Shown here piece after piece: positions 1 to 64,000 of a stretch of 64,000 nt of DNA (its first letter is position 1; each line of letters starts with the position of its first letter). Under the pieces are notes generated by a model. The model was given only the letters and a program-made list of their open reading frames with translations, did not search any database and had not been told where the DNA came from. The translations under genes were made by a program, and so were the position numbers. The DNA is from Saprospiraceae bacterium (GTDB lineage: Bacteria > Bacteroidota > Bacteroidia > Chitinophagales > Saprospiraceae), in NCBI GenBank assembly GCA_019187225.1, contig JABAQQ010000033.1:1875-65874 (forward strand). Reading direction: 5' to 3'.

Positions 1-12
1 CCATCGAGATCA
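1..12 (+). tRNA. 3' end of a tRNA-like gene (cut by window edge)
   Basis: These bases equal positions 114-125, the end of the T-arm and the 3' acceptor strand of the next tRNA-like gene. This is therefore the tail of a first copy in a tandem array with a period of exactly 113 bp. Confidence 0.6.
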
Positions 13-19
13 CAAAAAT

Positions 20-47
20 GCCCGGGCAGCGACGCTTGGGCTTTTTT
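20..47 (+). terminator. Intrinsic terminator in the tRNA spacer
   Basis: An 8-bp stem, GCCCGGGC against GCTTGGGC with two G-T pairs, has a 6-base loop and is followed by six T. The same hairpin recurs 113 bp downstream. Confidence 0.6.
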
Positions 48-51
48 ATTT

Positions 52-125
52 GACTCGTAGCTCAGTCGGTAGAGCATCCCGATTTTTCATCGGGAGAGTC
101 ATGGGTTCGAGTCCCATCGAGATCA
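52..125 (+). tRNA. tRNA-like gene, copy 2 (Lys-TTT or Glu-TTC reading)
   Basis: The D-arm (GCTC/GAGC), a T-arm with loop TTCGAGT and a 5-base variable loop are clear. Two features are odd. The acceptor stem pairs GACTCG with CGAGATC, leaving a one-base bulge. The anticodon arm is 19 instead of 17 bases, folding either as a 6-bp stem with loop TTTTTCA (anticodon TTT, Lys) or as a 5-bp stem with a 9-base loop holding TTTTCAT (anticodon TTC, Glu). No CCA is encoded. I am sure it is tRNA-derived and unsure of its identity and function. Confidence 0.65.
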
Positions 126-132
126 CAAAAAT

Positions 133-160
133 GCCCGGGCAGCGACGCTTGGGCTTTTTT
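133..160 (+). terminator. Intrinsic terminator between tRNA copies
   Basis: This is the same hairpin plus T-tract as at 20-47. Each repeat unit therefore carries a tRNA-like gene with its own terminator. Confidence 0.6.
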
Positions 161-164
161 ATTT

Positions 165-238
165 GACTCGTAGCTCAGTCGGTAGAGCATCCCGATTTTT
201 CATCGGGAGAGTCATGGGTTCGAGTCCCATCGAGATCA
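165..238 (+). tRNA. tRNA-like gene, copy 3
   Basis: It is base-for-base identical to the copy at 52-125, including the acceptor bulge and the enlarged anticodon arm. The identity of 113-bp units points to recent tandem duplication or gene conversion. Confidence 0.65.
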
Positions 239-250
239 CACTGATTATCA

Positions 251-287
251 ACGACTTGCAAGGGATTCCCTTTGCAGGTCGTTTTTT
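251..287 (+). terminator. Terminator closing the tRNA array
   Basis: A roughly 14-bp stem (ACGACTTGCAAGGG against CCCTTTGCAGGTCGT, one bulge) is followed by a run of six T. Confidence 0.75.
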
Positions 288-300
288 ATTTGCATTTATT

Positions 301-442
301 CCGCCCTGCCTGCTGTTGTCACCAAACAGGCCTACCCGCCGCGACCGGCTAACATGGGCGGTGGCCAATCCGCGCCGCACCAGAAATACGTCAGGGAAGG
401 CCAACTTTCCGCACCATTTGATGACAACACCAGGCAGGGAGC
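301..442. mobile_element. Short deletion derivative of a RAYT/REP element (MITE-like)
   Basis: About 142 bp is bounded by imperfect inverted ends, CCGCCCTGCCTG...TTGTCA and TGACAACACCAGGCAGGG, matching the ends of the elements at 1847 and 3732. The interior (about 350-410) aligns with the 3' end of their transposase gene, including the stop-codon region. It looks like a related element with most of the gene deleted, mobilisable only in trans if at all. Confidence 0.6.
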
Positions 443-484
443 AACCTTGTAAATTAACAAGTTGATTTTATAATTTACAAGGTT
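443..484. promoter_or_regulatory. Perfect 14-bp inverted repeat upstream of the AAA_14 gene
   Basis: AACCTTGTAAATTA at 443-456 and TAATTTACAAGGTT at 471-484 are exact inverted copies with a 14-base spacer. The repeat ends 16 bp before the ATPase start, a suitable place for an operator or an mRNA hairpin. The binding partner is unknown. Confidence 0.45.
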
Positions 485-488
485 AAGT

Positions 489-496
489 TATATTTG
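489..496 (+). promoter_or_regulatory. Bacteroidota -7 element (TATATTTG)
   Basis: It matches TAnnTTTG and lies 4 bp before the ATG at 501, which implies a leaderless or nearly leaderless message if used. No clear -33 element was found at the usual spacing. Confidence 0.4.
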
Positions 497-500
497 TGCC

Positions 501-1673
501 ATGATTTATCGTGCCGCGACCAAACAAATTCTCGACGACCTGGCGTTTTTCCCCGTGGTGGCCATCGTTGGCCCCCGGCAGGCCGGAAAAACCACTTTAG
601 CCAGACAACTCCAGATTCCAGGAAGTAAACCGGTATTATACCTTGACCTGGAATGGGAAGAAGACCGGGCCAAACTGGCCGATGCGGGGACTTACCTGCT
701 TCAGCACGAAGACAAATGCGTTATTATTGATGAAGTACAGATCATGCCGCAACTCTTTGGTATATTGCGCTCCTTAGTGGATAAAAAACGGGAGCCGGCC
801 CGGTTCATATTATTGGGTTCCGCTTCGCCTGAACTGCTTCGCAATTCGGCAGAATCTTTGGCCGGACGCATTTCATACCATGAATTAACACCTTTTTCAC
901 TGCCAGAAATATGGGAGGCCGGGATTCTGCGCCAACACTGGTTTCGGGGCGGGTTTCCCGATGCTTTTCTGGCGCCCGACGACAAACGGGCCATAACCTG
1001 GCTCACCCAATTTTCCACCACGTTTGCCGAACGGGATTTGGCGCAAGTCATTGGAAAAGAAGCCAACCCGGCAAACGTCCTGCGTTTTGTCCGAATGTTG
1101 GGACATGTACACGGGCAAATGCTCAATATTTCCGGGCTAAGCAATTCCCTTAACCTCGCCTCGCAAACGGTTTCACGGTATTTAGACCTGCTCGAAGGCT
1201 CCTTTTTAACCCGCCGTTTGGAACCTTTCTTTGCCAACGTGGGCAAACGCCTGACCAAAACGCCAAAGTTTTATTACCGTGATTCCGGTTTTTATCACGC
1301 TGTTGCGCGCTTGCGCGACCGGGAAGACTTGTACGCTCACCCCGCCGTCGGCGCTTCCTGGGAGGGCTACGTCATAGAGCAGGTTTACAGAATTGCCGGA
1401 AAACAGTGCGAGTATTATTTCTACCGAACTTCGGCAGGTGCCGAAGTGGATTTGCTGTTGCTCACGCCCCGCTCCGAAAAAGTCTGTATCGAGATCAAAT
1501 ACGCCAATGCGCCTCATATATCACGCGGTTTTTACAACAGCCTGGATGACCTGAAGCCAAGGCTCAAATACGTCATCACGCCCGATTCAGAGACATACCG
1601 CCGCTCCGACGGCATCAGCATTGTCAACATCCACGATTTTTTAACCGTCGAATTGCCCGAAATAATAGCCTGA
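501..1673 (+). CDS. ATP-binding protein, AAA_14 with C-terminal DUF4143
   Basis: The 390-residue protein starts with a P-loop ATPase domain: Walker A GPRQAGKT at residues 24-31 and Walker B CVIIDEVQ with D77/E78. The C-terminal half is DUF4143-like and has an E-x-D...EIK pattern (EVDLLLL...CIEIKYA) resembling a PD-(D/E)xK fold. Such proteins are common, often in several copies, in Bacteroidota and archaea, and their cellular role is unsettled; links to mobile DNA or toxin-antitoxin-like behaviour have been suggested. The stop lies 2 bp before the hsdM fragment. A perfect inverted repeat and a TAnnTTTG box sit directly upstream. Family assignment is confident, function is not. Confidence 0.85.
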   Translation: MIYRAATKQILDDLAFFPVVAIVGPRQAGKTTLARQLQIPGSKPVLYLDLEWEEDRAKLADAGTYLLQHEDKCVIIDEVQIMPQLFGILRSLVDKKREPARFILLGSASPELLRNSAESLAGRISYHELTPFSLPEIWEAGILRQHWFRGGFPDAFLAPDDKRAITWLTQFSTTFAERDLAQVIGKEANPANVLRFVRMLGHVHGQMLNISGLSNSLNLASQTVSRYLDLLEGSFLTRRLEPFFANVGKRLTKTPKFYYRDSGFYHAVARLRDREDLYAHPAVGASWEGYVIEQVYRIAGKQCEYYFYRTSAGAEVDLLLLTPRSEKVCIEIKYANAPHISRGFYNSLDDLKPRLKYVITPDSETYRRSDGISIVNIHDFLTVELPEIIA

Positions 1674-1675
1674 GC

Positions 1676-1822
1676 ATGAACCAATCCCAACTCGAACGCT
1701 ACCTCTGGGGCGCCGCCACCTACCTGCGCGGCCACATAGATGCCGGCGACTACAAGCAGTATATCTTCCCGCTGCTGTTCTTCAAACGCCTCAGCGACGT
1801 GTGGGGGAGGTCAAAAGACTAA
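1676..1822 (+). pseudogene. hsdM: Truncated HsdM N-terminus (type I restriction-modification methylase)
   Basis: This 48-codon frame begins 2 bp after the ATPase stop. It encodes the family N-terminus, including LWGAA, LRGHIDAGDYK and FPLLFFKRLSDVW, which matches the start of the N6-adenine methylase subunit of type I systems. Homology stops after codon 43-44, a few foreign codons follow and then TAA. A RAYT element begins 25 bp later. Neither the rest of hsdM nor hsdS or hsdR is visible nearby. It is a dead remnant of a lost system. Confidence 0.75.
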
Positions 1823-1846
1823 CTTATACCTCACACCGCCAAGTTT

Positions 1847-2547
1847 CCGGCCTACCTGGTGTTGTCACCAAGCAGACGTACCCCGAGCGGCCAGGCTTAG
1901 ACGGGCGGCGGCCAGTCCTCGCCATACCAAAAATGTGTCAAGAACGACCAACGCATATCGGCAGAGTGATAAAAGGCGGCAGAAGACCAGGCATAATTCT
2001 CCGGCATGGCGGCCAACTGCCATTTGGGCTGGACGGGATTGCGATGGATGTAGTCTATCTTTTGTAACACTACCTCATCGGTGAACAGCGCACGGACAAA
2101 GGGCGTTCTTTGAAAAATTGGTAGTTCCGGTCATTTCGTTCGACTTTGAAATGCTCCAACACTTTCGGATGATGGTCGGGCAGGTCGAACCTGATTTGTT
2201 GGGCGACAAATTTCATCAGGCGCAGTTGGATGCGCGAAAGTGTCTGATTCCCAATCAATTGCCAGACTAAATGAAAATGATTGGGCATGATAACAAAAGC
2301 GTAAACATTTACCGACTTTTCCCGCACCAGGTATGCCAGCGATTCGGCGATGATGCGTTTATATTTGTCCAGACGGAGCAAGTGTTTCCAGTCCCTCACT
2401 GTGGCGGGAGTGAAGTACAAGTCGGTGTATCGCTGCTGCAGATTGCCGGGGTATATGAGGATGGATAAATTTCTTGTGGACAAAGATAAATGGTAAGGCA
2501 AAGTCGGTGGGTACGTGTCTGCTTGGTGACAACACCAAGCAGGGCGG
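1847..2547. mobile_element. RAYT/REP element, copy 1 (degenerate)
   Basis: About 700 bp is flanked by inverted copies of a CTGCTTGGTG-TTGT-CACCAAGCAG hairpin. The right end (to 2547) is intact; the left end has substitutions. It is over 90% identical by eye to the element at 3732-4433. It lies between the hsdM fragment and an integrase tail, so insertion here coincided with loss of flanking genes. Confidence 0.75.
1897..2483 (-). pseudogene. RAYT transposase, frameshifted copy
   Basis: This is the same gene as at 3782-4369, but a net one-base deletion near 2088-2102 (587 instead of 588 bp to the equivalent stop) shifts the frame after FKERPLSV and removes the YIHLNP catalytic-tyrosine motif. 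The HUH motif (NHFH) upstream is preserved. The 3' sequence downstream of the lesion is still recognisable in another frame, so inactivation is recent. Confidence 0.8.
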
Positions 2548-2676
2548 AATGAGTTGTTGGGTATGTGGTTCAAGACCTATAATTTTGACAGACCGCATTC
2601 TTCCCTCAATTACCTAACCCCACATACCTACGAATCCCAAAACCAGAATCTCTACTATAAAGTGGTAGCGGCTTAA
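2548..2676 (+). pseudogene. C-terminal remnant of an IS3-type integrase/transposase
   Basis: One frame reads ...WFKTYNFDRPHSSLNYLTP...YKVVAA and ends with TAA at 2674-2676. YNFDRPHSSLNYLTP is the typical end of rve-type IS3-family transposases (YNxxRPHSSLGYLTP). The rest of the gene is missing; the RAYT element directly precedes it. Confidence 0.65.
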
Positions 2677-2787
2677 GGGAGGCAGGACATCTATTCCGGC
2701 GCTTTTACCCGGTAGTTATATTTTTTACCTCCGGACGGAAGATCATTCTTTTTCGCAGATTCTGATCAGGCGCCCCTGAGCATAAGG

Positions 2788-3402
2788 TTATTGCTTCTTT
2801 CCCCTGAAATAACAGGTCTGATTCGAGTACAGTGTGCCCCATTGTTGCATCCTAAACATACTGTCGGCTTTAAAACTTAAAGCGTAAAAGCGGTAACTGC
2901 CGAAGTAGGGATGCGGAAAACTGCCGCTGGAGTCAACCAGCACTTCGTCGTCGCCTACGTGCAAATAATTCGCCTGTTTGCCATAGTCCACTGTTATGGT
3001 CATGTCCTGGTCCGGGATCGTCTGTGTAAAATTCTGGGCGGTGCAATCGCGGTAGCCCTTGTAATTGCCGACGAATGCGGCGCGGAAATCCGCCGTGATG
3101 TTCACCTCGAAGCTGCAGGATTCCTTGTTGCCGCAATCGTCGTCGGCCTCGTACCGGAGGGTGTTGACGCCGGCTTTCAGTTCCGTATCGGCCCGAAGTA
3201 CGGCCGCGACCCCGCCGTCTTCGCAGGTAGTGGACACTGTCGCTTGTGGCAGCATGAGGGAGGCAGCGGAGACCGGTACGGCCGGTACGGTGATCGCCAG
3301 GTCGGCCGGACAGGAGAGGAATATGTCCCCCTTGGTTTTACACGAATAAAAACAAAGAATGGCGGCAAACAAGGCAGCGGAAGGGAAAAGGATGTTTTTC
3401 AT
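2788..3402 (-). CDS. Putative lipoprotein with HYR-like domain
   Basis: The 204-residue product starts with a lipoprotein signal (MKNILFPS...CFYSCKT, acylated Cys about residue 20). This start is chosen because the upstream in-frame ATG would bury the signal. Residues about 25-105 resemble a hyalin (HYR) domain: CPADLAITVP, LMLPQATV, DGG and a paired-cysteine stretch DDCGNKESCSFEVNI. The C-terminal 95 residues are beta-rich and unrecognised. An outer-membrane surface lipoprotein is likely. It stands alone between remnants of mobile elements. Confidence 0.7.
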   Translation of the reverse strand: MKNILFPSAALFAAILCFYSCKTKGDIFLSCPADLAITVPAVPVSAASLMLPQATVSTTCEDGGVAAVLRADTELKAGVNTLRYEADDDCGNKESCSFEVNITADFRAAFVGNYKGYRDCTAQNFTQTIPDQDMTITVDYGKQANYLHVGDDEVLVDSSGSFPHPYFGSYRFYALSFKADSMFRMQQWGTLYSNQTCYFRGKKQ

Positions 3403-3497
3403 GGTATATATTTTTGATTCAAAAATAACAGACCCGGGTGGCAATAGCATGTCAGAAACAGGGATTTGTCTGGAATTTTCTAAAAAAAATACCCATT

Positions 3498-3596
3498 TCA
3501 ATCAGGCCCTAATTGGCAAGGCCTGAATGTTGTTCCTGTAGGATCTTTGAAGCCGTCCCATTCTGCCACCACCAGCTGGGAGCCGCTAAAGTTTTT
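3498..3596 (-). pseudogene. Possible C-terminal protein remnant
   Basis: An open frame with no start codon ends in TGA at 3498-3500 and encodes a peptide containing FSGSQLVVAEWDGFKDPTG. It reads like the end of a secreted protein and is cut at its 5' side by an inverted repeat. I do not recognise a family; chance coding is possible. Confidence 0.25.
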
Positions 3597-3690
3597 AAAT
3601 GGTGTATTTCAAATTCTCGTTCAAGTTATCTGATCGATAATATGAAATACACCATTTTGCCGTTGTTGGCGTCCTCGCCAACAACGGCAA
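3597..3690. repeat. Two adjoining perfect inverted repeats
   Basis: A 15-bp pair, AAATGGTGTATTTCA (3597-3611) and TGAAATACACCATTT (3643-3657), abuts a tight hairpin with a perfect 15-bp stem TTGCCGTTGTTGGCG and loop TCCT (3657-3690). Neither has a clear T-tract on the plus strand. They could be a mobile-element end or a terminator relic. Confidence 0.6.
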
Positions 3691-3731
3691 AAAAGACAGC
3701 GACCCGCTGACCTACAACTACGCCACTCATT

Positions 3732-4433
3732 CCGCCCTGCTTGGTGTTGTCACCAAGCAGACGTACCCCGAGCGGCCAGGCTTACAGGGGCGGCGGCCAG
3801 TCCTCGCCATACCAAAAATGTGTCAAGAACGACCAACGCATATCGGCAGAGTGATAAAAGGCGGCAGAAGACCAGGCATAATCCTCCGGCTTGGCGGCCA
3901 ACTGCCATTTGGGCTGGACGGGATTGAGATGGATGTAGTCTATCTTTTGTAATACTACCTCGTCGGTGAACAGTGGAACCGACAATGGGCGTTCTTTGAA
4001 AAATTGGTAGTTCCGGTCATTTCGTTCGACTTTGAAATGCTCCAACACTTTCGGGTGGTGGTCGGGCAGGTCGAACCTGATTTGTTGGGCGACAAATTTC
4101 ATCAGGCGCAGTTGGATGCGCGAAAGTGTCTGATTCCCAATCAATTGCCAGACTAAATGAAAATGATTGGGCATGATAACAAAAGCGTAAACATTTACCG
4201 ACTTTTCCCGCACCAGGTATGCCAGCGATTCGGCGATGATGCGTTTATATTTGTCCAGGCGGAGCAAGTGTTTCCAGTCCCTCACCGTGGCGGGAGTGAA
4301 GTACAAGTCGGTGTACCGCTGCTGCAGATTGCCGGGGTATATGAGGATGGATAAATTTCTTGTGGACAAAGATAAATGGTAAGGCAAAGTCGGTGGGTAC
4401 GTGTCTGCTTGGTGACAACACCAAGCAGGGCGG
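3732..4433. mobile_element. RAYT/REP element, copy 2 (complete)
   Basis: About 702 bp carries 31-bp perfect terminal inverted repeats (starting CCGCCCTGCTTGGTG), each itself a hairpin with a 10-bp stem and a TTGT/ACAA loop. One intact transposase gene fills the element. The structure fits REP-associated tyrosine transposases flanked by REP hairpins. Confidence 0.8.
3782..4369 (-). CDS. REP-associated tyrosine transposase (RAYT, Y1_Tnp/IS200-like)
   Basis: The 195-residue single-strand transposase has the HUH metal site NHFH (H69, H71) in VIMPNHFHLVW and the catalytic tyrosine Y145 in DYIHLNPVQP, both diagnostic. A TTG start at 4369 (STRNLSIL...) is chosen because no ATG lies between the terminal repeat and the HUH motif, and an upstream ATG would translate the REP hairpin itself. 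RAYTs are thought to nick and move REP sequences. The gene is intact, so it could act in trans on the derivative at 301-442 and on copy 1. Confidence 0.8.
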   Translation of the reverse strand: MSTRNLSILIYPGNLQQRYTDLYFTPATVRDWKHLLRLDKYKRIIAESLAYLVREKSVNVYAFVIMPNHFHLVWQLIGNQTLSRIQLRLMKFVAQQIRFDLPDHHPKVLEHFKVERNDRNYQFFKERPLSVPLFTDEVVLQKIDYIHLNPVQPKWQLAAKPEDYAWSSAAFYHSADMRWSFLTHFWYGEDWPPPL

Positions 4434-4530
4434 AAACGGCTCCGGGTGTCCGCATTTTTGCCTGTGAGGGCAAAGATGGGCATTATGGATTGCTGAAAGT
4501 TGAGTGGTAAGTTATCTGCTCGCCCCAGGA

Positions 4531-4581
4531 TATTTTCCGCCCTGTCCAGCGTCTTCATCACACCGGGCAGGGTGGAAAAAT
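4531..4581. repeat. Imperfect hairpin downstream of dps
   Basis: TATTTTCCGCCCTG and CAGGGTGGAAAAAT form an imperfect inverted repeat with a 23-base loop, ending 8 bp from the dps stop. On the minus strand it may end dps transcription; the CCGCCCTG core also resembles the RAYT element tips. Confidence 0.35.
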
Positions 4582-4588
4582 TACCTGC

Positions 4589-5068
4589 TCACTTTCTATT
4601 CAAAAACGCCGAATACATCCACACCATTTTTTCCTGCGCCCGGATGTAATCGCTCATCAGGGCGTTGGTGCCCTCATCGCCGGCGTCGGCTGCGAGCGTC
4701 AGCAATTCCCGCTGCAGCGAAATAATCGTCTTAAAAGAGTCCAGGATGTCTTCCACGGCCTTCAAGCCGTCGGACACTTCGGTGCTTTCTTTGATCTTCG
4801 ACATGGTTTTGTAGTCGGAATAGCGGTGCTTCGGCGCATATCCGAGCGTAAGGATCCGCTCTGCTACCTCGTCAATTTTCAGGAGCAGGTCGTTGTACAA
4901 TTCTTCGAATTTCAGGTGGAGTTCGAAGAATTTTTCGCCTTTGATGTTCCAATGATAGCCGCGTGTGTTCTGATAAAAAATGGCGTAGTTCGCCAGCAGC
5001 CCGTTCAGGCTTTCACCCAATTTTTTGGATTTTTTGGCATCTAAGCCGATAGCATTCGTATTTTTCAT
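4589..5068 (-). CDS. dps: Dps-family ferritin-like DNA protection protein
   Basis: The 159-residue protein contains the Dps ferroxidase set at exact family spacing: H39, H51, D66 and E70 (12, 15 and 4 residues apart), in GYHWNIKG...FELHLKFEELY...KIDEVAERI. Dps dodecamers oxidise and store iron and shield DNA from peroxide. The start at 5068 follows a TAnnTTTG box and gives the usual length; a longer upstream frame would run through the promoter. It is transcribed divergently from the porin gene, sharing a 268-bp region with a CRP/FNR-like palindrome. Confidence 0.92.
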   Translation of the reverse strand: MKNTNAIGLDAKKSKKLGESLNGLLANYAIFYQNTRGYHWNIKGEKFFELHLKFEELYNDLLLKIDEVAERILTLGYAPKHRYSDYKTMSKIKESTEVSDGLKAVEDILDSFKTIISLQRELLTLAADAGDEGTNALMSDYIRAQEKMVWMYSAFLNRK

Positions 5069-5093
5069 AATTGCAATTTTTGATTTTATTGTG

Positions 5094-5101
5094 CAAATAT
5101 A
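5094..5101 (-). promoter_or_regulatory. Bacteroidota -7 element for dps (TATATTTG)
   Basis: The minus strand reads TATATTTG 25 bp upstream of the dps start, a perfect TAnnTTTG. No convincing -33 element is visible, which suits activator-dependent expression. Confidence 0.55.
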
Positions 5102-5252
5102 CGGAAGAGGCAAGGTTGTGAATTGCGACAATTGTTACGCAGGGTGCTGATTTTAAACCGGTCGGAAAAAACGGGCGAAGTGGAATATCCCATTTTGTAA
5201 ACCTGATCCGCTGCCGGTTTCCGGATTTTTTATTCAAAAGAGAAAATAGACC

Positions 5253-5268
5253 TGTGATAAATGTCACA
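5253..5268. promoter_or_regulatory. CRP/FNR-family operator-like palindrome
   Basis: TGTGA-TAAATG-TCACA is a perfect match to the CRP-type half sites TGTGA-N6-TCACA. It lies between divergent dps and the porin gene, 69 bp upstream of the porin start. The local regulator is unknown. Confidence 0.55.
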
Positions 5269-5336
5269 AAACACGTGCGACGACGCGTCCGACCTTTGCT
5301 GCGGTATTGGAAAAAGAGAACGACCCAACCGCAAAC

Positions 5337-6749
5337 ATGAAACGTACGATAGTACTCTTGCTGGCAGGTGCATTGCTGGCAGGCGTTTTAAATGCACAAG
5401 TAACACAACCTCCCATGCCGGGTTACGAACCCGCTCAACCCGGTAAAGCCGCCAACCTTCTCGAAGCCTTCCGGAACGGTCATTTTCACGGTCATTTCCG
5501 CACCTATCTGATGGCAACCGATAATGCCCGTCAGTTGCCCGACTACTATGCCTGGGCGGGCGGCGGTGGACTGCATTTCAACTCGGCGCCCTGGCACGGC
5601 TTCAGTTTCGGGATCGGCGGCGTCTTCAATTTCAATCTCGCTTCTTCCGACCTGGGCGCAAAGGATTCCCTCACCGGATCGGTAAACCGCTATGAGATCG
5701 GTTTGTTCGACGTGGAAGACCCCTACAACCGCAACGACCTCGACCGGATGGAAGAATTCTGGCTGCGTTACCAATGGAAGAAGTCGCGCCTCACGGTGGG
5801 GCAGCAATCGCTGCAAACGCCGTTCGTCAATTACCAGGACGGGCGGATGCGGCCTACCGCCGAGGCAGGCGCCTGGGCGGAGTTCAACGAACTGAAAAAC
5901 ACCAAAATTGAAGGAGGCTGGCTCTGGAAGATCTCCCCGCGCAGCACCGTCAAATGGTACGGCATCGGCGAGTCCATCGGTTTGTATCCCAAGGGTCTGA
6001 ACCCCGACGGCACGGGCAGCGGTTATCCGGAAAACCTGGAAAGCGCGGGTATCGGGCTACTGGGTATCACGCGGCGAATCGGTGGCAACACCAAAATTCA
6101 GGTCTGGAATCAGTACGTGGAAAACATTTTCAATACGGCATTCGCCCAGGCTGATTACGTGCATCCGCTTCAAAACGGCCACAAATTGCTGTTCGGGCTT
6201 CAATTTGCCCACCAGAACGCCCTCAAGGATGGGGGCAACGAGGATACATCCAAAACCTATTTTCAGAAAGGCGGGCAGTCCAACGCATTCAGCGCGCAAA
6301 CCGGCTGGCAACAGGGCGGCTGGCAGGCGTTGGCGGCTTATACGCGCGTCACTGCCGACGGGCGTTTTCTGTCGCCCCGCGAATGGGGGCGCGAACCCTT
6401 TTACACCTTCATGCCCCGCGAGCGGGTGGAGGGCAGCGGCGATTCGCATTCCGTCACCGGCCGCCTGAGCTGGCAAAACGAAAACAAAAAACTGCGCTTT
6501 GAAGCAGCTTACGGACATTTTTACCTGCCCGACGTAAAAAACACCGTACTCAGCAAGTACGCTTTTCCGTCCTTTCGGCAGTTCAATCTCGACGCGCGAT
6601 ACACCTTCGGCGGCATGTTCGAGGGCTTGCGGGCGCAGTTTCTCTATGTCTGGAAAGGCCGCATCGGCGAGGTATACGGCAATGACAAGTTTGTCGTCAA
6701 CAAAGTAGACATGTCGCTTTTCAACGTGGTGCTCAACTACACCTATTGA
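5337..6749 (+). CDS. OprD-like outer-membrane porin
   Basis: The 470-residue protein begins with a signal peptide (MKRTIVLLLAGALLAGVLNAQ) and continues as alternating beta-strands ending in the aromatic-tipped NVVLNYTY. Recognisable blocks (HGHFRTYLMAT, LTVGQQSLQTPFVN, GGWLWKISP, DARYTFGGMFEGL) resemble the OprD family of substrate-specific channels. The substrate cannot be read. The start at 5337 is the one that gives a proper signal peptide. An upstream palindrome suggests CRP/FNR control, perhaps coordinated with dps. Confidence 0.75.
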   Translation: MKRTIVLLLAGALLAGVLNAQVTQPPMPGYEPAQPGKAANLLEAFRNGHFHGHFRTYLMATDNARQLPDYYAWAGGGGLHFNSAPWHGFSFGIGGVFNFNLASSDLGAKDSLTGSVNRYEIGLFDVEDPYNRNDLDRMEEFWLRYQWKKSRLTVGQQSLQTPFVNYQDGRMRPTAEAGAWAEFNELKNTKIEGGWLWKISPRSTVKWYGIGESIGLYPKGLNPDGTGSGYPENLESAGIGLLGITRRIGGNTKIQVWNQYVENIFNTAFAQADYVHPLQNGHKLLFGLQFAHQNALKDGGNEDTSKTYFQKGGQSNAFSAQTGWQQGGWQALAAYTRVTADGRFLSPREWGREPFYTFMPRERVEGSGDSHSVTGRLSWQNENKKLRFEAAYGHFYLPDVKNTVLSKYAFPSFRQFNLDARYTFGGMFEGLRAQFLYVWKGRIGEVYGNDKFVVNKVDMSLFNVVLNYTY

Positions 6750-6750
6750 G

Positions 6751-6889
6751 TATTGGGATATTGGGATATTGGGATATTGGGATATTGGGATATTGGGATA
6801 TTGGGATATTGGGATATTGCTTTTGACAACCGTACAGATTAAGTGTGGTATCACAATATCTCAATATCCCAATATCCCAATATCATTTA
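6751..6889. repeat. Octamer tandem repeat with inverted partner
   Basis: From 6751 to about 6820 the unit TTGGGATA repeats about 8-9 times directly after the porin stop. At 6852-6889 the complement (CAATATCCC) repeats 3-4 times, so transcripts could fold into a long hairpin. It separates the porin from the PNP gene and may end porin transcription. Confidence 0.8.
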
Positions 6890-6894
6890 TATCC

Positions 6895-6902
6895 TACATT
6901 TG
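6895..6902 (+). promoter_or_regulatory. Bacteroidota -7 element (TACATTTG)
   Basis: A perfect TAnnTTTG lies 23 bp upstream of the PNP start at 6926. Confidence 0.5.
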
Positions 6903-6925
6903 CCTGCTCAAACAACACATTCTGC

Positions 6926-7747
6926 ATGCCGCTCTACGAAGAAATCCTGGAAGCCGTGGCTTTTATTCGCGCCCAAACCGGTTTCCGTCCGCGCACAGGC
7001 ATTATCCTCGGCACGGGGCTGGGCAACCTGACCGACGACGTGGAAGTGGAAGCCGAAATCGCCTACCGCGACATTCCGCATTTTGCTGTCAGCACCGTGG
7101 AAAGCCACAAAGGGAAGTTGGTTTTCGGCGCCCTCGACGGCCATCCGGTGGTTGTCATGGCCGGGCGTTTTCACTACTACGAAGGCTGGACGATGCAGCA
7201 GGTCACATTTCCCGTTCGGGTGTTGAAATATCTCGGTATTGAAAGGTTGATCATCACGAATGCTTCCGGCGGGGTGAATCCCCACCTGCGCGCAGGCGAC
7301 ATCGTCATCGTGCGCGAACACATCAACCTGTTGCCCGAACATCCCCTGCGGGGCCCCAACGACGAGCGCCTTGGCCCGCGCTTCCCGGATATGTCGCAAA
7401 CGTACGACGCTGACTTGCGGCGAAAGGTGCTGGACATTGCAAAAGCCCATGGCGTCCGGGCGGTCGAAGGCGTGTATTCGGCTTTGCAGGGGCCCAACCT
7501 GGAAACGCCCGCCGAATACGGCATGCTCCGCCGCCTCGGTAGCGACTGCACCGGCATGTCGTCCATCCCCGAAGTATTGGTGGCACGGCACATGGATCTA
7601 CCCGCGATGATGCTTTCACTGGTTACCAACGTAGCCTACCCGCCCGCAGTCATCCGGGAAACGTCTGTGGAAGACGTCATAGCCGCGGCCAGCGCCGCCG
7701 AACCGAAACTGAGCCTGCTGGTCAAAGAATTGCTGAAAAGTCTTTGA
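6926..7747 (+). CDS. Purine nucleoside phosphorylase, trimeric class
   Basis: The 273-residue enzyme would cleave purine (deoxy)nucleosides with phosphate to the free base and (deoxy)ribose-1-phosphate. Family motifs run in order: phosphate loop ILGTGLGNL, RFHYYEGW, TNASGGVNP, the base-binding block GPNLETPAEYGMLRRLGSDCTGMS and TNVAYPP with the purine-contacting Asn. The start at 6926 follows a promoter box; in-frame codons upstream lie in the octamer repeat. It is followed after 32 bp by folA, so both may be cotranscribed as nucleotide-metabolism genes. PNP-I versus MTA phosphorylase cannot be fully separated by eye. Confidence 0.88.
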   Translation: MPLYEEILEAVAFIRAQTGFRPRTGIILGTGLGNLTDDVEVEAEIAYRDIPHFAVSTVESHKGKLVFGALDGHPVVVMAGRFHYYEGWTMQQVTFPVRVLKYLGIERLIITNASGGVNPHLRAGDIVIVREHINLLPEHPLRGPNDERLGPRFPDMSQTYDADLRRKVLDIAKAHGVRAVEGVYSALQGPNLETPAEYGMLRRLGSDCTGMSSIPEVLVARHMDLPAMMLSLVTNVAYPPAVIRETSVEDVIAAASAAEPKLSLLVKELLKSL

Positions 7748-7778
7748 TCGCCCACTGCCACTGCAAACTGCCCACTGA
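7748..7778. repeat. CTGCCCA/CTGCCA-type short repeat
   Basis: The PNP-folA gap consists mainly of CACTGCC/AACTGCCCACTG units, the same motif family as at 27667 and 44505. Confidence 0.5.
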
Positions 7779-7779
7779 A

Positions 7780-8286
7780 ATGCTCGTCTCCGCCATCGTC
7801 GCCACCGCCAAAAACAATGTCATCGGGAAGGACAACCAGATCCCCTGGTACCTGCCTGCCGATCTCGCGTATTTCAAACGCACCACGCTCGAACATCACA
7901 TCATCATGGGCCGCAATTCCTTTCACAGCATCGGACGGCCCCTGCCCAAACGCACCAACATTGTCGTGACCCGCGACCCGTTTTTTCAGGCCGACGGCGT
8001 GTTGGTGGCCCATTCCGTAGAAGAAGCGTTGGGCATGGCTTACGACAATGGCGAGACGGAAGCGTTCATCATCGGCGGCGGGGCGATTTACCGCGAGACG
8101 CGGGACTTGTGGGACAAAATTTACCTCACCGAAGTGGAGCTGGAAGTGGAGGGCGACGTTTTTTTCCCGGAAGTAGACCCTGCCGAATGGCGTGAAACCT
8201 GGCGCGAGCACCACGAGCCCGATGCGAAAAACGAGTGGGCGTACACGTTCCGGATTTTGGAAAGGAAAGAAATCCGGGAGGACTGA
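7780..8286 (+). CDS. folA: Dihydrofolate reductase
   Basis: The 168-residue enzyme reduces dihydrofolate to tetrahydrofolate with NADPH. It shows the DHFR landmarks: SAIVATAKNNVIGKDNQIPWYLPADL (N-terminal strand and active-site W/P/D region), HHIIMGRNSFHSIGRPLPKRTNIVVTR and the glycine pair in AFIIGGGAIYRE. The ATG at 7780 starts MLVSAIV as typical; upstream codons lie in a short repeat. It ends just before a 39-bp perfect palindrome that should terminate it. Confidence 0.93.
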   Translation: MLVSAIVATAKNNVIGKDNQIPWYLPADLAYFKRTTLEHHIIMGRNSFHSIGRPLPKRTNIVVTRDPFFQADGVLVAHSVEEALGMAYDNGETEAFIIGGGAIYRETRDLWDKIYLTEVELEVEGDVFFPEVDPAEWRETWREHHEPDAKNEWAYTFRILERKEIRED

Positions 8287-8327
8287 TGCTTTTTATTCGG
8301 TCTTTACGGTTATTTTATAAATCTGTA

Positions 8328-8410
8328 AGTTCATTGGCAAAAAGGGAGGGGCGAAGTGAAATTTTTCCCGGAAAAATTTCACTTCGCCCCTCCCTTTTTG
8401 CCAATGAACT
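8328..8410. terminator. Very long bidirectional terminator-like palindrome
   Basis: A perfect 39-bp inverted repeat (8328-8366 and 8372-8410) with a 5-base loop CCCGG lies between convergent folA and bamA. The stem contains A- and T-runs, so it can end transcription from both sides. It is far longer than ordinary terminators. Confidence 0.75.
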
Positions 8411-8423
8411 CCCCTGAAAACCA

Positions 8424-10961
8424 CTAATCCGGCTCGAAGCCCAGCACGATGTTGAAGCGGGCGTAATCGGAAAGCTTCCGGCTGCCGGAGTTGATGTATT
8501 GCTGCTTGTCGAAACCGATACCCCAGTCGAATCCGAGCGTGCCGAACATGGGCAGGAACACGCGCAGGCCTACGCCAACCGAACGCCGCAGGTCGAAGGG
8601 ATTGTAATCGCTCACGTTAGCCCATGCATTGCCGCCCTGCGCAAACGTTGTGACGAAGATCGTGCTTTGCGGATTGAGCGAGATCGGATACCGAAGTTCC
8701 ACGGTGTATTTGCTGAAAACCCCTGCACCGCCAGGGAAAGGCTGCATGATGTCTCCGGTGTCGTAGCCGCGCAGACTGATGATATCGCGGCCGTTGAGGC
8801 CGAAGTTTTGGTTGCTGAGACCATCGCCACCCAGTTCGAAGCGCTCGAAGGGGCTGAGCAGGGTCTTGTCCGACCAGCGGGTGAGCAGGCCGATCTTGGC
8901 CGATGTTTTTAACACCAATTTGCCCACCAGGGAGGTATACCATTCCGCATCCACGCGCCATTTCAGGTATTCGATGTAGCGGTAGAGTTCCTGCAGGTTG
9001 GTCGTTTCGTAAAAATTTTCGTCCTTAAACCACGAATAGGGCGGGGTCATCTGCATTTTCACCGACACCAATGAGCCGTTGCGCGGGAAAATGGGGTCGT
9101 TCACGCTGTTGCGTGCCACCGTAAGCGTCAGGTTATAGTTGTTGTAAATGCCGTACGTAATAGAGCGTCCCAGTTCGTCCACAAAACCGCCGTAGTTGTT
9201 GATGTTCAGGCGTTGAATATCCATATCGGCGCGCAGGATGAAGTTGTCGTCGGGCCATTTGAGGCGGGTACCGAAACCAACGGTCACTTGTGCAATGCCG
9301 AGTCGCTGATAGTTGTCCGCGCCTTCGAAGCCGTTGGCAAAGCGGTTGTAAAAACCTGCGACCGTGAGCGAATTGGGTTTTTTACCGCCGAGCCAGGGTT
9401 CGGTGAACGAAACGTTGTACGATTGGTAGCGGTCGCCGGAAGTCTGGCCGCGCAGGCTGAGTCGCTGGCCGTCGCCTTGCGGCAACGGATTCCAGGCTTC
9501 CTTGTTGCTGATATTGCGCAGCGAAAAGTTGTTGAACGTGACGCCGAGCGTGCCGATGACGCCGCCCCGGCTGAACTGCGTGGCGGGCTGGTAACCGGCC
9601 GACAGTTCGAGTTGGTCGGAAGGTTTTTCCTCTACTGTGTACTCGATGTCCACGGTGCCGCGTTCGGGATTCACGGGGGTATTGATGCCGAGGGCTTCGG
9701 GGTTGAAATAGCCGAGGTTGACGATTTCGCGTTGCGAGCGGATGATGTCGGCGCGGCTGAATTTGTCGCCCGGGCGAGTGTAGAGTTCGCGGCGGATGAC
9801 GTGTTCGTGGGTGCGGTCGTTGCCTTTGATGACCACCCGGTCAATGGTGGCCTGCGGGCCTTCGTAGATACGGAGTTCGAGGTCAATCGAGTCGTTCTCG
9901 ATGGCCGTTTCCACAGGGTCTACGCGAAAGAACAGGTAACCGTTGTCGAGGTAGAGCGACGAAATATCGCGCCCGTCCTGGCTGAAAGAGAGGCGGGTAT
10001 CGAGCATTTCCTGGTTATAAACGTCCCCTTTTTTGATTCCCAGCACCTGGTCGAGGTATTTGGTTTCATAAATGGTATTGCCTTTCCAGACGATGTTGCG
10101 GAAGTAATAGCGCCGGCCCTCTTCGATGTCGAGGCGGAGCATCAGTTGGCCCTTGCTGTTGCGCCAGATGCTGTCTTTTGCGATGCGGGCGTCGCGAAAG
10201 CCGATGGTATTGTAGTATTTCTCGATATTGATCTTGTCTTCTTCGTACAGATCGCGCACCCATTTCGATTTTTTGAAAAGGCGGCGCTTTTCCGCCGTTT
10301 CCTTCATTTTTTTGAGCAGTGTACGGGATTTGACGTTGTCATTGCCAACGAACCGGATGTCTTTGATCTTGACGCGACTGCCCTTATCAATGATGAATTC
10401 GAGCCGGGTGGCGTTGACCGATCTTTCATCGGGGTATTGTTTGATGGTCACTTTGGCGTCGAGGAAGCCTTTTTCGAGGTAGTGTTCTTTCAGCGCATTC
10501 ACCAGCGAGGCTCTGACGTTGTCGGTGAGGATGGCTCCTTTTTGCAGATACTTATTGATGATGCCATTCAGGTCGTCGTGCTGATTTTTCCGGACCCCCA
10601 CAAAAGAGTGGCGGGTGTAGCGCGGTAGTTCTTTCACGGCGATTTCCAGAAATATTTTATCGCCGGCGGTACGTTCCTGCAGGATTTGCACATCGGTGAA
10701 CAATTTGAGGCTCCAGAGCGATTGCACCGCTTTGGCGAAAGCGGCGCCGGGCACGCGGACTTTTTCGCCCACACGGAAGCCTGAAATAGCGATGATGGCG
10801 CCTGCGTCGGCGTATTGCGCGCCGGTGACGCGGATGCCGCCGATCTCAAATTCTGCCGGTTTGTCGTACGAAATAACGGGCGGCAAAGTATCGGTCGTTT
10901 GGCCTGCGGCGGCGAAGGGGCCGGAGAGGAGCAGCAGGAGGCCGAGTGTGCGTAATTTCAT
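8424..10961 (-). CDS. bamA: BamA, outer-membrane protein assembly factor (Omp85)
   Basis: This 845-residue protein has a signal peptide (MKLRTLGLLLLLSGPFAAAGQ), about five POTRA repeats (residues about 40-440) and a C-terminal Omp85 barrel (about 450-845). The barrel contains the conserved loop-6 motif LRGYDTGD and RSVGVGLRVFLPMFG near the end. BamA inserts beta-barrel proteins into the outer membrane. ATG 10961 is preferred to a TTG four codons upstream because it begins the signal peptide. It lies 55 bp downstream of the surA-like gene, with a PpiC-like lipoprotein beyond, forming a minus-strand biogenesis cluster. Confidence 0.93.
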   Translation of the reverse strand: MKLRTLGLLLLLSGPFAAAGQTTDTLPPVISYDKPAEFEIGGIRVTGAQYADAGAIIAISGFRVGEKVRVPGAAFAKAVQSLWSLKLFTDVQILQERTAGDKIFLEIAVKELPRYTRHSFVGVRKNQHDDLNGIINKYLQKGAILTDNVRASLVNALKEHYLEKGFLDAKVTIKQYPDERSVNATRLEFIIDKGSRVKIKDIRFVGNDNVKSRTLLKKMKETAEKRRLFKKSKWVRDLYEEDKINIEKYYNTIGFRDARIAKDSIWRNSKGQLMLRLDIEEGRRYYFRNIVWKGNTIYETKYLDQVLGIKKGDVYNQEMLDTRLSFSQDGRDISSLYLDNGYLFFRVDPVETAIENDSIDLELRIYEGPQATIDRVVIKGNDRTHEHVIRRELYTRPGDKFSRADIIRSQREIVNLGYFNPEALGINTPVNPERGTVDIEYTVEEKPSDQLELSAGYQPATQFSRGGVIGTLGVTFNNFSLRNISNKEAWNPLPQGDGQRLSLRGQTSGDRYQSYNVSFTEPWLGGKKPNSLTVAGFYNRFANGFEGADNYQRLGIAQVTVGFGTRLKWPDDNFILRADMDIQRLNINNYGGFVDELGRSITYGIYNNYNLTLTVARNSVNDPIFPRNGSLVSVKMQMTPPYSWFKDENFYETTNLQELYRYIEYLKWRVDAEWYTSLVGKLVLKTSAKIGLLTRWSDKTLLSPFERFELGGDGLSNQNFGLNGRDIISLRGYDTGDIMQPFPGGAGVFSKYTVELRYPISLNPQSTIFVTTFAQGGNAWANVSDYNPFDLRRSVGVGLRVFLPMFGTLGFDWGIGFDKQQYINSGSRKLSDYARFNIVLGFEPD

Positions 10962-11016
10962 TTTTTGCGTCAATTAAAAAATGCGCCGTCGGCGCCGGTT
11001 CGTAAGTGGTTGATGT

Positions 11017-12411
11017 TTATGGCCGTTGTTGTGCCAGCATTTCCTGCAAATTGGGGCATTCATGGAAATGCGGGCCGATGGAAAGGTAGGTGCGCCGGAG
11101 TTGGTCCAGCACCCATTTTTCGGTGAATTCGGCTTTTTTCTGTTCCAGGGCGGCTTGCTGGATTTTTCCGTAGTCCAATTTCAAGTCGGCTTTATGCGGT
11201 TTGGAGCGGCTTTGCAGCAATGCCAGGCGGTAAAAGCGGTTGCCATCTTGTGTGCGGAATGGGAATGGTTCGGTCACGTCGCCTACCGCCAGGCCGTCAA
11301 TGGCGAAAAAAACATCCGTTTCGAGGTCGGCCACTTCAAAGAAAGTATTGCCCGTGCGGGGGTTGGCTACCCGTCCGTCGTTGTTGTAACTTGCCTGGTT
11401 TTTATCGCCGAAGCGTTTCACCGCTTCGCTGAAGGTCATCTCGCCGTTCCGGATAGATTGCCGTACGGAGTCGAGTTTGGCTCTGGCTGCTTCCAGGTCG
11501 TCGTCGGTGATTTCGGGCTTTATCAGGATATGACGGCAGTGGATGAGGTTGCCCCGGCGTTCGAGCAGCTGGATGATGTGAAAACCGAATTCCGTTTCTA
11601 TCACCGGGCTGACCTGGCCGGTTTCGAGTTTGTAGGCGGCAGCTTCGAATTCGGAGACAAAAGTGCCGCGTTTCTGGAAGCCGAGGTCGCCGCCATTCGC
11701 GCCTGAACCGGGATCGGCGCTGTATTTTTTGGCCAGTTCGGGGAAACTTTCTCCACCTTCCACGATGCGCTGGCGGAGCTCGCCGATCAGGTTCTGCGCT
11801 TTTTCGCGCTCGGCGGCGCTGACTTTGGGTTTGTACACCAGTTCGCGGATCTCCACTTCGGCATTAAAATAGGGGAGTGAGTCCTTTGGGATGTTGTTGA
11901 AAAAACGCTGCACTTCCGATGGTGTGATCGTCGCTTTTTCCGTGATTTTTCCCTGCATCCGCTCTGACAACATCTGGTTGTGCATGTCGCCGCGCATCTG
12001 CTCCTTTATCTGCGCGATGTTTTGACCGTAGTACTCCTCGATGGCTTTTTCGTCCTGGTTGAAATACACCAGGAGGCGGTCAATGCGGGCGTTGAGCTGG
12101 TTTTCCACTTCCTCCTCCTTTACCTCGATGGAGTCAATCTTTGCCTGGTTGACCAGCAATTTCTGGACGATGATATTTTGCAGCGAAATGCACCGATATT
12201 CGGGAGGCAGATCGCGGTTCTGTTGCCGGGCATAGGCAACCTGCTCCTGTACCTCGCTCAACAGGATGATCTCACTGCCTACCGTGGCCACCACCTGGTC
12301 AATGACCGCTTTGTCGTTTTGTGAAAAAAGAACAAGGGGAAAAAAAAGAAAGGCAAAGCCAGCAAAGGCACTGCGCCTCTTTCGGCTGCTTAAAATTTGC
12401 CAGTTATTCAT
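11017..12411 (-). CDS. SurA-like periplasmic peptidyl-prolyl isomerase/chaperone
   Basis: The 464-residue exported protein has a signal segment (to about residue 30), a SurA N-terminal chaperone region (DQVVATVGSEIILLSEVQEQV...LPPEY) and two parvulin domains. The first, about residues 180-275, includes GGDLGFQKRGTF and TEFGFHIIQLLERR; the second, about 280-385, begins CRHILIKPEITDDD. SurA-type proteins escort unfolded outer-membrane proteins to the BAM complex, which fits the neighbouring bamA. ATG 12411 is chosen over a TTG two codons upstream. Confidence 0.88.
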   Translation of the reverse strand: MNNWQILSSRKRRSAFAGFAFLFFPLVLFSQNDKAVIDQVVATVGSEIILLSEVQEQVAYARQQNRDLPPEYRCISLQNIIVQKLLVNQAKIDSIEVKEEEVENQLNARIDRLLVYFNQDEKAIEEYYGQNIAQIKEQMRGDMHNQMLSERMQGKITEKATITPSEVQRFFNNIPKDSLPYFNAEVEIRELVYKPKVSAAEREKAQNLIGELRQRIVEGGESFPELAKKYSADPGSGANGGDLGFQKRGTFVSEFEAAAYKLETGQVSPVIETEFGFHIIQLLERRGNLIHCRHILIKPEITDDDLEAARAKLDSVRQSIRNGEMTFSEAVKRFGDKNQASYNNDGRVANPRTGNTFFEVADLETDVFFAIDGLAVGDVTEPFPFRTQDGNRFYRLALLQSRSKPHKADLKLDYGKIQQAALEQKKAEFTEKWVLDQLRRTYLSIGPHFHECPNLQEMLAQQRP

Positions 12412-12500
12412 AATCAAGCGTTTATCCGTTTTTGGTAAAACTGAATTTCAAATTTTGTCAATTCCATCCACCCGCCTTCGCCAAGGCTGCGGCGGGTAAA

Positions 12501-12630
12501 CCGTCCACCGTCTACCGTCTACCGTCTACCGTCCACCGTCTACCGTCCACCGCCTACCGTCCACCGCCTACCGTCCACCGTCCACCGTCCACCGTCTACC
12601 GTCCACCGTCCACCGTCCACCGTCTACCGT
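12501..12630. repeat. Heptamer tandem repeat CCGTCYA
   Basis: About 18.5 uninterrupted 7-bp units (CCGTCTA, CCGTCCA, some CCGCCTA) fill the gap between the two isomerase genes. The repeat overlaps the last codon and stop of the PpiC-like gene at 12624. The same heptamer occurs at 24534 and inside the trehalase gene at 56619. Confidence 0.9.
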
Positions 12631-13472
12631 AAAATCTTCACATTCTCCCGTACCAGTTCCTTCTGGTATAGTTCCTCTTTCCATTTTTCGAGCAATTCCT
12701 GTTTGCGTTTGTGCAGGATAACTTTAGAGGCCTGTTCCTTCACGTAATCGAACGGCGCTGTGGTTTTGCCCTGCACGACATCGAGTACGCGGTAGTAATA
12801 TCGAAAATCGCCGTCGCTGAGCGTGCCTTCACGTCGCGAACCGACATTGTCGGAAGTTAACGTTCCTTTTGGCAAAAGCGCGGCTACCTCTTCGAGTTTA
12901 TACCATTTTTCGCGGTCGAGCATGGCGAAAGCCGCCCATTGTTTGGCGAAGGTATGGAGGCGGTTTTCATCGGAAGGGTTGCGGCTGTACCAAAGTTTAT
13001 TGATCTCCGACTGGGGCGCTTCGGGCGGCAGTTTCAGCAAGAGGCATTTCAGGATAGTGCTTTCGAGTTGAAACTGATCTTTGTTGTTGTCGTAAAAGGT
13101 TTTCAACTCGGCGTCGGAAATGGTGCTGTCCAATTTTTCGGCGATGATCTTTTCTTCAAAATTGAACCGGACCAGGCTTGCCCGGTAGTTGCGCACCAGT
13201 TCGTCAATATCCAAATCTTTCGGAATATTGCGTTCCGCTTCATACATCAGGAGTTGTTCGCGTACCCAGCGTTGTACGTAGGCGTTCACCATGAGGGCGC
13301 TGTCTTCCTTCGTAACGCCTTCGGGCACGATACCTTCGAGTTCGGAGTGATACAAATTTTTGTTGTATACCTGCGCCAGGAGTTTATCGCCCTCCGGAGT
13401 GTTTTCGTTGCTGCCACATCGCCACAGCAAGCAACAAACGCACAGGAAAAAGAAAAATGAATTGCCTTTCAT
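12624..13472 (-). CDS. PpiC/PrsA-like lipoprotein (putative peptidyl-prolyl isomerase)
   Basis: The 282-residue lipoprotein has a signal and lipobox (MKGNSFFFFL...LLWRCGS), a SurA-like helical N-region (residues about 35-130) and a diverged parvulin-like region (about 145-250, including FRYYYRVLDVVQGK). Key parvulin histidines are not obvious, so isomerase activity is uncertain and a chaperone role is more likely. It is the first gene of the minus-strand run leading to the SurA-like gene and bamA. Its stop codon is supplied by the heptamer repeat. Confidence 0.7.
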   Translation of the reverse strand: MKGNSFFFFLCVCCLLWRCGSNENTPEGDKLLAQVYNKNLYHSELEGIVPEGVTKEDSALMVNAYVQRWVREQLLMYEAERNIPKDLDIDELVRNYRASLVRFNFEEKIIAEKLDSTISDAELKTFYDNNKDQFQLESTILKCLLLKLPPEAPQSEINKLWYSRNPSDENRLHTFAKQWAAFAMLDREKWYKLEEVAALLPKGTLTSDNVGSRREGTLSDGDFRYYYRVLDVVQGKTTAPFDYVKEQASKVILHKRKQELLEKWKEELYQKELVRENVKILR

Positions 13473-13906
13473 GGTTGAAAAAAGCTGCCGGCTTTGATTT
13501 ACGGGCTGTTTGAAAATCTTTTTTTCCAGCATCACCACAGTCGCTCGCCCGGCTGCCGCTGATAAAGCCGCGCAAAGGTAGTCGAATTGAGCATAAATGA
13601 CTGCCCGAAGTACAAAGTTGGCAGATCAGGCCGTGGGGGAGGGAATACAAGGATGTTTTGCTGCTGTCTTTCCTGCCGGCGGATGGGACAGGAACCGCCC
13701 CATCCCGGGGGCGGGCGACAGGGAAAAAGAGAAAAATATGATCCTGCCGGAGTGTTAAAAATTAGCCTGTTAAATTTTCCTGGCGGATAAAATGCAAATG
13801 AAACGCCGTCTTTTTTATACTTTTGCACCGTCATTCGACCATCGCAACGGCGGTGGCGTATTCATTAATCGGGATTACACACAAAAAGTTTGGTTCACTC
13901 TATACA
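13473..13906. other. Intergenic region between divergent genes
   Basis: I see no convincing gene in these 434 bp. Apart from a -7 promoter element at 13818 it contains only short open frames without recognisable features. Confidence 0.5.
13818..13825 (+). promoter_or_regulatory. Bacteroidota -7 element (TACTTTTG)
   Basis: A perfect TAnnTTTG lies 81 bp upstream of the GT5-domain gene start at 13907. Confidence 0.5.
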
Positions 13907-14728
13907 ATGGAAAAGAAGCGCTTGCTACTCATCACCCAGGAAATGGAACCCTACACGGAAGGTACCGAAGTCTCAGCAGCAGTGGCGAAATTGCCGAAAT
14001 TCTTACAAGACAACGGGTACGAATTGCGGATTTTGATGCCTCGTTACGGCGTTGTCAACGAACGCCGCCACCGTCTCCACGAAGTTGTCCGCCTTTCCGG
14101 TATGAACATCATCGTTGACGATGACGACTATCCCCTCATCATCAAAGTTGCTTCGCTCCCCGGCTCCCGTCTCCAGGTCTATTTTCTCGACAACGAAGAT
14201 TTTTTCAAACGCAAAATGGTGTTTGAAGACGAGAGCGGCCTGCCTTTCGAAGACAATCCCGACCGCGCCGCCTTTTTCTGCAAAGGCGCCATCGAGACGG
14301 TAAAAAAATTCGGTTGGGCGCCCGACATCGTATTGTGCGAAGGGTGGATGACGAGCCTGATACCGCTTTACCTCCGCACCGCATACAAAACGGAGCCGAT
14401 CTTTGCCAACTCCCACATCGTGTACACCGCTTACGACACGCCCCGCGAACGCGAAGGTGGAGAACGCTTTTTCCAGAAAGCCGCCATCAATAATCTTTCC
14501 AAAAAGGACCTTACGGCTTTCCAGGACGGCGACGGCGTTTCGATGCACAAGGGGGCGGCCGCATTCTCCGATGCCATCATCATTGGCAGCGAAACCCTCG
14601 ATACCAGCGTTGAGTACCTGTCTGTCGCACAAGACAAACCTGTGCTGAGCTGGAAAAACGAAGAGGAGATGCCCGCAGCGCACCTCGAGTTTTTTCGCAG
14701 TCTGACAGAAGCCGAAGTAACTCCATAA
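13907..14728 (+). CDS. Glycogen/starch synthase N-terminal (GT5) domain protein
   Basis: The 273-residue protein aligns with the GT5 N-terminal Rossmann domain of glycogen synthase: LLLITQEMEPYTEGTEVSAAVAKLP at the start (the K-x-G-G loop is changed to TEGTEVS), RILMPRYGVVNERRHRLHEV and PDIVLCEGWMTSLIPLYLR. The second (GT1) catalytic half is absent, and stand-alone proteins of this length are common in Bacteroidota. With the ADP-glucose loop altered, synthase activity is doubtful. The ATG at 13907 matches the domain start. A strong terminator follows. Confidence 0.8.
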   Translation: MEKKRLLLITQEMEPYTEGTEVSAAVAKLPKFLQDNGYELRILMPRYGVVNERRHRLHEVVRLSGMNIIVDDDDYPLIIKVASLPGSRLQVYFLDNEDFFKRKMVFEDESGLPFEDNPDRAAFFCKGAIETVKKFGWAPDIVLCEGWMTSLIPLYLRTAYKTEPIFANSHIVYTAYDTPREREGGERFFQKAAINNLSKKDLTAFQDGDGVSMHKGAAAFSDAIIIGSETLDTSVEYLSVAQDKPVLSWKNEEEMPAAHLEFFRSLTEAEVTP

Positions 14729-14762
14729 GCGGGAACAACCAGGCCATACGAATCATTGGATC

Positions 14763-14803
14763 ATAGCGGGCAGCTTCGGGTGCTGCCCGCTATCATTTTG
14801 ATT
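14763..14803 (+). terminator. Intrinsic terminator
   Basis: A perfect 12-bp stem, ATAGCGGGCAGC with GCTGCCCGCTAT and a 7-base loop, is followed by CATTTTGATTT. It ends the GT5-domain gene. Confidence 0.75.
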
Positions 14804-14903
14804 TGACGGCAGCATTTTTTTTACTACAAACCCAACCTCCGGACGATTGGCCGCGTCAATGAACGCTCACTCCCACAAATACGCACAACACGACACCTCT
14901 CGT

Positions 14904-16262
14904 ATGAAACAAAAACTGCCGGTTTTTGCCGCACTTCTGATACTGGCCGCCGCACTGTGGGCAGCCTGTACGAAACCTTCCCCCTTCGGCTCCGGATTGC
15001 TCGAAAACGAACTGGCTGAATACGAATTCACCGACACGCTGAGCGTCGTTTGCACCGTCGAGCTCGAAGAAGACAGCCTCGAAACTTCCGACGGCGGGTC
15101 CACTTCGAGCGCTTTTCTGTGCGGCGAACTGGACGATCCCTACTTCGGCAAATCCAAAGCCGAAATCTTTGCCCTCTTGCAAATGGCGTTTCCCGACCCT
15201 GGCTTTAAACCCGACAGCCAAACAGTGGATTCCCTGGTGCTGTACCTGCGTTATGCGCCCGGTAATTTTTACGGCGATTCCACCCAGGCACAAACACTCC
15301 AGGTGCTTCGCCTCGACGAGCCGCTGGAAGACGAAAATGATTATTACTCGGAGAGCACGATCCCGGCTTCCACCGAACTCGGACGCCTGCAAAACTTCCT
15401 GCCCCGCCCCAATACGGTGGACAGCCTGTTCGATCCGGATACGAAGGCGTCCTATATCGCCATCCCCCTGAACCTTGACTTTGCGAACGAACTGTTCAGG
15501 CTGGATACAGCGATTCTGGAAAACGACAGCGCTTTCTACAAAGCGTTGCGGGGCATCAAGATCGTTGCCTCGTCCAATGCCAAGCCGGGCGCCATGCTGG
15601 CCTTCAACCTCAACAGCACTACCTACAGCCGCCTGCGGCTCTATTACCACGACAACGACGACTCGACAAGCCGGCGCTTCGATTTCTATTTTTCAGGGGC
15701 GAACAAATTCACGCATTTTGAGCACGACTACGGCGCCAGCCCGGCCGGACAAAAGATCGGGCAGCGATCCGACGAATACCTCTATCTCCAGGCCATGCAG
15801 GGCCTGCGCCTGAAAGTGGAATTCCCCACCGTTGATGCGCTGGACAATATAGCAGTGAACAAAGCCCAATTGGTACTGACGACTGCTACCTTGCCGGATG
15901 ATTATGCGGTACTGACACCCGCCCAACAACTGGTATTTACCGAAAGTCAGGGTGATACGACATTCGTCTTTACTTCGGATGTGCTGTATTCCCTGGGGCC
16001 GGCCCTCAACCTGGGTTTCAACCGCTTTGGCGGTTTTCCGGAGGACGAAATCATAAACGGCACGTTAGTTGAGCGGTATCGCCTGACACTTTCCGACCGG
16101 TTGCAGAAGATGGTGGACGATACTTCCAACGACCCTAAAAAGAAAACGCTTTACATCAACATCAACCCGCAGGGCAGGTCGGCGCAGCGGTCGGTATTGT
16201 ACGGCCCGAAAAACGCCACGTTCCCGGCAAAGCTGGAATTGAAATTTACACGGGTGCAATAG
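14904..16262 (+). CDS. DUF4270 family lipoprotein
   Basis: This 452-residue lipoprotein (MKQKLPVFAALLIL...LWAACTKP, Cys about residue 22) has the DUF4270 layout: the early block LCGELDDPYFGKSKAEIF, then DSLVLYLRY and repeated beta-rich segments ending in the carboxyl block RSVLYGPKNATFPAKLELKFT. DUF4270 proteins are Bacteroidota outer-membrane lipoproteins of unknown role, commonly found near glycogen-synthase-like genes, as here. ATG 14904 gives the lipoprotein signal. Confidence 0.82.
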   Translation: MKQKLPVFAALLILAAALWAACTKPSPFGSGLLENELAEYEFTDTLSVVCTVELEEDSLETSDGGSTSSAFLCGELDDPYFGKSKAEIFALLQMAFPDPGFKPDSQTVDSLVLYLRYAPGNFYGDSTQAQTLQVLRLDEPLEDENDYYSESTIPASTELGRLQNFLPRPNTVDSLFDPDTKASYIAIPLNLDFANELFRLDTAILENDSAFYKALRGIKIVASSNAKPGAMLAFNLNSTTYSRLRLYYHDNDDSTSRRFDFYFSGANKFTHFEHDYGASPAGQKIGQRSDEYLYLQAMQGLRLKVEFPTVDALDNIAVNKAQLVLTTATLPDDYAVLTPAQQLVFTESQGDTTFVFTSDVLYSLGPALNLGFNRFGGFPEDEIINGTLVERYRLTLSDRLQKMVDDTSNDPKKKTLYININPQGRSAQRSVLYGPKNATFPAKLELKFTRVQ

Positions 16263-16327
16263 TGCCGGGCATTGTTTAATTTTACATTAGAAATTTCACT
16301 CTTTGCCGACAAATAACACGCGTTGCT

Positions 16328-16335
16328 TATTTTTG
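16328..16335 (+). promoter_or_regulatory. Bacteroidota promoter for glmS (TTTG-N22-TATTTTTG)
   Basis: The -7 element TATTTTTG lies 40 bp before the glmS start, with a TTTG at 16302-16305 as a possible -33 element. Confidence 0.55.
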
Positions 16336-16375
16336 AGGCTCGAAACTTTATTTTTTAACCTGAACCACTTGAATT

Positions 16376-18217
16376 ATGTGTGGAATCGTCGCCTACATCG
16401 GTACTCAGAAAGCCTACCCCATTGTCATCAAAGGTCTGCAACGCCTCGAATACCGGGGTTATGACAGCGCTGGCATCGCATTGCAAAACGGCAAGCTCAA
16501 CGTTTACAAGAAAAAAGGTAAGGTCGCTGACCTCGTTGCCTTCACGCACGACAAAAACACGAGCGGCAACGTCGGAATGGGGCATACCCGGTGGGCCACG
16601 CACGGCAAACCCGACGATACCAACGCCCACCCCCACATCAGCGGCAATGGCCGGCTTGTGTTGATCCACAACGGCATCATCGAGAATTATGCATTGCTGA
16701 AAAGCTCGCTGGTAAACCTCGGCCATGTCTTTAAAAGCGAAACAGATACGGAAGTGCTCGTCCATCTGATCGAAGAAGTGCAGCAGGCGGAAAATCTGCC
16801 TATTGAAGAAGCAGTGCGCCAAGCGCTTACACAAGTGCACGGCGCTTATGCCATCGTGGTGATGGACAGCGAAGACCCGAACAAACTCGTGGCTGCCCGC
16901 AAGAGCAGCCCGCTCGTCCTTGGCATCGGCGACAACGAATTCTTAGTCGCTTCGGACGCTACGCCCATCGTCGAACATACGAAAAACGTCGTCTATCTCA
17001 ACGACGAAGAGGTCGCTACCGTCACGCTCGACGGAGATATGATCATCAAAACGCTCAAAAATGAAGTGACCAACCCCGCTATCCACGAGATCGAACTGCA
17101 AATCGAGCAGTTGGAAAAAGGCGGCTACGATTACTTCATGCTCAAAGAGATTTTCGAGCAACCCACCACCATCGCCGAGTGCATGCGCGGACGCATGAAC
17201 GCCGAAGAAGGCTGGGTGCGTCTGGGCGGTATGGCCGAGCACCTGAAGCGCATGGTAAACGCCCAGCGCATGATCATCCTCGGTTGTGGTACTTCCTGGC
17301 ACGCCGGGATGATCGCCGAATACCTGTTTGAAGACCTTGCCCGCCTGCCGGTGGAAGTTGAGTACGCTTCCGAGTTCCGCTACCGCAACCCCGTCGTGCG
17401 CGACCAGGATGTCGTGCTTGCCATTTCGCAATCGGGCGAAACGGCGGATACTTATGCGGCCCTCGAACTGGCCAAAGAGAACGGCGCGCTCACCTATGGC
17501 ATCGTCAATGTCGTGGGCTCGTCCATTGCCCGGCTGACAGATTGCGGCTCCTACATCCACGTCGGCCCGGAAATAGGCGTGGCTTCCACCAAAGCTTTTA
17601 CCGGTCAGGTGACCATGCTGACCATGATGGCGCTTATCCTCGGCTACGAACGCGGCAGCCTGCCCAAATCGGAATATCAGATGTTGGTGCAGGAATTGAC
17701 GCTCATCCCCGGCAAAGTGGATGCCTTGCTCAAAAACTGCCATCAGCAGGTGAAATACATCGCCGGAGAATTCAAAGACGCCACCAACGCGCTCTACTTG
17801 GGACGGGGATACAATTTCCCGGTCGCACTCGAAGGCGCACTAAAACTGAAAGAGATCAGTTATATCCACGCCGAAGGCTACCCGGCGGCCGAGATGAAAC
17901 ACGGCCCCATCGCCCTGATTGACGAAAACATGCCCGTATTTGTTATCGCCACCAACAAGAGCGCCTACGAAAAGATCGTTTCCAACATTCAGGAAGTGAA
18001 AGCGCGCAAAGGCGTCGTCGTGGCTGTCGTGACCGAAGGCGACGAGACCATCAAACAACTCGCCGACTACACCATCGAAATCCCGGAAACGGAAGAACCG
18101 TTCACGCCGCTTTTGTCCGTCATACCGCTCCAATTGCTGGCCTACCACATTGCCGTCCTGCGCGGCTGCAACGTGGATCAGCCGCGGAACCTGGCGAAAT
18201 CGGTAACGGTGGAGTAA
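16376..18217 (+). CDS. glmS: Glutamine-fructose-6-phosphate aminotransferase (isomerising)
   Basis: The 613-residue enzyme makes glucosamine-6-phosphate from fructose-6-phosphate and glutamine, the first step to UDP-GlcNAc for peptidoglycan and lipid A. The N-terminal class II glutaminase starts at Met-Cys2 (nucleophile) and shows LEYRGYDSAG, GMGHTRWATHG and HNGIIENY. Two SIS domains follow (ILGCGTSWHAG with SQSGETADT; YLGRGYNFPVALEGALKLKE), and the end VDQPRNLAKSVTVE is diagnostic. Full length and intact. Confidence 0.97.
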   Translation: MCGIVAYIGTQKAYPIVIKGLQRLEYRGYDSAGIALQNGKLNVYKKKGKVADLVAFTHDKNTSGNVGMGHTRWATHGKPDDTNAHPHISGNGRLVLIHNGIIENYALLKSSLVNLGHVFKSETDTEVLVHLIEEVQQAENLPIEEAVRQALTQVHGAYAIVVMDSEDPNKLVAARKSSPLVLGIGDNEFLVASDATPIVEHTKNVVYLNDEEVATVTLDGDMIIKTLKNEVTNPAIHEIELQIEQLEKGGYDYFMLKEIFEQPTTIAECMRGRMNAEEGWVRLGGMAEHLKRMVNAQRMIILGCGTSWHAGMIAEYLFEDLARLPVEVEYASEFRYRNPVVRDQDVVLAISQSGETADTYAALELAKENGALTYGIVNVVGSSIARLTDCGSYIHVGPEIGVASTKAFTGQVTMLTMMALILGYERGSLPKSEYQMLVQELTLIPGKVDALLKNCHQQVKYIAGEFKDATNALYLGRGYNFPVALEGALKLKEISYIHAEGYPAAEMKHGPIALIDENMPVFVIATNKSAYEKIVSNIQEVKARKGVVVAVVTEGDETIKQLADYTIEIPETEEPFTPLLSVIPLQLLAYHIAVLRGCNVDQPRNLAKSVTVE

Positions 18218-18219
18218 AA

Positions 18220-18265
18220 GAGGATGTCTCATAAAAACGAAGAATCGGATTGATGAGACAGCCTC
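18220..18265. terminator. Hairpin downstream of glmS
   Basis: GAGG-A-TGTCTCAT pairs with ATGAGACA-G-CCTC around a 20-base loop, starting 3 bp after the glmS stop. It lacks a T-tract, so it may act in RNA stability rather than termination. Confidence 0.4.
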
Positions 18266-18292
18266 CATCCAACCATCCAACCATTTTTTAAA

Positions 18293-18994
18293 ATGAACAA
18301 AGTAGACATAGAATACAACACCGAAAAATCCCTGATCAAATACCCTGAATACGGCCGGTCCATCCAGGAGATGCTGCAATATGCCGTGACCATCGAATCG
18401 CGCCCGCTCCGGCAAAAGACGGTAGAGGCCATTATCGGTCTGATGATGCAACTCGTCCCACCCGGCGGCAACCGCAACATGGACGATTACCGCGAAAAAC
18501 TCTGGAACCATGCCTTTGCCATCGCCGATTACGCGCTGGACGTGACCCCACCGGCCAATATTATCATTCGCAAGGAAGAAGAGCGGCCCAAACCGGAGCC
18601 CGTCGGCTACCCTGCCTCGGCCACCCGTTTCCGGCACTATGGAAACAGCATTCAGGCGCTGATACAGAAAGCCATCGAAATGCCCGATGGCCCCAAAAAG
18701 GAAGGTTTCGTGGAGGTCATCGCTTCCTATATGAAACTGGCGTACAAGACCTGGAACAAAGAGCACTACGTCAGCGACGACATTGTAAAAGACGACCTCG
18801 TTATCCTTTCCGACGGTCAGCTCGAACTCCACGAGGGCTACGAGTCGCTCGACAAGCTCGCTGCGGGCGCAGGCCGCCACGACAAGGACCGCCGCTTCCA
18901 GAACCAGCGCAATCGCGGCAAACAAGGCAACGGCGGCGGACGCAAGCGCAACCGGGGCGGCGGTGGCGGCAATTTCCGGAAGCGGAAAAAATAA
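18293..18994 (+). CDS. DUF4290 protein with Arg/Gly-rich tail
   Basis: The 233-residue protein is DUF4290-like: IEYNTEKSLIKYPEYGRSIQ at the start and RFRHYGNSIQALIQKAI in the middle, two similar helical halves. The last 45 residues are almost all Arg, Lys, Gly, Asn and Gln, ending GGGGGNFRKRKK. Such RGG-like tails usually bind RNA, which is inference here. The domain is restricted mostly to Bacteroidota and its function is unknown. Confidence 0.8.
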   Translation: MNKVDIEYNTEKSLIKYPEYGRSIQEMLQYAVTIESRPLRQKTVEAIIGLMMQLVPPGGNRNMDDYREKLWNHAFAIADYALDVTPPANIIIRKEEERPKPEPVGYPASATRFRHYGNSIQALIQKAIEMPDGPKKEGFVEVIASYMKLAYKTWNKEHYVSDDIVKDDLVILSDGQLELHEGYESLDKLAAGAGRHDKDRRFQNQRNRGKQGNGGGRKRNRGGGGGNFRKRKK

Positions 18995-19018
18995 GTCAGC
19001 GCTGCTTTAATTCGTTTT

Positions 19019-20578
19019 ATGAAAACAACACTCTCCATTTCGCTGCGCCGGGCATTTCGCCTGGCGCAAATCGCTCATATACAAAAAGAAAAGAGCCTCG
19101 ACGACATCGTCGCCGAACAGCTTTCCGGGGCAACGGGTCGCCGTCAGTTTTTAAAAACTACCGTCCGGGCCGGGATGGTACTGGGTCTGGGAGGCCCTGC
19201 GCTGGCAGGCCATTTTCTGGAAAATTTTGATCGTCCGAAATACAAAGTCGCCATCGTCGGCGCCGGCATGGCGGGATTGAGCGCAGGTTATTTCCTGCGT
19301 CGCAAAGGCATACAGGCGACCATTTTTGAAGGCGACAAACGCCCCGGCGGTCGTATCAAAAGCGCGCGCATTTTCGACAACGGCAAGCTGACGACCGAGA
19401 TCGGCGCCGAGTTCATTGATACCAGCCATTCCGAAATGCTCTTTTTCGCCCGTATGCTCGGCTTAGAAGCCAAACTCATGGATGTAGAAACGGATAAGTT
19501 CGGAGAACGCGACGCTTTTTTCTTTGAAAACAGGCATCACACTCTCCGCGAAGTGCTGGACGAATTTAAAAACGTCTATCCGCACATCCTGGCCGACCAG
19601 AAAAAACTGGACGGCCGCCGGGCCGGCGACCTGGATAAAATTTCGATGGCCGGTTATATCGAAAGTCTGCCGATAAGCGCGTGGGTAAAAAAGATGCTGC
19701 ATTCCGCTTACTTAGGTGAAAACGGCATGGAAACCGACCGGCAAAGCGCCGCCAACCTGCTCAGCATTTTTGAGATCCGCGACAACAGGTTTTTCCCCTT
19801 CGGCGCCAGCGACGAGCGCTTCAAAGTCATTGGTGGCAATGAACAGATACCACAGGGGCTGGCAAAGATGCTGGAGCCGCAGATCCGCTACGAACACAAA
19901 CTCCTCTCCGTCAGGGAAAATAACAATAAATGCCTGACGCTTGCTTTTTCCCAAAATGGCACGACAAAAGAAGAAATCTTCGATATCGCCATTCTTGCGC
20001 TGCCCTTCACGATCCTGCGCGAATTGGATATTAAAATGGACCTGCCGGCGCTCAAGCGTCGCGTCATAGTGGAATTGGGCTACGGTACCAACACAAAATT
20101 CATCGTGGAAACGAAGGAGCGCACCTGGCGGGAAGCGGGCTATCGCGGTTATCTGTTCAACGAACAAATTCCCAACGGCTGGGACAGCGCCCAGATGCAA
20201 CAGAACAACCGGGGCCCGGGCACTTTCACCTGCTTTTTCGGCGGCGACCGGGGGAAAGCCGCTGCGCGCGGCACGGAAAAAGAACAATTGGCTCACGTAT
20301 TGCCCGGACTGGACGGCGCATTTCCCGGTACCGGCGCGAGCTTGACGGGCAATATGGAGCTCGCCCACTGGCCCGCCAATCCTTTCGTAAAAGCCAGTTA
20401 TTCCTGTTTCGGCGTGGGACAAGCCACCGCCTTCGAAGGCGCAGCCTTCGAACCGGTACGGCGGCTTTATTTTGCCGGCGAACATTGCAGCACCGATTTC
20501 TGGGGCTTTATGAACGGCGCTGCCGAGACCGGGCGGCGGGCGGCGGAAAAGGTTTTGACAAAAATGCGGGTGCGGTGA
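19019..20578 (+). CDS. Flavin-containing amine oxidase
   Basis: The 519-residue FAD enzyme has a twin-arginine-type leader region (GRRQFLKTTVRAGMVLGLGG, residues about 40-59), the dinucleotide-binding motif VAIVGAGMAGLSAGYFLRRKG (about 77-97), the amine-oxidase block FEGDKRPGGRI and the C-terminal FAD block LYFAGEHCSTDFWGFMNGAAETG. It probably oxidises an amine or amino acid in the periplasm with release of H2O2. The TAT motif is unusually far from the N-terminus, so ATG 19019 could be too early, although no closer ATG exists before the motif. A ligand-gated channel homologue starts 28 bp downstream. Confidence 0.85.
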   Translation: MKTTLSISLRRAFRLAQIAHIQKEKSLDDIVAEQLSGATGRRQFLKTTVRAGMVLGLGGPALAGHFLENFDRPKYKVAIVGAGMAGLSAGYFLRRKGIQATIFEGDKRPGGRIKSARIFDNGKLTTEIGAEFIDTSHSEMLFFARMLGLEAKLMDVETDKFGERDAFFFENRHHTLREVLDEFKNVYPHILADQKKLDGRRAGDLDKISMAGYIESLPISAWVKKMLHSAYLGENGMETDRQSAANLLSIFEIRDNRFFPFGASDERFKVIGGNEQIPQGLAKMLEPQIRYEHKLLSVRENNNKCLTLAFSQNGTTKEEIFDIAILALPFTILRELDIKMDLPALKRRVIVELGYGTNTKFIVETKERTWREAGYRGYLFNEQIPNGWDSAQMQQNNRGPGTFTCFFGGDRGKAAARGTEKEQLAHVLPGLDGAFPGTGASLTGNMELAHWPANPFVKASYSCFGVGQATAFEGAAFEPVRRLYFAGEHCSTDFWGFMNGAAETGRRAAEKVLTKMRVR

Positions 20579-20579
20579 T

Positions 20580-20587
20580 TACTTTTG
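20580..20587 (+). promoter_or_regulatory. Bacteroidota promoter (TTTG-N22-TACTTTTG)
   Basis: The -7 element TACTTTTG starts 2 bp after the amine oxidase stop, with a TTTG at 20554-20557. It could transcribe the channel gene (start 20606) independently. Confidence 0.5.
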
Positions 20588-20605
20588 ACCGAAAACACCT
20601 TTGCC

Positions 20606-21559
20606 ATGTATTCCCGAGGATTTCTTTTTCTTTTTTGCCTCTTTTCGTTCGGTTCATTCCATGCGGCCGCCCAGCCCCAACAAGTCCGCGTCGGCGTTTA
20701 CCTGATGAACCTCTACGACCTGAACATGGACGAGCACTCTTTCTACGCGGATTTTTACATCTGGTTCAAGTGGAAAGGCGATATTGACCCGACGGAGATC
20801 GAGTTTGTCAATTCCATCGAAAAATGGAGCATGGCTTATACCCAGTCGGGCGACAGCAGCAACATGGCACTCCGGGATGGTACCAACTACCGGATTTACA
20901 GGGTGGAAGGGCGCTTTTTTCATTCGTTTTCGCTCAACCGCTTCCCGCTGGACGTGCATGCGCTCGATATACAGATCGAAAGCCCCGAGCATTCTGCCGA
21001 TTCGCTCGTTTATTTGCCCGACAACGATGCCGCCGAGATCCGCAACACACTCAAATTGGTGGGTTGGGAAACCAAAGGCTGCCACCTCAAATCGAAAGTG
21101 CACGATTACGGCACCGATTTTGGCAATCCCGAAGAAAATGCCCAGCGATACAGCAACCTGACTTATACCATCACGCTGGCGCGCCCGGTCAGTTATTTTT
21201 TGCTGAAAATGCTGCTGCCGATCCTGATCGTCATGCTGGTCAGCATTGGTGCGCTGATCCTGCATCCCTCACACATAGACACCCGTTCGTCGCTGCCCAT
21301 CGGCGGGCTGCTCACGGCAGTTTTTCTCCAGCAATCGTACAGCGATGCTTTGCCCGACACAGGCTATATGGTGTTGATGGACAAAATTTACCTATTGTGT
21401 TATTTTCTCATTTCGCTGGTGCTGCTGCAAGTCATCCGGGCGGGCAACGACCTGCTGCGCGCCAAACCCGAACACCTCATCATTCGCCGGGAGCGGCGGC
21501 TGGCGCGGCTTTATTTCGTCGTTTTCGCTGTGGGCGTTTTGGTTTTGAGCGTTTTATGA
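20606..21559 (+). CDS. Pentameric ligand-gated ion channel (Cys-loop family) homologue
   Basis: This 317-residue protein has a signal peptide (MYSRGFLFLFCLFSFGSFHAAAQ), a beta-sandwich ligand domain (residues about 25-195) and four membrane helices. The Cys-loop region is prokaryotic in style, with RFPLDVHALDIQIES and no disulfide. M1 is FLLKMLLPILIVMLVSIGAL, M2 starts SSLPIGGLLTAVFLQQSYSD, M3 TGYMVLMDKIYLLCYFLISL, and a short M4 (LYFVVFAVGVLVLSVL) ends the protein. The LP-x-T-x-Y...D-K-x-x-L-x-x-Y pattern after M2 matches the pLGIC family (GLIC, ELIC). Ligand and ion are not readable; the amine oxidase upstream suggests an amine. Confidence 0.82.
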   Translation: MYSRGFLFLFCLFSFGSFHAAAQPQQVRVGVYLMNLYDLNMDEHSFYADFYIWFKWKGDIDPTEIEFVNSIEKWSMAYTQSGDSSNMALRDGTNYRIYRVEGRFFHSFSLNRFPLDVHALDIQIESPEHSADSLVYLPDNDAAEIRNTLKLVGWETKGCHLKSKVHDYGTDFGNPEENAQRYSNLTYTITLARPVSYFLLKMLLPILIVMLVSIGALILHPSHIDTRSSLPIGGLLTAVFLQQSYSDALPDTGYMVLMDKIYLLCYFLISLVLLQVIRAGNDLLRAKPEHLIIRRERRLARLYFVVFAVGVLVLSVL

Positions 21560-21621
21560 TTCCAAAAGACGTTTATTTGTTTATATGGCGATAAGTAATC
21601 AGACAAAATAAATCGAAGTTA

Positions 21622-21674
21622 GACATTGGACATTTGACCCTGACAACCAATCATTTGGCCAAATGTCCAATGTC
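21622..21674. repeat. 15-bp perfect inverted repeat
   Basis: GACATTGGACATTTG (21622-21636) and CAAATGTCCAATGTC (21660-21674) flank 23 bases. It lies 62 bp after the channel gene and may act as terminator. Related words recur just after it, at 21681-21691. Confidence 0.55.
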
Positions 21675-21742
21675 AAAAATCCATTGTCCATGTACTTAAT
21701 GTTTATTTGATAACAACTTTTGCTCAAGTAGTGCGAGGTGGA

Positions 21743-21750
21743 TACTTTTG
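21743..21750 (+). promoter_or_regulatory. Bacteroidota promoter (TTTG-N20-TACTTTTG)
   Basis: TTTG at 21719-21722 and TACTTTTG at 21743-21750 have near-ideal spacing, 50 bp before the first rhomboid gene. Confidence 0.6.
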
Positions 21751-21799
21751 GGCGTTTATTTAAAAAGACAAAAACTGCGCTTCCTGCCATACACTCCTG

Positions 21800-22468
21800 A
21801 TGTCCTATTTCCAATTCTACCAGCCTTTTTCCGGCGTCGTCCGGCACCTGATCATTATCAATGTTTTGATGTTTATCGGCACCTATGTCCTGCTGGGCCA
21901 GGAACATCTGGATCGCAGCATCGGTGAATACGATGTGTTGGGCCGTTTACAGCTCGCGGCCTTTATGCCGGGGTCGGAGCATTTTCAACCGTTCCAGATC
22001 GCGACACACATGTTCATGCACGGCGACCTGATGCACCTGGCTTTCAATATGTTGTCCCTGTATATATTCGGCCCGATGGTAGAAGCAGTGTGGGGGCACA
22101 AGCGGTTTTTGTTTTACTACCTGTTTTGCGGGATTGGGGCGTACGGCTTGCATGTGGGGGTGCAGTGGTGGGAGCTCGAACAGGCCGGAATTGATCCGCG
22201 GGCGTGGAACGGTCCGATGTTGGGCGCTTCGGGCGCTATTTTTGGTATTTATGTAGCATTCGCATGGCTTTTTCCCAACCAGGTGATCAGCTTGTTGTTT
22301 CCACCCGTATCTTTGAAAGCCAAATATTTCGTTCCTATCATGGCGGGGCTTGAGTTGTTCTACGGCGTTCGCGGGTATTCAACGGGCATCGCGCATTTCG
22401 CTCACTTAGGCGGCGCGGTTTTTGGTTTCCTTTTGATAATACTTTGGTACCGGGGGCGTTTGCGATGA
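21800..22468 (+). CDS. Rhomboid-family intramembrane serine protease 1
   Basis: The 222-residue polytopic protein has the rhomboid signatures: HMFMHGDLMHLAFNMLSLYIFG (loop 1 and TM2), the catalytic serine in LGASGAIFG and the catalytic histidine in HFAHLGGAVFG. Rhomboids cut membrane-anchored substrates within or near the bilayer. It is the first of three closely spaced genes (second rhomboid after 44 bp, EEP-family hydrolase overlapping), read from a well-formed promoter. Confidence 0.92.
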   Translation: MSYFQFYQPFSGVVRHLIIINVLMFIGTYVLLGQEHLDRSIGEYDVLGRLQLAAFMPGSEHFQPFQIATHMFMHGDLMHLAFNMLSLYIFGPMVEAVWGHKRFLFYYLFCGIGAYGLHVGVQWWELEQAGIDPRAWNGPMLGASGAIFGIYVAFAWLFPNQVISLLFPPVSLKAKYFVPIMAGLELFYGVRGYSTGIAHFAHLGGAVFGFLLIILWYRGRLR

Positions 22469-22512
22469 CGAACACGAACTGACAACTAAGAACCAATAAC
22501 CATCAACTAACA

Positions 22513-23445
22513 ATGGCGGTTTTCAGGTCAATCTGGGAGGACATCAAACATTCTTTTCGCGCAGGCAACATGGTGACCCGCCTGGTCATCCTCAACTTCG
22601 CCATATTTGTGCTGGTGAAGATCATTTTTGTCCTGCTCTGGCTGGCGATGCCAGGCAACCGCGACAAAGCCGGCGACCTGTTCGAGCAGGGGTTATTGTT
22701 CTTTTGTATGCCGGGCGACTGGCGGCTGCTGTGGCACGTATGGGCGCCGTTCACGAGTATGTTCCTGCACGAAGGATTCGGGCATTTTCTGGGCAATATC
22801 ATCGCCTTGTACCTGTTCGGCGTCATCGTGGGCGACCTGATCGGCGACCGGCGCGTGCTGCCGATCTACCTGCTGGGCGGTCTGGTTGGCAACGTGTTGT
22901 ACCTGATCTCGGCCCAGTTTATGCCGTATGTCGGCTCGTATGCGCTGGGCGCTTCGGGGGCCATCATGGCGTTGGCAGGGGCGGCGCTCATTCTGGCGCC
23001 CGACTACCGCGTCATGCTTTTTTTGCTGGGCGAGGTAAAGGTGAAATACATCGTCCTGGTGTTGGTCTTGCTCGATCTGGTGGGCATCGCCAATCAAAGC
23101 AATACCGGCGGCCATGCGGCGCACATCGGAGGCTTTGCTGCCGGATGCTGGTTCGTGTTCCAACTGCGCGACAATAAGGATTGGTCCGAACCGATCAACC
23201 GCCTGCTCGATAAAATGATGGGCTGGATATTACCTGCCCGTCCGCGCCCCAAAAAGGCGAAGCGCAAAACCCAACCCGCCTTCCGCGCGACTTTCGGCGG
23301 CGCCAAAGGCAGCGGCGTCAGCGACACGACCGATATGTCGTTCCAGGAGCGCCTCGACGCCATTCTGGACAAGATCAAAGAGAAAGGTTACGAAAATCTC
23401 AGCCAGGAAGAGAAGGATTTCCTTTATGAAGCGAGCAAGAAATGA
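22513..23445 (+). CDS. Rhomboid-family protease 2 with C-terminal cytoplasmic extension
   Basis: The 310-residue protein has a rhomboid core (SMFLHEGFGHFLGNIIALYLFG; catalytic GASGAI; AAHIGGFAAG) and an extra 90-residue tail. The tail is basic (ARPRPKKAKRKT) and ends with a helical segment SFQERLDAILDKIKEKGYENLSQEEKDFL, a motif seen at the C-terminus of many Bacteroidota rhomboids. The 44-bp gap to the upstream rhomboid suggests cotranscription. Its stop overlaps the next ATG (ATGA). Confidence 0.92.
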   Translation: MAVFRSIWEDIKHSFRAGNMVTRLVILNFAIFVLVKIIFVLLWLAMPGNRDKAGDLFEQGLLFFCMPGDWRLLWHVWAPFTSMFLHEGFGHFLGNIIALYLFGVIVGDLIGDRRVLPIYLLGGLVGNVLYLISAQFMPYVGSYALGASGAIMALAGAALILAPDYRVMLFLLGEVKVKYIVLVLVLLDLVGIANQSNTGGHAAHIGGFAAGCWFVFQLRDNKDWSEPINRLLDKMMGWILPARPRPKKAKRKTQPAFRATFGGAKGSGVSDTTDMSFQERLDAILDKIKEKGYENLSQEEKDFLYEASKK

Positions 23446-24491
23446 GGTATCTCATCAAAAATGCATTCAAAATCCTGAGCGCAGCGGTCGTTACACTGAC
23501 GCTGCTGGCTTATGTGTGTCCGCATGTGAACCCCGCTTCTTTCCGCTGGCTGACGTTCTTCGGCACCGCTTTCCCCTGGTTGCTCCTGGCGAACCTCCTG
23601 TTGATGGCCATGTGGGCCTGGCGTCTGAACCGCTTCGCGTTGTATCACCTGGGTATCCTGGCTTTCGGCTGGCAATACATCACCGGATTTATCGGCTTCG
23701 ATGTGGGAAAAGATCGGGTGCCGGAAGGCGCCGTAACCATTGCGACGCATAATATCGGCGGCATCTGGCGTGGTCAACATTTTATTTCCGATTCAATGCG
23801 GGAAAAAACAGCGGAACGATATACCCGCTTCTGGCAGAACAATGGCATGCCCGACGTCCTTTGCCTGCAGGAGATCAGCGGCAAATTTTATCATCTGCTG
23901 GCCCAAAAAATGGGTTACGAATACACGTTCAATCTGAAAAAAGGCACGGTCATATTCAGCCGCTATCCGATAGAGGCGGGCGGCGAAATACCATTTGGGA
24001 AAACGTCCAATTCCTCCCTGTGGGCCGATATTCGGATTGGAAAGAACCTGAAGCGATTCTACAACGTTCATTTACAATCGAATAAAGTCTCAGTTACTAC
24101 AGAAAAGGTGATCGGAGACCCGGATTTGAACGAAGGTGAGACCTGGCGGCAGATCGGCGGCGTGCTCCATCGCGTGGGCGGCGCCACGAGCGTCCGTGCC
24201 GACCAGGCGCAGCGCGTTCGCCAACACCTGGTTGCCTCTCCCCATCCCGTTGTCGTTTGCGGCGACTTCAACGACACCCCCAATTCTTATGTTTACACGC
24301 ACATTGCAGAAGGCCTTACCGACACTTTTCGCGCCAAAGGCCTCGGCCTGGGCACCACTTTCGCCGGCGCGCTTCCCCTGCTCCGCATTGATTATATCCT
24401 GACAGAGAAGAGTATAGCCACCTTCTCATGCCGCACCATTCGCGGCGGCGGGTCGGATCATTATCCGGTGGTGGTGGCGGTGGGCATATAA
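23442..24491 (+). CDS. Membrane-anchored endonuclease/exonuclease/phosphatase family protein
   Basis: The 349-residue protein has three N-terminal membrane helices (about residues 8-85) and an EEP catalytic domain (about 95-349). The domain shows ATHNIGG, CLQEISGKF (metal-binding Glu), the NVHLQS-type strand, VVVCGDFNDTPNS (D-x-N) and GGGSDHYPVV (catalytic Asp-His). Substrates in this superfamily range from DNA to phospholipids, so specificity is open. Its ATG overlaps the stop of rhomboid 2, indicating translational coupling. Confidence 0.87.
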   Translation: MRYLIKNAFKILSAAVVTLTLLAYVCPHVNPASFRWLTFFGTAFPWLLLANLLLMAMWAWRLNRFALYHLGILAFGWQYITGFIGFDVGKDRVPEGAVTIATHNIGGIWRGQHFISDSMREKTAERYTRFWQNNGMPDVLCLQEISGKFYHLLAQKMGYEYTFNLKKGTVIFSRYPIEAGGEIPFGKTSNSSLWADIRIGKNLKRFYNVHLQSNKVSVTTEKVIGDPDLNEGETWRQIGGVLHRVGGATSVRADQAQRVRQHLVASPHPVVVCGDFNDTPNSYVYTHIAEGLTDTFRAKGLGLGTTFAGALPLLRIDYILTEKSIATFSCRTIRGGGSDHYPVVVAVGI

Positions 24492-24533
24492 ATCTCGGGT
24501 GTCAATTGACGCATATTTTTCGCTCTAAAAAAA

Positions 24534-24567
24534 CCGTCCACCGTCTGCCGTCTACCGTCTACCGTCT
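24534..24567. repeat. CCGTCYA heptamer repeat upstream of cysS
   Basis: Nearly five units (CCGTCCA, CCGTCTG, CCGTCTA, CCGTCTA, CCGTCT) end 3 bp before the cysS promoter box. Confidence 0.8.
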
Positions 24568-24570
24568 TTT

Positions 24571-24578
24571 TACCTTTG
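24571..24578 (+). promoter_or_regulatory. Bacteroidota -7 element (TACCTTTG)
   Basis: A perfect TAnnTTTG lies 5 bp before the first candidate cysS ATG (24584), so the leader is extremely short or absent. Confidence 0.5.
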
Positions 24579-24583
24579 TGCCC

Positions 24584-26089
24584 ATGACTCAAATGCGTTC
24601 CCTCAAACTCTACAATACCCTCAGCGGTAAAAAAGAAGAATTCAAACCCATCGCACCCGGACACGTCGGCATGTATGTCTGCGGCCCCACCGTTTACAGC
24701 GATGCCCATCTCGGCAACTGCCGCACCTACGTCAGCTTCGATGTCATTCACCGCTATTTCCTGCACCTCGGCTATAAGGTCCGCTACGTGCGCAACATCA
24801 CCGACGTGGGCCACCTGACCGACGACGGCGAAGACCGAATGGCCAAAGGCACCAAAATCGCACAACTCGAGCCCATGGAAGTCGCCCAGAAGTACACCGT
24901 CGGCTTCCACGAGATGATGCGGATATTCAACACCCTGCCGCCGAGCATCGAACCCCGCGCCACCGGCCATATCCCGGAGCAGATCGAAATGGTGGAGGAA
25001 ATTCTCCGGCAAGGCTACGCCTACGAACGCAACGGATCGGTGTATTTCAACGTGCCCAAATTCGCTGCCGAACATCCCGGCGTCTATGGCTCGGTCAGCG
25101 GCCGGGTGCTGGACGACTTGTATGCCGAAACCCGCGCGTTGAAAAATCAGGAGGAAAAAGACCACCCCGCCGATTTCGCTATCTGGATGAAAGCGCGGCC
25201 ACAAGACCTCATGGTGTGGAACAGCCCCTGGTCGGTCGGTTTTCCCGGCTGGCACTTGGAATGCAGCGCGATGAGTACCAAGTACTTAGGTAAAACCTTC
25301 GATATACACGGCGGCGGCAATGACCTGAAATTCCCGCACCACGAGAATGAAGTGGCGCAAAACCACGGCGCCTGCGGCTGCCACCCCGCCAACTATTGGC
25401 TCCACACCAATATGTTGCTCCTGAACGGCAAAAAAATGAGCAAAAGTGAAGGCAATACCATCACACCGCACGAATTGTTCAGCGGCGACAGCCCCTTCGT
25501 GAGCAAAGGATACTCGCCGATGGTAGTGAAATTTTTCATGCTCATGGCGCACTACCGCAGTACGCTCGACATCACCGATGAAGCGCTGCTGGCTGCTGAA
25601 AAGGGTTTCCGCAAACTGATGGAAACCAATCGTCTGCTCCAAAATCTCCCCGTTGACCCAAACGATTTCGACGGCTCGGAAAGTGATACCGATCGCGCCA
25701 TACTTGCGTTGATAGAAAATGCCTACCAAGGCATGGACGACGATTTTAATACAGCCGTCGCCATCGCCGCCCTGAACGAAATGGGTGCTTACGTCCACAA
25801 ATTGGTCAACCAGCAAATAGACGCCGGTGAAATTGCTCCCTGGGTGCTGGAGCGGCTGAAAGGTGTGTTCAACCTGTTTATTTCTGACCTGTTCGGCCTG
25901 CAGGACGAAACGGCCTCAGGCGACAATAACACCGTCGAAGGATTGATGGAACTTATCCTCGACATCAGGAGCAATGCACGCAGCCAGAAAGACTGGGCTA
26001 CCAGCGATAAAATACGCGATGCCCTCGCCGCGGTGGGTATATCGGTGAAGGACGGGAAAGAAGGGGTGAGCTGGAGTAAGAATGGATGA
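24584..26089 (+). CDS. cysS: Cysteinyl-tRNA synthetase
   Basis: This 501-residue class I synthetase charges tRNA-Cys. It has the zinc/cysteine site MYVCGPTVY, the HIGH-like motif [15 protein letters not shown] and [14 protein letters not shown] (zinc ligands), and KMSKSEGN. Start choice is between ATG 24584 and ATG 24593 (MRSLKLYN, the usual family start). Because the -7 box ends at 24578, the second ATG may be used. Frames extending further upstream run through the heptamer repeat and are rejected. Confidence 0.95.
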
Positions 26090-26117
26090 ACCCCCGTTTC
26101 CGGGTTTTTACCAAGAC

Positions 26118-26504
26118 TTACTTGTAAATAGCCACAACGCTGCCCTGCGACATCAGTTGCAGTTTGCCGTCAATAACGTCCCACGCGTCAATTTTCGTCA
26201 GCACGGGCAGGTACTTGTTCTCCCAGGTCATATCCGGGCACATTTTTTTGGTGGATACGGGTTGGGCAAGCCTGAGCGAACTGCCTTCGAGTTTGAACAG
26301 GCCGTTGTAATTATTGCACGATGCCGTTCCGCTGTAGCGGGTGTTCGCTTCGTCGAACACGATCATGATACGTGTGCCGGCGGGTACCTGCTCGCTGTAC
26401 AATTGGGTAAGTTCCCATTCTTTGCCGTAGCCAATGGTGGTTTTGCAGCTTTGAAGGTTGCTGAGGGCGAGAAGCGCAACGAAGAAAAAGAAGATTTTTT
26501 TCAT
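26118..26504 (-). CDS. META-domain lipoprotein (HslJ-like)
   Basis: The 128-residue lipoprotein (MKKIFFFFVALLALSNLQSCKT) has a META-like fold: KEWELTQLYSE at the start, ASCNNYNGLFKLEG (the typical SGCN-x-Y/F-x-G-like block) and a conserved C-terminal DVIDGKLQLMS. Family members such as HslJ are linked to heat or antibiotic tolerance, but the role here is unknown. It converges with cysS, 28 bp away. Confidence 0.72.
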   Translation of the reverse strand: MKKIFFFFVALLALSNLQSCKTTIGYGKEWELTQLYSEQVPAGTRIMIVFDEANTRYSGTASCNNYNGLFKLEGSSLRLAQPVSTKKMCPDMTWENKYLPVLTKIDAWDVIDGKLQLMSQGSVVAIYK

Positions 26505-26588
26505 CCTGATTTGAATTGTAAATGTGAACAAATGGAATTTCAGGGCGAATAAAAGAATAAATTCCGGGAAAAGCGGATGAAGAATTTA

Positions 26589-26948
26589 TTAATACGCCCC
26601 GATTGAAAGCATAACCAGCGTGCAACCTTCTACTGTCTCGATCCCGCGTTCCTGTGCCAGCCGCATCAGTTCAGGGTTCTCCGCGCCCGGGTTGAAAATG
26701 ATACGGCGCGGGTGGAGCGATAAAATGTAGTCGTAGTAATCGCGTTGGCGTTGGGCGTTCAGGTAAAGCGTCACAGTATCCAGACCCTCGATTGCAGGTC
26801 TGCCTTTTCGAATTTCAATGCCCGCAACAACGCCATCGCGTATACCGAGCGGAATGACTTCATGGCCGTATTGTTTCAGGCGCAACACAGCAAGGTATGC
26901 ATAACGGCCCGGGTTGGGTGTGGCGCCGAGAACGAGGGTCTTTTTCAT
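26589..26948 (-). CDS. CoA-binding domain protein
   Basis: The 119-residue protein is a single Rossmann-type CoA_binding_2 domain: KKTLVLGATPNPGRYAYLAV, HEVIPLGIRDGVVAGIEI and IIFNPGAENPELMRLAQERGIE with EGCTLVML at the end. Related YccU-like proteins bind CoA; no catalytic role is established. ATG 26948 fits the domain start. Confidence 0.85.
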   Translation of the reverse strand: MKKTLVLGATPNPGRYAYLAVLRLKQYGHEVIPLGIRDGVVAGIEIRKGRPAIEGLDTVTLYLNAQRQRDYYDYILSLHPRRIIFNPGAENPELMRLAQERGIETVEGCTLVMLSIGAY

Positions 26949-27011
26949 ATTGCGGCAAACAAGACTTTCGGACAAAAGTTAGCGCGCCGATAATTTTTCA
27001 GCGCAATGGGG

Positions 27012-27019
27012 TACTTTTG
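27012..27019 (+). promoter_or_regulatory. Bacteroidota -7 element (TACTTTTG)
   Basis: A perfect TAnnTTTG lies 69 bp upstream of dcd. Confidence 0.5.
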
Positions 27020-27088
27020 TCCGCTTTTTAACTCATACCCCATTGCTGTGCGATTGCCGGAATGATAGCCCCGGCCTGTATCCTGAAT

Positions 27089-27625
27089 ATGATCTTAACA
27101 GATAAAAAAATCCTGGAAGCCATCGCGCGTGGCGAAATCGTCATCGAACCCTTTCGCAGCGAGTGCCTTGGCACCAATTCTTACGACGTTCATTTGGGAA
27201 AATACCTCGCGGTTTATCGCGACCGGGTGCTGGATGCCAAAAAGCACAACCGCGTGGAACTGCTCGAAATCCCGGAAACGGGTTTTGTGCTGCAACCCGG
27301 CACGCTCTACCTCGGCGTCACCGAAGAATATACGGAAACGCACAGCTGTGTTCCATTCCTCGAAGGCAAAAGCAGTATCGGGCGCCTGGGGATAGATATC
27401 CACGCCACTGCCGGCAAGGGCGATGTGGGGTTCTCGAATACCTGGACCTTGGAAATATCCTGCGTGCAACCTGTGCGCGTATACGCCGGAATGCCCATCG
27501 GCCAATTGATCTATTTCAGGGTGGATGGCGATATCGAGAATTATTACAACAAAAAACAAAACGCCAAATACAACCAGCGCACCGACAAACCGGTGGAAAG
27601 CATGATGTGGAAGAATTTTCAGTAG
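27089..27625 (+). CDS. dcd: dCTP deaminase
   Basis: The 178-residue enzyme deaminates dCTP to dUTP, feeding dTMP synthesis. Family features include the N-terminal MILTDKKILEAIARGEIVIEPF, the SYDVHLGKYL strand, GKSSIGRLGIDIHATAGKGDVGFSN spanning the nucleotide-binding loop, TLEISCVQPVRVYAGMPIGQL and the C-terminal lid KYNQRTDKP. ATG 27089 matches the usual N-terminus; an upstream in-frame ATG adds nine unlikely residues. Whether it is mono- or bifunctional (dUTP-forming) cannot be seen. Confidence 0.92.
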   Translation: MILTDKKILEAIARGEIVIEPFRSECLGTNSYDVHLGKYLAVYRDRVLDAKKHNRVELLEIPETGFVLQPGTLYLGVTEEYTETHSCVPFLEGKSSIGRLGIDIHATAGKGDVGFSNTWTLEISCVQPVRVYAGMPIGQLIYFRVDGDIENYYNKKQNAKYNQRTDKPVESMMWKNFQ

Positions 27626-27666
27626 CAGACTTGCCCGCCTTCGCTGAAGTTTCGGCGGGCAAGGGA

Positions 27667-27728
27667 GGCAGTGGCAGTGGGCAGTGGCAGTGGCAGTGGC
27701 AGTGGCAGTGGGCAGTGGGCAGTGGCAG
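27667..27728. repeat. GCAGTG(G) tandem repeat
   Basis: About nine 6-7-bp units (GGCAGT and GGGCAGT) fill the gap after dcd. It is the reverse complement of the CTGCC(C)A family at 7748 and 44505. Confidence 0.8.
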
Positions 27729-27807
27729 AATTTTAATTCATTTCTAAGATTCTGTTTGGAGATGACCTTCTTATTTTGAGCAAATTTTTCATTTTTCAAA
27801 AAATATC

Positions 27808-29148
27808 ATGAGACATAGATTTCTCAAAGTTGGTGTTTTATCCCTGATCCTGTTCTCCCCGGCGCCGGGATGCAAGGAATACAATAAAAACTACCAGCAA
27901 GAGGCCAACAACCCTGAATTCATGCATGCCGGCATCCGCCGCATCACCGACATCATCCGGCACGACATCTTCGCGCCGCCGATTTCCGCGCGGATATATG
28001 CCTATTCCGCCATCGCCGGTTACGAAGCGATGGTACCGGGCTTTCCTGAATATCAAAGCCTGGCAGGCCAAATGAATGGTCTGAAGCCCGGCCCGCAACC
28101 GGAAGCAGGTAAAGAGTATTGTTTCCCGCTTGCCGGTGTCAACGCCATGCTCACGGTAGGCAAACAACTCGTTTTTTCCGAAGGCGATATCCAGGATCTG
28201 AAAGAAAAGATCTTTGATGATTTTACCAAAATGAACATGCCGCCCGACGTGTACAAACGTTCGATGGAATACGGCGACGCGGTGGCGAAACATATTCTGG
28301 CCTGGTCGAAAACCGACAACTACGCACAAACGCGCAGCGCGCCCAAATTTACGATAGACACAAAGGAGCCGTCGCGTTGGCGCCCTACGCCTCCGATGTA
28401 CGCCGATGCGCTCGAACCGCACTGGCCACATATCCGCACTTGGGTGCTCGATTCGGCGACCCAGATCAAATCCGATCCGCCGGTCCAATTCAGCACAGCG
28501 AAAGGCAGCGATTTTTATAAACAAGCTTACGAGGTGTACGAGATCGTGAAAGCCCAGGATACGACCCAAATTGCCACTGCCTGGTATTGGGACGACAACC
28601 CGTTCGCAATGGAGGTGAGCGGACACCTGATGTTCGGAAAGAAGAAGATCAGCCCTGGCGGCCACTGGATGAATATTGCAGCCCATGCCTGCCGCAATGC
28701 GAAAGCGGACATCATGCTTTCTGCTGAGACGTACGTGAAGGTTGCCAGCGCGCTGACAGATGCTTTTATAGTGTGTTGGGCTGAAAAATACCGCAGCAAC
28801 CTGATCCGCCCCGAATCGTATATCAACCAGTACATTGACCCGGATTGGACGCCGCTGATCCAGACGCCGCCGTTCCCTGAACACACAAGCGGCCACAGCA
28901 CGATCTCGGCTGCCGCTGCCGCCGTACTGACGAATTTATATGGCGACAACTTCGCTTTTTCCGACAGTACGGAGGTGGAGTTCGGCATTCCGCCGCGCTC
29001 TTTCAAATCCTTCTACGAAGCTTCCGATGAAGTTGGTCTCAGCCGGATGTACGGCGGTATTCACTATCGCCGCGGCAACGAAGCCGGCCTCAAATGCGGA
29101 CGCGAAGTGGGCCAGTTCGTATTTGATAAGGTGAAAACGCGGAAATAA
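27808..29148 (+). CDS. PAP2/vanadium-haloperoxidase-like lipoprotein
   Basis: The 446-residue exported protein (MRHRFLKVGVLSLIL...FSPAPGCKE, likely lipoprotein) is mostly helical and carries the acid-phosphatase/haloperoxidase vanadate or phosphate site: PEHTSGHST (residues about 354-362) and SRMYGGIHYRRGNEAG (about 412-427), with KYRSNLIRPESYI upstream. Such proteins may be phosphatases or haloperoxidases; the active site alone does not tell. It is monocistronic, followed by an octamer-repeat hairpin. Confidence 0.82.
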   Translation: MRHRFLKVGVLSLILFSPAPGCKEYNKNYQQEANNPEFMHAGIRRITDIIRHDIFAPPISARIYAYSAIAGYEAMVPGFPEYQSLAGQMNGLKPGPQPEAGKEYCFPLAGVNAMLTVGKQLVFSEGDIQDLKEKIFDDFTKMNMPPDVYKRSMEYGDAVAKHILAWSKTDNYAQTRSAPKFTIDTKEPSRWRPTPPMYADALEPHWPHIRTWVLDSATQIKSDPPVQFSTAKGSDFYKQAYEVYEIVKAQDTTQIATAWYWDDNPFAMEVSGHLMFGKKKISPGGHWMNIAAHACRNAKADIMLSAETYVKVASALTDAFIVCWAEKYRSNLIRPESYINQYIDPDWTPLIQTPPFPEHTSGHSTISAAAAAVLTNLYGDNFAFSDSTEVEFGIPPRSFKSFYEASDEVGLSRMYGGIHYRRGNEAGLKCGREVGQFVFDKVKTRK

Positions 29149-29158
29149 TAATTGAAGG

Positions 29159-29226
29159 TTGACGGGTTGACGGGTTAACGGGTTTAGGAGAACGCAACCC
29201 GCCAACCCGTTAACCCATAACCCATA
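29159..29226. repeat. TTGACGGG octamer repeat forming a hairpin
   Basis: TTGACGGG/TTAACGGG units are followed by the inverted AACCCGTTAACCC and two CCATAAC units. GGGTTAACGGGTT and AACCCGTTAACCC form a perfect 13-bp stem. The remaining 29227-29471 holds a promoter and a roughly 150-base leader, but no gene. Confidence 0.7.
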
Positions 29227-29288
29227 ACCTCAAAAAGGTAATTTGCCCGACACAAACGCATTTTGTTGTTAATTTTTCGGCCTCTTCG

Positions 29289-29318
29289 TTTTGTTGCGGA
29301 GGGGAAAGACTATTTTTG
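29289..29318 (+). promoter_or_regulatory. Bacteroidota promoter (TTTTG-N17-TATTTTTG)
   Basis: The -33 element TTTTG (29289-29293) and -7 element TATTTTTG (29311-29318) are well spaced, leaving a leader of about 150 bases before the SprB-repeat gene at 29472. This is among the best promoters in the window. Confidence 0.65.
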
Positions 29319-29471
29319 TCACGCATAAGCATTTTTTACTCTCGCCAATTTTTCAATCCTTTCCTCCCGCTGCACTTGGAAGTTCGGTTGCCCGTCGTGT
29401 GTGACCCCTGCTTTTTCATTGCCTTTTAATCCTGCACTCATTATTTCCGGTTACCAACAAACACCTCTCCC

Positions 29472-32400
29472 ATGAGAAGAACATTTACCGATCACCGGGC
29501 AGGCAGCGCCCCTTTCTTTTTTGGCGGACTTTTAACATTGCTCCTCTTATTTCCTGCTTTTTCCAACGCCCAGGTTTCCGTCGCCGTTACCGGTACCCAC
29601 GTAACTTGTTTTGGCGCCAGCGACGGCACGGCCACAGCGGTCGCTTCCGGCGGCTGGGCGCCTTATACTTATCTTTGGAGCAATGGCGCCACCACTGCCA
29701 CCATTACAGGTCTTGCTCCCGGAACTTATTCCGTAACGGCAACGGACATTGACCTGGGCTATGCAGTCGGCAGCATCACCATCACCCAACCGACAGACCT
29801 GTACGTCAATGTGTCGTGCGAAAGCCAGATCTGCGCACTGGCGCCCGACGGCTGGGCGAAAGTAGTCCCGGCCAACGGCACACCTCCTTATACCTATCTG
29901 TGGAGCAACGGCGCCACAACTCCCCTGATTACCGGATTGGCGGCGGGCATTTATTCCGTGACAGTCACCGACGCCAACGGCTGTACCAAAAGCGACAGCT
30001 GTGAAGTTGTTTTCTGGAACGAAGGTATCTGGCTGATGGACAGTACGGTGGATGTGACCTGCTTCGGACTGAACAACGGTTTTTCCCACATCGGCCCTAT
30101 GTCGGGTACACCGCCTTATACCTTCATCTGGAGCAACGGCGCAACCACGCAGGATGTGTATAACCTCGCGCCGGGCAATTACACAGTCACGGTGACAGAT
30201 GCCATCGGCTGCACCAACTTCCACAATGTGACCGTGACCGAACCGGCGCAACTGATGTGCAATGCCAGCACCGTTCCCGGCGCCTGCGGGCTTCCCGGCT
30301 CGGCTTCCGTGAACCCAACCGGCGGTACGCCGCCCTACACCGTGCTGTGGAGCAACGGGTCTACGAATTTTACCATCACTGCCATGCCGGGCACTTACGG
30401 TGTCACGGTCACGGATGCCAATGATTGTACCTGCACAGCCTCCGTCACCATTACCAGCACAACCAACAGCCTGAATGTGACGACCACCGTCAATAGCAGC
30501 GCTGGATGCACCGTCGGCGGCAGTGCGACGGCGACGGCTTCGGGCGGCACCGGCAACTATTCCTATTCCTGGGACAACGGCCAGATGAGCGCCACCGCCA
30601 CCAATCTGACCGCCGGCAACCACAGCGTCACCGTGGTTGACATCACGACCGGTTGCAGCGGGATGGCTACCGTGAATATTCCTTCCGCGCCGCCGCTGAC
30701 GGCTTCTGCTACTTTGGTTGCCAATGCGACCTGCCTCACCGGCGGCAGTGCCACGGCAGCAGGGAACGGCGGCACACCGCCCTATGCTTTTAACTGGGAC
30801 AACGGCCAAACGACCGCCACCGCCACCAATCTCGGCGCCGGACCGCACTCCGTCACCGTCACAGATTCAAAAGGATGCGTCGCCACGGCAACCATCACCA
30901 TCGGCCAAAACCAGGGACCGACGGTGACGGCAGCGGTGAACTCCAACGCCACCTGTACCACCGGCGGCAGCGCTACCGCGACAGCCAGCGGCGGTATCTC
31001 TCCCTATGTTTACCTTTGGGACAATGGACAAACGACGGCGACGGCGACCAACCTCTCCGTCGGGCCGCACATGGTCACGGTGACGGACGCGGGCGGATGC
31101 TCGGCTTCGGCATCGGTCACCATTACCCAACCCGATGCCCCGACAGTGGCGGTCAACAGCACAACGAATGCCAGTTGTACTGCCGGCGGTTCGGCTACCG
31201 TCGCGGCTTCCGGCGGCACCCCGCCTTATACCTACAACTGGAGCAACGGCGCGATGACTGCCACCGCCACTAACCTCGCAGCGGGCACCTATACGGTGAC
31301 CGCCACCGACGCAGCGGGCTGCACGGCAACCAGCACTGTCAACATCGCCGGCGCCATCCCGCCCAACGTGGTCATTTCGGCTTCGTCCAATGCCAAATGC
31401 GACCAGCCGGGCAGTGCCACGGCCAGCGCGACCGGCGGCGCAGGCGCTTATACTTACCTATGGGACAACAATGAAACAAGCGCTACCGCCACCAACCTTG
31501 CCGCAGGACCGCACAGCGTCACCGTGACGGATGCAGCAGGCTGTACGGCAACTGCCTCCGTGACCATCGGCTTTACCAACAACGGCATCAAGATCGGCGA
31601 TTACGTTTGGTACGACGACGATCAGGACGGTTTCCAGCACCCGCTCGAGACCAACGGCGTACCGAACATGACGGTCAAATTGATGAAGGCGGGACCCGAC
31701 GGCAATTTCAACACGCCCGATGACGTGGTGGAACAAACCACAACCACCAATGCCAGTGGCAAATACGAATTTACCTGCGTCACTCCCGGTACTTATGTTA
31801 TCCATTTTAGTGGTATACCGGCTGGTTACGAGTTTACGAAAAAGGACTACGTGGCCAACGACTGCAAGGACAGCGACGCCAATGCCCAGGGTAAAACCGC
31901 GTCGTTCACCATCGTAGCCGGGCAAACGGACAACCTGTGCTTCGACGCGGGCATTCATATTTTCTGCGACAACGTACTGAACGCCGGGACTATCTGCTGC
32001 AACCAGACGATCTGCGAAGGCGAGACGCCCATGCTGATCTACAACGTGCAGTCGCCGTGGGGCGGCACCGGCGCCATCGAGTATCAATGGCTGCAACTGC
32101 TCCAGGTGGGGCAGGGACCACCCAACTGGGTCGCCATCCCCGGCGCGACGAGCGCTACCTACCAACCGGGACCGCTTTTCGAGACGGCGTACTACATGCG
32201 CTGCGCCCGTCGCGCCGGTTGTACCACCTTCCTCGAATCGAATATCGTGACCATCACGGTGCAACCCGCCGGTTCGGCCAACTGCCCCGATTTCACCGGC
32301 GATATCAGCGCGAGTCTGGTCGGACAGAACACGGTGCTGGTGGAATGGACAACCGCCCAACCCGAAACCGATCAGTACCTCTATACGGTGCAACATTCAA

Positions 32401-32840
32401 CGAACTCCATTGATTGGGTTCCCGTTACAACCGTCATGGGGCACCGCGACGCCACAAAACCGAACCATTACAGCATCGTGCACCAAACACCCGTTGTGGG
32501 CGCCAACTACTACCGGGTGAAACGCACGAACGCCGGTGGCCTCGAAAGCGTTTCGCCGGTTCGTTCGATTGATCTCGCCCTGTCCCCCGACGCGGCGATC
32601 GCCATCAACCCGAACCCGGTGTACGATGTATTGATCATTAAAACTGTAGCCGAATACGACGGCGATGTGACGGTGCAATTGGTGACCACCAACGGCGCGG
32701 TACTGCACACCCTGACCATCCCGGCAGGTAAGTTGTATTATGAAGAACTATCGGTGAAAGACCTTCCTTCGGGCCTCTATATGGCGCGCATCCGTTTTCC
32801 CGACGGCGAAGTGCGCACGTTGAAGATCGCGAAGTTTTGA
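29472..32840 (+). CDS. SprB-repeat T9SS-secreted surface protein
   Basis: The 1122-residue protein has a signal peptide ending FSNAQ. It contains about nine SprB-type repeats (residues about 35-695), each with a CxxxxGSATA-like start, GG-x-PPYTY, LW/WDNGxTTAT and a VTVTD-x-GC ending. An SdrD_B/Cna-B-like domain (IGDYVWYDDDQDGFQ, about 700-805), an Ig-like segment (about 820-930), a FN3-like segment and a C-terminal type A sorting domain (INPNPVYDVLII...SGLYMARIRFPDG...LKIAKF) follow. SprB is the mobile gliding adhesin of Flavobacterium; a similar surface role is inferred. Repeat units are very alike at DNA level. Confidence 0.88.
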   Translation: MRRTFTDHRAGSAPFFFGGLLTLLLLFPAFSNAQVSVAVTGTHVTCFGASDGTATAVASGGWAPYTYLWSNGATTATITGLAPGTYSVTATDIDLGYAVGSITITQPTDLYVNVSCESQICALAPDGWAKVVPANGTPPYTYLWSNGATTPLITGLAAGIYSVTVTDANGCTKSDSCEVVFWNEGIWLMDSTVDVTCFGLNNGFSHIGPMSGTPPYTFIWSNGATTQDVYNLAPGNYTVTVTDAIGCTNFHNVTVTEPAQLMCNASTVPGACGLPGSASVNPTGGTPPYTVLWSNGSTNFTITAMPGTYGVTVTDANDCTCTASVTITSTTNSLNVTTTVNSSAGCTVGGSATATASGGTGNYSYSWDNGQMSATATNLTAGNHSVTVVDITTGCSGMATVNIPSAPPLTASATLVANATCLTGGSATAAGNGGTPPYAFNWDNGQTTATATNLGAGPHSVTVTDSKGCVATATITIGQNQGPTVTAAVNSNATCTTGGSATATASGGISPYVYLWDNGQTTATATNLSVGPHMVTVTDAGGCSASASVTITQPDAPTVAVNSTTNASCTAGGSATVAASGGTPPYTYNWSNGAMTATATNLAAGTYTVTATDAAGCTATSTVNIAGAIPPNVVISASSNAKCDQPGSATASATGGAGAYTYLWDNNETSATATNLAAGPHSVTVTDAAGCTATASVTIGFTNNGIKIGDYVWYDDDQDGFQHPLETNGVPNMTVKLMKAGPDGNFNTPDDVVEQTTTTNASGKYEFTCVTPGTYVIHFSGIPAGYEFTKKDYVANDCKDSDANAQGKTASFTIVAGQTDNLCFDAGIHIFCDNVLNAGTICCNQTICEGETPMLIYNVQSPWGGTGAIEYQWLQLLQVGQGPPNWVAIPGATSATYQPGPLFETAYYMRCARRAGCTTFLESNIVTITVQPAGSANCPDFTGDISASLVGQNTVLVEWTTAQPETDQYLYTVQHSTNSIDWVPVTTVMGHRDATKPNHYSIVHQTPVVGANYYRVKRTNAGGLESVSPVRSIDLALSPDAAIAINPNPVYDVLIIKTVAEYDGDVTVQLVTTNGAVLHTLTIPAGKLYYEELSVKDLPSGLYMARIRFPDGEVRTLKIAKF

Positions 32841-32862
32841 GAAATTTTCAGGACGATTATTG

Positions 32863-32903
32863 CAGCCCCCGCCCGGTATGCCGGCGCGGGGGCTGCGTTT
32901 TTC
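32863..32903 (+). terminator. Intrinsic terminator
   Basis: GCAGCCCCCGC pairs with GCGGGGGCTGC around CCGGTATGCCGG (itself self-complementary), followed by GTTTTT. It ends the adhesin gene. Confidence 0.85.
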
Positions 32904-32926
32904 AGGAATGGTGAAGATTTCTTCGA

Positions 32927-33265
32927 TCACGGTTTCTTTATCTTCAAATGGAACTTCCCTTCTGTCAGCGAGATATACTCAGACGTACCGTTCTTAGGAG
33001 GTGAGGATGTGTTTTTGTGAAATACCTGAAACTGTCCTTCTATGGTTTTTTCTATCGGATCGTAATGCAAAACTTCCAGAAAATGGTCGGTGCGGGTAGT
33101 ATCCGTTTTATAAAAGCCCAAACCTTGGTCATAATCTTGAAAAATCGAGAATCCCGCTTCAGGAATCAGATTTCTGGTATTTATTAAAGCGATACCTAAT
33201 TCAACGGGATACCTACCTATTTTGCAGGGAATATCTTGCAGGAAAATTTGTAAAATACCTGCTTT
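32927..33265 (-). pseudogene. C-terminal fragment of a DUF6252-like lipoprotein
   Basis: A 112-codon open frame without a start codon, preceded in frame by TGA, encodes YPVELGIALINTRNLIPE..., YKTDTTRTDHFLEVL and the end YISLTEGKFHLKIKK. The pattern (beta-strand, FEVxxxN..., ITDGKF at the end) resembles DUF6252-type small lipoproteins of Bacteroidota. The N-terminal half with its signal is missing, so the gene is dead. Confidence 0.5.
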
Positions 33266-33441
33266 TCACGCCAAGTGTTTCCCGATGATGACGGATTTTG
33301 GCAGAAAAATCAGACGATATTTCCGGGGACTTTTCTTTTGGTATCTAACCTGTTGATTTACAATCGCTTGAAATTCCTGTTTTTTTGTAAAAAAAGCCCG
33401 AAAACCTTTGGAAATTCCTTCTTCAAACGAGTATTTTACCG

Positions 33442-33449
33442 TATCTTTG
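33442..33449 (+). promoter_or_regulatory. Bacteroidota -7 element for gyrB (TATCTTTG)
   Basis: A perfect TAnnTTTG lies 65 bp upstream of the gyrB start. No clear -33 element is seen. Confidence 0.5.
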
Positions 33450-33469
33450 CACACTTTTTTGAAGCATGA

Positions 33470-35521
<2,052 letters not shown>

Positions 35522-35547
35522 ATATTGATTTTAAGGTCAATACAACA

Positions 35548-35585
35548 CGGGCTGCGCGACAAATCATCGCGCAGCCCGCTTTTTT
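35548..35585 (+). terminator. Intrinsic terminator of gyrB
   Basis: A perfect 12-bp stem CGGGCTGCGCGA / TCGCGCAGCCCG with a 7-base loop is followed by CTTTTTTG. Confidence 0.85.
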
Positions 35586-35598
35586 GGGCAAAATCTTT

Positions 35599-36240
35599 TC
35601 AAGGCACCATATCGTGTTCCTCCTTCAGCCGGATGCCGGTACGGAATATTTCGCCAAATGCGAAAATGAGCAGGGCTACCAATGCGCCGATCACCACTCG
35701 TTCCCGGTGCAGGTCGTGCATATCGGTTATGTATTGGTGACCGTGAAAAGTATAAGTAATGCCCGCCAGGATCCAGTTGGAAACGAACAGGAGTGACGGA
35801 ATACTTACCACAGACAAGGCAATGAACCGAATGCGGCGGACATTGCCTTCCTGAAACACCATTCCCTGTTCGAGATTACTCAGGATTTTGTACATCTGAT
35901 ACAAGATGATCAATCCTAGCAACCAGGCAGCGATATGGAAGACGATATAAGCCAGGTATTTTTCTTTAAAAAGCAGGCCCATGTCGGCGAATTCGATCGT
36001 CACCAGCTTGTGGTGGCTCGAATGATACAAAGTCGCACTGTGCGTACTGTCGGGGTGCGGGGTGCCCACCGGTTCTTGCTCGGTTACCATAGTAACCCAA
36101 CCGTGAATAAACGGCCCGTCGCCGGTGATACCAAAGTAGGCGGACAGGTTTTTGACCATCAGAATGACTCCAAGGATCATCAGACCGATGAAGATGAACC
36201 GAAGCGTTCGGAGCATCGTTGCTTTTTGTTTAGCGCTCAT
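35599..36240 (-). CDS. DUF2975 integral membrane protein
   Basis: The 213-residue protein has four predicted membrane helices (about residues 10-30, 92-115, 143-165 and 182-200) with a polar extracytoplasmic segment of about 55 residues after the first. The layout and QMYKILSNLEQGMVFQEGNVRRIRFIA (the conserved helix-loop linking TM2 and TM3) match DUF2975. These genes usually sit next to a small XRE-type regulator, which is missing here. Function unknown. The 36241-36458 gap upstream holds nothing I recognise. Confidence 0.75.
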   Translation of the reverse strand: MSAKQKATMLRTLRFIFIGLMILGVILMVKNLSAYFGITGDGPFIHGWVTMVTEQEPVGTPHPDSTHSATLYHSSHHKLVTIEFADMGLLFKEKYLAYIVFHIAAWLLGLIILYQMYKILSNLEQGMVFQEGNVRRIRFIALSVVSIPSLLFVSNWILAGITYTFHGHQYITDMHDLHRERVVIGALVALLIFAFGEIFRTGIRLKEEHDMVP

Positions 36241-36458
36241 AGTAGTTTTATCCAGTTTTCAAACGTATGCGTGATGCCGGGGCGGGGATAAAGATTTTAG
36301 CGCTGAACAGGCAAGAAATATGCCGAAGTGAGCGGGGATGTGGCAACAGGAAGATTATTTTCCAGAGTTGAACCGCACCAAACCAGCCCAATCAATGTCA
36401 CCGTTTGGGAGGCAGAAATCGCGGATACTTCTCTTGCCAACCATTCGCAGTTTGGCTT

Positions 36459-36650
36459 TTATGAAGAAGTGTAGTCTAAATCAATTTTCTCATTAATCGC
36501 TTCTGCAATTACATCGAACCATTTTATCTTTTCAGCAATTACATCTTTAATTTTCTCAATCTCATCAGAGGTTAAGTTTCTTCCTAATTCTTGGTTAGCA
36601 ACATTTTGAATGTCTTCAACCGTAAGCAAATATATGATAGAATTTTTCAT
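36459..36650 (-). CDS. Small protein of the restriction module, unknown function
   Basis: The 63-residue AT-rich gene starts 3 bp after the HNH gene stop, so it is probably cotranscribed. It is acidic-helical (TVEDIQNVANQELGRNLTSDEIEKIKDVI) without membrane or signal segments. I do not recognise a family; an accessory or inhibitor protein is possible from context only. Confidence 0.55.
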   Translation of the reverse strand: MKNSIIYLLTVEDIQNVANQELGRNLTSDEIEKIKDVIAEKIKWFDVIAEAINEKIDLDYTSS

Positions 36651-36653
36651 GCT

Positions 36654-37079
36654 TTAACGACAAAATTTATTTTCACGGTGCCAAGAAATTGCATTATAAT
36701 GGGGATAATTTTCTTTTCTTAAAGGAAGCAAAATCTTATATCTTTCATTAGAAAAAGATCTAATGAAATCATAGCCACCAATTTTACCAAAATCTAATGG
36801 TATCGAATTAATCTTTGATGAAACTTGTATCTCGAAATCATTTTGCAAGGTAAACCAGCCAACATCAAAAGCCCAATGATGTAGTCGACACAAGGCAATT
36901 CCATTCCATATGTCATCTTTGCCCATTGAACTATGCGGAACAATATGTGCTGCTTCGACTTCCCAAAATAATGAATTAGGGGAATTAATTTTCATTCCAC
37001 AAAAAGCACATTTATAATTATAAGCTTCAATAACAGCTTGTCGAAAACCTCTTGTTCTTATCGCTGATTCTTTAGTCAC
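36654..37079 (-). CDS. HNH endonuclease (HNH_2, restriction-type)
   Basis: The 141-residue protein carries a full HNH_2 domain: RTRGFRQAVIEAYNYKCAFCG (zinc Cys pair), the catalytic block VEAAHIVPHSSMGKDDIWNGIALCRLHHWAFD, and GWFTL. This matches predicted restriction endonucleases (COG3440 type). Its ATG overlaps the stop of the upstream frame (ATGA), so the two may be coupled or descend from one two-domain protein (wHTH plus HNH). The DNA is strikingly AT-rich compared with gyrB and the OmpA gene, indicating acquisition. No methylase is present nearby. Confidence 0.82.
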   Translation of the reverse strand: MTKESAIRTRGFRQAVIEAYNYKCAFCGMKINSPNSLFWEVEAAHIVPHSSMGKDDIWNGIALCRLHHWAFDVGWFTLQNDFEIQVSSKINSIPLDFGKIGGYDFIRSFSNERYKILLPLRKENYPHYNAISWHRENKFCR

Positions 37080-37581
37080 TTTTGATATTTTTTTTTATTT
37101 TCAATGGGATTATAGTTTTCAGGCCTGGGGGCATCCATTATTTTGTTCACAATTTTCTGAACTTCAAAAGACTTGACTAAAATATATTCTTTTTGTGCAG
37201 TAGGTATATATAGAATCTTCAATGCTTCATCAAAGCCTTTTTCTGTAAGCATCCACTCTTTTTTATGAGTAATTTGGAATGTAGAGGAAGGTCTTGAAAC
37301 TAATTTTTCTTTTGCTAATGAATTAGCGGCACGAAATAATAAACGATGCCATAATAAAGATTTTTTTATCCTATTCTCTTTAAGGTAAATAGTTTCCAAA
37401 TGGGCTGTTCTTTGGTTTTCATTCAAAGCAAAATCTGCGGCAATTTCATTGACGATATCCTCGTTTGAGCTAAATTCCTTTAAATCCCTTCGTGTTTAAA
37501 TAAAGTTTTTAATAATGCTTGCTCCACTTCTTTTCGAGAAGGCATTTTTAATGCTTCAAGCATTTTTCGTTCGTAGCTCAT
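37076..37581 (-). pseudogene. Winged-helix partner of the HNH nuclease, frameshifted
   Basis: The ATG at 37581 opens a frame (MSYERKMLEALKMPSRKEVE...FKHEGI) that hits TAA at 37480-37482. The neighbouring frame then continues the protein as KEFSSNEDIVNEIAADFALNE... to the stop at 37076. Two single-base insertions around 37475-37485 would explain the break. The intact product would be about 167 residues with a Mrr-N-like winged helix (LLWHRLLFRAANSLAK, EWMLTEKGFDEAL). A sequencing error in the short homopolymers cannot be excluded. Confidence 0.6.
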
Positions 37582-37760
37582 TATTTAATTTTAATTTTTT
37601 AGATTTACAATACTATACCTCGCGCCGCCAGGTATATATACTTCATTTAAGGGGTAGGACAGTTATGTTTTATAGGTCTTTCATTATAGTATGCAAAGAA
37701 AAACATAATATTTTGAAAAAAACCGTCTAAGTAACGCCCAAAGAATTATTTCTGCTTTCA

Positions 37761-37936
37761 CCTTACCTGTTGTGTCATTCCGACGCAGGACGGGGCCGCT
37801 TAAGCAATTGAATATCAATACTCTTGATCGGATTCCTCCTACGTCCTAATGAACTGCTCTGCTTGGGAAGGTCGTTTTTGGTTTTAAGCAATCCTGAAAG
37901 GTTGCTCAATCGCTCGGAATGACACGACAGGTAAGG
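37761..37936. mobile_element. MITE-like element with 23-bp inverted ends
   Basis: The ends CCTTACCTGTTGTGTCATTCCGA and its inverted copy (one mismatch) enclose 176 bp without a gene. The TGTCATTCCGA tip recurs at 49204-49297. Together with the AT-rich sequence from 37582 it fills the gap before the OmpA gene. Confidence 0.65.
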
Positions 37937-37985
37937 GAAATCGAGTACCTGTTGCTTAGCCGTTACTAATTCACAATTTTACTAC

Positions 37986-39047
37986 TTATTTATCCACAAT
38001 TCTTATCTCCACCCTCCGGTTCTGTTCCGCTTCCTTTTCGTTTTTCGGTCGCGGAAAAAGCATTTGTGTGTTCATATACCCTTTGTAGGTCATGCGTTCG
38101 GCGGGAATGCCGTTTTTGAGCAAATAGTCGTAAATTAATTTAGCGCGCCGCTCGGAAAGCGACTGCCGCCAGAGCGGCTCTTCCCGCATGATCAGGCCCG
38201 GGCCGTTGATATGCCCTGCGATCTCCACTTTCAGGCCGGGATTGATCTGCATGAATTTCAGGATTTTGGGCAGTTCCGGTTCGGAAACCCTGAGCAAGAT
38301 CGCCTCGTCGCCCACAAAGAACAGGTCGCGCAAAACAGCCGTTTCGCCGACCTTGGCCGGAGGCAGCACGATGTCCGGGCTGATCTTGTATTTTTTGTAC
38401 AATTCCGGGCTGCCAAAAATCTTTGCTGTTATGGTTTGAAAAAAATGATCCGGCGCGACAGCCTCCACCTTTACTACCGAGTCCTTTGGCAGACGTACGC
38501 TGTAACATCCCACACTGTCGGTGCGGATGGAGTCTTCGCGGGTTTTGGAACGGAAAGTGACGATGGCTTGTATTCCCTTGCCCGTATCGCGGTCTTTTAC
38601 CTGTCCGGCAAAGGTTGCCATCGGCACGGCCACCAGGATATCGAGCGTGGCGCGGCGGTTTTTCTGGCGACCTTCCTCGGTGGAGTTGGTGGCGACGGGA
38701 CGGCGTTTGCCGAATCCGGCCACTTCGATCTGTGCATCGCCGAGACCGCGCTGGATCAGCTTGTCGCGTACGGCCGCGGCGCGACGTTTCGACAGGGTCT
38801 CGTTGGCGGCTTGTGTCCCGATAGAATCGGTGTGCGCCGTAATACGGATGCGCAGATAGCGCGGTTCGGCTTTCAGCGTAGCCACCAGCGAGTCGAGCAC
38901 CGCGCCGGCTTCGGGCGTAAGGTCGGCTTTTCCGAATGCGAAATACACCTCGGCGCTGCGGGCGGCATAAAGAGAATCGAAAATGGATTGGGAAACGGCA
39001 GTCGTTGCGAAGCTCAGGAGCAACAGACCGGGGAGCAGTCTTTTCAT
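37986..39047 (-). CDS. OmpA-family protein with two OmpA-like domains
   Basis: The 353-residue exported protein (MKRLLPGLLLLSFATTAVSQ) has an N-terminal OmpA domain (residues about 30-145: VYFAFGKADLTPEAGAVLD, ITAHTDSIGTQAANETLSKRRA, AGFGKRRPVATNSTEEGRQKNRR), a small beta-rich middle domain (about 155-225) and a second OmpA domain at the C-terminus (about 250-353, SLSERRAKLIYDYLLKNGI, EKEAEQNRRVEIRIVDK). OmpA domains bind peptidoglycan and tie the outer membrane to the wall. Two flanking copies with no barrel are unusual. ATG 39047 starts the signal peptide. Confidence 0.85.
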   Translation of the reverse strand: MKRLLPGLLLLSFATTAVSQSIFDSLYAARSAEVYFAFGKADLTPEAGAVLDSLVATLKAEPRYLRIRITAHTDSIGTQAANETLSKRRAAAVRDKLIQRGLGDAQIEVAGFGKRRPVATNSTEEGRQKNRRATLDILVAVPMATFAGQVKDRDTGKGIQAIVTFRSKTREDSIRTDSVGCYSVRLPKDSVVKVEAVAPDHFFQTITAKIFGSPELYKKYKISPDIVLPPAKVGETAVLRDLFFVGDEAILLRVSEPELPKILKFMQINPGLKVEIAGHINGPGLIMREEPLWRQSLSERRAKLIYDYLLKNGIPAERMTYKGYMNTQMLFPRPKNEKEAEQNRRVEIRIVDK

Positions 39048-39323
39048 GGGAGGGTGGTTTTTTAATGCAAAATAAGGATACCGGCGGCGGGAGTAAAATG
39101 AGTGGTGCCAAACGAGGCCCGGGTGCTGCACCTTCTGGCAATATTTTGCTGCGCCGGAGTGCATGAATATTTCATTCAGGGGCCTTTTGGATGCAAAACG
39201 TCTATGAAACGGCGTTCCGGTAAGGGGTATTTCTACTTTCGCCGTCCGAAATTCTCAGCAATGGCCGCGACCAATTGTCAGGCGATTTTTTTATTTGATT
39301 CAACCAATTTCACTTTCAAAAGT

Positions 39324-40481
39324 ATGAAACATCTTTTTACTACAGCTCTATTCCTGCTTTTTGCAGGCTTGCTGAATGCCCAGGAACTCCCTGCCTCCCT
39401 GAATGGCTACCAGTTCACCACCGTCAAAAACCTCGGCGCCACGCCGGTGCAAAACCAGAATAAATCGGGCACCTGCTGGGTATATTCCACCAATTCTTTT
39501 CTCGAAAGCGAACTCCGCCGCATGGGGAAAACACCCGTTGACCTGAGCGAGATGTACATCGTCCGGGCCGGCTATCTCGAACGCGCTGAAAACTACGTGC
39601 GCCGTCAGGGCGCCGCCGCCTTCGGCCAGGGTGCTGAAAACCACGACGTTATGAACATTGTGAAAGAGTACGGCATAGTGCCGCAATCCGTATACACCGG
39701 TTTTCCGCCCGAAGGCGGCTACGACAAACCCGTGCACGGCGAAATGGAAGCGGTGCTGAAAGCCATGCTCGATGCCGTTAATAAAAACCCCGACGGCAAA
39801 CTCAGCAAACTCTGGATGAGGGCTTACACCGGCGCACTCGACGGCTACATGGGCGCTCCTCCCGCTTCTTTTACCTTCGAAGGGAAAACCCACACTCCGC
39901 AGTCGTATTTTCAAAGCCTCGGTATCAACCCGGACCATTACGTGGCGTTCACATCCTATGCGCACCACCCGTTCTATAAGCCTTTCGTTCTCGAAGTGGC
40001 GGACAACTGGTCAAATGGCGAATTTTACAACTTACCAGTGGATGAACTGATGCAGGTGGCTGAAAATGCCGTGGACAAAGGTTATACCGTCGCCTGGGCG
40101 AGCGATGTCAGCGAAAAAACTTTTTCCGCCAAGGAAGGACTGGCCGTTATGCCCGCTAAAGCTTGGGACGATATGTCGCAAGCGGAAAGAGATTCCGTCT
40201 GGAAGGCGCCAGTGAAGGAAAAATGGGCGACACAGGAAGACCGTCAGGCAGCGTTCAACGAATTGAGCACTACCGACGACCACGGCATGCACATCACTGG
40301 CATTGTGAAAGACCAGAACGGTACCAAATATTTCATTGTCAAAAATTCCTGGGGCACAGTAAAAAAAGAAATGGGTGGTTATCTCTATGTTTCGCAACCA
40401 TATTTCCGTTATAAAACCATGTCCGTAATGGTTCACAAAGACGCCATTCCGACTGCGATACGGCAGAAGTTGGGATTGTAA
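39324..40481 (+). CDS. Aminopeptidase C / bleomycin hydrolase family peptidase (C1B)
   Basis: The 385-residue cysteine peptidase has a signal peptide (MKHLFTTALFLLFAGLLNAQ) and the papain-like triad: catalytic Cys in NKSGTCWVYSTNSFLESEL, His in DDHGMHITGI and Asn in VKNSWGTVKKEMGGYLYVS. The EMYIVRAGYLERAENYVRRQG segment is typical of C1B. It likely trims N-termini of peptides in the periplasm. ATG 39324 begins the signal; upstream frame is discarded. Confidence 0.92.
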   Translation: MKHLFTTALFLLFAGLLNAQELPASLNGYQFTTVKNLGATPVQNQNKSGTCWVYSTNSFLESELRRMGKTPVDLSEMYIVRAGYLERAENYVRRQGAAAFGQGAENHDVMNIVKEYGIVPQSVYTGFPPEGGYDKPVHGEMEAVLKAMLDAVNKNPDGKLSKLWMRAYTGALDGYMGAPPASFTFEGKTHTPQSYFQSLGINPDHYVAFTSYAHHPFYKPFVLEVADNWSNGEFYNLPVDELMQVAENAVDKGYTVAWASDVSEKTFSAKEGLAVMPAKAWDDMSQAERDSVWKAPVKEKWATQEDRQAAFNELSTTDDHGMHITGIVKDQNGTKYFIVKNSWGTVKKEMGGYLYVSQPYFRYKTMSVMVHKDAIPTAIRQKLGL

Positions 40482-40584
40482 AAAAGAAATGGAATTGGGA
40501 GGGGGAACAGGCACGGCATCTGTTGGTAAAGCTGCCTGTCTGCAACTCGCAAAACTCAAAAGTTATCATTTCAGGATTCACCGC

Positions 40585-40592
40585 TACTTTTG
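40585..40592 (+). promoter_or_regulatory. Bacteroidota -7 element (TACTTTTG)
   Basis: A perfect TAnnTTTG ends 2 bp before an in-frame ATG (40595) and 26 bp before the next (40619). Transcription should begin near 40597, so the downstream ATG is the likelier start. Confidence 0.5.
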
Positions 40593-40618
40593 CCATGACC
40601 GGAAGTAAAAATCTCGTT

Positions 40619-41473
40619 ATGGAAGACAGCAACTCCTCCCAATTCCCTTTTCAGCACCTCGACGAAATAGCGCGGGGCATTCACGAGCAGGAAAAGACCG
40701 CCAAATCGCGCATCGTCAAGGACTGGCTGCCGCGCTACACCGGCATGCCGCTGGAAAAATTCGGCGAGTACATCCTGCTGGTCAATTTCAGCGGCTACGT
40801 GAAAACGTTTGCCGACCGGAATGAAGTGCCGGTGTACGGCGCCGACCGCCCCATGCAGGCCGCTACGGCGGACAATATCACGATCATCAACTTCGGTATC
40901 GGCAGCCCGAATGCCGGCTTGGTAATTGACCTACTGGAGGCCATTCATCCGAAAGCCGTGCTTTTTCTCGGCAAATGCGGCGGCCTTAAAACCGGCAAAA
41001 ATCAGGTCGGCGACCTCATTTTGCCCATCGCGGCGGTGCGCGGCGAAGGCACCAGCGACGACTATCTGCCGCCTGCCTTGCCGGCGTTGCCTGCATTCGC
41101 CCTGCAAAAGGCCACTTCCACTACCATCCGCGACTACGAGCGCGATTACTGGACGGGGGTCGTGTATACCACCAACAAAAGGGTGTGGGAACACCGCGAA
41201 GACTTCAAACAGCGCCTCCGCGACCTTCGTTGCATCGCCATTGATATGGAAACGGCAACTATTTTTGTCGCCGCCTTCAAAAACCGGATGCCCGCCGGCG
41301 CGCTCCTGCTCGTGAGCGATATGCCGATGACAACCGAAGGGATCAAGACCGAAGCCAGCGACAAAGAAGTGACCGCCAATTTTGCCGACATGCACCTCAA
41401 AATCGGCGTGGATTCGCTCAAACAATTGATCAACAAAGGTTTGACGGTCAAACACCTGCGGTTTGAAGTGTAG
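40619..41473 (+). CDS. amn: AMP nucleosidase
   Basis: The 284-residue enzyme of the phosphorylase superfamily would hydrolyse AMP to adenine and ribose-5-phosphate. Motifs include WLPRYTGMPLEKFGEYILL at the start (characteristic of the short AMP nucleosidases of Bacteroidota), NFGIGSPNAG, LFLGKCGGLK, VRGEGTSDDYLPPALPALP and the substrate-binding AIDMETATIFVAAF with LLLVSDMPM. ATG 40619 is chosen from the promoter position; ATG 40595 would add eight residues. Confidence 0.88.
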   Translation: MEDSNSSQFPFQHLDEIARGIHEQEKTAKSRIVKDWLPRYTGMPLEKFGEYILLVNFSGYVKTFADRNEVPVYGADRPMQAATADNITIINFGIGSPNAGLVIDLLEAIHPKAVLFLGKCGGLKTGKNQVGDLILPIAAVRGEGTSDDYLPPALPALPAFALQKATSTTIRDYERDYWTGVVYTTNKRVWEHREDFKQRLRDLRCIAIDMETATIFVAAFKNRMPAGALLLVSDMPMTTEGIKTEASDKEVTANFADMHLKIGVDSLKQLINKGLTVKHLRFEV

Positions 41474-41514
41474 AACATATTACCCTAATTTCGCATCCTG
41501 CAACCTGATCTGAC

Positions 41515-41739
41515 ATGAAATCAATTATACCCACCCTGATCCGCGCCGTCATCACCTTTGTCATTTTTAGCGCGCTTCAATATCTGATCCCGTGGTACCT
41601 GCTGGCATTGGGAGGAGTTGCTGCGGGATTTTTTATGCTCAAAACAAGCGACGACCGGCCCCTGGCAGTGGGAGTGTTAGCAGGAAGCATCGCATTTGCC
41701 GTGTTCGCCTATGCAATGGCGCAGCTATATCCACAATAA
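41515..41739 (+). CDS. Small two/three-helix membrane protein
   Basis: The 74-residue hydrophobic protein (MKSIIPTLIRAVITFVIFSALQ...FFMLKTSDDRPLAVGVLAGSIAFAVFAYAMAQ) has two to three membrane helices. It starts 41 bp after the AMP nucleosidase and ends 7 bp before the response regulator, so the three may share a message. I recognise no family. Confidence 0.65.
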   Translation: MKSIIPTLIRAVITFVIFSALQYLIPWYLLALGGVAAGFFMLKTSDDRPLAVGVLAGSIAFAVFAYAMAQLYPQ

Positions 41740-41746
41740 AAGGGTT

Positions 41747-42442
41747 ATGCAAAAGGTGAAACTCTTGTATGTAGAAGACGAGCCATTCCTCGGCAAAATC
41801 GTCAAAGAGAGCCTCGAAAGCCGCGGTTTCGAAGTGCACATGGTGGCAGACGGGGGCAAAGTGCTGACGGCGTTGAAGCAGTTTCAACCGGACATTTGTG
41901 TGCTCGACGTGATGTTGCCCAACCGCGACGGTTTTTCATTGGCCGAAGAAATACGCCGGCTGAGACCTTCGCTCCCCATCGTTTTCGTTACGGCAAAAAC
42001 CCAGACTGAAGATGTGTTGCAGGGTTTTGCCACCGGTGGCAACGATTACCTGCGCAAGCCGTTCAGTATGGAAGAACTCATCGTCCGGCTGCATAATCTA
42101 TTGGCGCTTGCCAAAGGCCGCAGCCAGGCCCTTGCACATCCGGCAGGCATCGTGCCCATCGGAAGATACGAATTTTTGCCCTTGAAATATGAATTACGCA
42201 TCGGGGAAAAAACGCGCAAACTCAGCGCCCGCGAGGCCGATCTGCTTAAAATTCTTATGGAAAACCGGAATTTTACCGTCGCCCGTAAAGACATCCTGAT
42301 GAAAGTGTGGGGCGACGACAACTTCTTCAATTCCAGGAATTTGGATGTGTACATCACCAAGCTCCGAGACTACCTGCGCGACGATCCGGCCATCGAAATC
42401 ATCACCATCAAAGGTGTGGGATATCACTTTGTGACGGGGTAG
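41747..42442 (+). CDS. OmpR/PhoB-type response regulator
   Basis: The 231-residue regulator has a receiver domain (LLYVEDEPFLGKIVKESLE with acidic pocket, phospho-Asp in DICVLDVMLPNRDG at about residue 50, Lys in FVTAKTQTED) and a winged-helix output domain (about 130-231: YELRIGEKTRKLSAREADLLKILMEN, FFNSRNLDVYITKLRDYL, IKGVGYHFV). No histidine kinase lies nearby, so it is an orphan here. Confidence 0.92.
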   Translation: MQKVKLLYVEDEPFLGKIVKESLESRGFEVHMVADGGKVLTALKQFQPDICVLDVMLPNRDGFSLAEEIRRLRPSLPIVFVTAKTQTEDVLQGFATGGNDYLRKPFSMEELIVRLHNLLALAKGRSQALAHPAGIVPIGRYEFLPLKYELRIGEKTRKLSAREADLLKILMENRNFTVARKDILMKVWGDDNFFNSRNLDVYITKLRDYLRDDPAIEIITIKGVGYHFVTG

Positions 42443-42484
42443 ATGGATGGTTTGATGGTCGGGGGAGGTTTGATGGTTGGGCAT

Positions 42485-42775
42485 TCACATTCCGGAGTCG
42501 AAATACGTCTTCAAGTCCCCATAAAATGCTTCGAACGCAGCCACTCCCTGCGGCGTGATCCGGCAGATCGTCAGCGGATAATTGTTCTTATATGTTTTTT
42601 CCACTTCGATATACCCCGCTTCCTGGAGTTTGCCAATCTGCACGCTCAGGTTGCCCGCCGTCGCGCCGGTTTTTTCTTTCAACAGGTTGAACTCCGCCTC
42701 CCGCGCCACCATGAGAAAGGACATGACCGAAAGACGCAACTGCGACAGGAGCAGGGGATCGAGTTCTTTATACAT
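42485..42775 (-). CDS. Winged-helix transcriptional regulator (HTH_34 type)
   Basis: This 96-residue MarR-like regulator has LDPLLLSQLRLSVMSFLM, ATAGNLSVQIGKLQEAGYIEVEKTYKNNYP (recognition helix and wing) and ITPQGVAAFEAFYGDLK. Such one-domain regulators typically control an adjacent membrane-protein gene. Its ATG overlaps the last 8 bp of the membrane protein gene upstream, implying coupling and autoregulation. Confidence 0.85.
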   Translation of the reverse strand: MYKELDPLLLSQLRLSVMSFLMVAREAEFNLLKEKTGATAGNLSVQIGKLQEAGYIEVEKTYKNNYPLTICRITPQGVAAFEAFYGDLKTYFDSGM

Positions 42776-43358
42776 GCCGGCTGCGGGATTGAGCGTTCAA
42801 CAAATAACCCGGCACAAGATAACCCAACACGGCGCAACCGGCCTGCACGAGAAGGTGCTGGGAAGGCGTCAGAAACAGGCACCACAAGGCACCGGCCCAC
42901 ATCACAGCAGCGCCGATCATCAGAGGCGTGAAACGCAGCAAAACGCCCGACATGAAGGTAGCAAAACCGACCAGTACGAGGATAAAGGGTATCGGCGATA
43001 TGCCGCTGCGCACCGCCATCGGGATGCTGATGATCATGGAAATGCCGAAGCCAAGCCAGATCAGACCATACCAGTTGTGCAGGACGCTCTCGGGTTTTTT
43101 CTTTTTGCTGCGCCGCCATTCATATAACAGCGCTACCGGAACGCCGACCACAACCATGAGCATCCAGGCCATGTCGGGACGTGAAATCAATTGGTTTTCA
43201 GCGAGATAGTAGTGCGCTGAACTGGCGGCGACCACCAGCCAGCCCCACAACAGGAAATGGAATCCGTTGTCGCGAAATGTTCGTTTGGCGATGTCGATGG
43301 TTTCGCGGATGATGCGCAGGCTTTCCTGGGGCGAGAGGCTTTTTTCAAAATTGTCCAT
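42768..43358 (-). CDS. Polytopic membrane protein paired with the HTH_34 regulator
   Basis: The 196-residue protein has a soluble N-terminus (MDNFEKSLSPQESLRIIRETIDIAKRTFRDNG, truncated here for length) leading to about six membrane helices in three pairs. The start SLSPQESLxxIxxxIxxAK is shared by many Bacteroidota proteins encoded next to small HTH_34 regulators. Function unknown; a stress or membrane sensor is possible. ATG 43358 starts the recognisable helix. Confidence 0.72.
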   Translation of the reverse strand: MDNFEKSLSPQESLRIIRETIDIAKRTFRDNGFHFLLWGWLVVAASSAHYYLAENQLISRPDMAWMLMVVVGVPVALLYEWRRSKKKKPESVLHNWYGLIWLGFGISMIISIPMAVRSGISPIPFILVLVGFATFMSGVLLRFTPLMIGAAVMWAGALWCLFLTPSQHLLVQAGCAVLGYLVPGYLLNAQSRSRHV

Positions 43359-43487
43359 TGTTGTCGTTATTTGGTTTGAAAAATAAATCGCTGCAAAGAA
43401 ATAAACTTGTTTATAAAATAAACTAAATTTTTCGATAAAAATATTCTGGCAAGCGACGGGGCAAAGGATATTCACAGTAATCCAAGT

Positions 43488-44423
43488 TCACTTATCCCAA
43501 CACTCCTCCTCCACCACCCGCGCATAATCCACATCGCGTACCAGCCGGAGATAAGAATCGCGGTTGTGGCGGTCGTTTTCCTCCACAGATTTTGTCTGGA
43601 AAATAAAGTCGGCCAGGCTCTGCCAGCCTTTCAATTCGGCGGCGGAGAGCGCGTGACAAATGCTGCGTTTGTCCGAAATATCAGGGTGGGCGCGGCGCTC
43701 CGCAGCACTGGCCATTCGGACATAAGTTTCTATGGTCGAATGTGTGGGCTGGTTGAAATCGAGGCGGTGTATCTGCGGGTCGGAAGGAAGGTAAGTCACA
43801 AGAAATGCGTCGCGGTCGGTCAGCGGAAAGCCATTGGGCAGGAGGATCTGCCCGGTGTCGGGCACTGTGAAGGCGCCGCTGATCTGGAGGCTGCCGGCGG
43901 TGGTGAAGCCGTAAAAGACCTTGCGTTGCATGGCCTCTCGTACGGTGAAGAGGTGCGCGGTATCGGTTTTGCCTTCCAGCGATAGGCGCCGTACATTTTC
44001 TTCGCTCAAATTGCTGAAAAGGCTGCTTTTGGTGAGTCGTTCGGTTTTGTTCCACCGGTCGAGCCATTGAAAACCCAAAACGCCGGCAATGATGACTGCC
44101 ACAAACCCGGCAATGAACACGACCATTTGCCGCCGGATACGGCGCTCGTCTACCCGCCGGATGCGGTTGCGCGGCGTGTCAACGGTCTTGTTGACAACAA
44201 ATTCGTAGCCGAACCGTCCGTCAGGTTCTTTATAAATATGAACTTCGCAAAGTTCGTCTTCGATAAAAAACGAGTACGTTTTAGACTCTTTCACCGAAAA
44301 ATCAATCTGTACCACCCGCAGGTTGCAATGTATCATCACATGTCCGCTCTGGTCGCCGTGGTACAGCCCCACGCGATGCCGGCCACCCCGGTCGTCGAGA
44401 AATACCCAGCCCATTTGTGCCAT
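43488..44423 (-). CDS. Single-pass membrane protein of unknown function
   Basis: This 311-residue protein has an N-terminal cytoplasmic beta-rich domain (residues about 1-95, WVFLDDRGGRHRVGLYHGDQSGHVMIHCN), one membrane helix (about 99-120, MVVFIAGFVAVIIAGVLGF) and an outer domain of about 190 residues with an ISGAFTVPDTGQ strand and a Cys pair near the end. I recognise no named family. It is followed after 120 bp by a short tandem repeat and the EF-G-like gene, which runs toward the same strand. Confidence 0.6.
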   Translation of the reverse strand: MAQMGWVFLDDRGGRHRVGLYHGDQSGHVMIHCNLRVVQIDFSVKESKTYSFFIEDELCEVHIYKEPDGRFGYEFVVNKTVDTPRNRIRRVDERRIRRQMVVFIAGFVAVIIAGVLGFQWLDRWNKTERLTKSSLFSNLSEENVRRLSLEGKTDTAHLFTVREAMQRKVFYGFTTAGSLQISGAFTVPDTGQILLPNGFPLTDRDAFLVTYLPSDPQIHRLDFNQPTHSTIETYVRMASAAERRAHPDISDKRSICHALSAAELKGWQSLADFIFQTKSVEENDRHNRDSYLRLVRDVDYARVVEEECWDK

Positions 44424-44504
44424 GATGCGTACAGTGGAATTGGAGAAGGAAAGATAACGCGGCGCGGCGGTTTTTGTGACAGCCTTTTTGTTAAAATTTT
44501 ACAC

Positions 44505-44541
44505 CGCCTGCTGCCCACTGCCTACTACCCACTGCCCACTG
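44505..44541. repeat. CTGCCCA-type tandem repeat
   Basis: About five units (CTGCCCA, CTGCCTA, CTACCCA, CTGCCCA, CTGA) end 2 bp before the stop codon of the EF-G-like gene. Confidence 0.75.
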
Positions 44542-44543
44542 AC

Positions 44544-46679
44544 TCAATGCTCCTCTGCCACTGCGTGTTTGGCATAATCTGCCATCAGTTTCGCCTGAAT
44601 GTCGCCTGGTACGGAAGCATATTCCGCAAAACTCATGTTGAATTTGGCTTTGCCCTGCGTGAGTGCGCGCAGTGTGGATGAGTATTTGTGCAATTCCTTG
44701 AGCGGCACGCGGGCGCGGATCACCTGGTAATGACCCTCGGAATCCATGCCCATGACGATGGCACGGCGGGTTTGCAGGTCGCCCATCACGTTGCCCATGT
44801 ACTCAGCATCCACCATCACTTCGAGGTCGTAGATGGGTTCGAGTACCTGAGGCGCTGCCATCGGGAAAGCTTCCTTGAATGCCATGGTAGCGGCGATCTG
44901 GAAGGCCATGTCGTTGGAATCCACCGGGTGCATTTTACCGTCGTAGATGCTGACGCGGATGTCGCGGCAATAAGACCCGGTCAGCGGGCCTTCTTCCATT
45001 TTAGCCATAATGCCTTTTTTGATCGCATTGATAAAACGGGCGTCAATCACCCCGCCAACGATCGCCCAGCAGAACGAAAATTTACCGCCCCATTTCAAAT
45101 CCTCGACTTCTATGTTCTTGGCATTCAGCCCATGCGGAGCGGGCATGCCATCGTAATAAGGCTCGATGCGCATGTGCACTTCGGCAAACTGACCGGCGCC
45201 GCCCGACTGCTTTTTGTGGCGGTAGTCTTTGTTGGCTTCTTTCGTGATGGTTTCGCGGTAGGGAATGCGTGGTTCGGCGAACTCGATGCGGACACCAAAA
45301 TTTTGTTCCGCTTTATACCGGATGATGTCGAGGTGCATTTCACCCTGGCCCTGCACGATGGTCTGTTTGAGTTCGACACTTTGTTCGACAAGCAGCGTGG
45401 GGTCTTCTTCCTGGATGGAATGGAGGGCGTTGGCCATTTTTTCCACTTCGGATTTGCTGGGCGGCACAACGGCCATGCGGATCCGCGGAGCGGGGAAGTG
45501 GATGCGCTCGATTTTGATATCGGAGCCTTTGGGGTTGAGGGTTTGGTTGGTATGCGAACCTTTGAGTTTTACCGTGCAGCCGATATCGCCTGCGCGCAAT
45601 TCGTCCACCTGGTCGCGGTTTTTACCCTCACTTTCAAAGAGTTGTGAGAAACGCTCCACCGTGCTGTTGTCGGCGTTGGTGAGTTCGTCGCCGGTTTTCA
45701 GCACGCCGGAATACACTTTAAAATAAGAGACATTGCCCACTTTGGGTTCGTTTACCGTTTTGAAAATGAACACGCAGGGGCGGGCGGCGGGGTCGCAGGG
45801 TTTGGAGCCGCCGCTTTCGAGGTCGGCGGCGGGGCGATCTGCCGGGCTGGGGCAGATGTCGTGGATAAAGCCCATGATCCGGCCAGACCCCATATCTTTC
45901 AGTCCCGATGCGCAAAAGACAGGGAAAAACTGGTGGTGCGCCAGGCCGATGCTCAGACCCTTGGCGAGTTCTTCTTCGTCGAGCGTGCCGTTTTCAAAGT
46001 ATTTTTCCATGAGCGCCTCGTCGTTTTCGGCGGCAGCTTCCACGAGGGCGTTGTGCATTTCATCGGCGCGGCCCTTGTGTTCGGCGGGAATGGGTTTTTT
46101 CTCCGGTTTGCCGCCGTCAGCCGGGAAGACGTACATGACCATGCGCAGGGCATCTACAATGGCATTGAACCCCGGCCCCTGGTTGACGGGGAATTGCAGG
46201 GGCAAAACCCGGTTGCCAAAGCGGTTTTTCGCCTGTTCGAGCGTCATCTCGAAGTCGGCCTTTTCGTGGTCCAACTGGTTGACAACGAAAACGCTGGGCG
46301 TCTCGAACTTGTCAACGTACTCCCAGATCAGTTCGGTGCCTACTTCCACTCCGCTGCGGGCATTGAGCAGGATGACCGCTGTATCGGCCACTTTCAATGC
46401 TGTGACCACCTCGCCTACGAAGTCGTCGAGGCCAGGAGTGTCGAGGATGTTGATCTTGGTGTCTTTCCAGCTACAGTGGAGGAGCGAAGCGAAAAGCGAG
46501 TGGCCGCGTTGTTGTTCGAGCGAAGCGTAGTCGCTCTGGGTGTTGCCATCGCCGACGGTGCCGCGACGGTTGATGGCTTTCGCTTCATAAAGCATGGTTT
46601 CGGCAAAGGTGGTTTTGCCGCTGCCGGAGTGTCCGACCAGGACGACGTTCCGAATCTTATCGGTAGTGTAGGCTGCCAT
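44544..46679 (-). CDS. Elongation factor G-like GTPase
   Basis: The 711-residue translational GTPase has a P-loop VGHSGSGKTTF (replacing the usual AHIDxGKT), DTPGLDDF in place of DTPGHVDF, NQLDHEKADF in place of NKxD, then domains II, III (EEDPTLLVE...GQGEMHLDI), IV and V (YDLEVMVDAEYMGNVMGDLQTRRA). The altered G motifs place it with EF-G2/EF-G-like proteins rather than the essential FusA. Role unknown; ribosome rescue or recycling is inferred for relatives. ATG 46679 starts the conserved N-terminus. Confidence 0.87.
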   Translation of the reverse strand: MAAYTTDKIRNVVLVGHSGSGKTTFAETMLYEAKAINRRGTVGDGNTQSDYASLEQQRGHSLFASLLHCSWKDTKINILDTPGLDDFVGEVVTALKVADTAVILLNARSGVEVGTELIWEYVDKFETPSVFVVNQLDHEKADFEMTLEQAKNRFGNRVLPLQFPVNQGPGFNAIVDALRMVMYVFPADGGKPEKKPIPAEHKGRADEMHNALVEAAAENDEALMEKYFENGTLDEEELAKGLSIGLAHHQFFPVFCASGLKDMGSGRIMGFIHDICPSPADRPAADLESGGSKPCDPAARPCVFIFKTVNEPKVGNVSYFKVYSGVLKTGDELTNADNSTVERFSQLFESEGKNRDQVDELRAGDIGCTVKLKGSHTNQTLNPKGSDIKIERIHFPAPRIRMAVVPPSKSEVEKMANALHSIQEEDPTLLVEQSVELKQTIVQGQGEMHLDIIRYKAEQNFGVRIEFAEPRIPYRETITKEANKDYRHKKQSGGAGQFAEVHMRIEPYYDGMPAPHGLNAKNIEVEDLKWGGKFSFCWAIVGGVIDARFINAIKKGIMAKMEEGPLTGSYCRDIRVSIYDGKMHPVDSNDMAFQIAATMAFKEAFPMAAPQVLEPIYDLEVMVDAEYMGNVMGDLQTRRAIVMGMDSEGHYQVIRARVPLKELHKYSSTLRALTQGKAKFNMSFAEYASVPGDIQAKLMADYAKHAVAEEH

Positions 46680-46717
46680 TGGCAAAGAACTTGGTTTGGT
46701 GAACGGAATCACGGTAG

Positions 46718-46797
46718 AAGGCGGAGGGTGGAGGGTAGAAGGTTGAAGGTTTTTAAACCCTCTACCTTCTACCCTCCACCTTCTACCCTCTACCGTT
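46718..46797. repeat. CTACCYT heptamer repeat with inverted partner
   Basis: GGAGGGTGGAGGGTAGAAGG (plus strand, about 46725-46744) is followed after TTTTTAAA by four or five inverted units CTACCTT/CTACCCT/CCACCTT. The two arms can pair into a long hairpin upstream of the EF-G-like gene. The remaining sequence to 46982 holds no gene that I can see. Confidence 0.75.
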
Positions 46798-46982
46798 CAT
46801 TGTAAACGGGCAGAGTGCATGACCAGAAATTTTATTTGGTGAAAAATTCTGCTTCGGGCGGTTAAAGTAGGTGGGTTTGGAGAATGGGAAAAGGAAATGG
46901 GGAAAAAATTTTTGACAACAGGATCTTGCCTCCGCATTCTTTTGAATATCAGCCATTTCTTTTTTTCTCTTCGTGTTAAAAA

Positions 46983-48236
46983 TCAGAGTTTTAATCCCTG
47001 AAGGACGGTCACTTGTCCGTCTTGCCACAGCGCTTCCAACGTATATTTCCCCGTCGGCAAACTGCTCATATCCAATATATCCGGCACGTGGTCCAGATTT
47101 ATTACCATCTGCCCCGCCTGGTTCGTTACCCGCAGGCTTTTGGGTTTTTTATTGTCAAAAAATTGAAACCGCACACTTTGCGAAAACGGGTTGGGGAAAA
47201 ACTGAAAACCGGTATTCGCATCCGGTTCATTGGCAGCAGTACTGACCGGCACCCATTGGTTGAAGTCGAAAGAGCGCACAGATTGTTCCACAAAAACGAT
47301 GTCGTTGGCGAGGGTGCGCTCGTTCGAGAGATAACCCGTGCGGTTGCCCGAAAAACCGATCCCTTCCGCCTGGCCGGTCACCAAAGCCGAGCCCAACTCG
47401 ATGCGGCGTTTGTTGCCTGAAAAAAGCAGGTCGCTGCCCGCCTGCCAGTCCCACAAGAGCCAGACAAACACTTTGGGCAGGCTGCGCAGATCGTAGCCGA
47501 GCAGGGCCACCAATTTACCGTCGGGTGAAATATCGGCGCCGGTGATAAGCCCTTCCGTATCGAAGGTTTCGAGTTTTTCGGCTTTGCCGGTGATCTGGTT
47601 CACCACGTAATGCGAAGTGGTGTATTCCTTGCGATTTTTGGTAAAAAGGTGGAGTTTGCCGTTGAAAAAGATCATCGCTTCGCAGTCGAACACCGTGCTG
47701 TCGGAAGGTTGGGTAGCAAAATCCGTCTGATCCTCATAGATAAAAGGAATAAAAGTCCATTCGTCGTCGTCAATGGATTCCTGGCTGCTGCTGCCGATCC
47801 CGGAGAGGGGCACTTTGTAAATGCCGAGGTCCTGGCGGTCGTTGCTGTTGTTGCCGAAGTCGCCGAGGTAGACGTGCGTGCCGGAAGCGGCGATGTCTTC
47901 CCAATCTTTGTTGGAAGCATTTTTCAATTGTATTTCCTGGTTTAAGGTTCCTGTTTCGGGGTTGAAACGGTAAAACCGGGAGCCGTCGCTGCCGTCGTTG
48001 TGGCAATACCAATTGTTGCCCGCTTTTACATGCCCGCTGATCTCCATCATTCCTGCCGGCAGAAAGGCTTTGAAAATCGGTGTGTAAGTCGTCAACGGAT
48101 AGACGCAGGAACCGTCGTTGGAGGTCGCCGAAGCGTTGTAGTTGGTGGCCTGTGGATCGGGACAGCCGGGTTGGGCAAAGGATTGAAAGAACTGGAAAAA
48201 GGTCAGGTTCAGGAGCAGAAAGGCGGTGCGTTTCAT
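46983..48236 (-). CDS. T9SS-secreted beta-propeller-like protein
   Basis: The 417-residue protein has a signal peptide (MKRTAFLLLNLTFFQFFQSFAQ), a Ca-binding-like repeat CPDPQATNYNASATSNDGSC, a middle propeller-like region (residues about 50-330: HVYLGDFGNNSNDRQDLGIYK, FDCEAMIFFNGKLHLFTKN, ISPDGKLVALLGYD) and a C-terminal type A sorting domain (FFPNPFSQSVRFQF...MSSLPTGKYTLEAL). The DCEAM...F segment resembles phytase/esterase-like propellers. It is exported across the outer membrane by T9SS; enzymatic role unknown. Confidence 0.82.
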   Translation of the reverse strand: MKRTAFLLLNLTFFQFFQSFAQPGCPDPQATNYNASATSNDGSCVYPLTTYTPIFKAFLPAGMMEISGHVKAGNNWYCHNDGSDGSRFYRFNPETGTLNQEIQLKNASNKDWEDIAASGTHVYLGDFGNNSNDRQDLGIYKVPLSGIGSSSQESIDDDEWTFIPFIYEDQTDFATQPSDSTVFDCEAMIFFNGKLHLFTKNRKEYTTSHYVVNQITGKAEKLETFDTEGLITGADISPDGKLVALLGYDLRSLPKVFVWLLWDWQAGSDLLFSGNKRRIELGSALVTGQAEGIGFSGNRTGYLSNERTLANDIVFVEQSVRSFDFNQWVPVSTAANEPDANTGFQFFPNPFSQSVRFQFFDNKKPKSLRVTNQAGQMVINLDHVPDILDMSSLPTGKYTLEALWQDGQVTVLQGLKL

Positions 48237-48569
48237 TATCGGAACAAAATTTTTGGGCGAAGGTCGGGAATTTTTTGCCCTCTGAAACCGCAAGAAGTCC
48301 GTCGCGCCGACCGTTATTGAAAAGGACTGGAATTCCAAAAACCAGAAAGGATAAGCGCTCGTATATGGGTGGTACGACCCGCGCGACGGCACGGCAAAGA
48401 AAAGCCGGTAGACATAGAGGCTGTAGCAAGTTGCTGCTTTCCAATGGTTTAAGCTATTTTTTGGTGTTGGTTGAAATTTTTTTTCAAAAAAATACCCAAC
48501 CCTGGCAGCAAACGAACGGGGTCTGTACGTTCTGCGAACGTCTTACACACAAATCTGACTACATTAACC
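48237..48569. other. Intergenic region upstream of two divergent units
   Basis: I see no gene in these 333 bp. There is a small palindrome ACGTTCTGCGAACGT at about 48528-48542 and a T-rich stretch at 48476-48489. Confidence 0.45.
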
Positions 48570-48656
48570 ATGACAGCCACTCTTTCTTACACTCTTTTGC
48601 TGGCCGTAATCTACCTTGTCCGCAAGATGTGGGCATGGAGGCCGCAAAATGCCTGA
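48570..48656 (+). CDS. Possible 28-residue membrane peptide
   Basis: The ATG at 48570 opens a frame of 28 codons with one hydrophobic helix (TLSYTLLLAVIYLVRKMWAW). It is followed 26 bp later by a strong terminator, which suggests a real short transcript rather than a random frame. No family is recognisable, and the region could instead be a small RNA. Confidence 0.4.
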   Translation: MTATLSYTLLLAVIYLVRKMWAWRPQNA

Positions 48657-48681
48657 CCAACAGCCGCTAACGGAAAAAACA

Positions 48682-48720
48682 CGCCCCCGCCGGATTGAAT
48701 ACCGGCGGGGGCGGTTTGTT
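48682..48720 (+). terminator. Strong intrinsic terminator
   Basis: A perfect 12-bp stem CGCCCCCGCCGG / CCGGCGGGGGCG with an 8-base loop is followed by GTTTGTTTGG. Confidence 0.75.
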
Positions 48721-48789
48721 TGGGGGGAATATTAGCCATTATTTTCCATTCGCAGGGTAGTATTCTGTTCGTCGTACATTTCGCCCAAC

Positions 48790-48843
48790 CTACATCCCGA
48801 TGGCGTAACTAATCCAGATGTTGTTGTCGAAAATTACTTTCAT
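48790..48843 (-). pseudogene. PIN-domain toxin cut short at codon 18
   Basis: The frame MKVIFDNNIWISYAIGM followed by TAG is the N-terminus of a COG1569-type PIN toxin (consensus MKVILDTNIWISFLIG, catalytic Asp6 present). Its ATG overlaps the antitoxin stop in an ATGA. The rest of the PIN domain is not found in any frame downstream, so the toxin is deleted. Confidence 0.7.
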
Positions 48844-49064
48844 CGAGGTTGTGGCGAGGTGTTGCCGTAGCGCATCTCCATGAGGATTTCCGCGATTTCA
48901 TCGTCCGATACAGGGGCGTTTTTCGGTGCATTTCGAACGAAACGGCTGATGATTTCGTCCAGTTTTTCCACCTGGACGTAATCGTATTGCTTCAAAATTT
49001 CCAGCAAAGCCGCCATTTTAGCAGACGGAACGGTGAGCACTAATTTTTGAGCGGCAGCATCCAT
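48840..49064 (-). CDS. Antitoxin of a PIN-type toxin-antitoxin pair
   Basis: This 74-residue protein (MDAAAQKLVLTVPSAKMAALLEILKQ...DEIISRFVRNAPKNAPVSDDEI) has the helical layout of antitoxins encoded with COG1569 PIN toxins. ATG 49064 is used because it precedes the family start. It is intact but orphaned, since its overlapping toxin is cut at codon 18. Confidence 0.7.
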   Translation of the reverse strand: MDAAAQKLVLTVPSAKMAALLEILKQYDYVQVEKLDEIISRFVRNAPKNAPVSDDEIAEILMEMRYGNTSPQPR

Positions 49065-49203
49065 GGTGCGTATGATTTGATGCAAATTTACGGAAAATTT
49101 TTGGGCTATTGTCGAAATTTTTCTCTTCTCCTCGCCTTTGTTGAACAACTTCGCAGGGATATGCCGTGGTTCGAGAGAAGGTTAATAGAATGGGAAGGAT
49201 ATC

Positions 49204-49297
49204 TTTTGTCATTCTGGCAGAATCTGCTCACTCTACGGCGGGAAAAGCCACGAGCGAGTCCCTTTAGAGCGGACAGATTCCTACGGAATGACAAAAA
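49204..49297. mobile_element. Small MITE-like inverted-repeat element
   Basis: TTTTGTCATTC...CAGAATCTG and CAGATTC...GAATGACAAAA form imperfect inverted ends about 23 bp long around 94 bp. The tip TGTCATTC is shared with the element at 37761. It lies between the antitoxin and the cytochrome gene. Confidence 0.5.
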
Positions 49298-49325
49298 AAG
49301 CGAAGATTACTTGTACTTTTCGCCC

Positions 49326-51698
49326 ATGCGCCGCCTTTCTTTTTCCAAACTCGCCCTCGCTGCCGTCCTGCTCGCGCTCGGCATTTCCCTCTTCGCCTTT
49401 TTTACAAAAAACGAAAATGGCGACGGGGAGCGACTACCCGAAGTGGTCAGTTTCAACTTCCACGTCCGCCCGATTCTTTCCGACCGCTGTTTCAAATGTC
49501 ACGGTCCGGATGAAAAAAAGCGGGAAGCGGGGCTGCGGCTCGACACGCAGGAGGGAGCGTTCGCAGTGCTTGCCGATTCTCTGCCCGGCAGTGGAATTCA
49601 CTATGCTATTGTACCGGGGAAACCCGAACAAAGCACCCTCATCCAGCGCATTTTTTCCGCGAATGCCGACAGCATGATGCCCCCGCCTGACGCGCACCTG
49701 GCATTATCGGATTTTGAAAAAAAATTGCTGAAACGCTGGATCGAACAAGGCGCCAAATGGGAAAAACACTGGGCGTTCATCGCACCGCAAAAGCCGGATC
49801 TACCTAAAGTTAAAAACGAGAAATGGGCGCACAATGAGGTGGATCTGTTCATCCTGCAAAAACAGCAGGAACACGGCCTCGAACCCTCGCCGGAAGCCGA
49901 AAAGGAACGCCTGATCCGCCGCGTCAGTTTCGACCTCACGGGTTTGCCGCCTGCGCCGGAAATGGTGGAAAACTTTCTGGCCGACAACAGTGTCGAGGCC
50001 TACGAAAAAGTAGTAGATGCTTTGCTGGCCTCGCCCGCTTACGGCGAACGCTGGGCGGTGTATTGGCTCGACCTGGCGCGCTACTCCGACACGCACGGCT
50101 ACCAGGACGACCTTCCCCGCGTGATGTGGCCCTGGCGCGATTGGGTCATCAAGGCGTTCAACGAAAACATGCCCTACGACCGTTTCGTCACCTGGCAATT
50201 GGCGGGCGACCTGCTGCCCGATGCCACAAAAGAATCCCTGCTGGCGTCGGCGTTCAACCGCAACCACAAAATCACGCAGGAAGGCGGCGTGATTGACGAA
50301 GAATACCGCGTGGAGTACGTGGCCGACCGCACCAACACCTTCGGCAAGGCTTTTCTCGGCCTCACGATGGAGTGTGCGCGTTGTCACGACCACAAGTACG
50401 ACCCCCTTTCAACGCGTGATTATTACGCTACCTCGGCATTTTTCAACAAGGTGCCGGAGCGCGGTTTCGTGCCGAACCTGGCGACTCCGAAGCCGTATAT
50501 GCCCATCGTTCAGGCCGATCTGCAGGGTGTATTGAAATTTCTCAACGGAAAAGAATTTTTCAAAACCGGGAAGGACACCCTGCTGCAAATGGTCATGCAG
50601 GATTCGGTAGCCAAAGGCGGACGCAAGGCGTACATCCTCGTACGCGGCCAGTACGACCAGCACGGCGAGGAGGTGGCGGAGAATCTTCCCGCCGCCATTT
50701 TGCCTTTCGATACGTCCGCAGGTCGCAACCGGCTGGCTATGGCGAAATGGTTGTTCGACCCGCGCCACCCGCTCACTGCCCGTGTCATGGTCAACCGCCT
50801 CTGGCAGGAGGTTTTTGGCAAAGGCATTGTGGCCACGAGCGACAACTTCGGCCTGCAGGGCGCCCTGCCGACGCATCCCGAATTGCTCGATTGGCTGGCC
50901 TGCGATTTCCGCGACAACGGCTGGGATATCAAACGCACCCTGCGCCTGCTCGTGACCTCGGCCACTTACCGCCAGTCGTCGGCTGCCAGTGAAGAACTCT
51001 CGGAGAAAGACCCTGAAAACCGCTGGCTCGCGCGGGGGCCGCGCTACAGGCTGAACTATGAGTTCATCCGCGACAACGCCCTGGCAGCCAGCGGCTTGCT
51101 CGTGCCTGAGATCGGCGGCCCTTCGGTGAAGCCGTATCAACCGCCCGGCCTTTGGGAAGAGATCAGCGCCGACAAAACGGCCAACGATTTTCGTGGCGAA
51201 AACTCCTACAAACCCGACACGGCGGCAGCAAAGATCTACCGCCGCAGCTTGTACACCTACAACCGCCGCACCATTCCGCCGCCCACTTCGCTGTCGTTCG
51301 ACGCTGCTCCGCGCGACGTTTGTGAAGTCAGCCGCGCCCGCACGAGTACGCCTTTGCAGGCGCTGGTGATGCTGAACGACGTGCAAATACTGGAAGCAGC
51401 GCGGGTGCTGGCAGGGCGGGTGTTGCAGGACAATGCAGGGCAATCGCCGGAATCGAATATCGCAACCATTTTTCGCCAAATTCTTATTCGGAAACCGGAA
51501 AAGACCGAAATCCACAAACTTGCGGCTCTCTACCAGGAAGAAATTGTCCGCTACCGGCAAGACCCCGAACGGGCAAAAAAATTGTTGAAAACAGGCCGGT
51601 ATCCTCAAAACGCGGCGCTCGATCCGGCAGAACAGGCAGCGATGATGCTGGTCGTGAGCGCAATTTTTAATTTGGATGAGGCAGTGAGTAAGACGTGA
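49326..51698 (+). CDS. DUF1549/DUF1553 protein with planctomycete-type cytochrome C domain
   Basis: The 790-residue exported protein has an N-terminal membrane/signal helix, a PSCyt1 haem domain (about residues 50-115, haem site CFKCHGP), DUF1549 (about 160-370, LTGLPPAPEMVENFL, YGERWAVYWLDLARYSDTHGYQDD, and a second ECARCHDHKYDP haem-like site) and DUF1553 (about 470-790, RHPLTARVMVNRLWQEVFGKG, TSTPLQALVMLND). These proteins abound in Planctomycetota and some Bacteroidota and are linked to polysaccharide use. The usual DUF1501 partner is absent. ATG 49326 begins the hydrophobic leader. Confidence 0.87.
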   Translation: MRRLSFSKLALAAVLLALGISLFAFFTKNENGDGERLPEVVSFNFHVRPILSDRCFKCHGPDEKKREAGLRLDTQEGAFAVLADSLPGSGIHYAIVPGKPEQSTLIQRIFSANADSMMPPPDAHLALSDFEKKLLKRWIEQGAKWEKHWAFIAPQKPDLPKVKNEKWAHNEVDLFILQKQQEHGLEPSPEAEKERLIRRVSFDLTGLPPAPEMVENFLADNSVEAYEKVVDALLASPAYGERWAVYWLDLARYSDTHGYQDDLPRVMWPWRDWVIKAFNENMPYDRFVTWQLAGDLLPDATKESLLASAFNRNHKITQEGGVIDEEYRVEYVADRTNTFGKAFLGLTMECARCHDHKYDPLSTRDYYATSAFFNKVPERGFVPNLATPKPYMPIVQADLQGVLKFLNGKEFFKTGKDTLLQMVMQDSVAKGGRKAYILVRGQYDQHGEEVAENLPAAILPFDTSAGRNRLAMAKWLFDPRHPLTARVMVNRLWQEVFGKGIVATSDNFGLQGALPTHPELLDWLACDFRDNGWDIKRTLRLLVTSATYRQSSAASEELSEKDPENRWLARGPRYRLNYEFIRDNALAASGLLVPEIGGPSVKPYQPPGLWEEISADKTANDFRGENSYKPDTAAAKIYRRSLYTYNRRTIPPPTSLSFDAAPRDVCEVSRARTSTPLQALVMLNDVQILEAARVLAGRVLQDNAGQSPESNIATIFRQILIRKPEKTEIHKLAALYQEEIVRYRQDPERAKKLLKTGRYPQNAALDPAEQAAMMLVVSAIFNLDEAVSKT

Positions 51699-51708
51699 GC
51701 GCGAAAAC

Positions 51709-51741
51709 TTAATAATGATAACGGCACTGCAAGACAATCAC
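51709..51741 (-). pseudogene. yoeB: YoeB toxin C-terminal remnant
   Basis: On the minus strand the 11 codons VIVLQCRYHY-stop match the C-terminus of YoeB/Txe toxins, whose active-site end is CRYHY. The remnant overlaps the last codons of the antitoxin at 51738 in another frame. This is what a deletion joining late yefM to the end of yoeB would leave. Confidence 0.65.
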
Positions 51742-51929
51742 TTGGTTGGCCTTTTCGGCGACGAAAGCAAATAGGCAGTTTCGCGCAGCGACTCGTAATA
51801 TTCCTGCGAAATGACCACTACATTGTTCTTTTTAGGCCGTGAAATGATGAGTGCTTCGTGGTTTTCAAGCACCCGGTCGAGGTATTCTTTCAATTTTTCC
51901 CGAAAATCGGTGATGGTAGTAGCTGTCAT
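51738..51929 (-). CDS. yefM: Phd/YefM-family antitoxin, C-terminally truncated
   Basis: The 63-residue protein (TITDFREKLKEYLDRVLENHEALIISRPKKNNVVVISQEYYESL, shortened here) carries the full DNA-binding N-domain of Phd/YefM but ends after ETAYLLSSPK plus five foreign residues. Family members are about 80-85 residues, the missing end being the toxin-binding helix. It may still bind its operator but should not neutralise YoeB. Confidence 0.75.
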   Translation of the reverse strand: MTATTITDFREKLKEYLDRVLENHEALIISRPKKNNVVVISQEYYESLRETAYLLSSPKRPTK

Positions 51930-52088
51930 GGAGAGCGTTTCAAATTGTAATGTATAAAATTACGTACAATAATTGGATTTAAAAGAAGGGAAAAGGGCAG
52001 AATAAAATTTCATCCAAAAATGTTGTTCCAAATGCCAGGTGCAAAATTCTACATTAGCGCCGCGTAAAATTTCCAGCAGCAATTCATT

Positions 52089-53837
52089 ATGGCTGATTTC
52101 CACATCAAATCCGCCCCCAAAACCTACGACGTTATCATCGTCGGTTCGGGCGCCGGCGGCGGCATGGCCGCTTACGAACTCACCAAAGCCGGCGCGAAAG
52201 TTTGCCTGCTCGAAGCAGGCCAGCACTACGATCCCGCCGATGCGAAGTACATCACCCAACTGAAATGGCCCTGGCAAAGTCCGCGCCGCGGCGCCAGCAC
52301 GCGCTACCGCCCTTTTGGCGACTTCGACGCGGCCTTCGGCGGCTGGGACATCGAGGGTGAGCCGTATACCACCGTGCCGGGCACTGCGTTCCGGTGGTTC
52401 CGCTCGCGCATGTTGGGCGGTCGCACCAATCACTGGGGGCGCATTTCGCTGCGTTTCGGGCCCGACGATTTCCGGCGGCGCAGCATTGACGGACTGGGTG
52501 AGGACTGGCCCATCGGGTATGAAGACGTGGCGCCGTTTTACGACAAGGTAGATCAGTTGATCGGAGTGTTCGGTTCGAAGGAGGGTTTGCCCAACGACCC
52601 CGACAGCATATTCCTGCCGCCGCCCAAGCCGCGCCTGCACGAGATGATGTTGACAAAATCCAACAAAAACCTCGGCATCCCGACGATCCCTTCGCGGCTT
52701 TCGATCCTGACCAAACCCGTCAACGACGAACGCGGTGTGTGTTTCTATTGCGCCCAGTGCGGTCGCGCCTGCGTGGCCTACGCCGATTTTTCGTCGTCGT
52801 CGTGTCTGTGCAAACCGGCCGATAAAACCGGCAACCTCGACACGATCTACTACGCTATGGCGCGCGAGGTATTGACCGACGCCAAAACGGGGCTTTGCAC
52901 CGGCGTTTCCTACGTGGACACGCAGACGCTGGAAGAAAAAACCGTACGCGGCAAGATCGTCGTATTGGCGGCGAGCGCCTGCGAATCGGCGCGTCTGCTG
53001 CTCAATTCCAAATCGGCGCGTTTTCCCGAAGGGCTGGCCAATTCGTCGGGCGTGGTCGGCAAATACCTGCACGACAGCACCGGGGCTTCGCGCGGCGCCA
53101 TTGTACCGGCCCTGTTCGACCGCAAGCGCTACAACGAAGATGGCGTGGGCGGAGCGCACATCTACAGCCCCTGGTGGCTCGACAATAAAAAACTCGACTT
53201 CCCGCGCGGCTACCACATCGAATACTGGGGCGGCATGGGTATGCCCGCCTACGGCTTCGGCTGGGGTATCGAAAACATCAACGGCATGTTCCCCGACCGC
53301 AACGGCAACAAGCGCGAAGCGGGCGGCTACGGTGCGTCGCTCAAAGACGACTACCGGCGCTTCTACGGCGCCTACATCGGCATGGCCGGGCGTGGCGAAG
53401 CCGTTCCGCGCGAAGACAACTATTGCGAAATTGACCCCAATACAGTAGACAAATTCGGCATTCCCGTGCTGCGTTTTCACTACAAATGGTCCGACTACGA
53501 GCGGCTTCAGGCAAAACACATGCACGAAACGTTTGAAAAGATCATCACCGAAATGGGCGGAATTCCGCTCGGAGAAAAGCCGGGGCCCGACAAAGATTAC
53601 GGCCTGAACGCGCCCGGCGAGATCATCCACGAAGTCGGCACGGTACGCATGGGCAACGACCCGAAAAAATCCGCACTGAACAAATGGCAACAAGCCCACG
53701 ACGTGAAAAACCTGTTCGTGGTGGACGGCGCGCCGTTCCCATCGCAAGGCGACAAGAACTGCACCTGGACGATCCTGGCACTTTCGATGCGGGCATCGCA
53801 GTATATCGTACAGGAGCGGAAGGCAGGGAATTTGTAA
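52089..53837 (+). CDS. GMC-family oxidoreductase (gluconate/sugar dehydrogenase-like)
   Basis: The 582-residue FAD enzyme has the dinucleotide-binding motif VIIVGSGAGGGMAAYELTKAG (about residues 15-35), GRTNHWGRISLRF, a Cys-rich segment CFYCAQCGRACVAYADFSSSSC (about 218-240) and the C-terminal GMC block HEVGTVRMGNDP with NLFVVDGAPFPSQGDKNCTWTILALSMR. It is of the type that pairs with Gluconate_2-dh3 small subunits to oxidise sugars at the membrane. The matching small-subunit gene is not adjacent but 5.7 kb downstream (59535). Confidence 0.9.
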   Translation: MADFHIKSAPKTYDVIIVGSGAGGGMAAYELTKAGAKVCLLEAGQHYDPADAKYITQLKWPWQSPRRGASTRYRPFGDFDAAFGGWDIEGEPYTTVPGTAFRWFRSRMLGGRTNHWGRISLRFGPDDFRRRSIDGLGEDWPIGYEDVAPFYDKVDQLIGVFGSKEGLPNDPDSIFLPPPKPRLHEMMLTKSNKNLGIPTIPSRLSILTKPVNDERGVCFYCAQCGRACVAYADFSSSSCLCKPADKTGNLDTIYYAMAREVLTDAKTGLCTGVSYVDTQTLEEKTVRGKIVVLAASACESARLLLNSKSARFPEGLANSSGVVGKYLHDSTGASRGAIVPALFDRKRYNEDGVGGAHIYSPWWLDNKKLDFPRGYHIEYWGGMGMPAYGFGWGIENINGMFPDRNGNKREAGGYGASLKDDYRRFYGAYIGMAGRGEAVPREDNYCEIDPNTVDKFGIPVLRFHYKWSDYERLQAKHMHETFEKIITEMGGIPLGEKPGPDKDYGLNAPGEIIHEVGTVRMGNDPKKSALNKWQQAHDVKNLFVVDGAPFPSQGDKNCTWTILALSMRASQYIVQERKAGNL

Positions 53838-53838
53838 A

Positions 53839-54366
53839 ATGAAAATAATATTAGAAACACTGCGCCTTATTCTCCGGGAAGTAGAGGAATCGGACCTGGA
53901 AGGCTTTTTTGAAATGGACAGCGACCCGGAAGTGGCGCGCTATGTCGGAGCGCCCCCCGTGCAACACCGGCAGGAAAGTCTCGAAATCATCCGGTTCGTG
54001 CGGAGCCATTATATCCTTTATGGCATGGGCCGGTGGGCAGTGGTGTTGAAGGAAACGGGTGAATTTCTCGGCTGGTGCGGGGTGCGACCCATGCGTGAGA
54101 TGAAGGTGAACGGCCGCACCGATTTTGTGGATATCAGTTTTCGTTTTACGCGCAGGTATTGGGGCAAAGGATATGCAACGGAAGCCGCAAAGGCCGCTCT
54201 GGATTACGGTTTTCAAGTGTTGGGATACACCGAAATTTGTTCGTTTGCCGATATTCGGAACGTGGCTTCGCAGCGGGTGTTGGAAAAAATCGGCTTGAAA
54301 AGAAAAAACGAATTCGAGTTAGAAGGCGACACCCTCGTGTGGTTTGAGAAGAGTTTATTACTCTAA
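53839..54366 (+). CDS. GNAT acetyltransferase, RimJ/RimL type
   Basis: This 175-residue protein has the GNAT acetyl-CoA signature: LETLRLILREVEESDLEGFF at the start, RYWGKGYATEAAKAALDYGF (motif A) and IRNVASQRVLEKIGLKRKNE (motif B). It probably acetylates a small molecule or protein N-terminus. Its ATG is 1 bp after the GMC oxidoreductase stop, so the two are cotranscribed. Confidence 0.92.
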   Translation: MKIILETLRLILREVEESDLEGFFEMDSDPEVARYVGAPPVQHRQESLEIIRFVRSHYILYGMGRWAVVLKETGEFLGWCGVRPMREMKVNGRTDFVDISFRFTRRYWGKGYATEAAKAALDYGFQVLGYTEICSFADIRNVASQRVLEKIGLKRKNEFELEGDTLVWFEKSLLL

Positions 54367-54369
54367 AAA

Positions 54370-55005
54370 TCAGAGCATCCCTTCCGACTTTAAAATCTTT
54401 TGCACATTGAAACTAATCCCCGGCATCAACTCCACATCCCTGTCCCAGGAAACGAAATACCAGTCGCGGCCTGCATCGGCAATAAAAACACGCCTGCTTT
54501 TGGAGAAAACCCAGACAACCCGCCGTACTCCAAATTCAATGAGGCGTTGAATTTTAGGCAAGACGTATTCTTCAAAAAGATGGGCGTTTTTTTCGGGTAG
54601 TTCTACGGCCACGTCAATTTCAACAACCGCAAGAGGAGGGACATCGGCATATTTCATCCTTTTTTTTTCGGTTGTGAGCAATTGGCGGTCAAAAATAGCG
54701 ATGTCGAGCCCCATGTTTTCGTTCGGCCCCAAATGAATGCCTACTTCGCCACGTCCCAAGCGGTATTTGGATGCATCGAGCAGGGCCTTGACAAGATCGC
54801 CGATTTGTTCTTTTAAAATCCATTGAAGCGTGCTGTCGGCCATAACGTCGTCGAGGGTTTTGGTTTTGTTCCAGACTGCACGGAAACCGGGGTAGAAATA
54901 GCGCGTTCCCCCAAAGGATTCCCGCACGAGGAAATCCGGTATATGGCGGGGTTTTGTCTTTGCCGCGCCCGATTGGCCTGGAATTTCAGCGGTGGATGCG
55001 CTCAT
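54370..55005 (-). CDS. Uma2-family (DUF820) PD-(D/E)xK protein
   Basis: The 211-residue protein matches the restriction-endonuclease-like Uma2 fold: GLDIAIFDRQLL (catalytic Asp), PPLAVVEIDVAVE (Glu; the usual E-x-K/E is E-x-D here), EEYVLPKIQRLIEFGVRRVVWVF. Uma2 proteins are numerous in cyanobacteria and many other bacteria, and their activity is unknown. It is transcribed opposite to its neighbours, converging on the GNAT gene. Confidence 0.78.
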   Translation of the reverse strand: MSASTAEIPGQSGAAKTKPRHIPDFLVRESFGGTRYFYPGFRAVWNKTKTLDDVMADSTLQWILKEQIGDLVKALLDASKYRLGRGEVGIHLGPNENMGLDIAIFDRQLLTTEKKRMKYADVPPLAVVEIDVAVELPEKNAHLFEEYVLPKIQRLIEFGVRRVVWVFSKSRRVFIADAGRDWYFVSWDRDVELMPGISFNVQKILKSEGML

Positions 55006-55011
55006 AATTGA

Positions 55012-55019
55012 TAATTTTG
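55012..55019 (+). promoter_or_regulatory. Bacteroidota -7 element (TAATTTTG)
   Basis: A perfect TAnnTTTG lies 41 bp upstream of the MFS gene. Confidence 0.5.
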
Positions 55020-55060
55020 CTCAAAAGTCAGGTTTTTTTTCAAAAAATCAAACATAAAAA

Positions 55061-56302
55061 ATGCAAAACTGGCAGATCAAAACCTCCCTCTTTCTCAATT
55101 ATTTCGTGTTTGCCATTCTGCTCAACAGCGTCGGCACGGTGATCTTGCAGGTGCAGAACAACTACGGCGTGACGGAGGGCGCCGCCTCGGTGCTCGAAGC
55201 ATTCAAAGACCTGAGTATCGCTGTCGTGTCTTTTCTGATATCGTCATACATCACGCGAATAGGATATAAAAGTGCCATGCTCATCGCATTGGGATTGGTG
55301 ACGGCGGTATGTTTTGCCATGCCTTCGCTCAATGGTTTTTGGGCGACCAAACTTCTGTTCGCCGCCGTTGGCTGCGGTTTCGCGTTGATCAAAATGTCGG
55401 TGTACAGCACCATCGGTCTGGTGACCAGCAACGAAAAGGAACACATCAGCCTGATGAATTTCATCGAATCGTTCTTCATGGTCGGTATCCTGACGGGCTA
55501 TTTCATTTTCAGCGCCTTTGTGGACGATGCCAACCCGCAATCCACCGCCTGGCTGAAAGTGTATTACCTGCTGGGGGCGATCTCCTTGGCGGCATTTCTG
55601 CTGCTCTTCTCAGCCAAACTCGACGAATCGGCCGCCAAAAGCCAGGAAACCGCTTCGTTCGTTCAGGATTTCGGCAAAATGTTCCAACTCGTAGTCGTGC
55701 CACTGGTGCTGGTGTTCGTGCTCTGCGCTTTTTTCTATGTGCTGGTAGAGCAAAGCATCATGAGTTGGCTGCCCACGTACAACAGCAAAGTACTGAACCT
55801 GCCTACCGCGCTCAGCATCGAAATGGCGAGCATACTGGCGGGTGCGACGGCGCTGGGGCGTTTTCTGGCTGGTATCGCAATGAAAAAACTCAACTGGTAC
55901 GTTGTGCTCACCGCTTGCCTCGCTTTAGCCGCTGTGCTGGTGCTGACGGCCATCCCGCTGGCGAAAGGCGCCGAAGACCGCACCGTGACCGGCTGGGGCG
56001 ACGCGCCGCTTGCGGCATTTGTGTTTCCGCTTATCGGTTTGTTTCTCGCGCCCGTTTATCCGGCTATCAATTCGTTGATTTTGAGTAGTTTACCAAAGCG
56101 GCAGCACGGTTTAATGTCCGGCCTGATCATCATTTTTTCGGCGCTGGGCGGCACGACAGGCTCGATTATCACGGGAAATATTTTCCAGCGTTTCGACGGC
56201 CAGACGGCGTTTTACTTTTCGCTCGTACCGATCGGCATCCTGCTGGCGGGTTTGTTTTTCTTTAAAAAATTGCAGGCGAGAGCGGCGGTTGAAATGGTTT
56301 GA
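55061..56302 (+). CDS. MFS sugar transporter
   Basis: This 413-residue protein has 12 membrane helices in two halves. The first half includes LEAFKDLSIAVVSFLISSYITRIGYKSAMLI (the RIG-Y-K loop 2-3 motif of MFS) and the second GRFLAGIAMKKLNW and GLMSGLIIIFSALGG. The organisation resembles FucP-type sugar:H+ symporters. Trehalase begins 31 bp downstream, so the pair likely takes up and hydrolyses trehalose or a related disaccharide (inference). Confidence 0.82.
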   Translation: MQNWQIKTSLFLNYFVFAILLNSVGTVILQVQNNYGVTEGAASVLEAFKDLSIAVVSFLISSYITRIGYKSAMLIALGLVTAVCFAMPSLNGFWATKLLFAAVGCGFALIKMSVYSTIGLVTSNEKEHISLMNFIESFFMVGILTGYFIFSAFVDDANPQSTAWLKVYYLLGAISLAAFLLLFSAKLDESAAKSQETASFVQDFGKMFQLVVVPLVLVFVLCAFFYVLVEQSIMSWLPTYNSKVLNLPTALSIEMASILAGATALGRFLAGIAMKKLNWYVVLTACLALAAVLVLTAIPLAKGAEDRTVTGWGDAPLAAFVFPLIGLFLAPVYPAINSLILSSLPKRQHGLMSGLIIIFSALGGTTGSIITGNIFQRFDGQTAFYFSLVPIGILLAGLFFFKKLQARAAVEMV

Positions 56303-56333
56303 AAAAAAGTTGGTAACAGTTTATTCTGCTGAA

Positions 56334-57833
56334 ATGGAACATCTCTTTCACATCGAATCCCTCTCCCCGCTCTACGAAGCCGTGCAAACGAGCGGCATCT
56401 TTCCCGACTCCAAATATTTTCCGGATTGTACGCCCAAGTCCAATCCCCCTGCCATTTTAAAAGCGTTTGAGCAGGCCAAAGACGAAGCCGGATTCGATTT
56501 GAAAAAATTCGTGGAAATGCACTTCGATCCTGCACAAACGCCGGAAAGCGAGTATCATTCAGAGCGAAAAACCATTTCAGAACACCTTGATCACCTTTGG
56601 GATGCGCTGCTTCGCAACCCGTCCACCGTCCACCGTCCACCGTCTACCGTTATTCCCCTTCCGCATCCCTACATCGTTCCCGGCGGCCGTTTCCGGGAGA
56701 TTTATTACTGGGACAGTTACTTCACCATGCTCGGCCTCCAGGTGTCAGGTCGCACGGACATCATTCAAAATATGGTGGACAATTTCGCACACCTTATCGA
56801 AACGGTGGGTTTTATTCCGAACGGGAACCGAACTTACTACCTCGGTCGCTCGCAACCGCCGTTTTTTGCCCTGATGGTCAATGTGTTGGCCGAAATAAAA
56901 GGCGAAGCGACGCTGTTGCAATACCGCCGCTCCTTAGAAAAAGAATACGCCTTTTGGATGGCCGGAGAACATGAGTTGACGGCTGAAAATCCTGCGCACC
57001 GCCGCGTCGTCCGCCTGCCCGACGGCACTATCATGAACCGCTATTGGGACGACAATGCTGCGCCGCGCCCGGAGGCATATACAGAAGACCTGCACATCGC
57101 CGAACAATCGGGGCGTGATCCGGCAACAGTCTATCGCCACATCCGGGCCGCTGCCGAATCGGGCTGGGATTTCAGCAGCCGCTGGTTCCGCGACGGACAA
57201 AGAATGGATACAATACAAACCGCTGAAATAGTACCGGTTGACCTGAATTGTCTGTTGTACTACTTAGAAAAAACGCTCGTCCACACGTACCGCCAATTGC
57301 CCGATCACACGCCGGTGGAAGTGATGAAAGACCGTGCCAGGTTGCGCCGGGAAGCCATTCAAAAATACTGCTGGAACGACGCAACAGATTTTTATTTCGA
57401 TTATGATTTTATAGAAAAAAAACACACGGGGCAATGGACGCTTGCAGCGGCCTTCCCGCTTTTTTTCCGGATCGCAGAAAAGGAACAAGCGGAGGAAGTG
57501 GCGCATCACCTCGAAACAAAATTCCTTCAATCCGGCGGTCTTACGACCACCCTTACCCGCTCCGGCCAGCAATGGGATGCCCCGAACGGCTGGGCGCCGC
57601 TGCAATGGATGGCTTTTCAGGGGTTGCGCAATTACGGATTTGATACCTTAGCCCTCGAAATCCGCCGCCGTTGGATGGCTTTGAACGAAAAAACGTACGC
57701 CGCCACCGGGAAAATGATGGAAAAATACAACGTCATGGACCCGGGCGCCAAAGCGGGCGGGGGCGAATATCCCAACCAGGACGGCTTCGGCTGGACGAAC
57801 GGGGTGTATTTAGCGATGAGAGCAAAGGGTTGA
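56334..57833 (+). CDS. treF: Trehalase (GH37)
   Basis: The 499-residue enzyme hydrolyses trehalose to two glucose. Both GH37 signatures are present: PGGRFREIYYWDSYFTMLGL (about residues 117-136) and QWDAPNGWAPLQWMAFQGL (about 415-433), plus SGWDFSSRWF and GGGGEYPNQDGFGW-like end (AGGGEYPNQDGFGWTNGV). No signal peptide, so cytoplasmic (TreF-like). ATG 56334 follows the MFS stop; an upstream ATG inside the MFS gene is less likely. Residues about 95-105 (NPSTVHRPPSTV) are encoded by a heptamer repeat also found between genes. Confidence 0.92.
   Translation: MEHLFHIESLSPLYEAVQTSGIFPDSKYFPDCTPKSNPPAILKAFEQAKDEAGFDLKKFVEMHFDPAQTPESEYHSERKTISEHLDHLWDALLRNPSTVHRPPSTVIPLPHPYIVPGGRFREIYYWDSYFTMLGLQVSGRTDIIQNMVDNFAHLIETVGFIPNGNRTYYLGRSQPPFFALMVNVLAEIKGEATLLQYRRSLEKEYAFWMAGEHELTAENPAHRRVVRLPDGTIMNRYWDDNAAPRPEAYTEDLHIAEQSGRDPATVYRHIRAAAESGWDFSSRWFRDGQRMDTIQTAEIVPVDLNCLLYYLEKTLVHTYRQLPDHTPVEVMKDRARLRREAIQKYCWNDATDFYFDYDFIEKKHTGQWTLAAAFPLFFRIAEKEQAEEVAHHLETKFLQSGGLTTTLTRSGQQWDAPNGWAPLQWMAFQGLRNYGFDTLALEIRRRWMALNEKTYAATGKMMEKYNVMDPGAKAGGGEYPNQDGFGWTNGVYLAMRAKG
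56619..56650. repeat. CCGTCYA heptamer repeat inside the trehalase gene
   Basis: Four units, CCGTCCA (three times) and CCGTCTA, plus CCGT lie in frame within the trehalase coding sequence. The encoded STVHRPPSTV sits in the variable loop just before the first GH37 signature, where insertions are tolerable. Confidence 0.85.
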
Positions 57834-57867
57834 TGCAACTATCTAACAGGAAATTGATTCAAAATCT

Positions 57868-57875
57868 TACTTTTG
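57868..57875 (+). promoter_or_regulatory. Bacteroidota -7 element (TACTTTTG)
   Basis: A perfect TAnnTTTG lies 13 bp upstream of the ATPase start, so the pair has its own promoter despite following trehalase by 55 bp. Confidence 0.55.
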
Positions 57876-57888
57876 TCGAAAAAATGGA

Positions 57889-58935
57889 ATGGTTAAAGGG
57901 CTAAAATTGACAGACTTTACTTGTTTTGGCGATGTTTCGTTGGATTTTTGCTCCGGCATTAACGTATTCATCGGAGCAAATGCAACAGGTAAAACTCACC
58001 TGCTCAAACTGGTTGCTGCTTGTTTAAAAGCCGGTGAAGAATTGACTAATGGAGCGTTGATGAGCAGGGAACGAGCAGAGGCTATTCTTTCCTCTAAATT
58101 ATTGGGATATTTTCGCCCGGAAAGAATGGGGCGGCTTGTGCGCAGAAAACAAGGTAGAACCCGCAGCGAAGTAAAAATTAAGATTCAAGGAAGCACTGCC
58201 CTGCAATTCAACTTTGCAACTAACTCACAAAATGTCAAAATTGAAAACTTTCAGGGGTTACCTAAACTAGCTTCTTTGTATTTGCCACCGCGAGAAATGC
58301 TCAGCTTATATGAAGGGTTTATCAGCCTTTATGAAGGGCGGGAAGTCGCTTTCGATGAAACATATTACCAGTTGGCTAAGGCACTTAATTCACCATTATT
58401 GCGAGGTGCGCGCCTTAGCGAGATTAAAGATTTGGTGGAGCCTATCGAAGTCGAAACAGGTGTTCGCATTGTTAGGGAATCTGAAAGATTTTATTTAAAA
58501 GAAGCCGGCGACAAATTAGAAATGCATCTTGTTGCAGAAGGAATGAGAAAAATTGCCACTATTATCTATTTACTTACCAATGGAAAATTATCTAAAAACA
58601 CAGTGCTTTTTTGGGACGAACCAGAAGCCAATCTCAATCCTCGTCTTGTTAGAGTTGTCGCTAAATTGCTTCGACAATTGGCTGACAGTAAGATACAGAT
58701 ATTTATTGCGACCCACGATTTTCTGCTGACCCATTATCTCTCCCTTTTTCAAGAATACGCGGAAACCCCAAAACCAGAACTACGTTTTTTCAGTCTGCAA
58801 AAGGATGAAGAACAGGGAATTGTTATTGAGCAGGGAGAGACGCTCGCCGCACTTCAAAATAATTTAATTTTGGATGAATTTGCTATGTATCATGATTTGG
58901 AACAAGCATATTTCAATCAAGCCTTAACTCATTGA
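57889..58935 (+). CDS. AAA_15/AAA_21 (SMC/OLD-like) ATPase, first gene of an ATPase-nuclease pair
   Basis: This 348-residue ABC-type ATPase has Walker A GANATGKT (residues 29-36), a signature-like helix LVAEGMRKIA (about 214-223), Walker B VLFWDEPEANLNP (D243, E244) and the H-loop IATHDF (H276). The conserved LPPREMLSLYEGFISLYEGR lies in the middle. There is no Toprim or nuclease domain of its own. The downstream gene encodes a PD-(D/E)xK protein and starts 4 bp after this stop. The pair is AT-rich against GC-rich neighbours. Paired ATPase and nuclease genes recall phage-defence systems such as PARIS, Septu or Gabija, but this combination is none of those by domain content. Confidence 0.85.
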   Translation: MVKGLKLTDFTCFGDVSLDFCSGINVFIGANATGKTHLLKLVAACLKAGEELTNGALMSRERAEAILSSKLLGYFRPERMGRLVRRKQGRTRSEVKIKIQGSTALQFNFATNSQNVKIENFQGLPKLASLYLPPREMLSLYEGFISLYEGREVAFDETYYQLAKALNSPLLRGARLSEIKDLVEPIEVETGVRIVRESERFYLKEAGDKLEMHLVAEGMRKIATIIYLLTNGKLSKNTVLFWDEPEANLNPRLVRVVAKLLRQLADSKIQIFIATHDFLLTHYLSLFQEYAETPKPELRFFSLQKDEEQGIVIEQGETLAALQNNLILDEFAMYHDLEQAYFNQALTH

Positions 58936-58939
58936 CAAA

Positions 58940-59503
58940 ATGGAATTCGTGGAAAGCAATCTTCGTTTTTTATTCGATGAAGCGCATTGGCGAGTCACTC
59001 AATATGACGCCGAGAAAGGTTTTTATCGCGATAAAATATTGAAATCCGTGCCGGGAACAGAAGCGATTGATTTTATTGGTATTTATAAAAACCGTGAACT
59101 GGCCTTATTCGAGGTGAAAAACTTGCGCGGCTATCGCATTCAAAATGCGCCTCGATTGGCGAATGGAGCAGAAGAATTGACTCTTGAAATTGCCCGAAAA
59201 GTGCGGGATACGATGGCAGGTTTCGTGGGCGGAAATCGCAATGACATTCGTGAAAGTGAGTTTTGGAAAGACACAGCTAACCTACTCACAAACCCCAAGA
59301 GAGAAATTTTTATCATCGCTTGGGTTGAAGAAGATATGCTCTCTTCTTATAATAGTAAAGAAATTAAAAGAATCAAGACCGTGCGAGCCAGCAAATTGAA
59401 ACAGAAATTGCATTGGCTTACATCGCGTGTTTCTTTTCAAAATGTTAGTGACTACACTCTTTCTTTTGAAGGATTCAATTGCCAATTTATTGCCGGTAGT
59501 TGA
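58940..59503 (+). CDS. PD-(D/E)xK nuclease-fold partner of the ATPase
   Basis: The 187-residue protein has a nuclease-like core: G39, D44 in TEAIDFIGIYKN, then E58 and K60 in LALFEVKNLRGYR, i.e. the D...ExK arrangement with normal spacing. A following helix (EELTLEIARKVRDTMAGFVGG) and a strand (EIFIIAWVEEDM) fit the fold. It lacks recognisable DNA-binding or membrane segments. The 4-bp gap to the ATPase stop indicates a coupled operon. Family not recognised; a DNase effector gated by the ATPase is the natural inference. Confidence 0.72.
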   Translation: MEFVESNLRFLFDEAHWRVTQYDAEKGFYRDKILKSVPGTEAIDFIGIYKNRELALFEVKNLRGYRIQNAPRLANGAEELTLEIARKVRDTMAGFVGGNRNDIRESEFWKDTANLLTNPKREIFIIAWVEEDMLSSYNSKEIKRIKTVRASKLKQKLHWLTSRVSFQNVSDYTLSFEGFNCQFIAGS

Positions 59504-59534
59504 TTCTGTTAAAACAATTCAAGTCATATCAATT

Positions 59535-60170
59535 ATGAAACGCCGCGACTTACTTAAAAACGCAGGACTTACCACCCTCGGACTCGCCGGTCTCAGCCCG
59601 CAGGTAAAAGCAGCCGAATGGCTCGACCCGCTCGTGCCCGAAAGTGAAAAAGGCGATAAGGACTTCGAGCAATTCGGCCGCACCGACTACGAAAAAGAGC
59701 GCGACGCCAGACTGTTCAAAGAAGTGTTTTTCAACAAACACGAAGTGAAAACCATCGGCGTGCTGGCCGACATCATCATACCCAAAGATGACCGCTCTGG
59801 CTCGGCCACCGAGGCCGGCGTGGTGGACTTCATCGAGTTCATGGCGAAAGACAAACCCGAATTGCAAACGCCCCTGCGCGGCGGACTCACCTGGCTCGAC
59901 ACGCAGGCCAACCGACGCTTTGAGAAAAAATTCGTGGATTGTTCAAGTGCCCAACAAATTGAGATCGTGGAAGATATCGCTTATCCGCAGCGCAAAAAAC
60001 CAGGCATGAGCCAGGGTGTTGCCTTCTTTTCCCTGATGCGCAACCTCACCGCCAGCGCCTTCTGGTCGAGCCAGACCGGGCTGGCCGATTTGGGGTATAT
60101 GGGCAATACGCCGAATCAATGGACGGGCGTGCCGGCGGAGGTGCTGAAGCAGTACGGTTTGGATAAATAA
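59535..60170 (+). CDS. Gluconate 2-dehydrogenase subunit 3-like protein (TAT-exported)
   Basis: The 211-residue protein begins with a TAT-like leader (MKRRDLLKNAGLTTLGLAGL) and matches Gluconate_2-dh3: ADIIIPKDDRSGSATEAGVVDFIEF (the conserved DxxxPxdxxxGA-x-aGv-x-fid), LTWLDTQANRRF and FFSLMRNLTASAFWSSQ. It acts as the small subunit of membrane sugar dehydrogenases whose catalytic subunit is a GMC oxidoreductase. That gene is at 52089, separated by unrelated and AT-rich genes. ATG 59535 starts the leader and lies 31 bp after the nuclease gene. Confidence 0.85.
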   Translation: MKRRDLLKNAGLTTLGLAGLSPQVKAAEWLDPLVPESEKGDKDFEQFGRTDYEKERDARLFKEVFFNKHEVKTIGVLADIIIPKDDRSGSATEAGVVDFIEFMAKDKPELQTPLRGGLTWLDTQANRRFEKKFVDCSSAQQIEIVEDIAYPQRKKPGMSQGVAFFSLMRNLTASAFWSSQTGLADLGYMGNTPNQWTGVPAEVLKQYGLDK

Positions 60171-60210
60171 CAAACACAGCGGTAGCTGCAGGCTTTTCTC
60201 ACCCAAACGT

Positions 60211-60412
60211 GTCATGCCGAGCGCAGCGAAGCATCTGATTAAACCATTGAATGTCAATTGTATTTAACCGGATGTTTCGCTGCGCTCTGCATAACTCGAT
60301 GGGGAGGCCATTTATACCTTTCGTCGCCAGGTTTTGTGCATAGCGTGCTGGCCAAACTCACTCTTAATCAATTCGTCCGACGAATGCGCAGGTTCTGGCG
60401 ACGCGAAAGTAT
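60211..60412. repeat. Two imperfect inverted repeats (REP/MITE-like)
   Basis: GTCATGCCGAGCGCAGCGAA (60211 on) pairs with TTCGCTGCGCTCTGCATAAC (to 60295). A second pair, ATACCTTTCGTCGCCAGG (60314-60331) and CTGGCGACGCGAAAGTAT (60395-60412), follows. TGTCATGCCGAGCGCAGCGAAGC-type hairpins are frequent dispersed repeats. They lie between convergent genes and contain no coding sequence. Confidence 0.6.
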
Positions 60413-60425
60413 AAGAACTCATTTC

Positions 60426-63380
60426 TTATCTCTGGACGACTAATTTCCAGCTGAATTGCCAGTTTCCATTCGATACTTGCACCAGATAGACCCCGATGGG
60501 CAAGGCCGCCACATTGATTTCCACATTGTCTGCATTGGAGACAGTTTGTTGCGAGACCATTTTTCCGGTAATATCCATTACGTTCACCTGCGTCGCGCCT
60601 TCGGTTTTTTCATAAAACTCCAGGTACGCTATATCACTGGCAGGATTCGGGTAAACATTGAATAATTGGTTTTGAGCAGATGCGGGGGCCTGGCCTGCTT
60701 CTTCTTCCGCCCGGTCCCTGCTTGCATTCACCGAATAGGTTCCGGCAGGCAGGGTATAGGCAAGCAATTCAACACCATTAAAGTTGCTCAGCGCTCCAAA
60801 GATAAATTTGTTGCCCAAAACAGCCCCTTTTGAAGGGATGGATCCTTCCTCGCCACTGTAAATATCCTGTACCATGACCGTACCGCCGGCCGTGCCGCTG
60901 CTTTTCCAGAGCTCTGCTCCGAACGTCGGGTGATACGCACCGAATAGGAACAAGGTGGACGACGCGCCGAGTGCATAGGGGTAGGAACCCTGCGAACCAG
61001 GGATTATGTCCTTTAACTGGATCGTGCCGGCAGCCGTGCCGTCGCTTCTCCAGAGTTCCTGACCCGAGGAAAGGGAATTGGCACTAAAATACAGGTTACC
61101 GTTTACCACAGAAAAGACATTTTGAAACGATTCCAAATTTTCGTAGATACTGCTACTGGATCCCACACTGATATCTTTCAACAGCACCGTACCGGCAGCC
61201 GTGCCGTCGGTTTTCCATACTTCAATTCCCTTGGAGGGTGAAAAAGCGGCGAAATAGACCGAATTGCCCATCGTCGCGAAACTGAAAGGCGCGGAGTGCG
61301 GAGCGCCCGGATTGATGTCTTTGACGATGTAAGTGCCTGCTTCGGTGCCATCAGAACGCCACAATTCATTTCCCTGTGCGTCATCCGATGCCCTGAAGTA
61401 AAATATGCCGGCCAACACGGCGCCATCGGAATAGTCGTATCCGATGCCGCTGCCGGGGCCAGATTCAATGTCCTTCACCAAGACAGTGCCTTCGGCCGTG
61501 CCGTCGGTTTTCCACAACTCCCTCCCTTGACCGGCGGTAGTGGCCATGAACAAAGAGATGCCGCTGCCGATGTCGTACATTTCGCTGGGATCGGAATCCT
61601 CCGGACCAGGATTGATTTCCTTCACCAGCATGGTACCGGCTTCCGTTCCATCCGTTTTCCACAATTCGATCCCCATAGATGTATTCCTGGCGCTAAAATA
61701 GACGGCATTGCCGATTTTCTTTAAGTTGTGGGGTTTCGAACCGCCCCAACCGTCCCCGATATCCTTTATTTGAACCGTGCCGGCAGCGGTGCCGTCGCTC
61801 GCCCAAATTTCAGTACCTGTGCCTGCAGAAATGGCTGAGAAAATCAGAAGCCCGTTCAAATCAGTGAAATGGGCGGGGTCAGAGCTCCCTACTCCCTGGC
61901 GAATGTCTTTAACCATCACGGTGCCGGCAGTCGTTCCGTCGGTTTTCCACAATTCAGTGCCTATGCTATCAATTTCAGATGAAAAGAACAGATAATCGCC
62001 CGATTTCGTAAAACCCAATGGGTTCGAATCGCTGTTGAGGCAATCCTGCAACAGCTTCGTGCCCGCGGCGGTACCGGTGCTTTTCCAGAGCTCCATCCCG
62101 ATAGCGCCATTTTGCGCCGGGAAAACGAGGGTATTGCCAAGGGTCAGCCCATTGTGCGACTTCGATATACCGTCCAATGTCGCGGGGGCAATGTCTGCCA
62201 TCAATTTGGTACTGCTTGCAGTCCCCGTTGTGGAATACAGTTCGCGGCCGGTGGCAGCGCTGTTGGCTGAGAAATAAAGACGGGAAGTGCCTGCTGCAAA
62301 ATTCAGCGGCGATGAATTGGAAGGCCCCGGTTCGATGTCCTTCACCAGGGCGGTGCCTGCCGCGGTGCCGTTTGTTTTCCAAAGTTCGGAGCCTGTCTCA
62401 GGTGTGTAAGCGCTGAAATAGACAGTCCCGTCAACGAACGTCAACCTGGACGGGTATGAACTCTCCGGCCCCGTGAGAATGTCCATGACCAGTTCCGTGC
62501 CGGCGGCAGTCCCGTTTGTTCTCCAAAGTTCGTAGCCCGAAATGTCGTTGTATGCTGTAAACAAGACCATGTCATCGCCTAACGCGGCAAAACCAGTCGG
62601 CCATGAACCGTACCAACCTGGCCAAATGTCGGACACTAAGACTGTGCCCGCGGTCGTGCCATCGGATTTCCACAGCTCGGCGCCATTGACCCCGTCGTCA
62701 GCCGTGAAATACAAATTGCCGTTCCAGGCATATAAGGAGGATGGAGAGCCACTGCCACCACCTGGTAAGATATCCTTTACCAAGGCTGAGGTATAAAAAT
62801 ATGGAGACAAGTGTTCCGCTTTGAAAAGTTCGTAGCCATTTACGCCATCGTTCGCCTGAAAATATAAGGCGCCATTGAAATCAGTCAGATAATAGGGGTA
62901 GGAACTGCCCCATGGGTTGATCTCAATTTCCTGCGCATAATAACTGTCGCACCAATACAGTTCGCGGTCGCCGCCGCTGTTTCCCGTAAACCACAGGGTG
63001 CCGGCCGAATAGGTGAGATTAAAAATTTCAGTCGCGGGGTATCCATAAAATAATATCTCCCGGGTTCCTTCCGAAGTTCCATCTGTGATCCAGAGATGGG
63101 TTTCGTCCGTGAAATACACCAAACCTTCGCCATACCCGGCCTCTGTGATGGCCTGAACATCGTAAGGCAATACCTTTTTTTGAGTAGTGCCATTGGTTTT
63201 CAGGATATTGTACCACCCCGAAGCGTTCTTGTACTTGAAATACGCATAACCGTCGGCTTTGAAAAGAGCTTTGATTCCGGAGTTGGCAGAATCAATATTG
63301 ATGTCTTTGAGCAGGGACACCTGCGAATTCAGACTGGTTAGCGAGAGGAAAAAACAAAAGACGGTTAAGATGTTTTTCAT
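60426..63380 (-). CDS. ELWxxDGT-repeat T9SS-secreted protein
   Basis: The 984-residue protein has a signal peptide (MKNILTVFCFFLSLTSLNSQ) and about 14-15 repeats of about 50 residues with the core ELWKTDGTAAGT-x-LVKDI-x-PG (ELxxDGT family, residues about 150-880), each a likely propeller-blade-like unit. A type A sorting domain ends it (FNVYPNPASDIAYLEF...LPIGVYLVQVSNG...LVVQR). It is exported by T9SS; function unknown, probably carbohydrate or surface binding. ATG 63380 is used because an earlier in-frame ATG would place charged residues before the signal. Confidence 0.87.
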   Translation of the reverse strand: MKNILTVFCFFLSLTSLNSQVSLLKDINIDSANSGIKALFKADGYAYFKYKNASGWYNILKTNGTTQKKVLPYDVQAITEAGYGEGLVYFTDETHLWITDGTSEGTREILFYGYPATEIFNLTYSAGTLWFTGNSGGDRELYWCDSYYAQEIEINPWGSSYPYYLTDFNGALYFQANDGVNGYELFKAEHLSPYFYTSALVKDILPGGGSGSPSSLYAWNGNLYFTADDGVNGAELWKSDGTTAGTVLVSDIWPGWYGSWPTGFAALGDDMVLFTAYNDISGYELWRTNGTAAGTELVMDILTGPESSYPSRLTFVDGTVYFSAYTPETGSELWKTNGTAAGTALVKDIEPGPSNSSPLNFAAGTSRLYFSANSAATGRELYSTTGTASSTKLMADIAPATLDGISKSHNGLTLGNTLVFPAQNGAIGMELWKSTGTAAGTKLLQDCLNSDSNPLGFTKSGDYLFFSSEIDSIGTELWKTDGTTAGTVMVKDIRQGVGSSDPAHFTDLNGLLIFSAISAGTGTEIWASDGTAAGTVQIKDIGDGWGGSKPHNLKKIGNAVYFSARNTSMGIELWKTDGTEAGTMLVKEINPGPEDSDPSEMYDIGSGISLFMATTAGQGRELWKTDGTAEGTVLVKDIESGPGSGIGYDYSDGAVLAGIFYFRASDDAQGNELWRSDGTEAGTYIVKDINPGAPHSAPFSFATMGNSVYFAAFSPSKGIEVWKTDGTAAGTVLLKDISVGSSSSIYENLESFQNVFSVVNGNLYFSANSLSSGQELWRSDGTAAGTIQLKDIIPGSQGSYPYALGASSTLFLFGAYHPTFGAELWKSSGTAGGTVMVQDIYSGEEGSIPSKGAVLGNKFIFGALSNFNGVELLAYTLPAGTYSVNASRDRAEEEAGQAPASAQNQLFNVYPNPASDIAYLEFYEKTEGATQVNVMDITGKMVSQQTVSNADNVEINVAALPIGVYLVQVSNGNWQFSWKLVVQR

Positions 63381-63563
63381 CTGGTCAAAAATTTTTGATT
63401 GTTTCAATTAGGTTGAGTTGAATGTGAATGAACGATGTGATTGATTCAATTGCGCCGTAAGGTTTGCCGGGTAGGCAATTTTTAACCTGCGTATTCGAGC
63501 CGGATAGTAGCCTTTTCGAGCAGGAACGTACCTTTTTTGAGGAAGAAACTTTTTTTGGAAAAA

Positions 63564-63588
63564 ACACCGTGCGACGGGCGGTGTCTTT
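63564..63588. terminator. Small terminator-like hairpin
   Basis: ACACCG pairs with CGGTGT (9-base loop), preceded by A6 and followed by CTTTT. Because of the flanking A and T runs it could act in either direction. Confidence 0.4.
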
Positions 63589-63629
63589 TACGGCACTCAA
63601 TTAAACCGCCCAACGGCTCAATATTCGGG

Positions 63630-63848
63630 GGGGCGCAATCATACGCTTTTGGAAAAAGCAATGAAATCGGTGACCGGGCAGGCGAAGGGACCACCTTGAA
63701 CACCATCAGTCAAATACACAAAAAAAGGGGCGATTACGACACGGCCTTGCACAAGCGGGTGGTGCGTTTCAAGTACCGCGCCCTCGTGCTCAGCGCGGGG
63801 CTGTATCTTTTTGCGCTGGGGGTTCTGACGTGGGTGTATTTGCCCTAA
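63630..63848 (+). pseudogene. Degenerate TPR-protein fragment
   Basis: One frame reads LLEKAMK at about 63645-63665, and a second continues IGDRAGEGTTLNTISQIHKKRGDYDTALHK, which is one 40-residue TPR unit of the kind repeated in Bacteroidota (GEGTTLNNISQIYKARGDYDTAL). A frameshift sits between them. The end carries one hydrophobic helix (ALVLSAGLYLFALGVLTWVY) and a stop at 63846-63848. No start codon or intact array exists. Confidence 0.5.
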
Positions 63849-63859
63849 GGATGCCTAAT

Positions 63860-64000
63860 CTACTCTTCCCCGTCGCTTTTTTTACCCTTGCCCACCTGTT
63901 TCGCCTGGTTGATGCGGTAATTGAACGTCAGGTTGATTTGCCGTCTCCGCCATTGAAAATCTCCCCGGTTGTAAAAATTGGCGCCTTCGGTGACAGTGCG
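63860..64000 (-). CDS. Outer-membrane beta-barrel protein, C-terminal end (cut by window)
   Basis: The last 46 codons and stop (TAG at 63860-63862) are visible. The encoded TEGANFYNRGDFQWRRRQINLTFNYRINQAKQ... resembles the end of CarboxypepD_reg/OMP_b-brl_3 TonB-dependent-receptor-like proteins, with the final strand LTFNYRI followed by a charged tail GKGKKSDGEE. The remainder lies past the window edge. Confidence 0.6.
   Translation of the reverse strand, partial: RTVTEGANFYNRGDFQWRRRQINLTFNYRINQAKQVGKGKKSDGEE

Follow-up and report, generated by a model that had tools for sequence, protein, structure and literature searches.

A discrete two-gene ATPase-nuclease insert in a Saprospiraceae genome that matches the candidate anti-phage family HEC-02

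Two adjacent genes of a Saprospiraceae bacterium, encoding an ATPase and a putative nuclease, raise the question of whether they form an anti-phage system and, if so, whether this system is one still to be described, as an earlier note on the same DNA had proposed. We considered the pair (genes A and B, Table 1) within the window, that is, the whole stretch of 64,000 nucleotides that was analysed. Both open reading frames are intact, with 4 bp between the stop of A and the start of B, and they are as AT-rich as had been claimed: the pair has a GC content of 0.406, compared with 0.525 in the whole window, 0.530 in the trehalase gene and 0.555 in the downstream gene, and a GC as low is found in 2.2% of the 1615-bp stretches of the window. 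The flanking genes, read earlier as a trehalase and the small subunit of a sugar dehydrogenase, match the Pfam families trehalase (7.3e-148) and gluconate 2-dehydrogenase subunit 3 (8.1e-32). The earlier note had also given the pair a promoter of its own. The box TACTTTTG does exist upstream of A and is, by the consensus that we assume, a Bacteroidota -7 box, yet the window contains 40 copies of the motif TAnnTTTG where 33.45 are expected, and 19 of 100 shuffles contain at least as many; as this is not significantly above chance, a separate promoter for the pair is at best a possibility. Moreover, with what we take to be the usual spacing, this box would leave A a leader of only a few bases.

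Table 1. Features of the locus, in window coordinates
Feature	Position	Strand	Basis or remark
HEC-02 ATPase gene A (348 aa, ABC/OLD-type, AAA_21/AAA_15)	57889..58935	+	PADLOC HEC-02A, Pfam, model
HEC-02 nuclease partner gene B (187 aa, predicted PD-(D/E)xK-like, D44...E58-x-K60)	58940..59503	+	PADLOC HEC-02B, model
Inserted segment with the pair	57808..59499	.	blastn of the window against G036 and G031
TACTTTTG, possible Bacteroidota -7 box	57868..57875	+	indistinguishable from chance

The pair is present as a discrete insert. Using blastn, we compared the window with a related genome, G036, in which 68 bases replace the 1692 bases of the inserted segment and the matched ends of the trehalase and dehydrogenase subunit genes are 90 bases apart. 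In the window, then, the two genes do sit as a discrete unit, as cargo would. This empty site rests on G036 because, in the other genomes that have both flanking genes, the matches lie on different contigs. In a second genome, G031 (L110, contig 101), the trehalase and dehydrogenase subunit genes are separated by a 550-base slot occupied by a GNAT acetyltransferase gene, which has a relative, by a kinship judged by eye, at positions 53839-54366 of the window. No repeats of at least 14 nt were found in positions 57600-59900, and no integrase in the slot that holds the pair. Across 42 genomes of the genus, A was found at 1e-25 in three, namely the window's own and two with divergent copies (29-31% identity) that are followed by small ORFs carrying E-x-K or D-x-K. 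This distribution bears on the possibility that the pair is a cellular ATPase-nuclease of DNA repair or other housekeeping rather than of defence. The metabolic genes that flank it and the Rad50/RecF-like character of A would fit such a role, but 39 of the 42 genus genomes have no A at 1e-25, the site is empty in G036, the GC content is atypical and, on one plasmid, the pair lies inside a BREX cluster (see below), which together make a housekeeping role very improbable.

The pair is not an undescribed system, contrary to what the earlier note had proposed, as both proteins fall under a named PADLOC family, HEC-02. The top match of A is the HEC-02A profile PDLC04213 (1.4e-92), nearly full length over residues 1-336, and its matches to the ATPase profiles of HEC-02A and HEC-02B have values of 1.4e-92, 5.7e-90 and 8.5e-65; its best PADLOC family outside HEC-02 is AriA, at 4.6e-22. 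B matches the HEC-02B profile PDLC04228 (1.2e-23) and PDLC04145, labelled HEC-02A (1.9e-16). Since A and B both match HEC-02 as adjacent genes and nearly over their full length, the pair already has a name, and on sequence grounds it almost certainly belongs to this candidate anti-phage family. HEC stands for Hma-embedded candidate (PADLOC-DB 2.0.0); the defining preprint (10.1101/2024.01.29.577857) is cited in PMC12988326, the passages of which that we consulted report several HECs as active in assays and name HEC-06. A phage assay of any HEC-02 system was not found in the open-access literature and passages searched. The window's pair differs in its surroundings, for it stands alone among metabolic genes, and the PADLOC scan of the 43 other ORFs of the window found neither an Hma cluster nor any other defence cluster around it. 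This does not exclude membership, because embedding was the route by which the family was discovered and is not part of the profiles. As a side observation, the HEC-02A and HEC-02B labels of PDLC04145 and PDLC04146 look swapped, since the ATPase matches 04213 and 04214 (A) together with 04146 (B), and the nuclease 04228 (B) together with 04145 (A).

The residues that had been singled out in the two proteins are all present and conserved in relatives. In A, the Walker A motif GANATGKT occupies residues 29-36, and N31, G34, K35, D243, E244 and H276 show no variation in an alignment of 48 A proteins, which comprises the window's own and 47 from the 80 relatives described below. In Pfam, A matches AAA_21 (1e-19) as well as AAA_15, and the PDB folds that Foldseek places closest to its predicted structure (pLDDT 93.4) are Rad50, PtuA from Septu and retron complexes, and SMC heads, with E about 1e-13.

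For B, we aligned 68 proteins, the window's own and 67 of the 76 copies from relatives, nine short or weak copies being excluded; D44 is kept in 67 of them, E58 in 68 and K60 in 67, and over all 77 copies the same residues are found in 73, 73 and 72, the remainder being mostly gaps. The predicted structure (pLDDT 92.1) has a helix at 28-36, a strand at 45-49 with D44 just before it, a strand at 53-61 containing E58 and K60, a long helix at 70-100 (K87), a strand at 123-130 (E130) and a helix at 139-156. This order of elements agrees with the core topology of the PD-(D/E)xK superfamily and, according to model and alignment, the conserved D and E-x-K sit at the strand positions of that fold. Foldseek gave no match under E 0.001 among 405 PDB matches, nor in viral models; the top PDB matches were SfsA (E 0.012) and BstEII (0.25), presumably both members of the superfamily, and lower-ranked ones included Avs3, MUS81-EME1, MspJI and XPF along with unrelated folds (Rag GTPases, CD38). 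In Pfam, the window's B matches DUF6661 at 8.8e-6, with 26.1 bits where the cut-off is 27, and it matches NERD at E 0.11. At E<=0.01, all 68 B proteins match HEC-02B, 16 match DUF6661, six NERD and three a pPIWI_RE-associated restriction-fold family; in ten relatives inspected, the NERD and pPIWI_RE matches, with scores below the family cut-offs, begin before or at the region of D44 and span the E-x-K. The PD-(D/E)xK fold claimed earlier for the second protein is compatible with this well-scored model, which has no significant structural match; it is the motif, its conservation and the succession of elements, together with the weak profile matches, that indicate that B is probably a PD-(D/E)xK-like nuclease.

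Operons of the type 'OLD-ABC ATPase + Novel REase' are reportedly treated in Krishnan et al. 2020. Among published systems of a related kind, including operons that couple OLD-ABC ATPases with restriction-fold enzymes, we compared the pair with WonAB by its published description: in both, a gene for an ABC/OLD-type ATPase precedes one for a PD-(D/E)xK nuclease, and the motifs are of the same kinds. Operons of an OLD-ABC ATPase with a 'Novel REase' are mentioned in the consulted passages of PMC12137116 and PMC12409358, and those of PMC12839542 describe OLD-ABC ATPases with PD-(D/E)XK or other nucleases inside BREX, such couplings having been described earlier. According to the passages of PMC12137116 on which we draw, WonAB is a two-gene operon of which both genes are needed, mutants of the ATPase and of the nuclease being inactive; it aborts infection after phage DNA replication has begun, with translation inhibited and genomic DNA undegraded, and its authors regard it as part of a broader family in which ABC-ATPase sensors are joined to nuclease effectors. 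A difference lies in WonA, which has C-terminal extensions predicted to dock WonB. If the mutated residues K34, E300 and H333 of WonA are, as we read them, the counterparts of K35, E244 and H276 of A, then A is about 57 residues shorter between Walker A and Walker B, a figure derived from the residue numbers in that paper.

Other systems share parts of this plan. Septu (PtuAB) has the ATPase fold of A (Foldseek 6.3e-14 to PtuA); PtuA partners an HNH nuclease, whereas the window's B has D...E-x-K in its place. PD-T4-4 is likewise an operon of an ATPase and a PD-(D/E)xK nuclease, and membership in it was rejected, as A matches PD-T4-4_A over residues 203-278 only (1.4e-11, far under HEC-02) and a search of B at E<=1 gave no PD-T4-4_B. 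PARIS (AriAB) also has an AAA_21/AAA_15-type ATPase, AriA, the family already named as the best of A outside HEC-02; AriB is described as a Toprim nuclease in the part of PMC12839542 consulted, and B, which matches HEC-02 and weakly DUF6661, matches no AriB or Toprim family, so that PARIS too was set aside. With Menshen (NsnABC), A aligns to NsnB over residues 1-305 (2.9e-13) and B weakly to NsnC (0.003). Menshen includes a DUF262 gene that is required for defence, according to the passages seen of PMC10952713, and membership was rejected, there being no DUF262 among the scanned neighbours of the pair (trehalase, gluconate dehydrogenase subunit 3, a Uma2-like protein, GNAT and a secreted protein) and no Nsn family in the 43 other ORFs of the window at 1e-15. 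A search with the NsnC profile gave no match in 392 genomes and none in 14 control genomes either, and is therefore uninformative.

The earlier note had treated the two genes as one unit, and their co-occurrence across genomes agrees with this. When species genomes of bacteria and archaea from many phyla were scanned, 505 relatives of A were obtained, the best 80 of which, from Bacteroidota, Myxococcota, Verrucomicrobiota, Planctomycetota, Chloroflexota, Pseudomonadota and others, were used for the pairing counts. In 73 of these 80, A is immediately followed by a homologue of B (E<=1e-5), with -7 to 231 nt from the stop of A to the first aligned base of B. Of the remaining seven, two show a weaker B match at that position (1.9e-4), one has a fragment resembling B, another is truncated by a contig end, and three have no B; in one of these three, A is followed by a protein that, judged from its sequence, is like a type I specificity subunit. 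The B profile used for this count was built from the very loci counted, and the search of 392 genomes of the phylum provides an independent check: it found B in ten genomes at E<=1e-5, adjoining A in nine of the ten. From the side of A, the phylum has 24 A-like places at E<=1e-40, in 17 genomes, 9 with an adjoining B at 1e-5 and 15 without. Eight of these 15 were inspected downstream; in four of them B is matched weakly (4e-6 to 5e-9), a fifth shows a small ORF that bears E-A-K and has no profile match, and three lack any B, one of them with a stop inside A and another near a contig end. As distant A genes often precede a small E-x-K protein that the B profile picks up poorly or not at all, the pairing seems, from the eight of 15 places inspected, to be wider than the profile detects. 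The distance matrices of A and B co-vary (45 pairs, Mantel r 0.75, with 0.23 as the highest value in 2000 permutations), which argues for joint inheritance and not for contact, since shared descent of whole operons gives the same result.

Some individual copies may be recorded here. G219 (L127, 5449-6027) carries an orphan HEC-02B-like protein of 192 aa that keeps the E-x-K; its gene lies behind a leucyl-tRNA synthetase gene, the end of which it overlaps by 4 bases, and there is no A match within the stretch. The Candidatus Thiomargarita nelsonii genome (L032) has ten HEC-02B matches at E<=1e-5. Two short unannotated faecal contigs labelled 'Bacteriophage sp.', L163 (MT839135.1) and L162 (MT837741.1), carry the ATPase; one of them has B too (8.3e-39) and the other has no B at E<=1e-3.

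The window itself is not a defence island: at 1e-15, PADLOC finds among its 43 other ORFs the single-gene candidate PDC-S01, one HNH (9.2e-17) and one ZorB (2e-16). The PDC-S01 match (1.5e-84) is an AAA_14/DUF4143 ATPase at 501-1667, 56 kb from the pair. To survey other loci, we took 19 HEC-02 loci and 19 control stretches and scanned the ORFs of at least 150 aa that overlap positions 3000-10600; from an initial 25 loci, L049, L058, L060, L065 and L078 (contigs under 90 kb) and L030 had been excluded. At E<=1e-25, 49 PADLOC families were found among 89 ORFs around the HEC-02 loci versus 6 among 91 control ORFs; as the scan yields families, 25 of the 49 being listed, we give no count of defence proteins. 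These 25 include HmaB, type I and type III methylases, a type III restriction enzyme, a CBASS cyclase, NsnC and HEC-08, and the Pfam families of the same neighbours are mostly metabolic among the 25 of 90 listed. In the control stretches, four members match mad3 and four match ABC_tran, and given these ABC_tran matches beside mad3 they are probably plain ABC transporters. An association with defence genes is seen at some loci and plasmids and not in the window, where the pair is alone.

Among 72,556 plasmid records, six carry A, five of them with a B-like ORF behind it (four by profile) and one without B. On the Polaromonas plasmid pPNAP01, the pair lies inside a BREX-2 cluster, between pglX and pglZ; on Paracoccus p7 it is about 5 kb from a type ISP restriction enzyme; on Sulfuricystis pSTJ2, A without B adjoins an N-6 DNA methylase. 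Plasmid carriage would suit a role in toxin-antitoxin action or element maintenance, B being the toxin and A its ATP-dependent antitoxin, as would the small two-gene operon and the Pfam description of AAA_21 as a putative AbiEii toxin domain. We consider this unlikely, as these six plasmid records compare with 505 relatives of A in species genomes and as overproduction of WonB is harmless without WonA (in the consulted part of PMC12137116), which rules out simple sequestration for WonAB. The position inside BREX and beside a DNA methylase, the Rad50-like fold of A and the weak NERD and pPIWI_RE similarity of some B proteins would suit a restriction-like module aimed at DNA, in which A would recognise foreign or broken DNA in the manner of Rad50 and B would cut the invader, the cell not being shut down. 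This is a serious, though less probable, alternative, as WonAB, a tested system of the same kind, spared genomic DNA and halted translation, and no methylase belongs to the window's pair.

The best explanation, to which we give a probability of about 0.7, is that the pair is a HEC-02 module, a compact anti-phage system made of an ABC/OLD-type ATPase sensor and a PD-(D/E)xK nuclease effector; an anti-phage function as such is likely. The two profile matches, the adjacency and co-variation of A and B, the ATPase fold, the patchy presence, the defence genes near plasmid copies, the neighbour scan and the example of WonAB all support this explanation; against it count the metabolic neighbours and the lack of a defence island in the window, the lack of a fold match for B, the orphan B in G219, the places where A has no B, and the plasmid without B. 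The reading given earlier thus holds in part, as a conserved, inserted ATPase-nuclease pair that is probably anti-phage, and fails as to the novelty of the system. By analogy with WonAB, the likeliest role would be that of an ATPase-gated nuclease shutting down infected cells. A would dimerise around ATP, bind B and keep it inactive or short-lived; infection by phage would generate a signal, be it DNA ends, a phage protein or a replication intermediate, that alters the ATP state of A; B would then cleave nucleic acid and the infected cell would be stopped before phage are made, as with WonAB. Whether B would act on RNA or on DNA appears about evenly balanced. A more specific idea, which we offer as tentative and rather doubtful, is that the WonAB-like class has in HEC-02 its compact and widespread core, a minimal gated RNA-cutter (of tRNA or rRNA) that aborts infection, travels as a bare cassette of 1.7 kb lacking both integrase and flanking repeats, and is often used outside defence islands.

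The locus offers a copy of this candidate defence system that is clean and isolated, and a relative in which the site is empty allows a comparison. Since WonB hints at such an activity, a restriction-fold enzyme with a possible ability to stop translation deserves attention, and HEC-02, if the reading of residue counts is true, is shorter than WonAB and could reveal the minimal working unit. At the other end of the window, a stretch of about 540 nt is duplicated at 1845-2391 and 3730-4277 (96-98% identical, 1.9 kb apart), covering ORFs without a Pfam match at 1e-5, and positions 1-239 contain two tRNA-Lys genes (51-126 and 164-239) in a perfect 113-nt tandem repeat.
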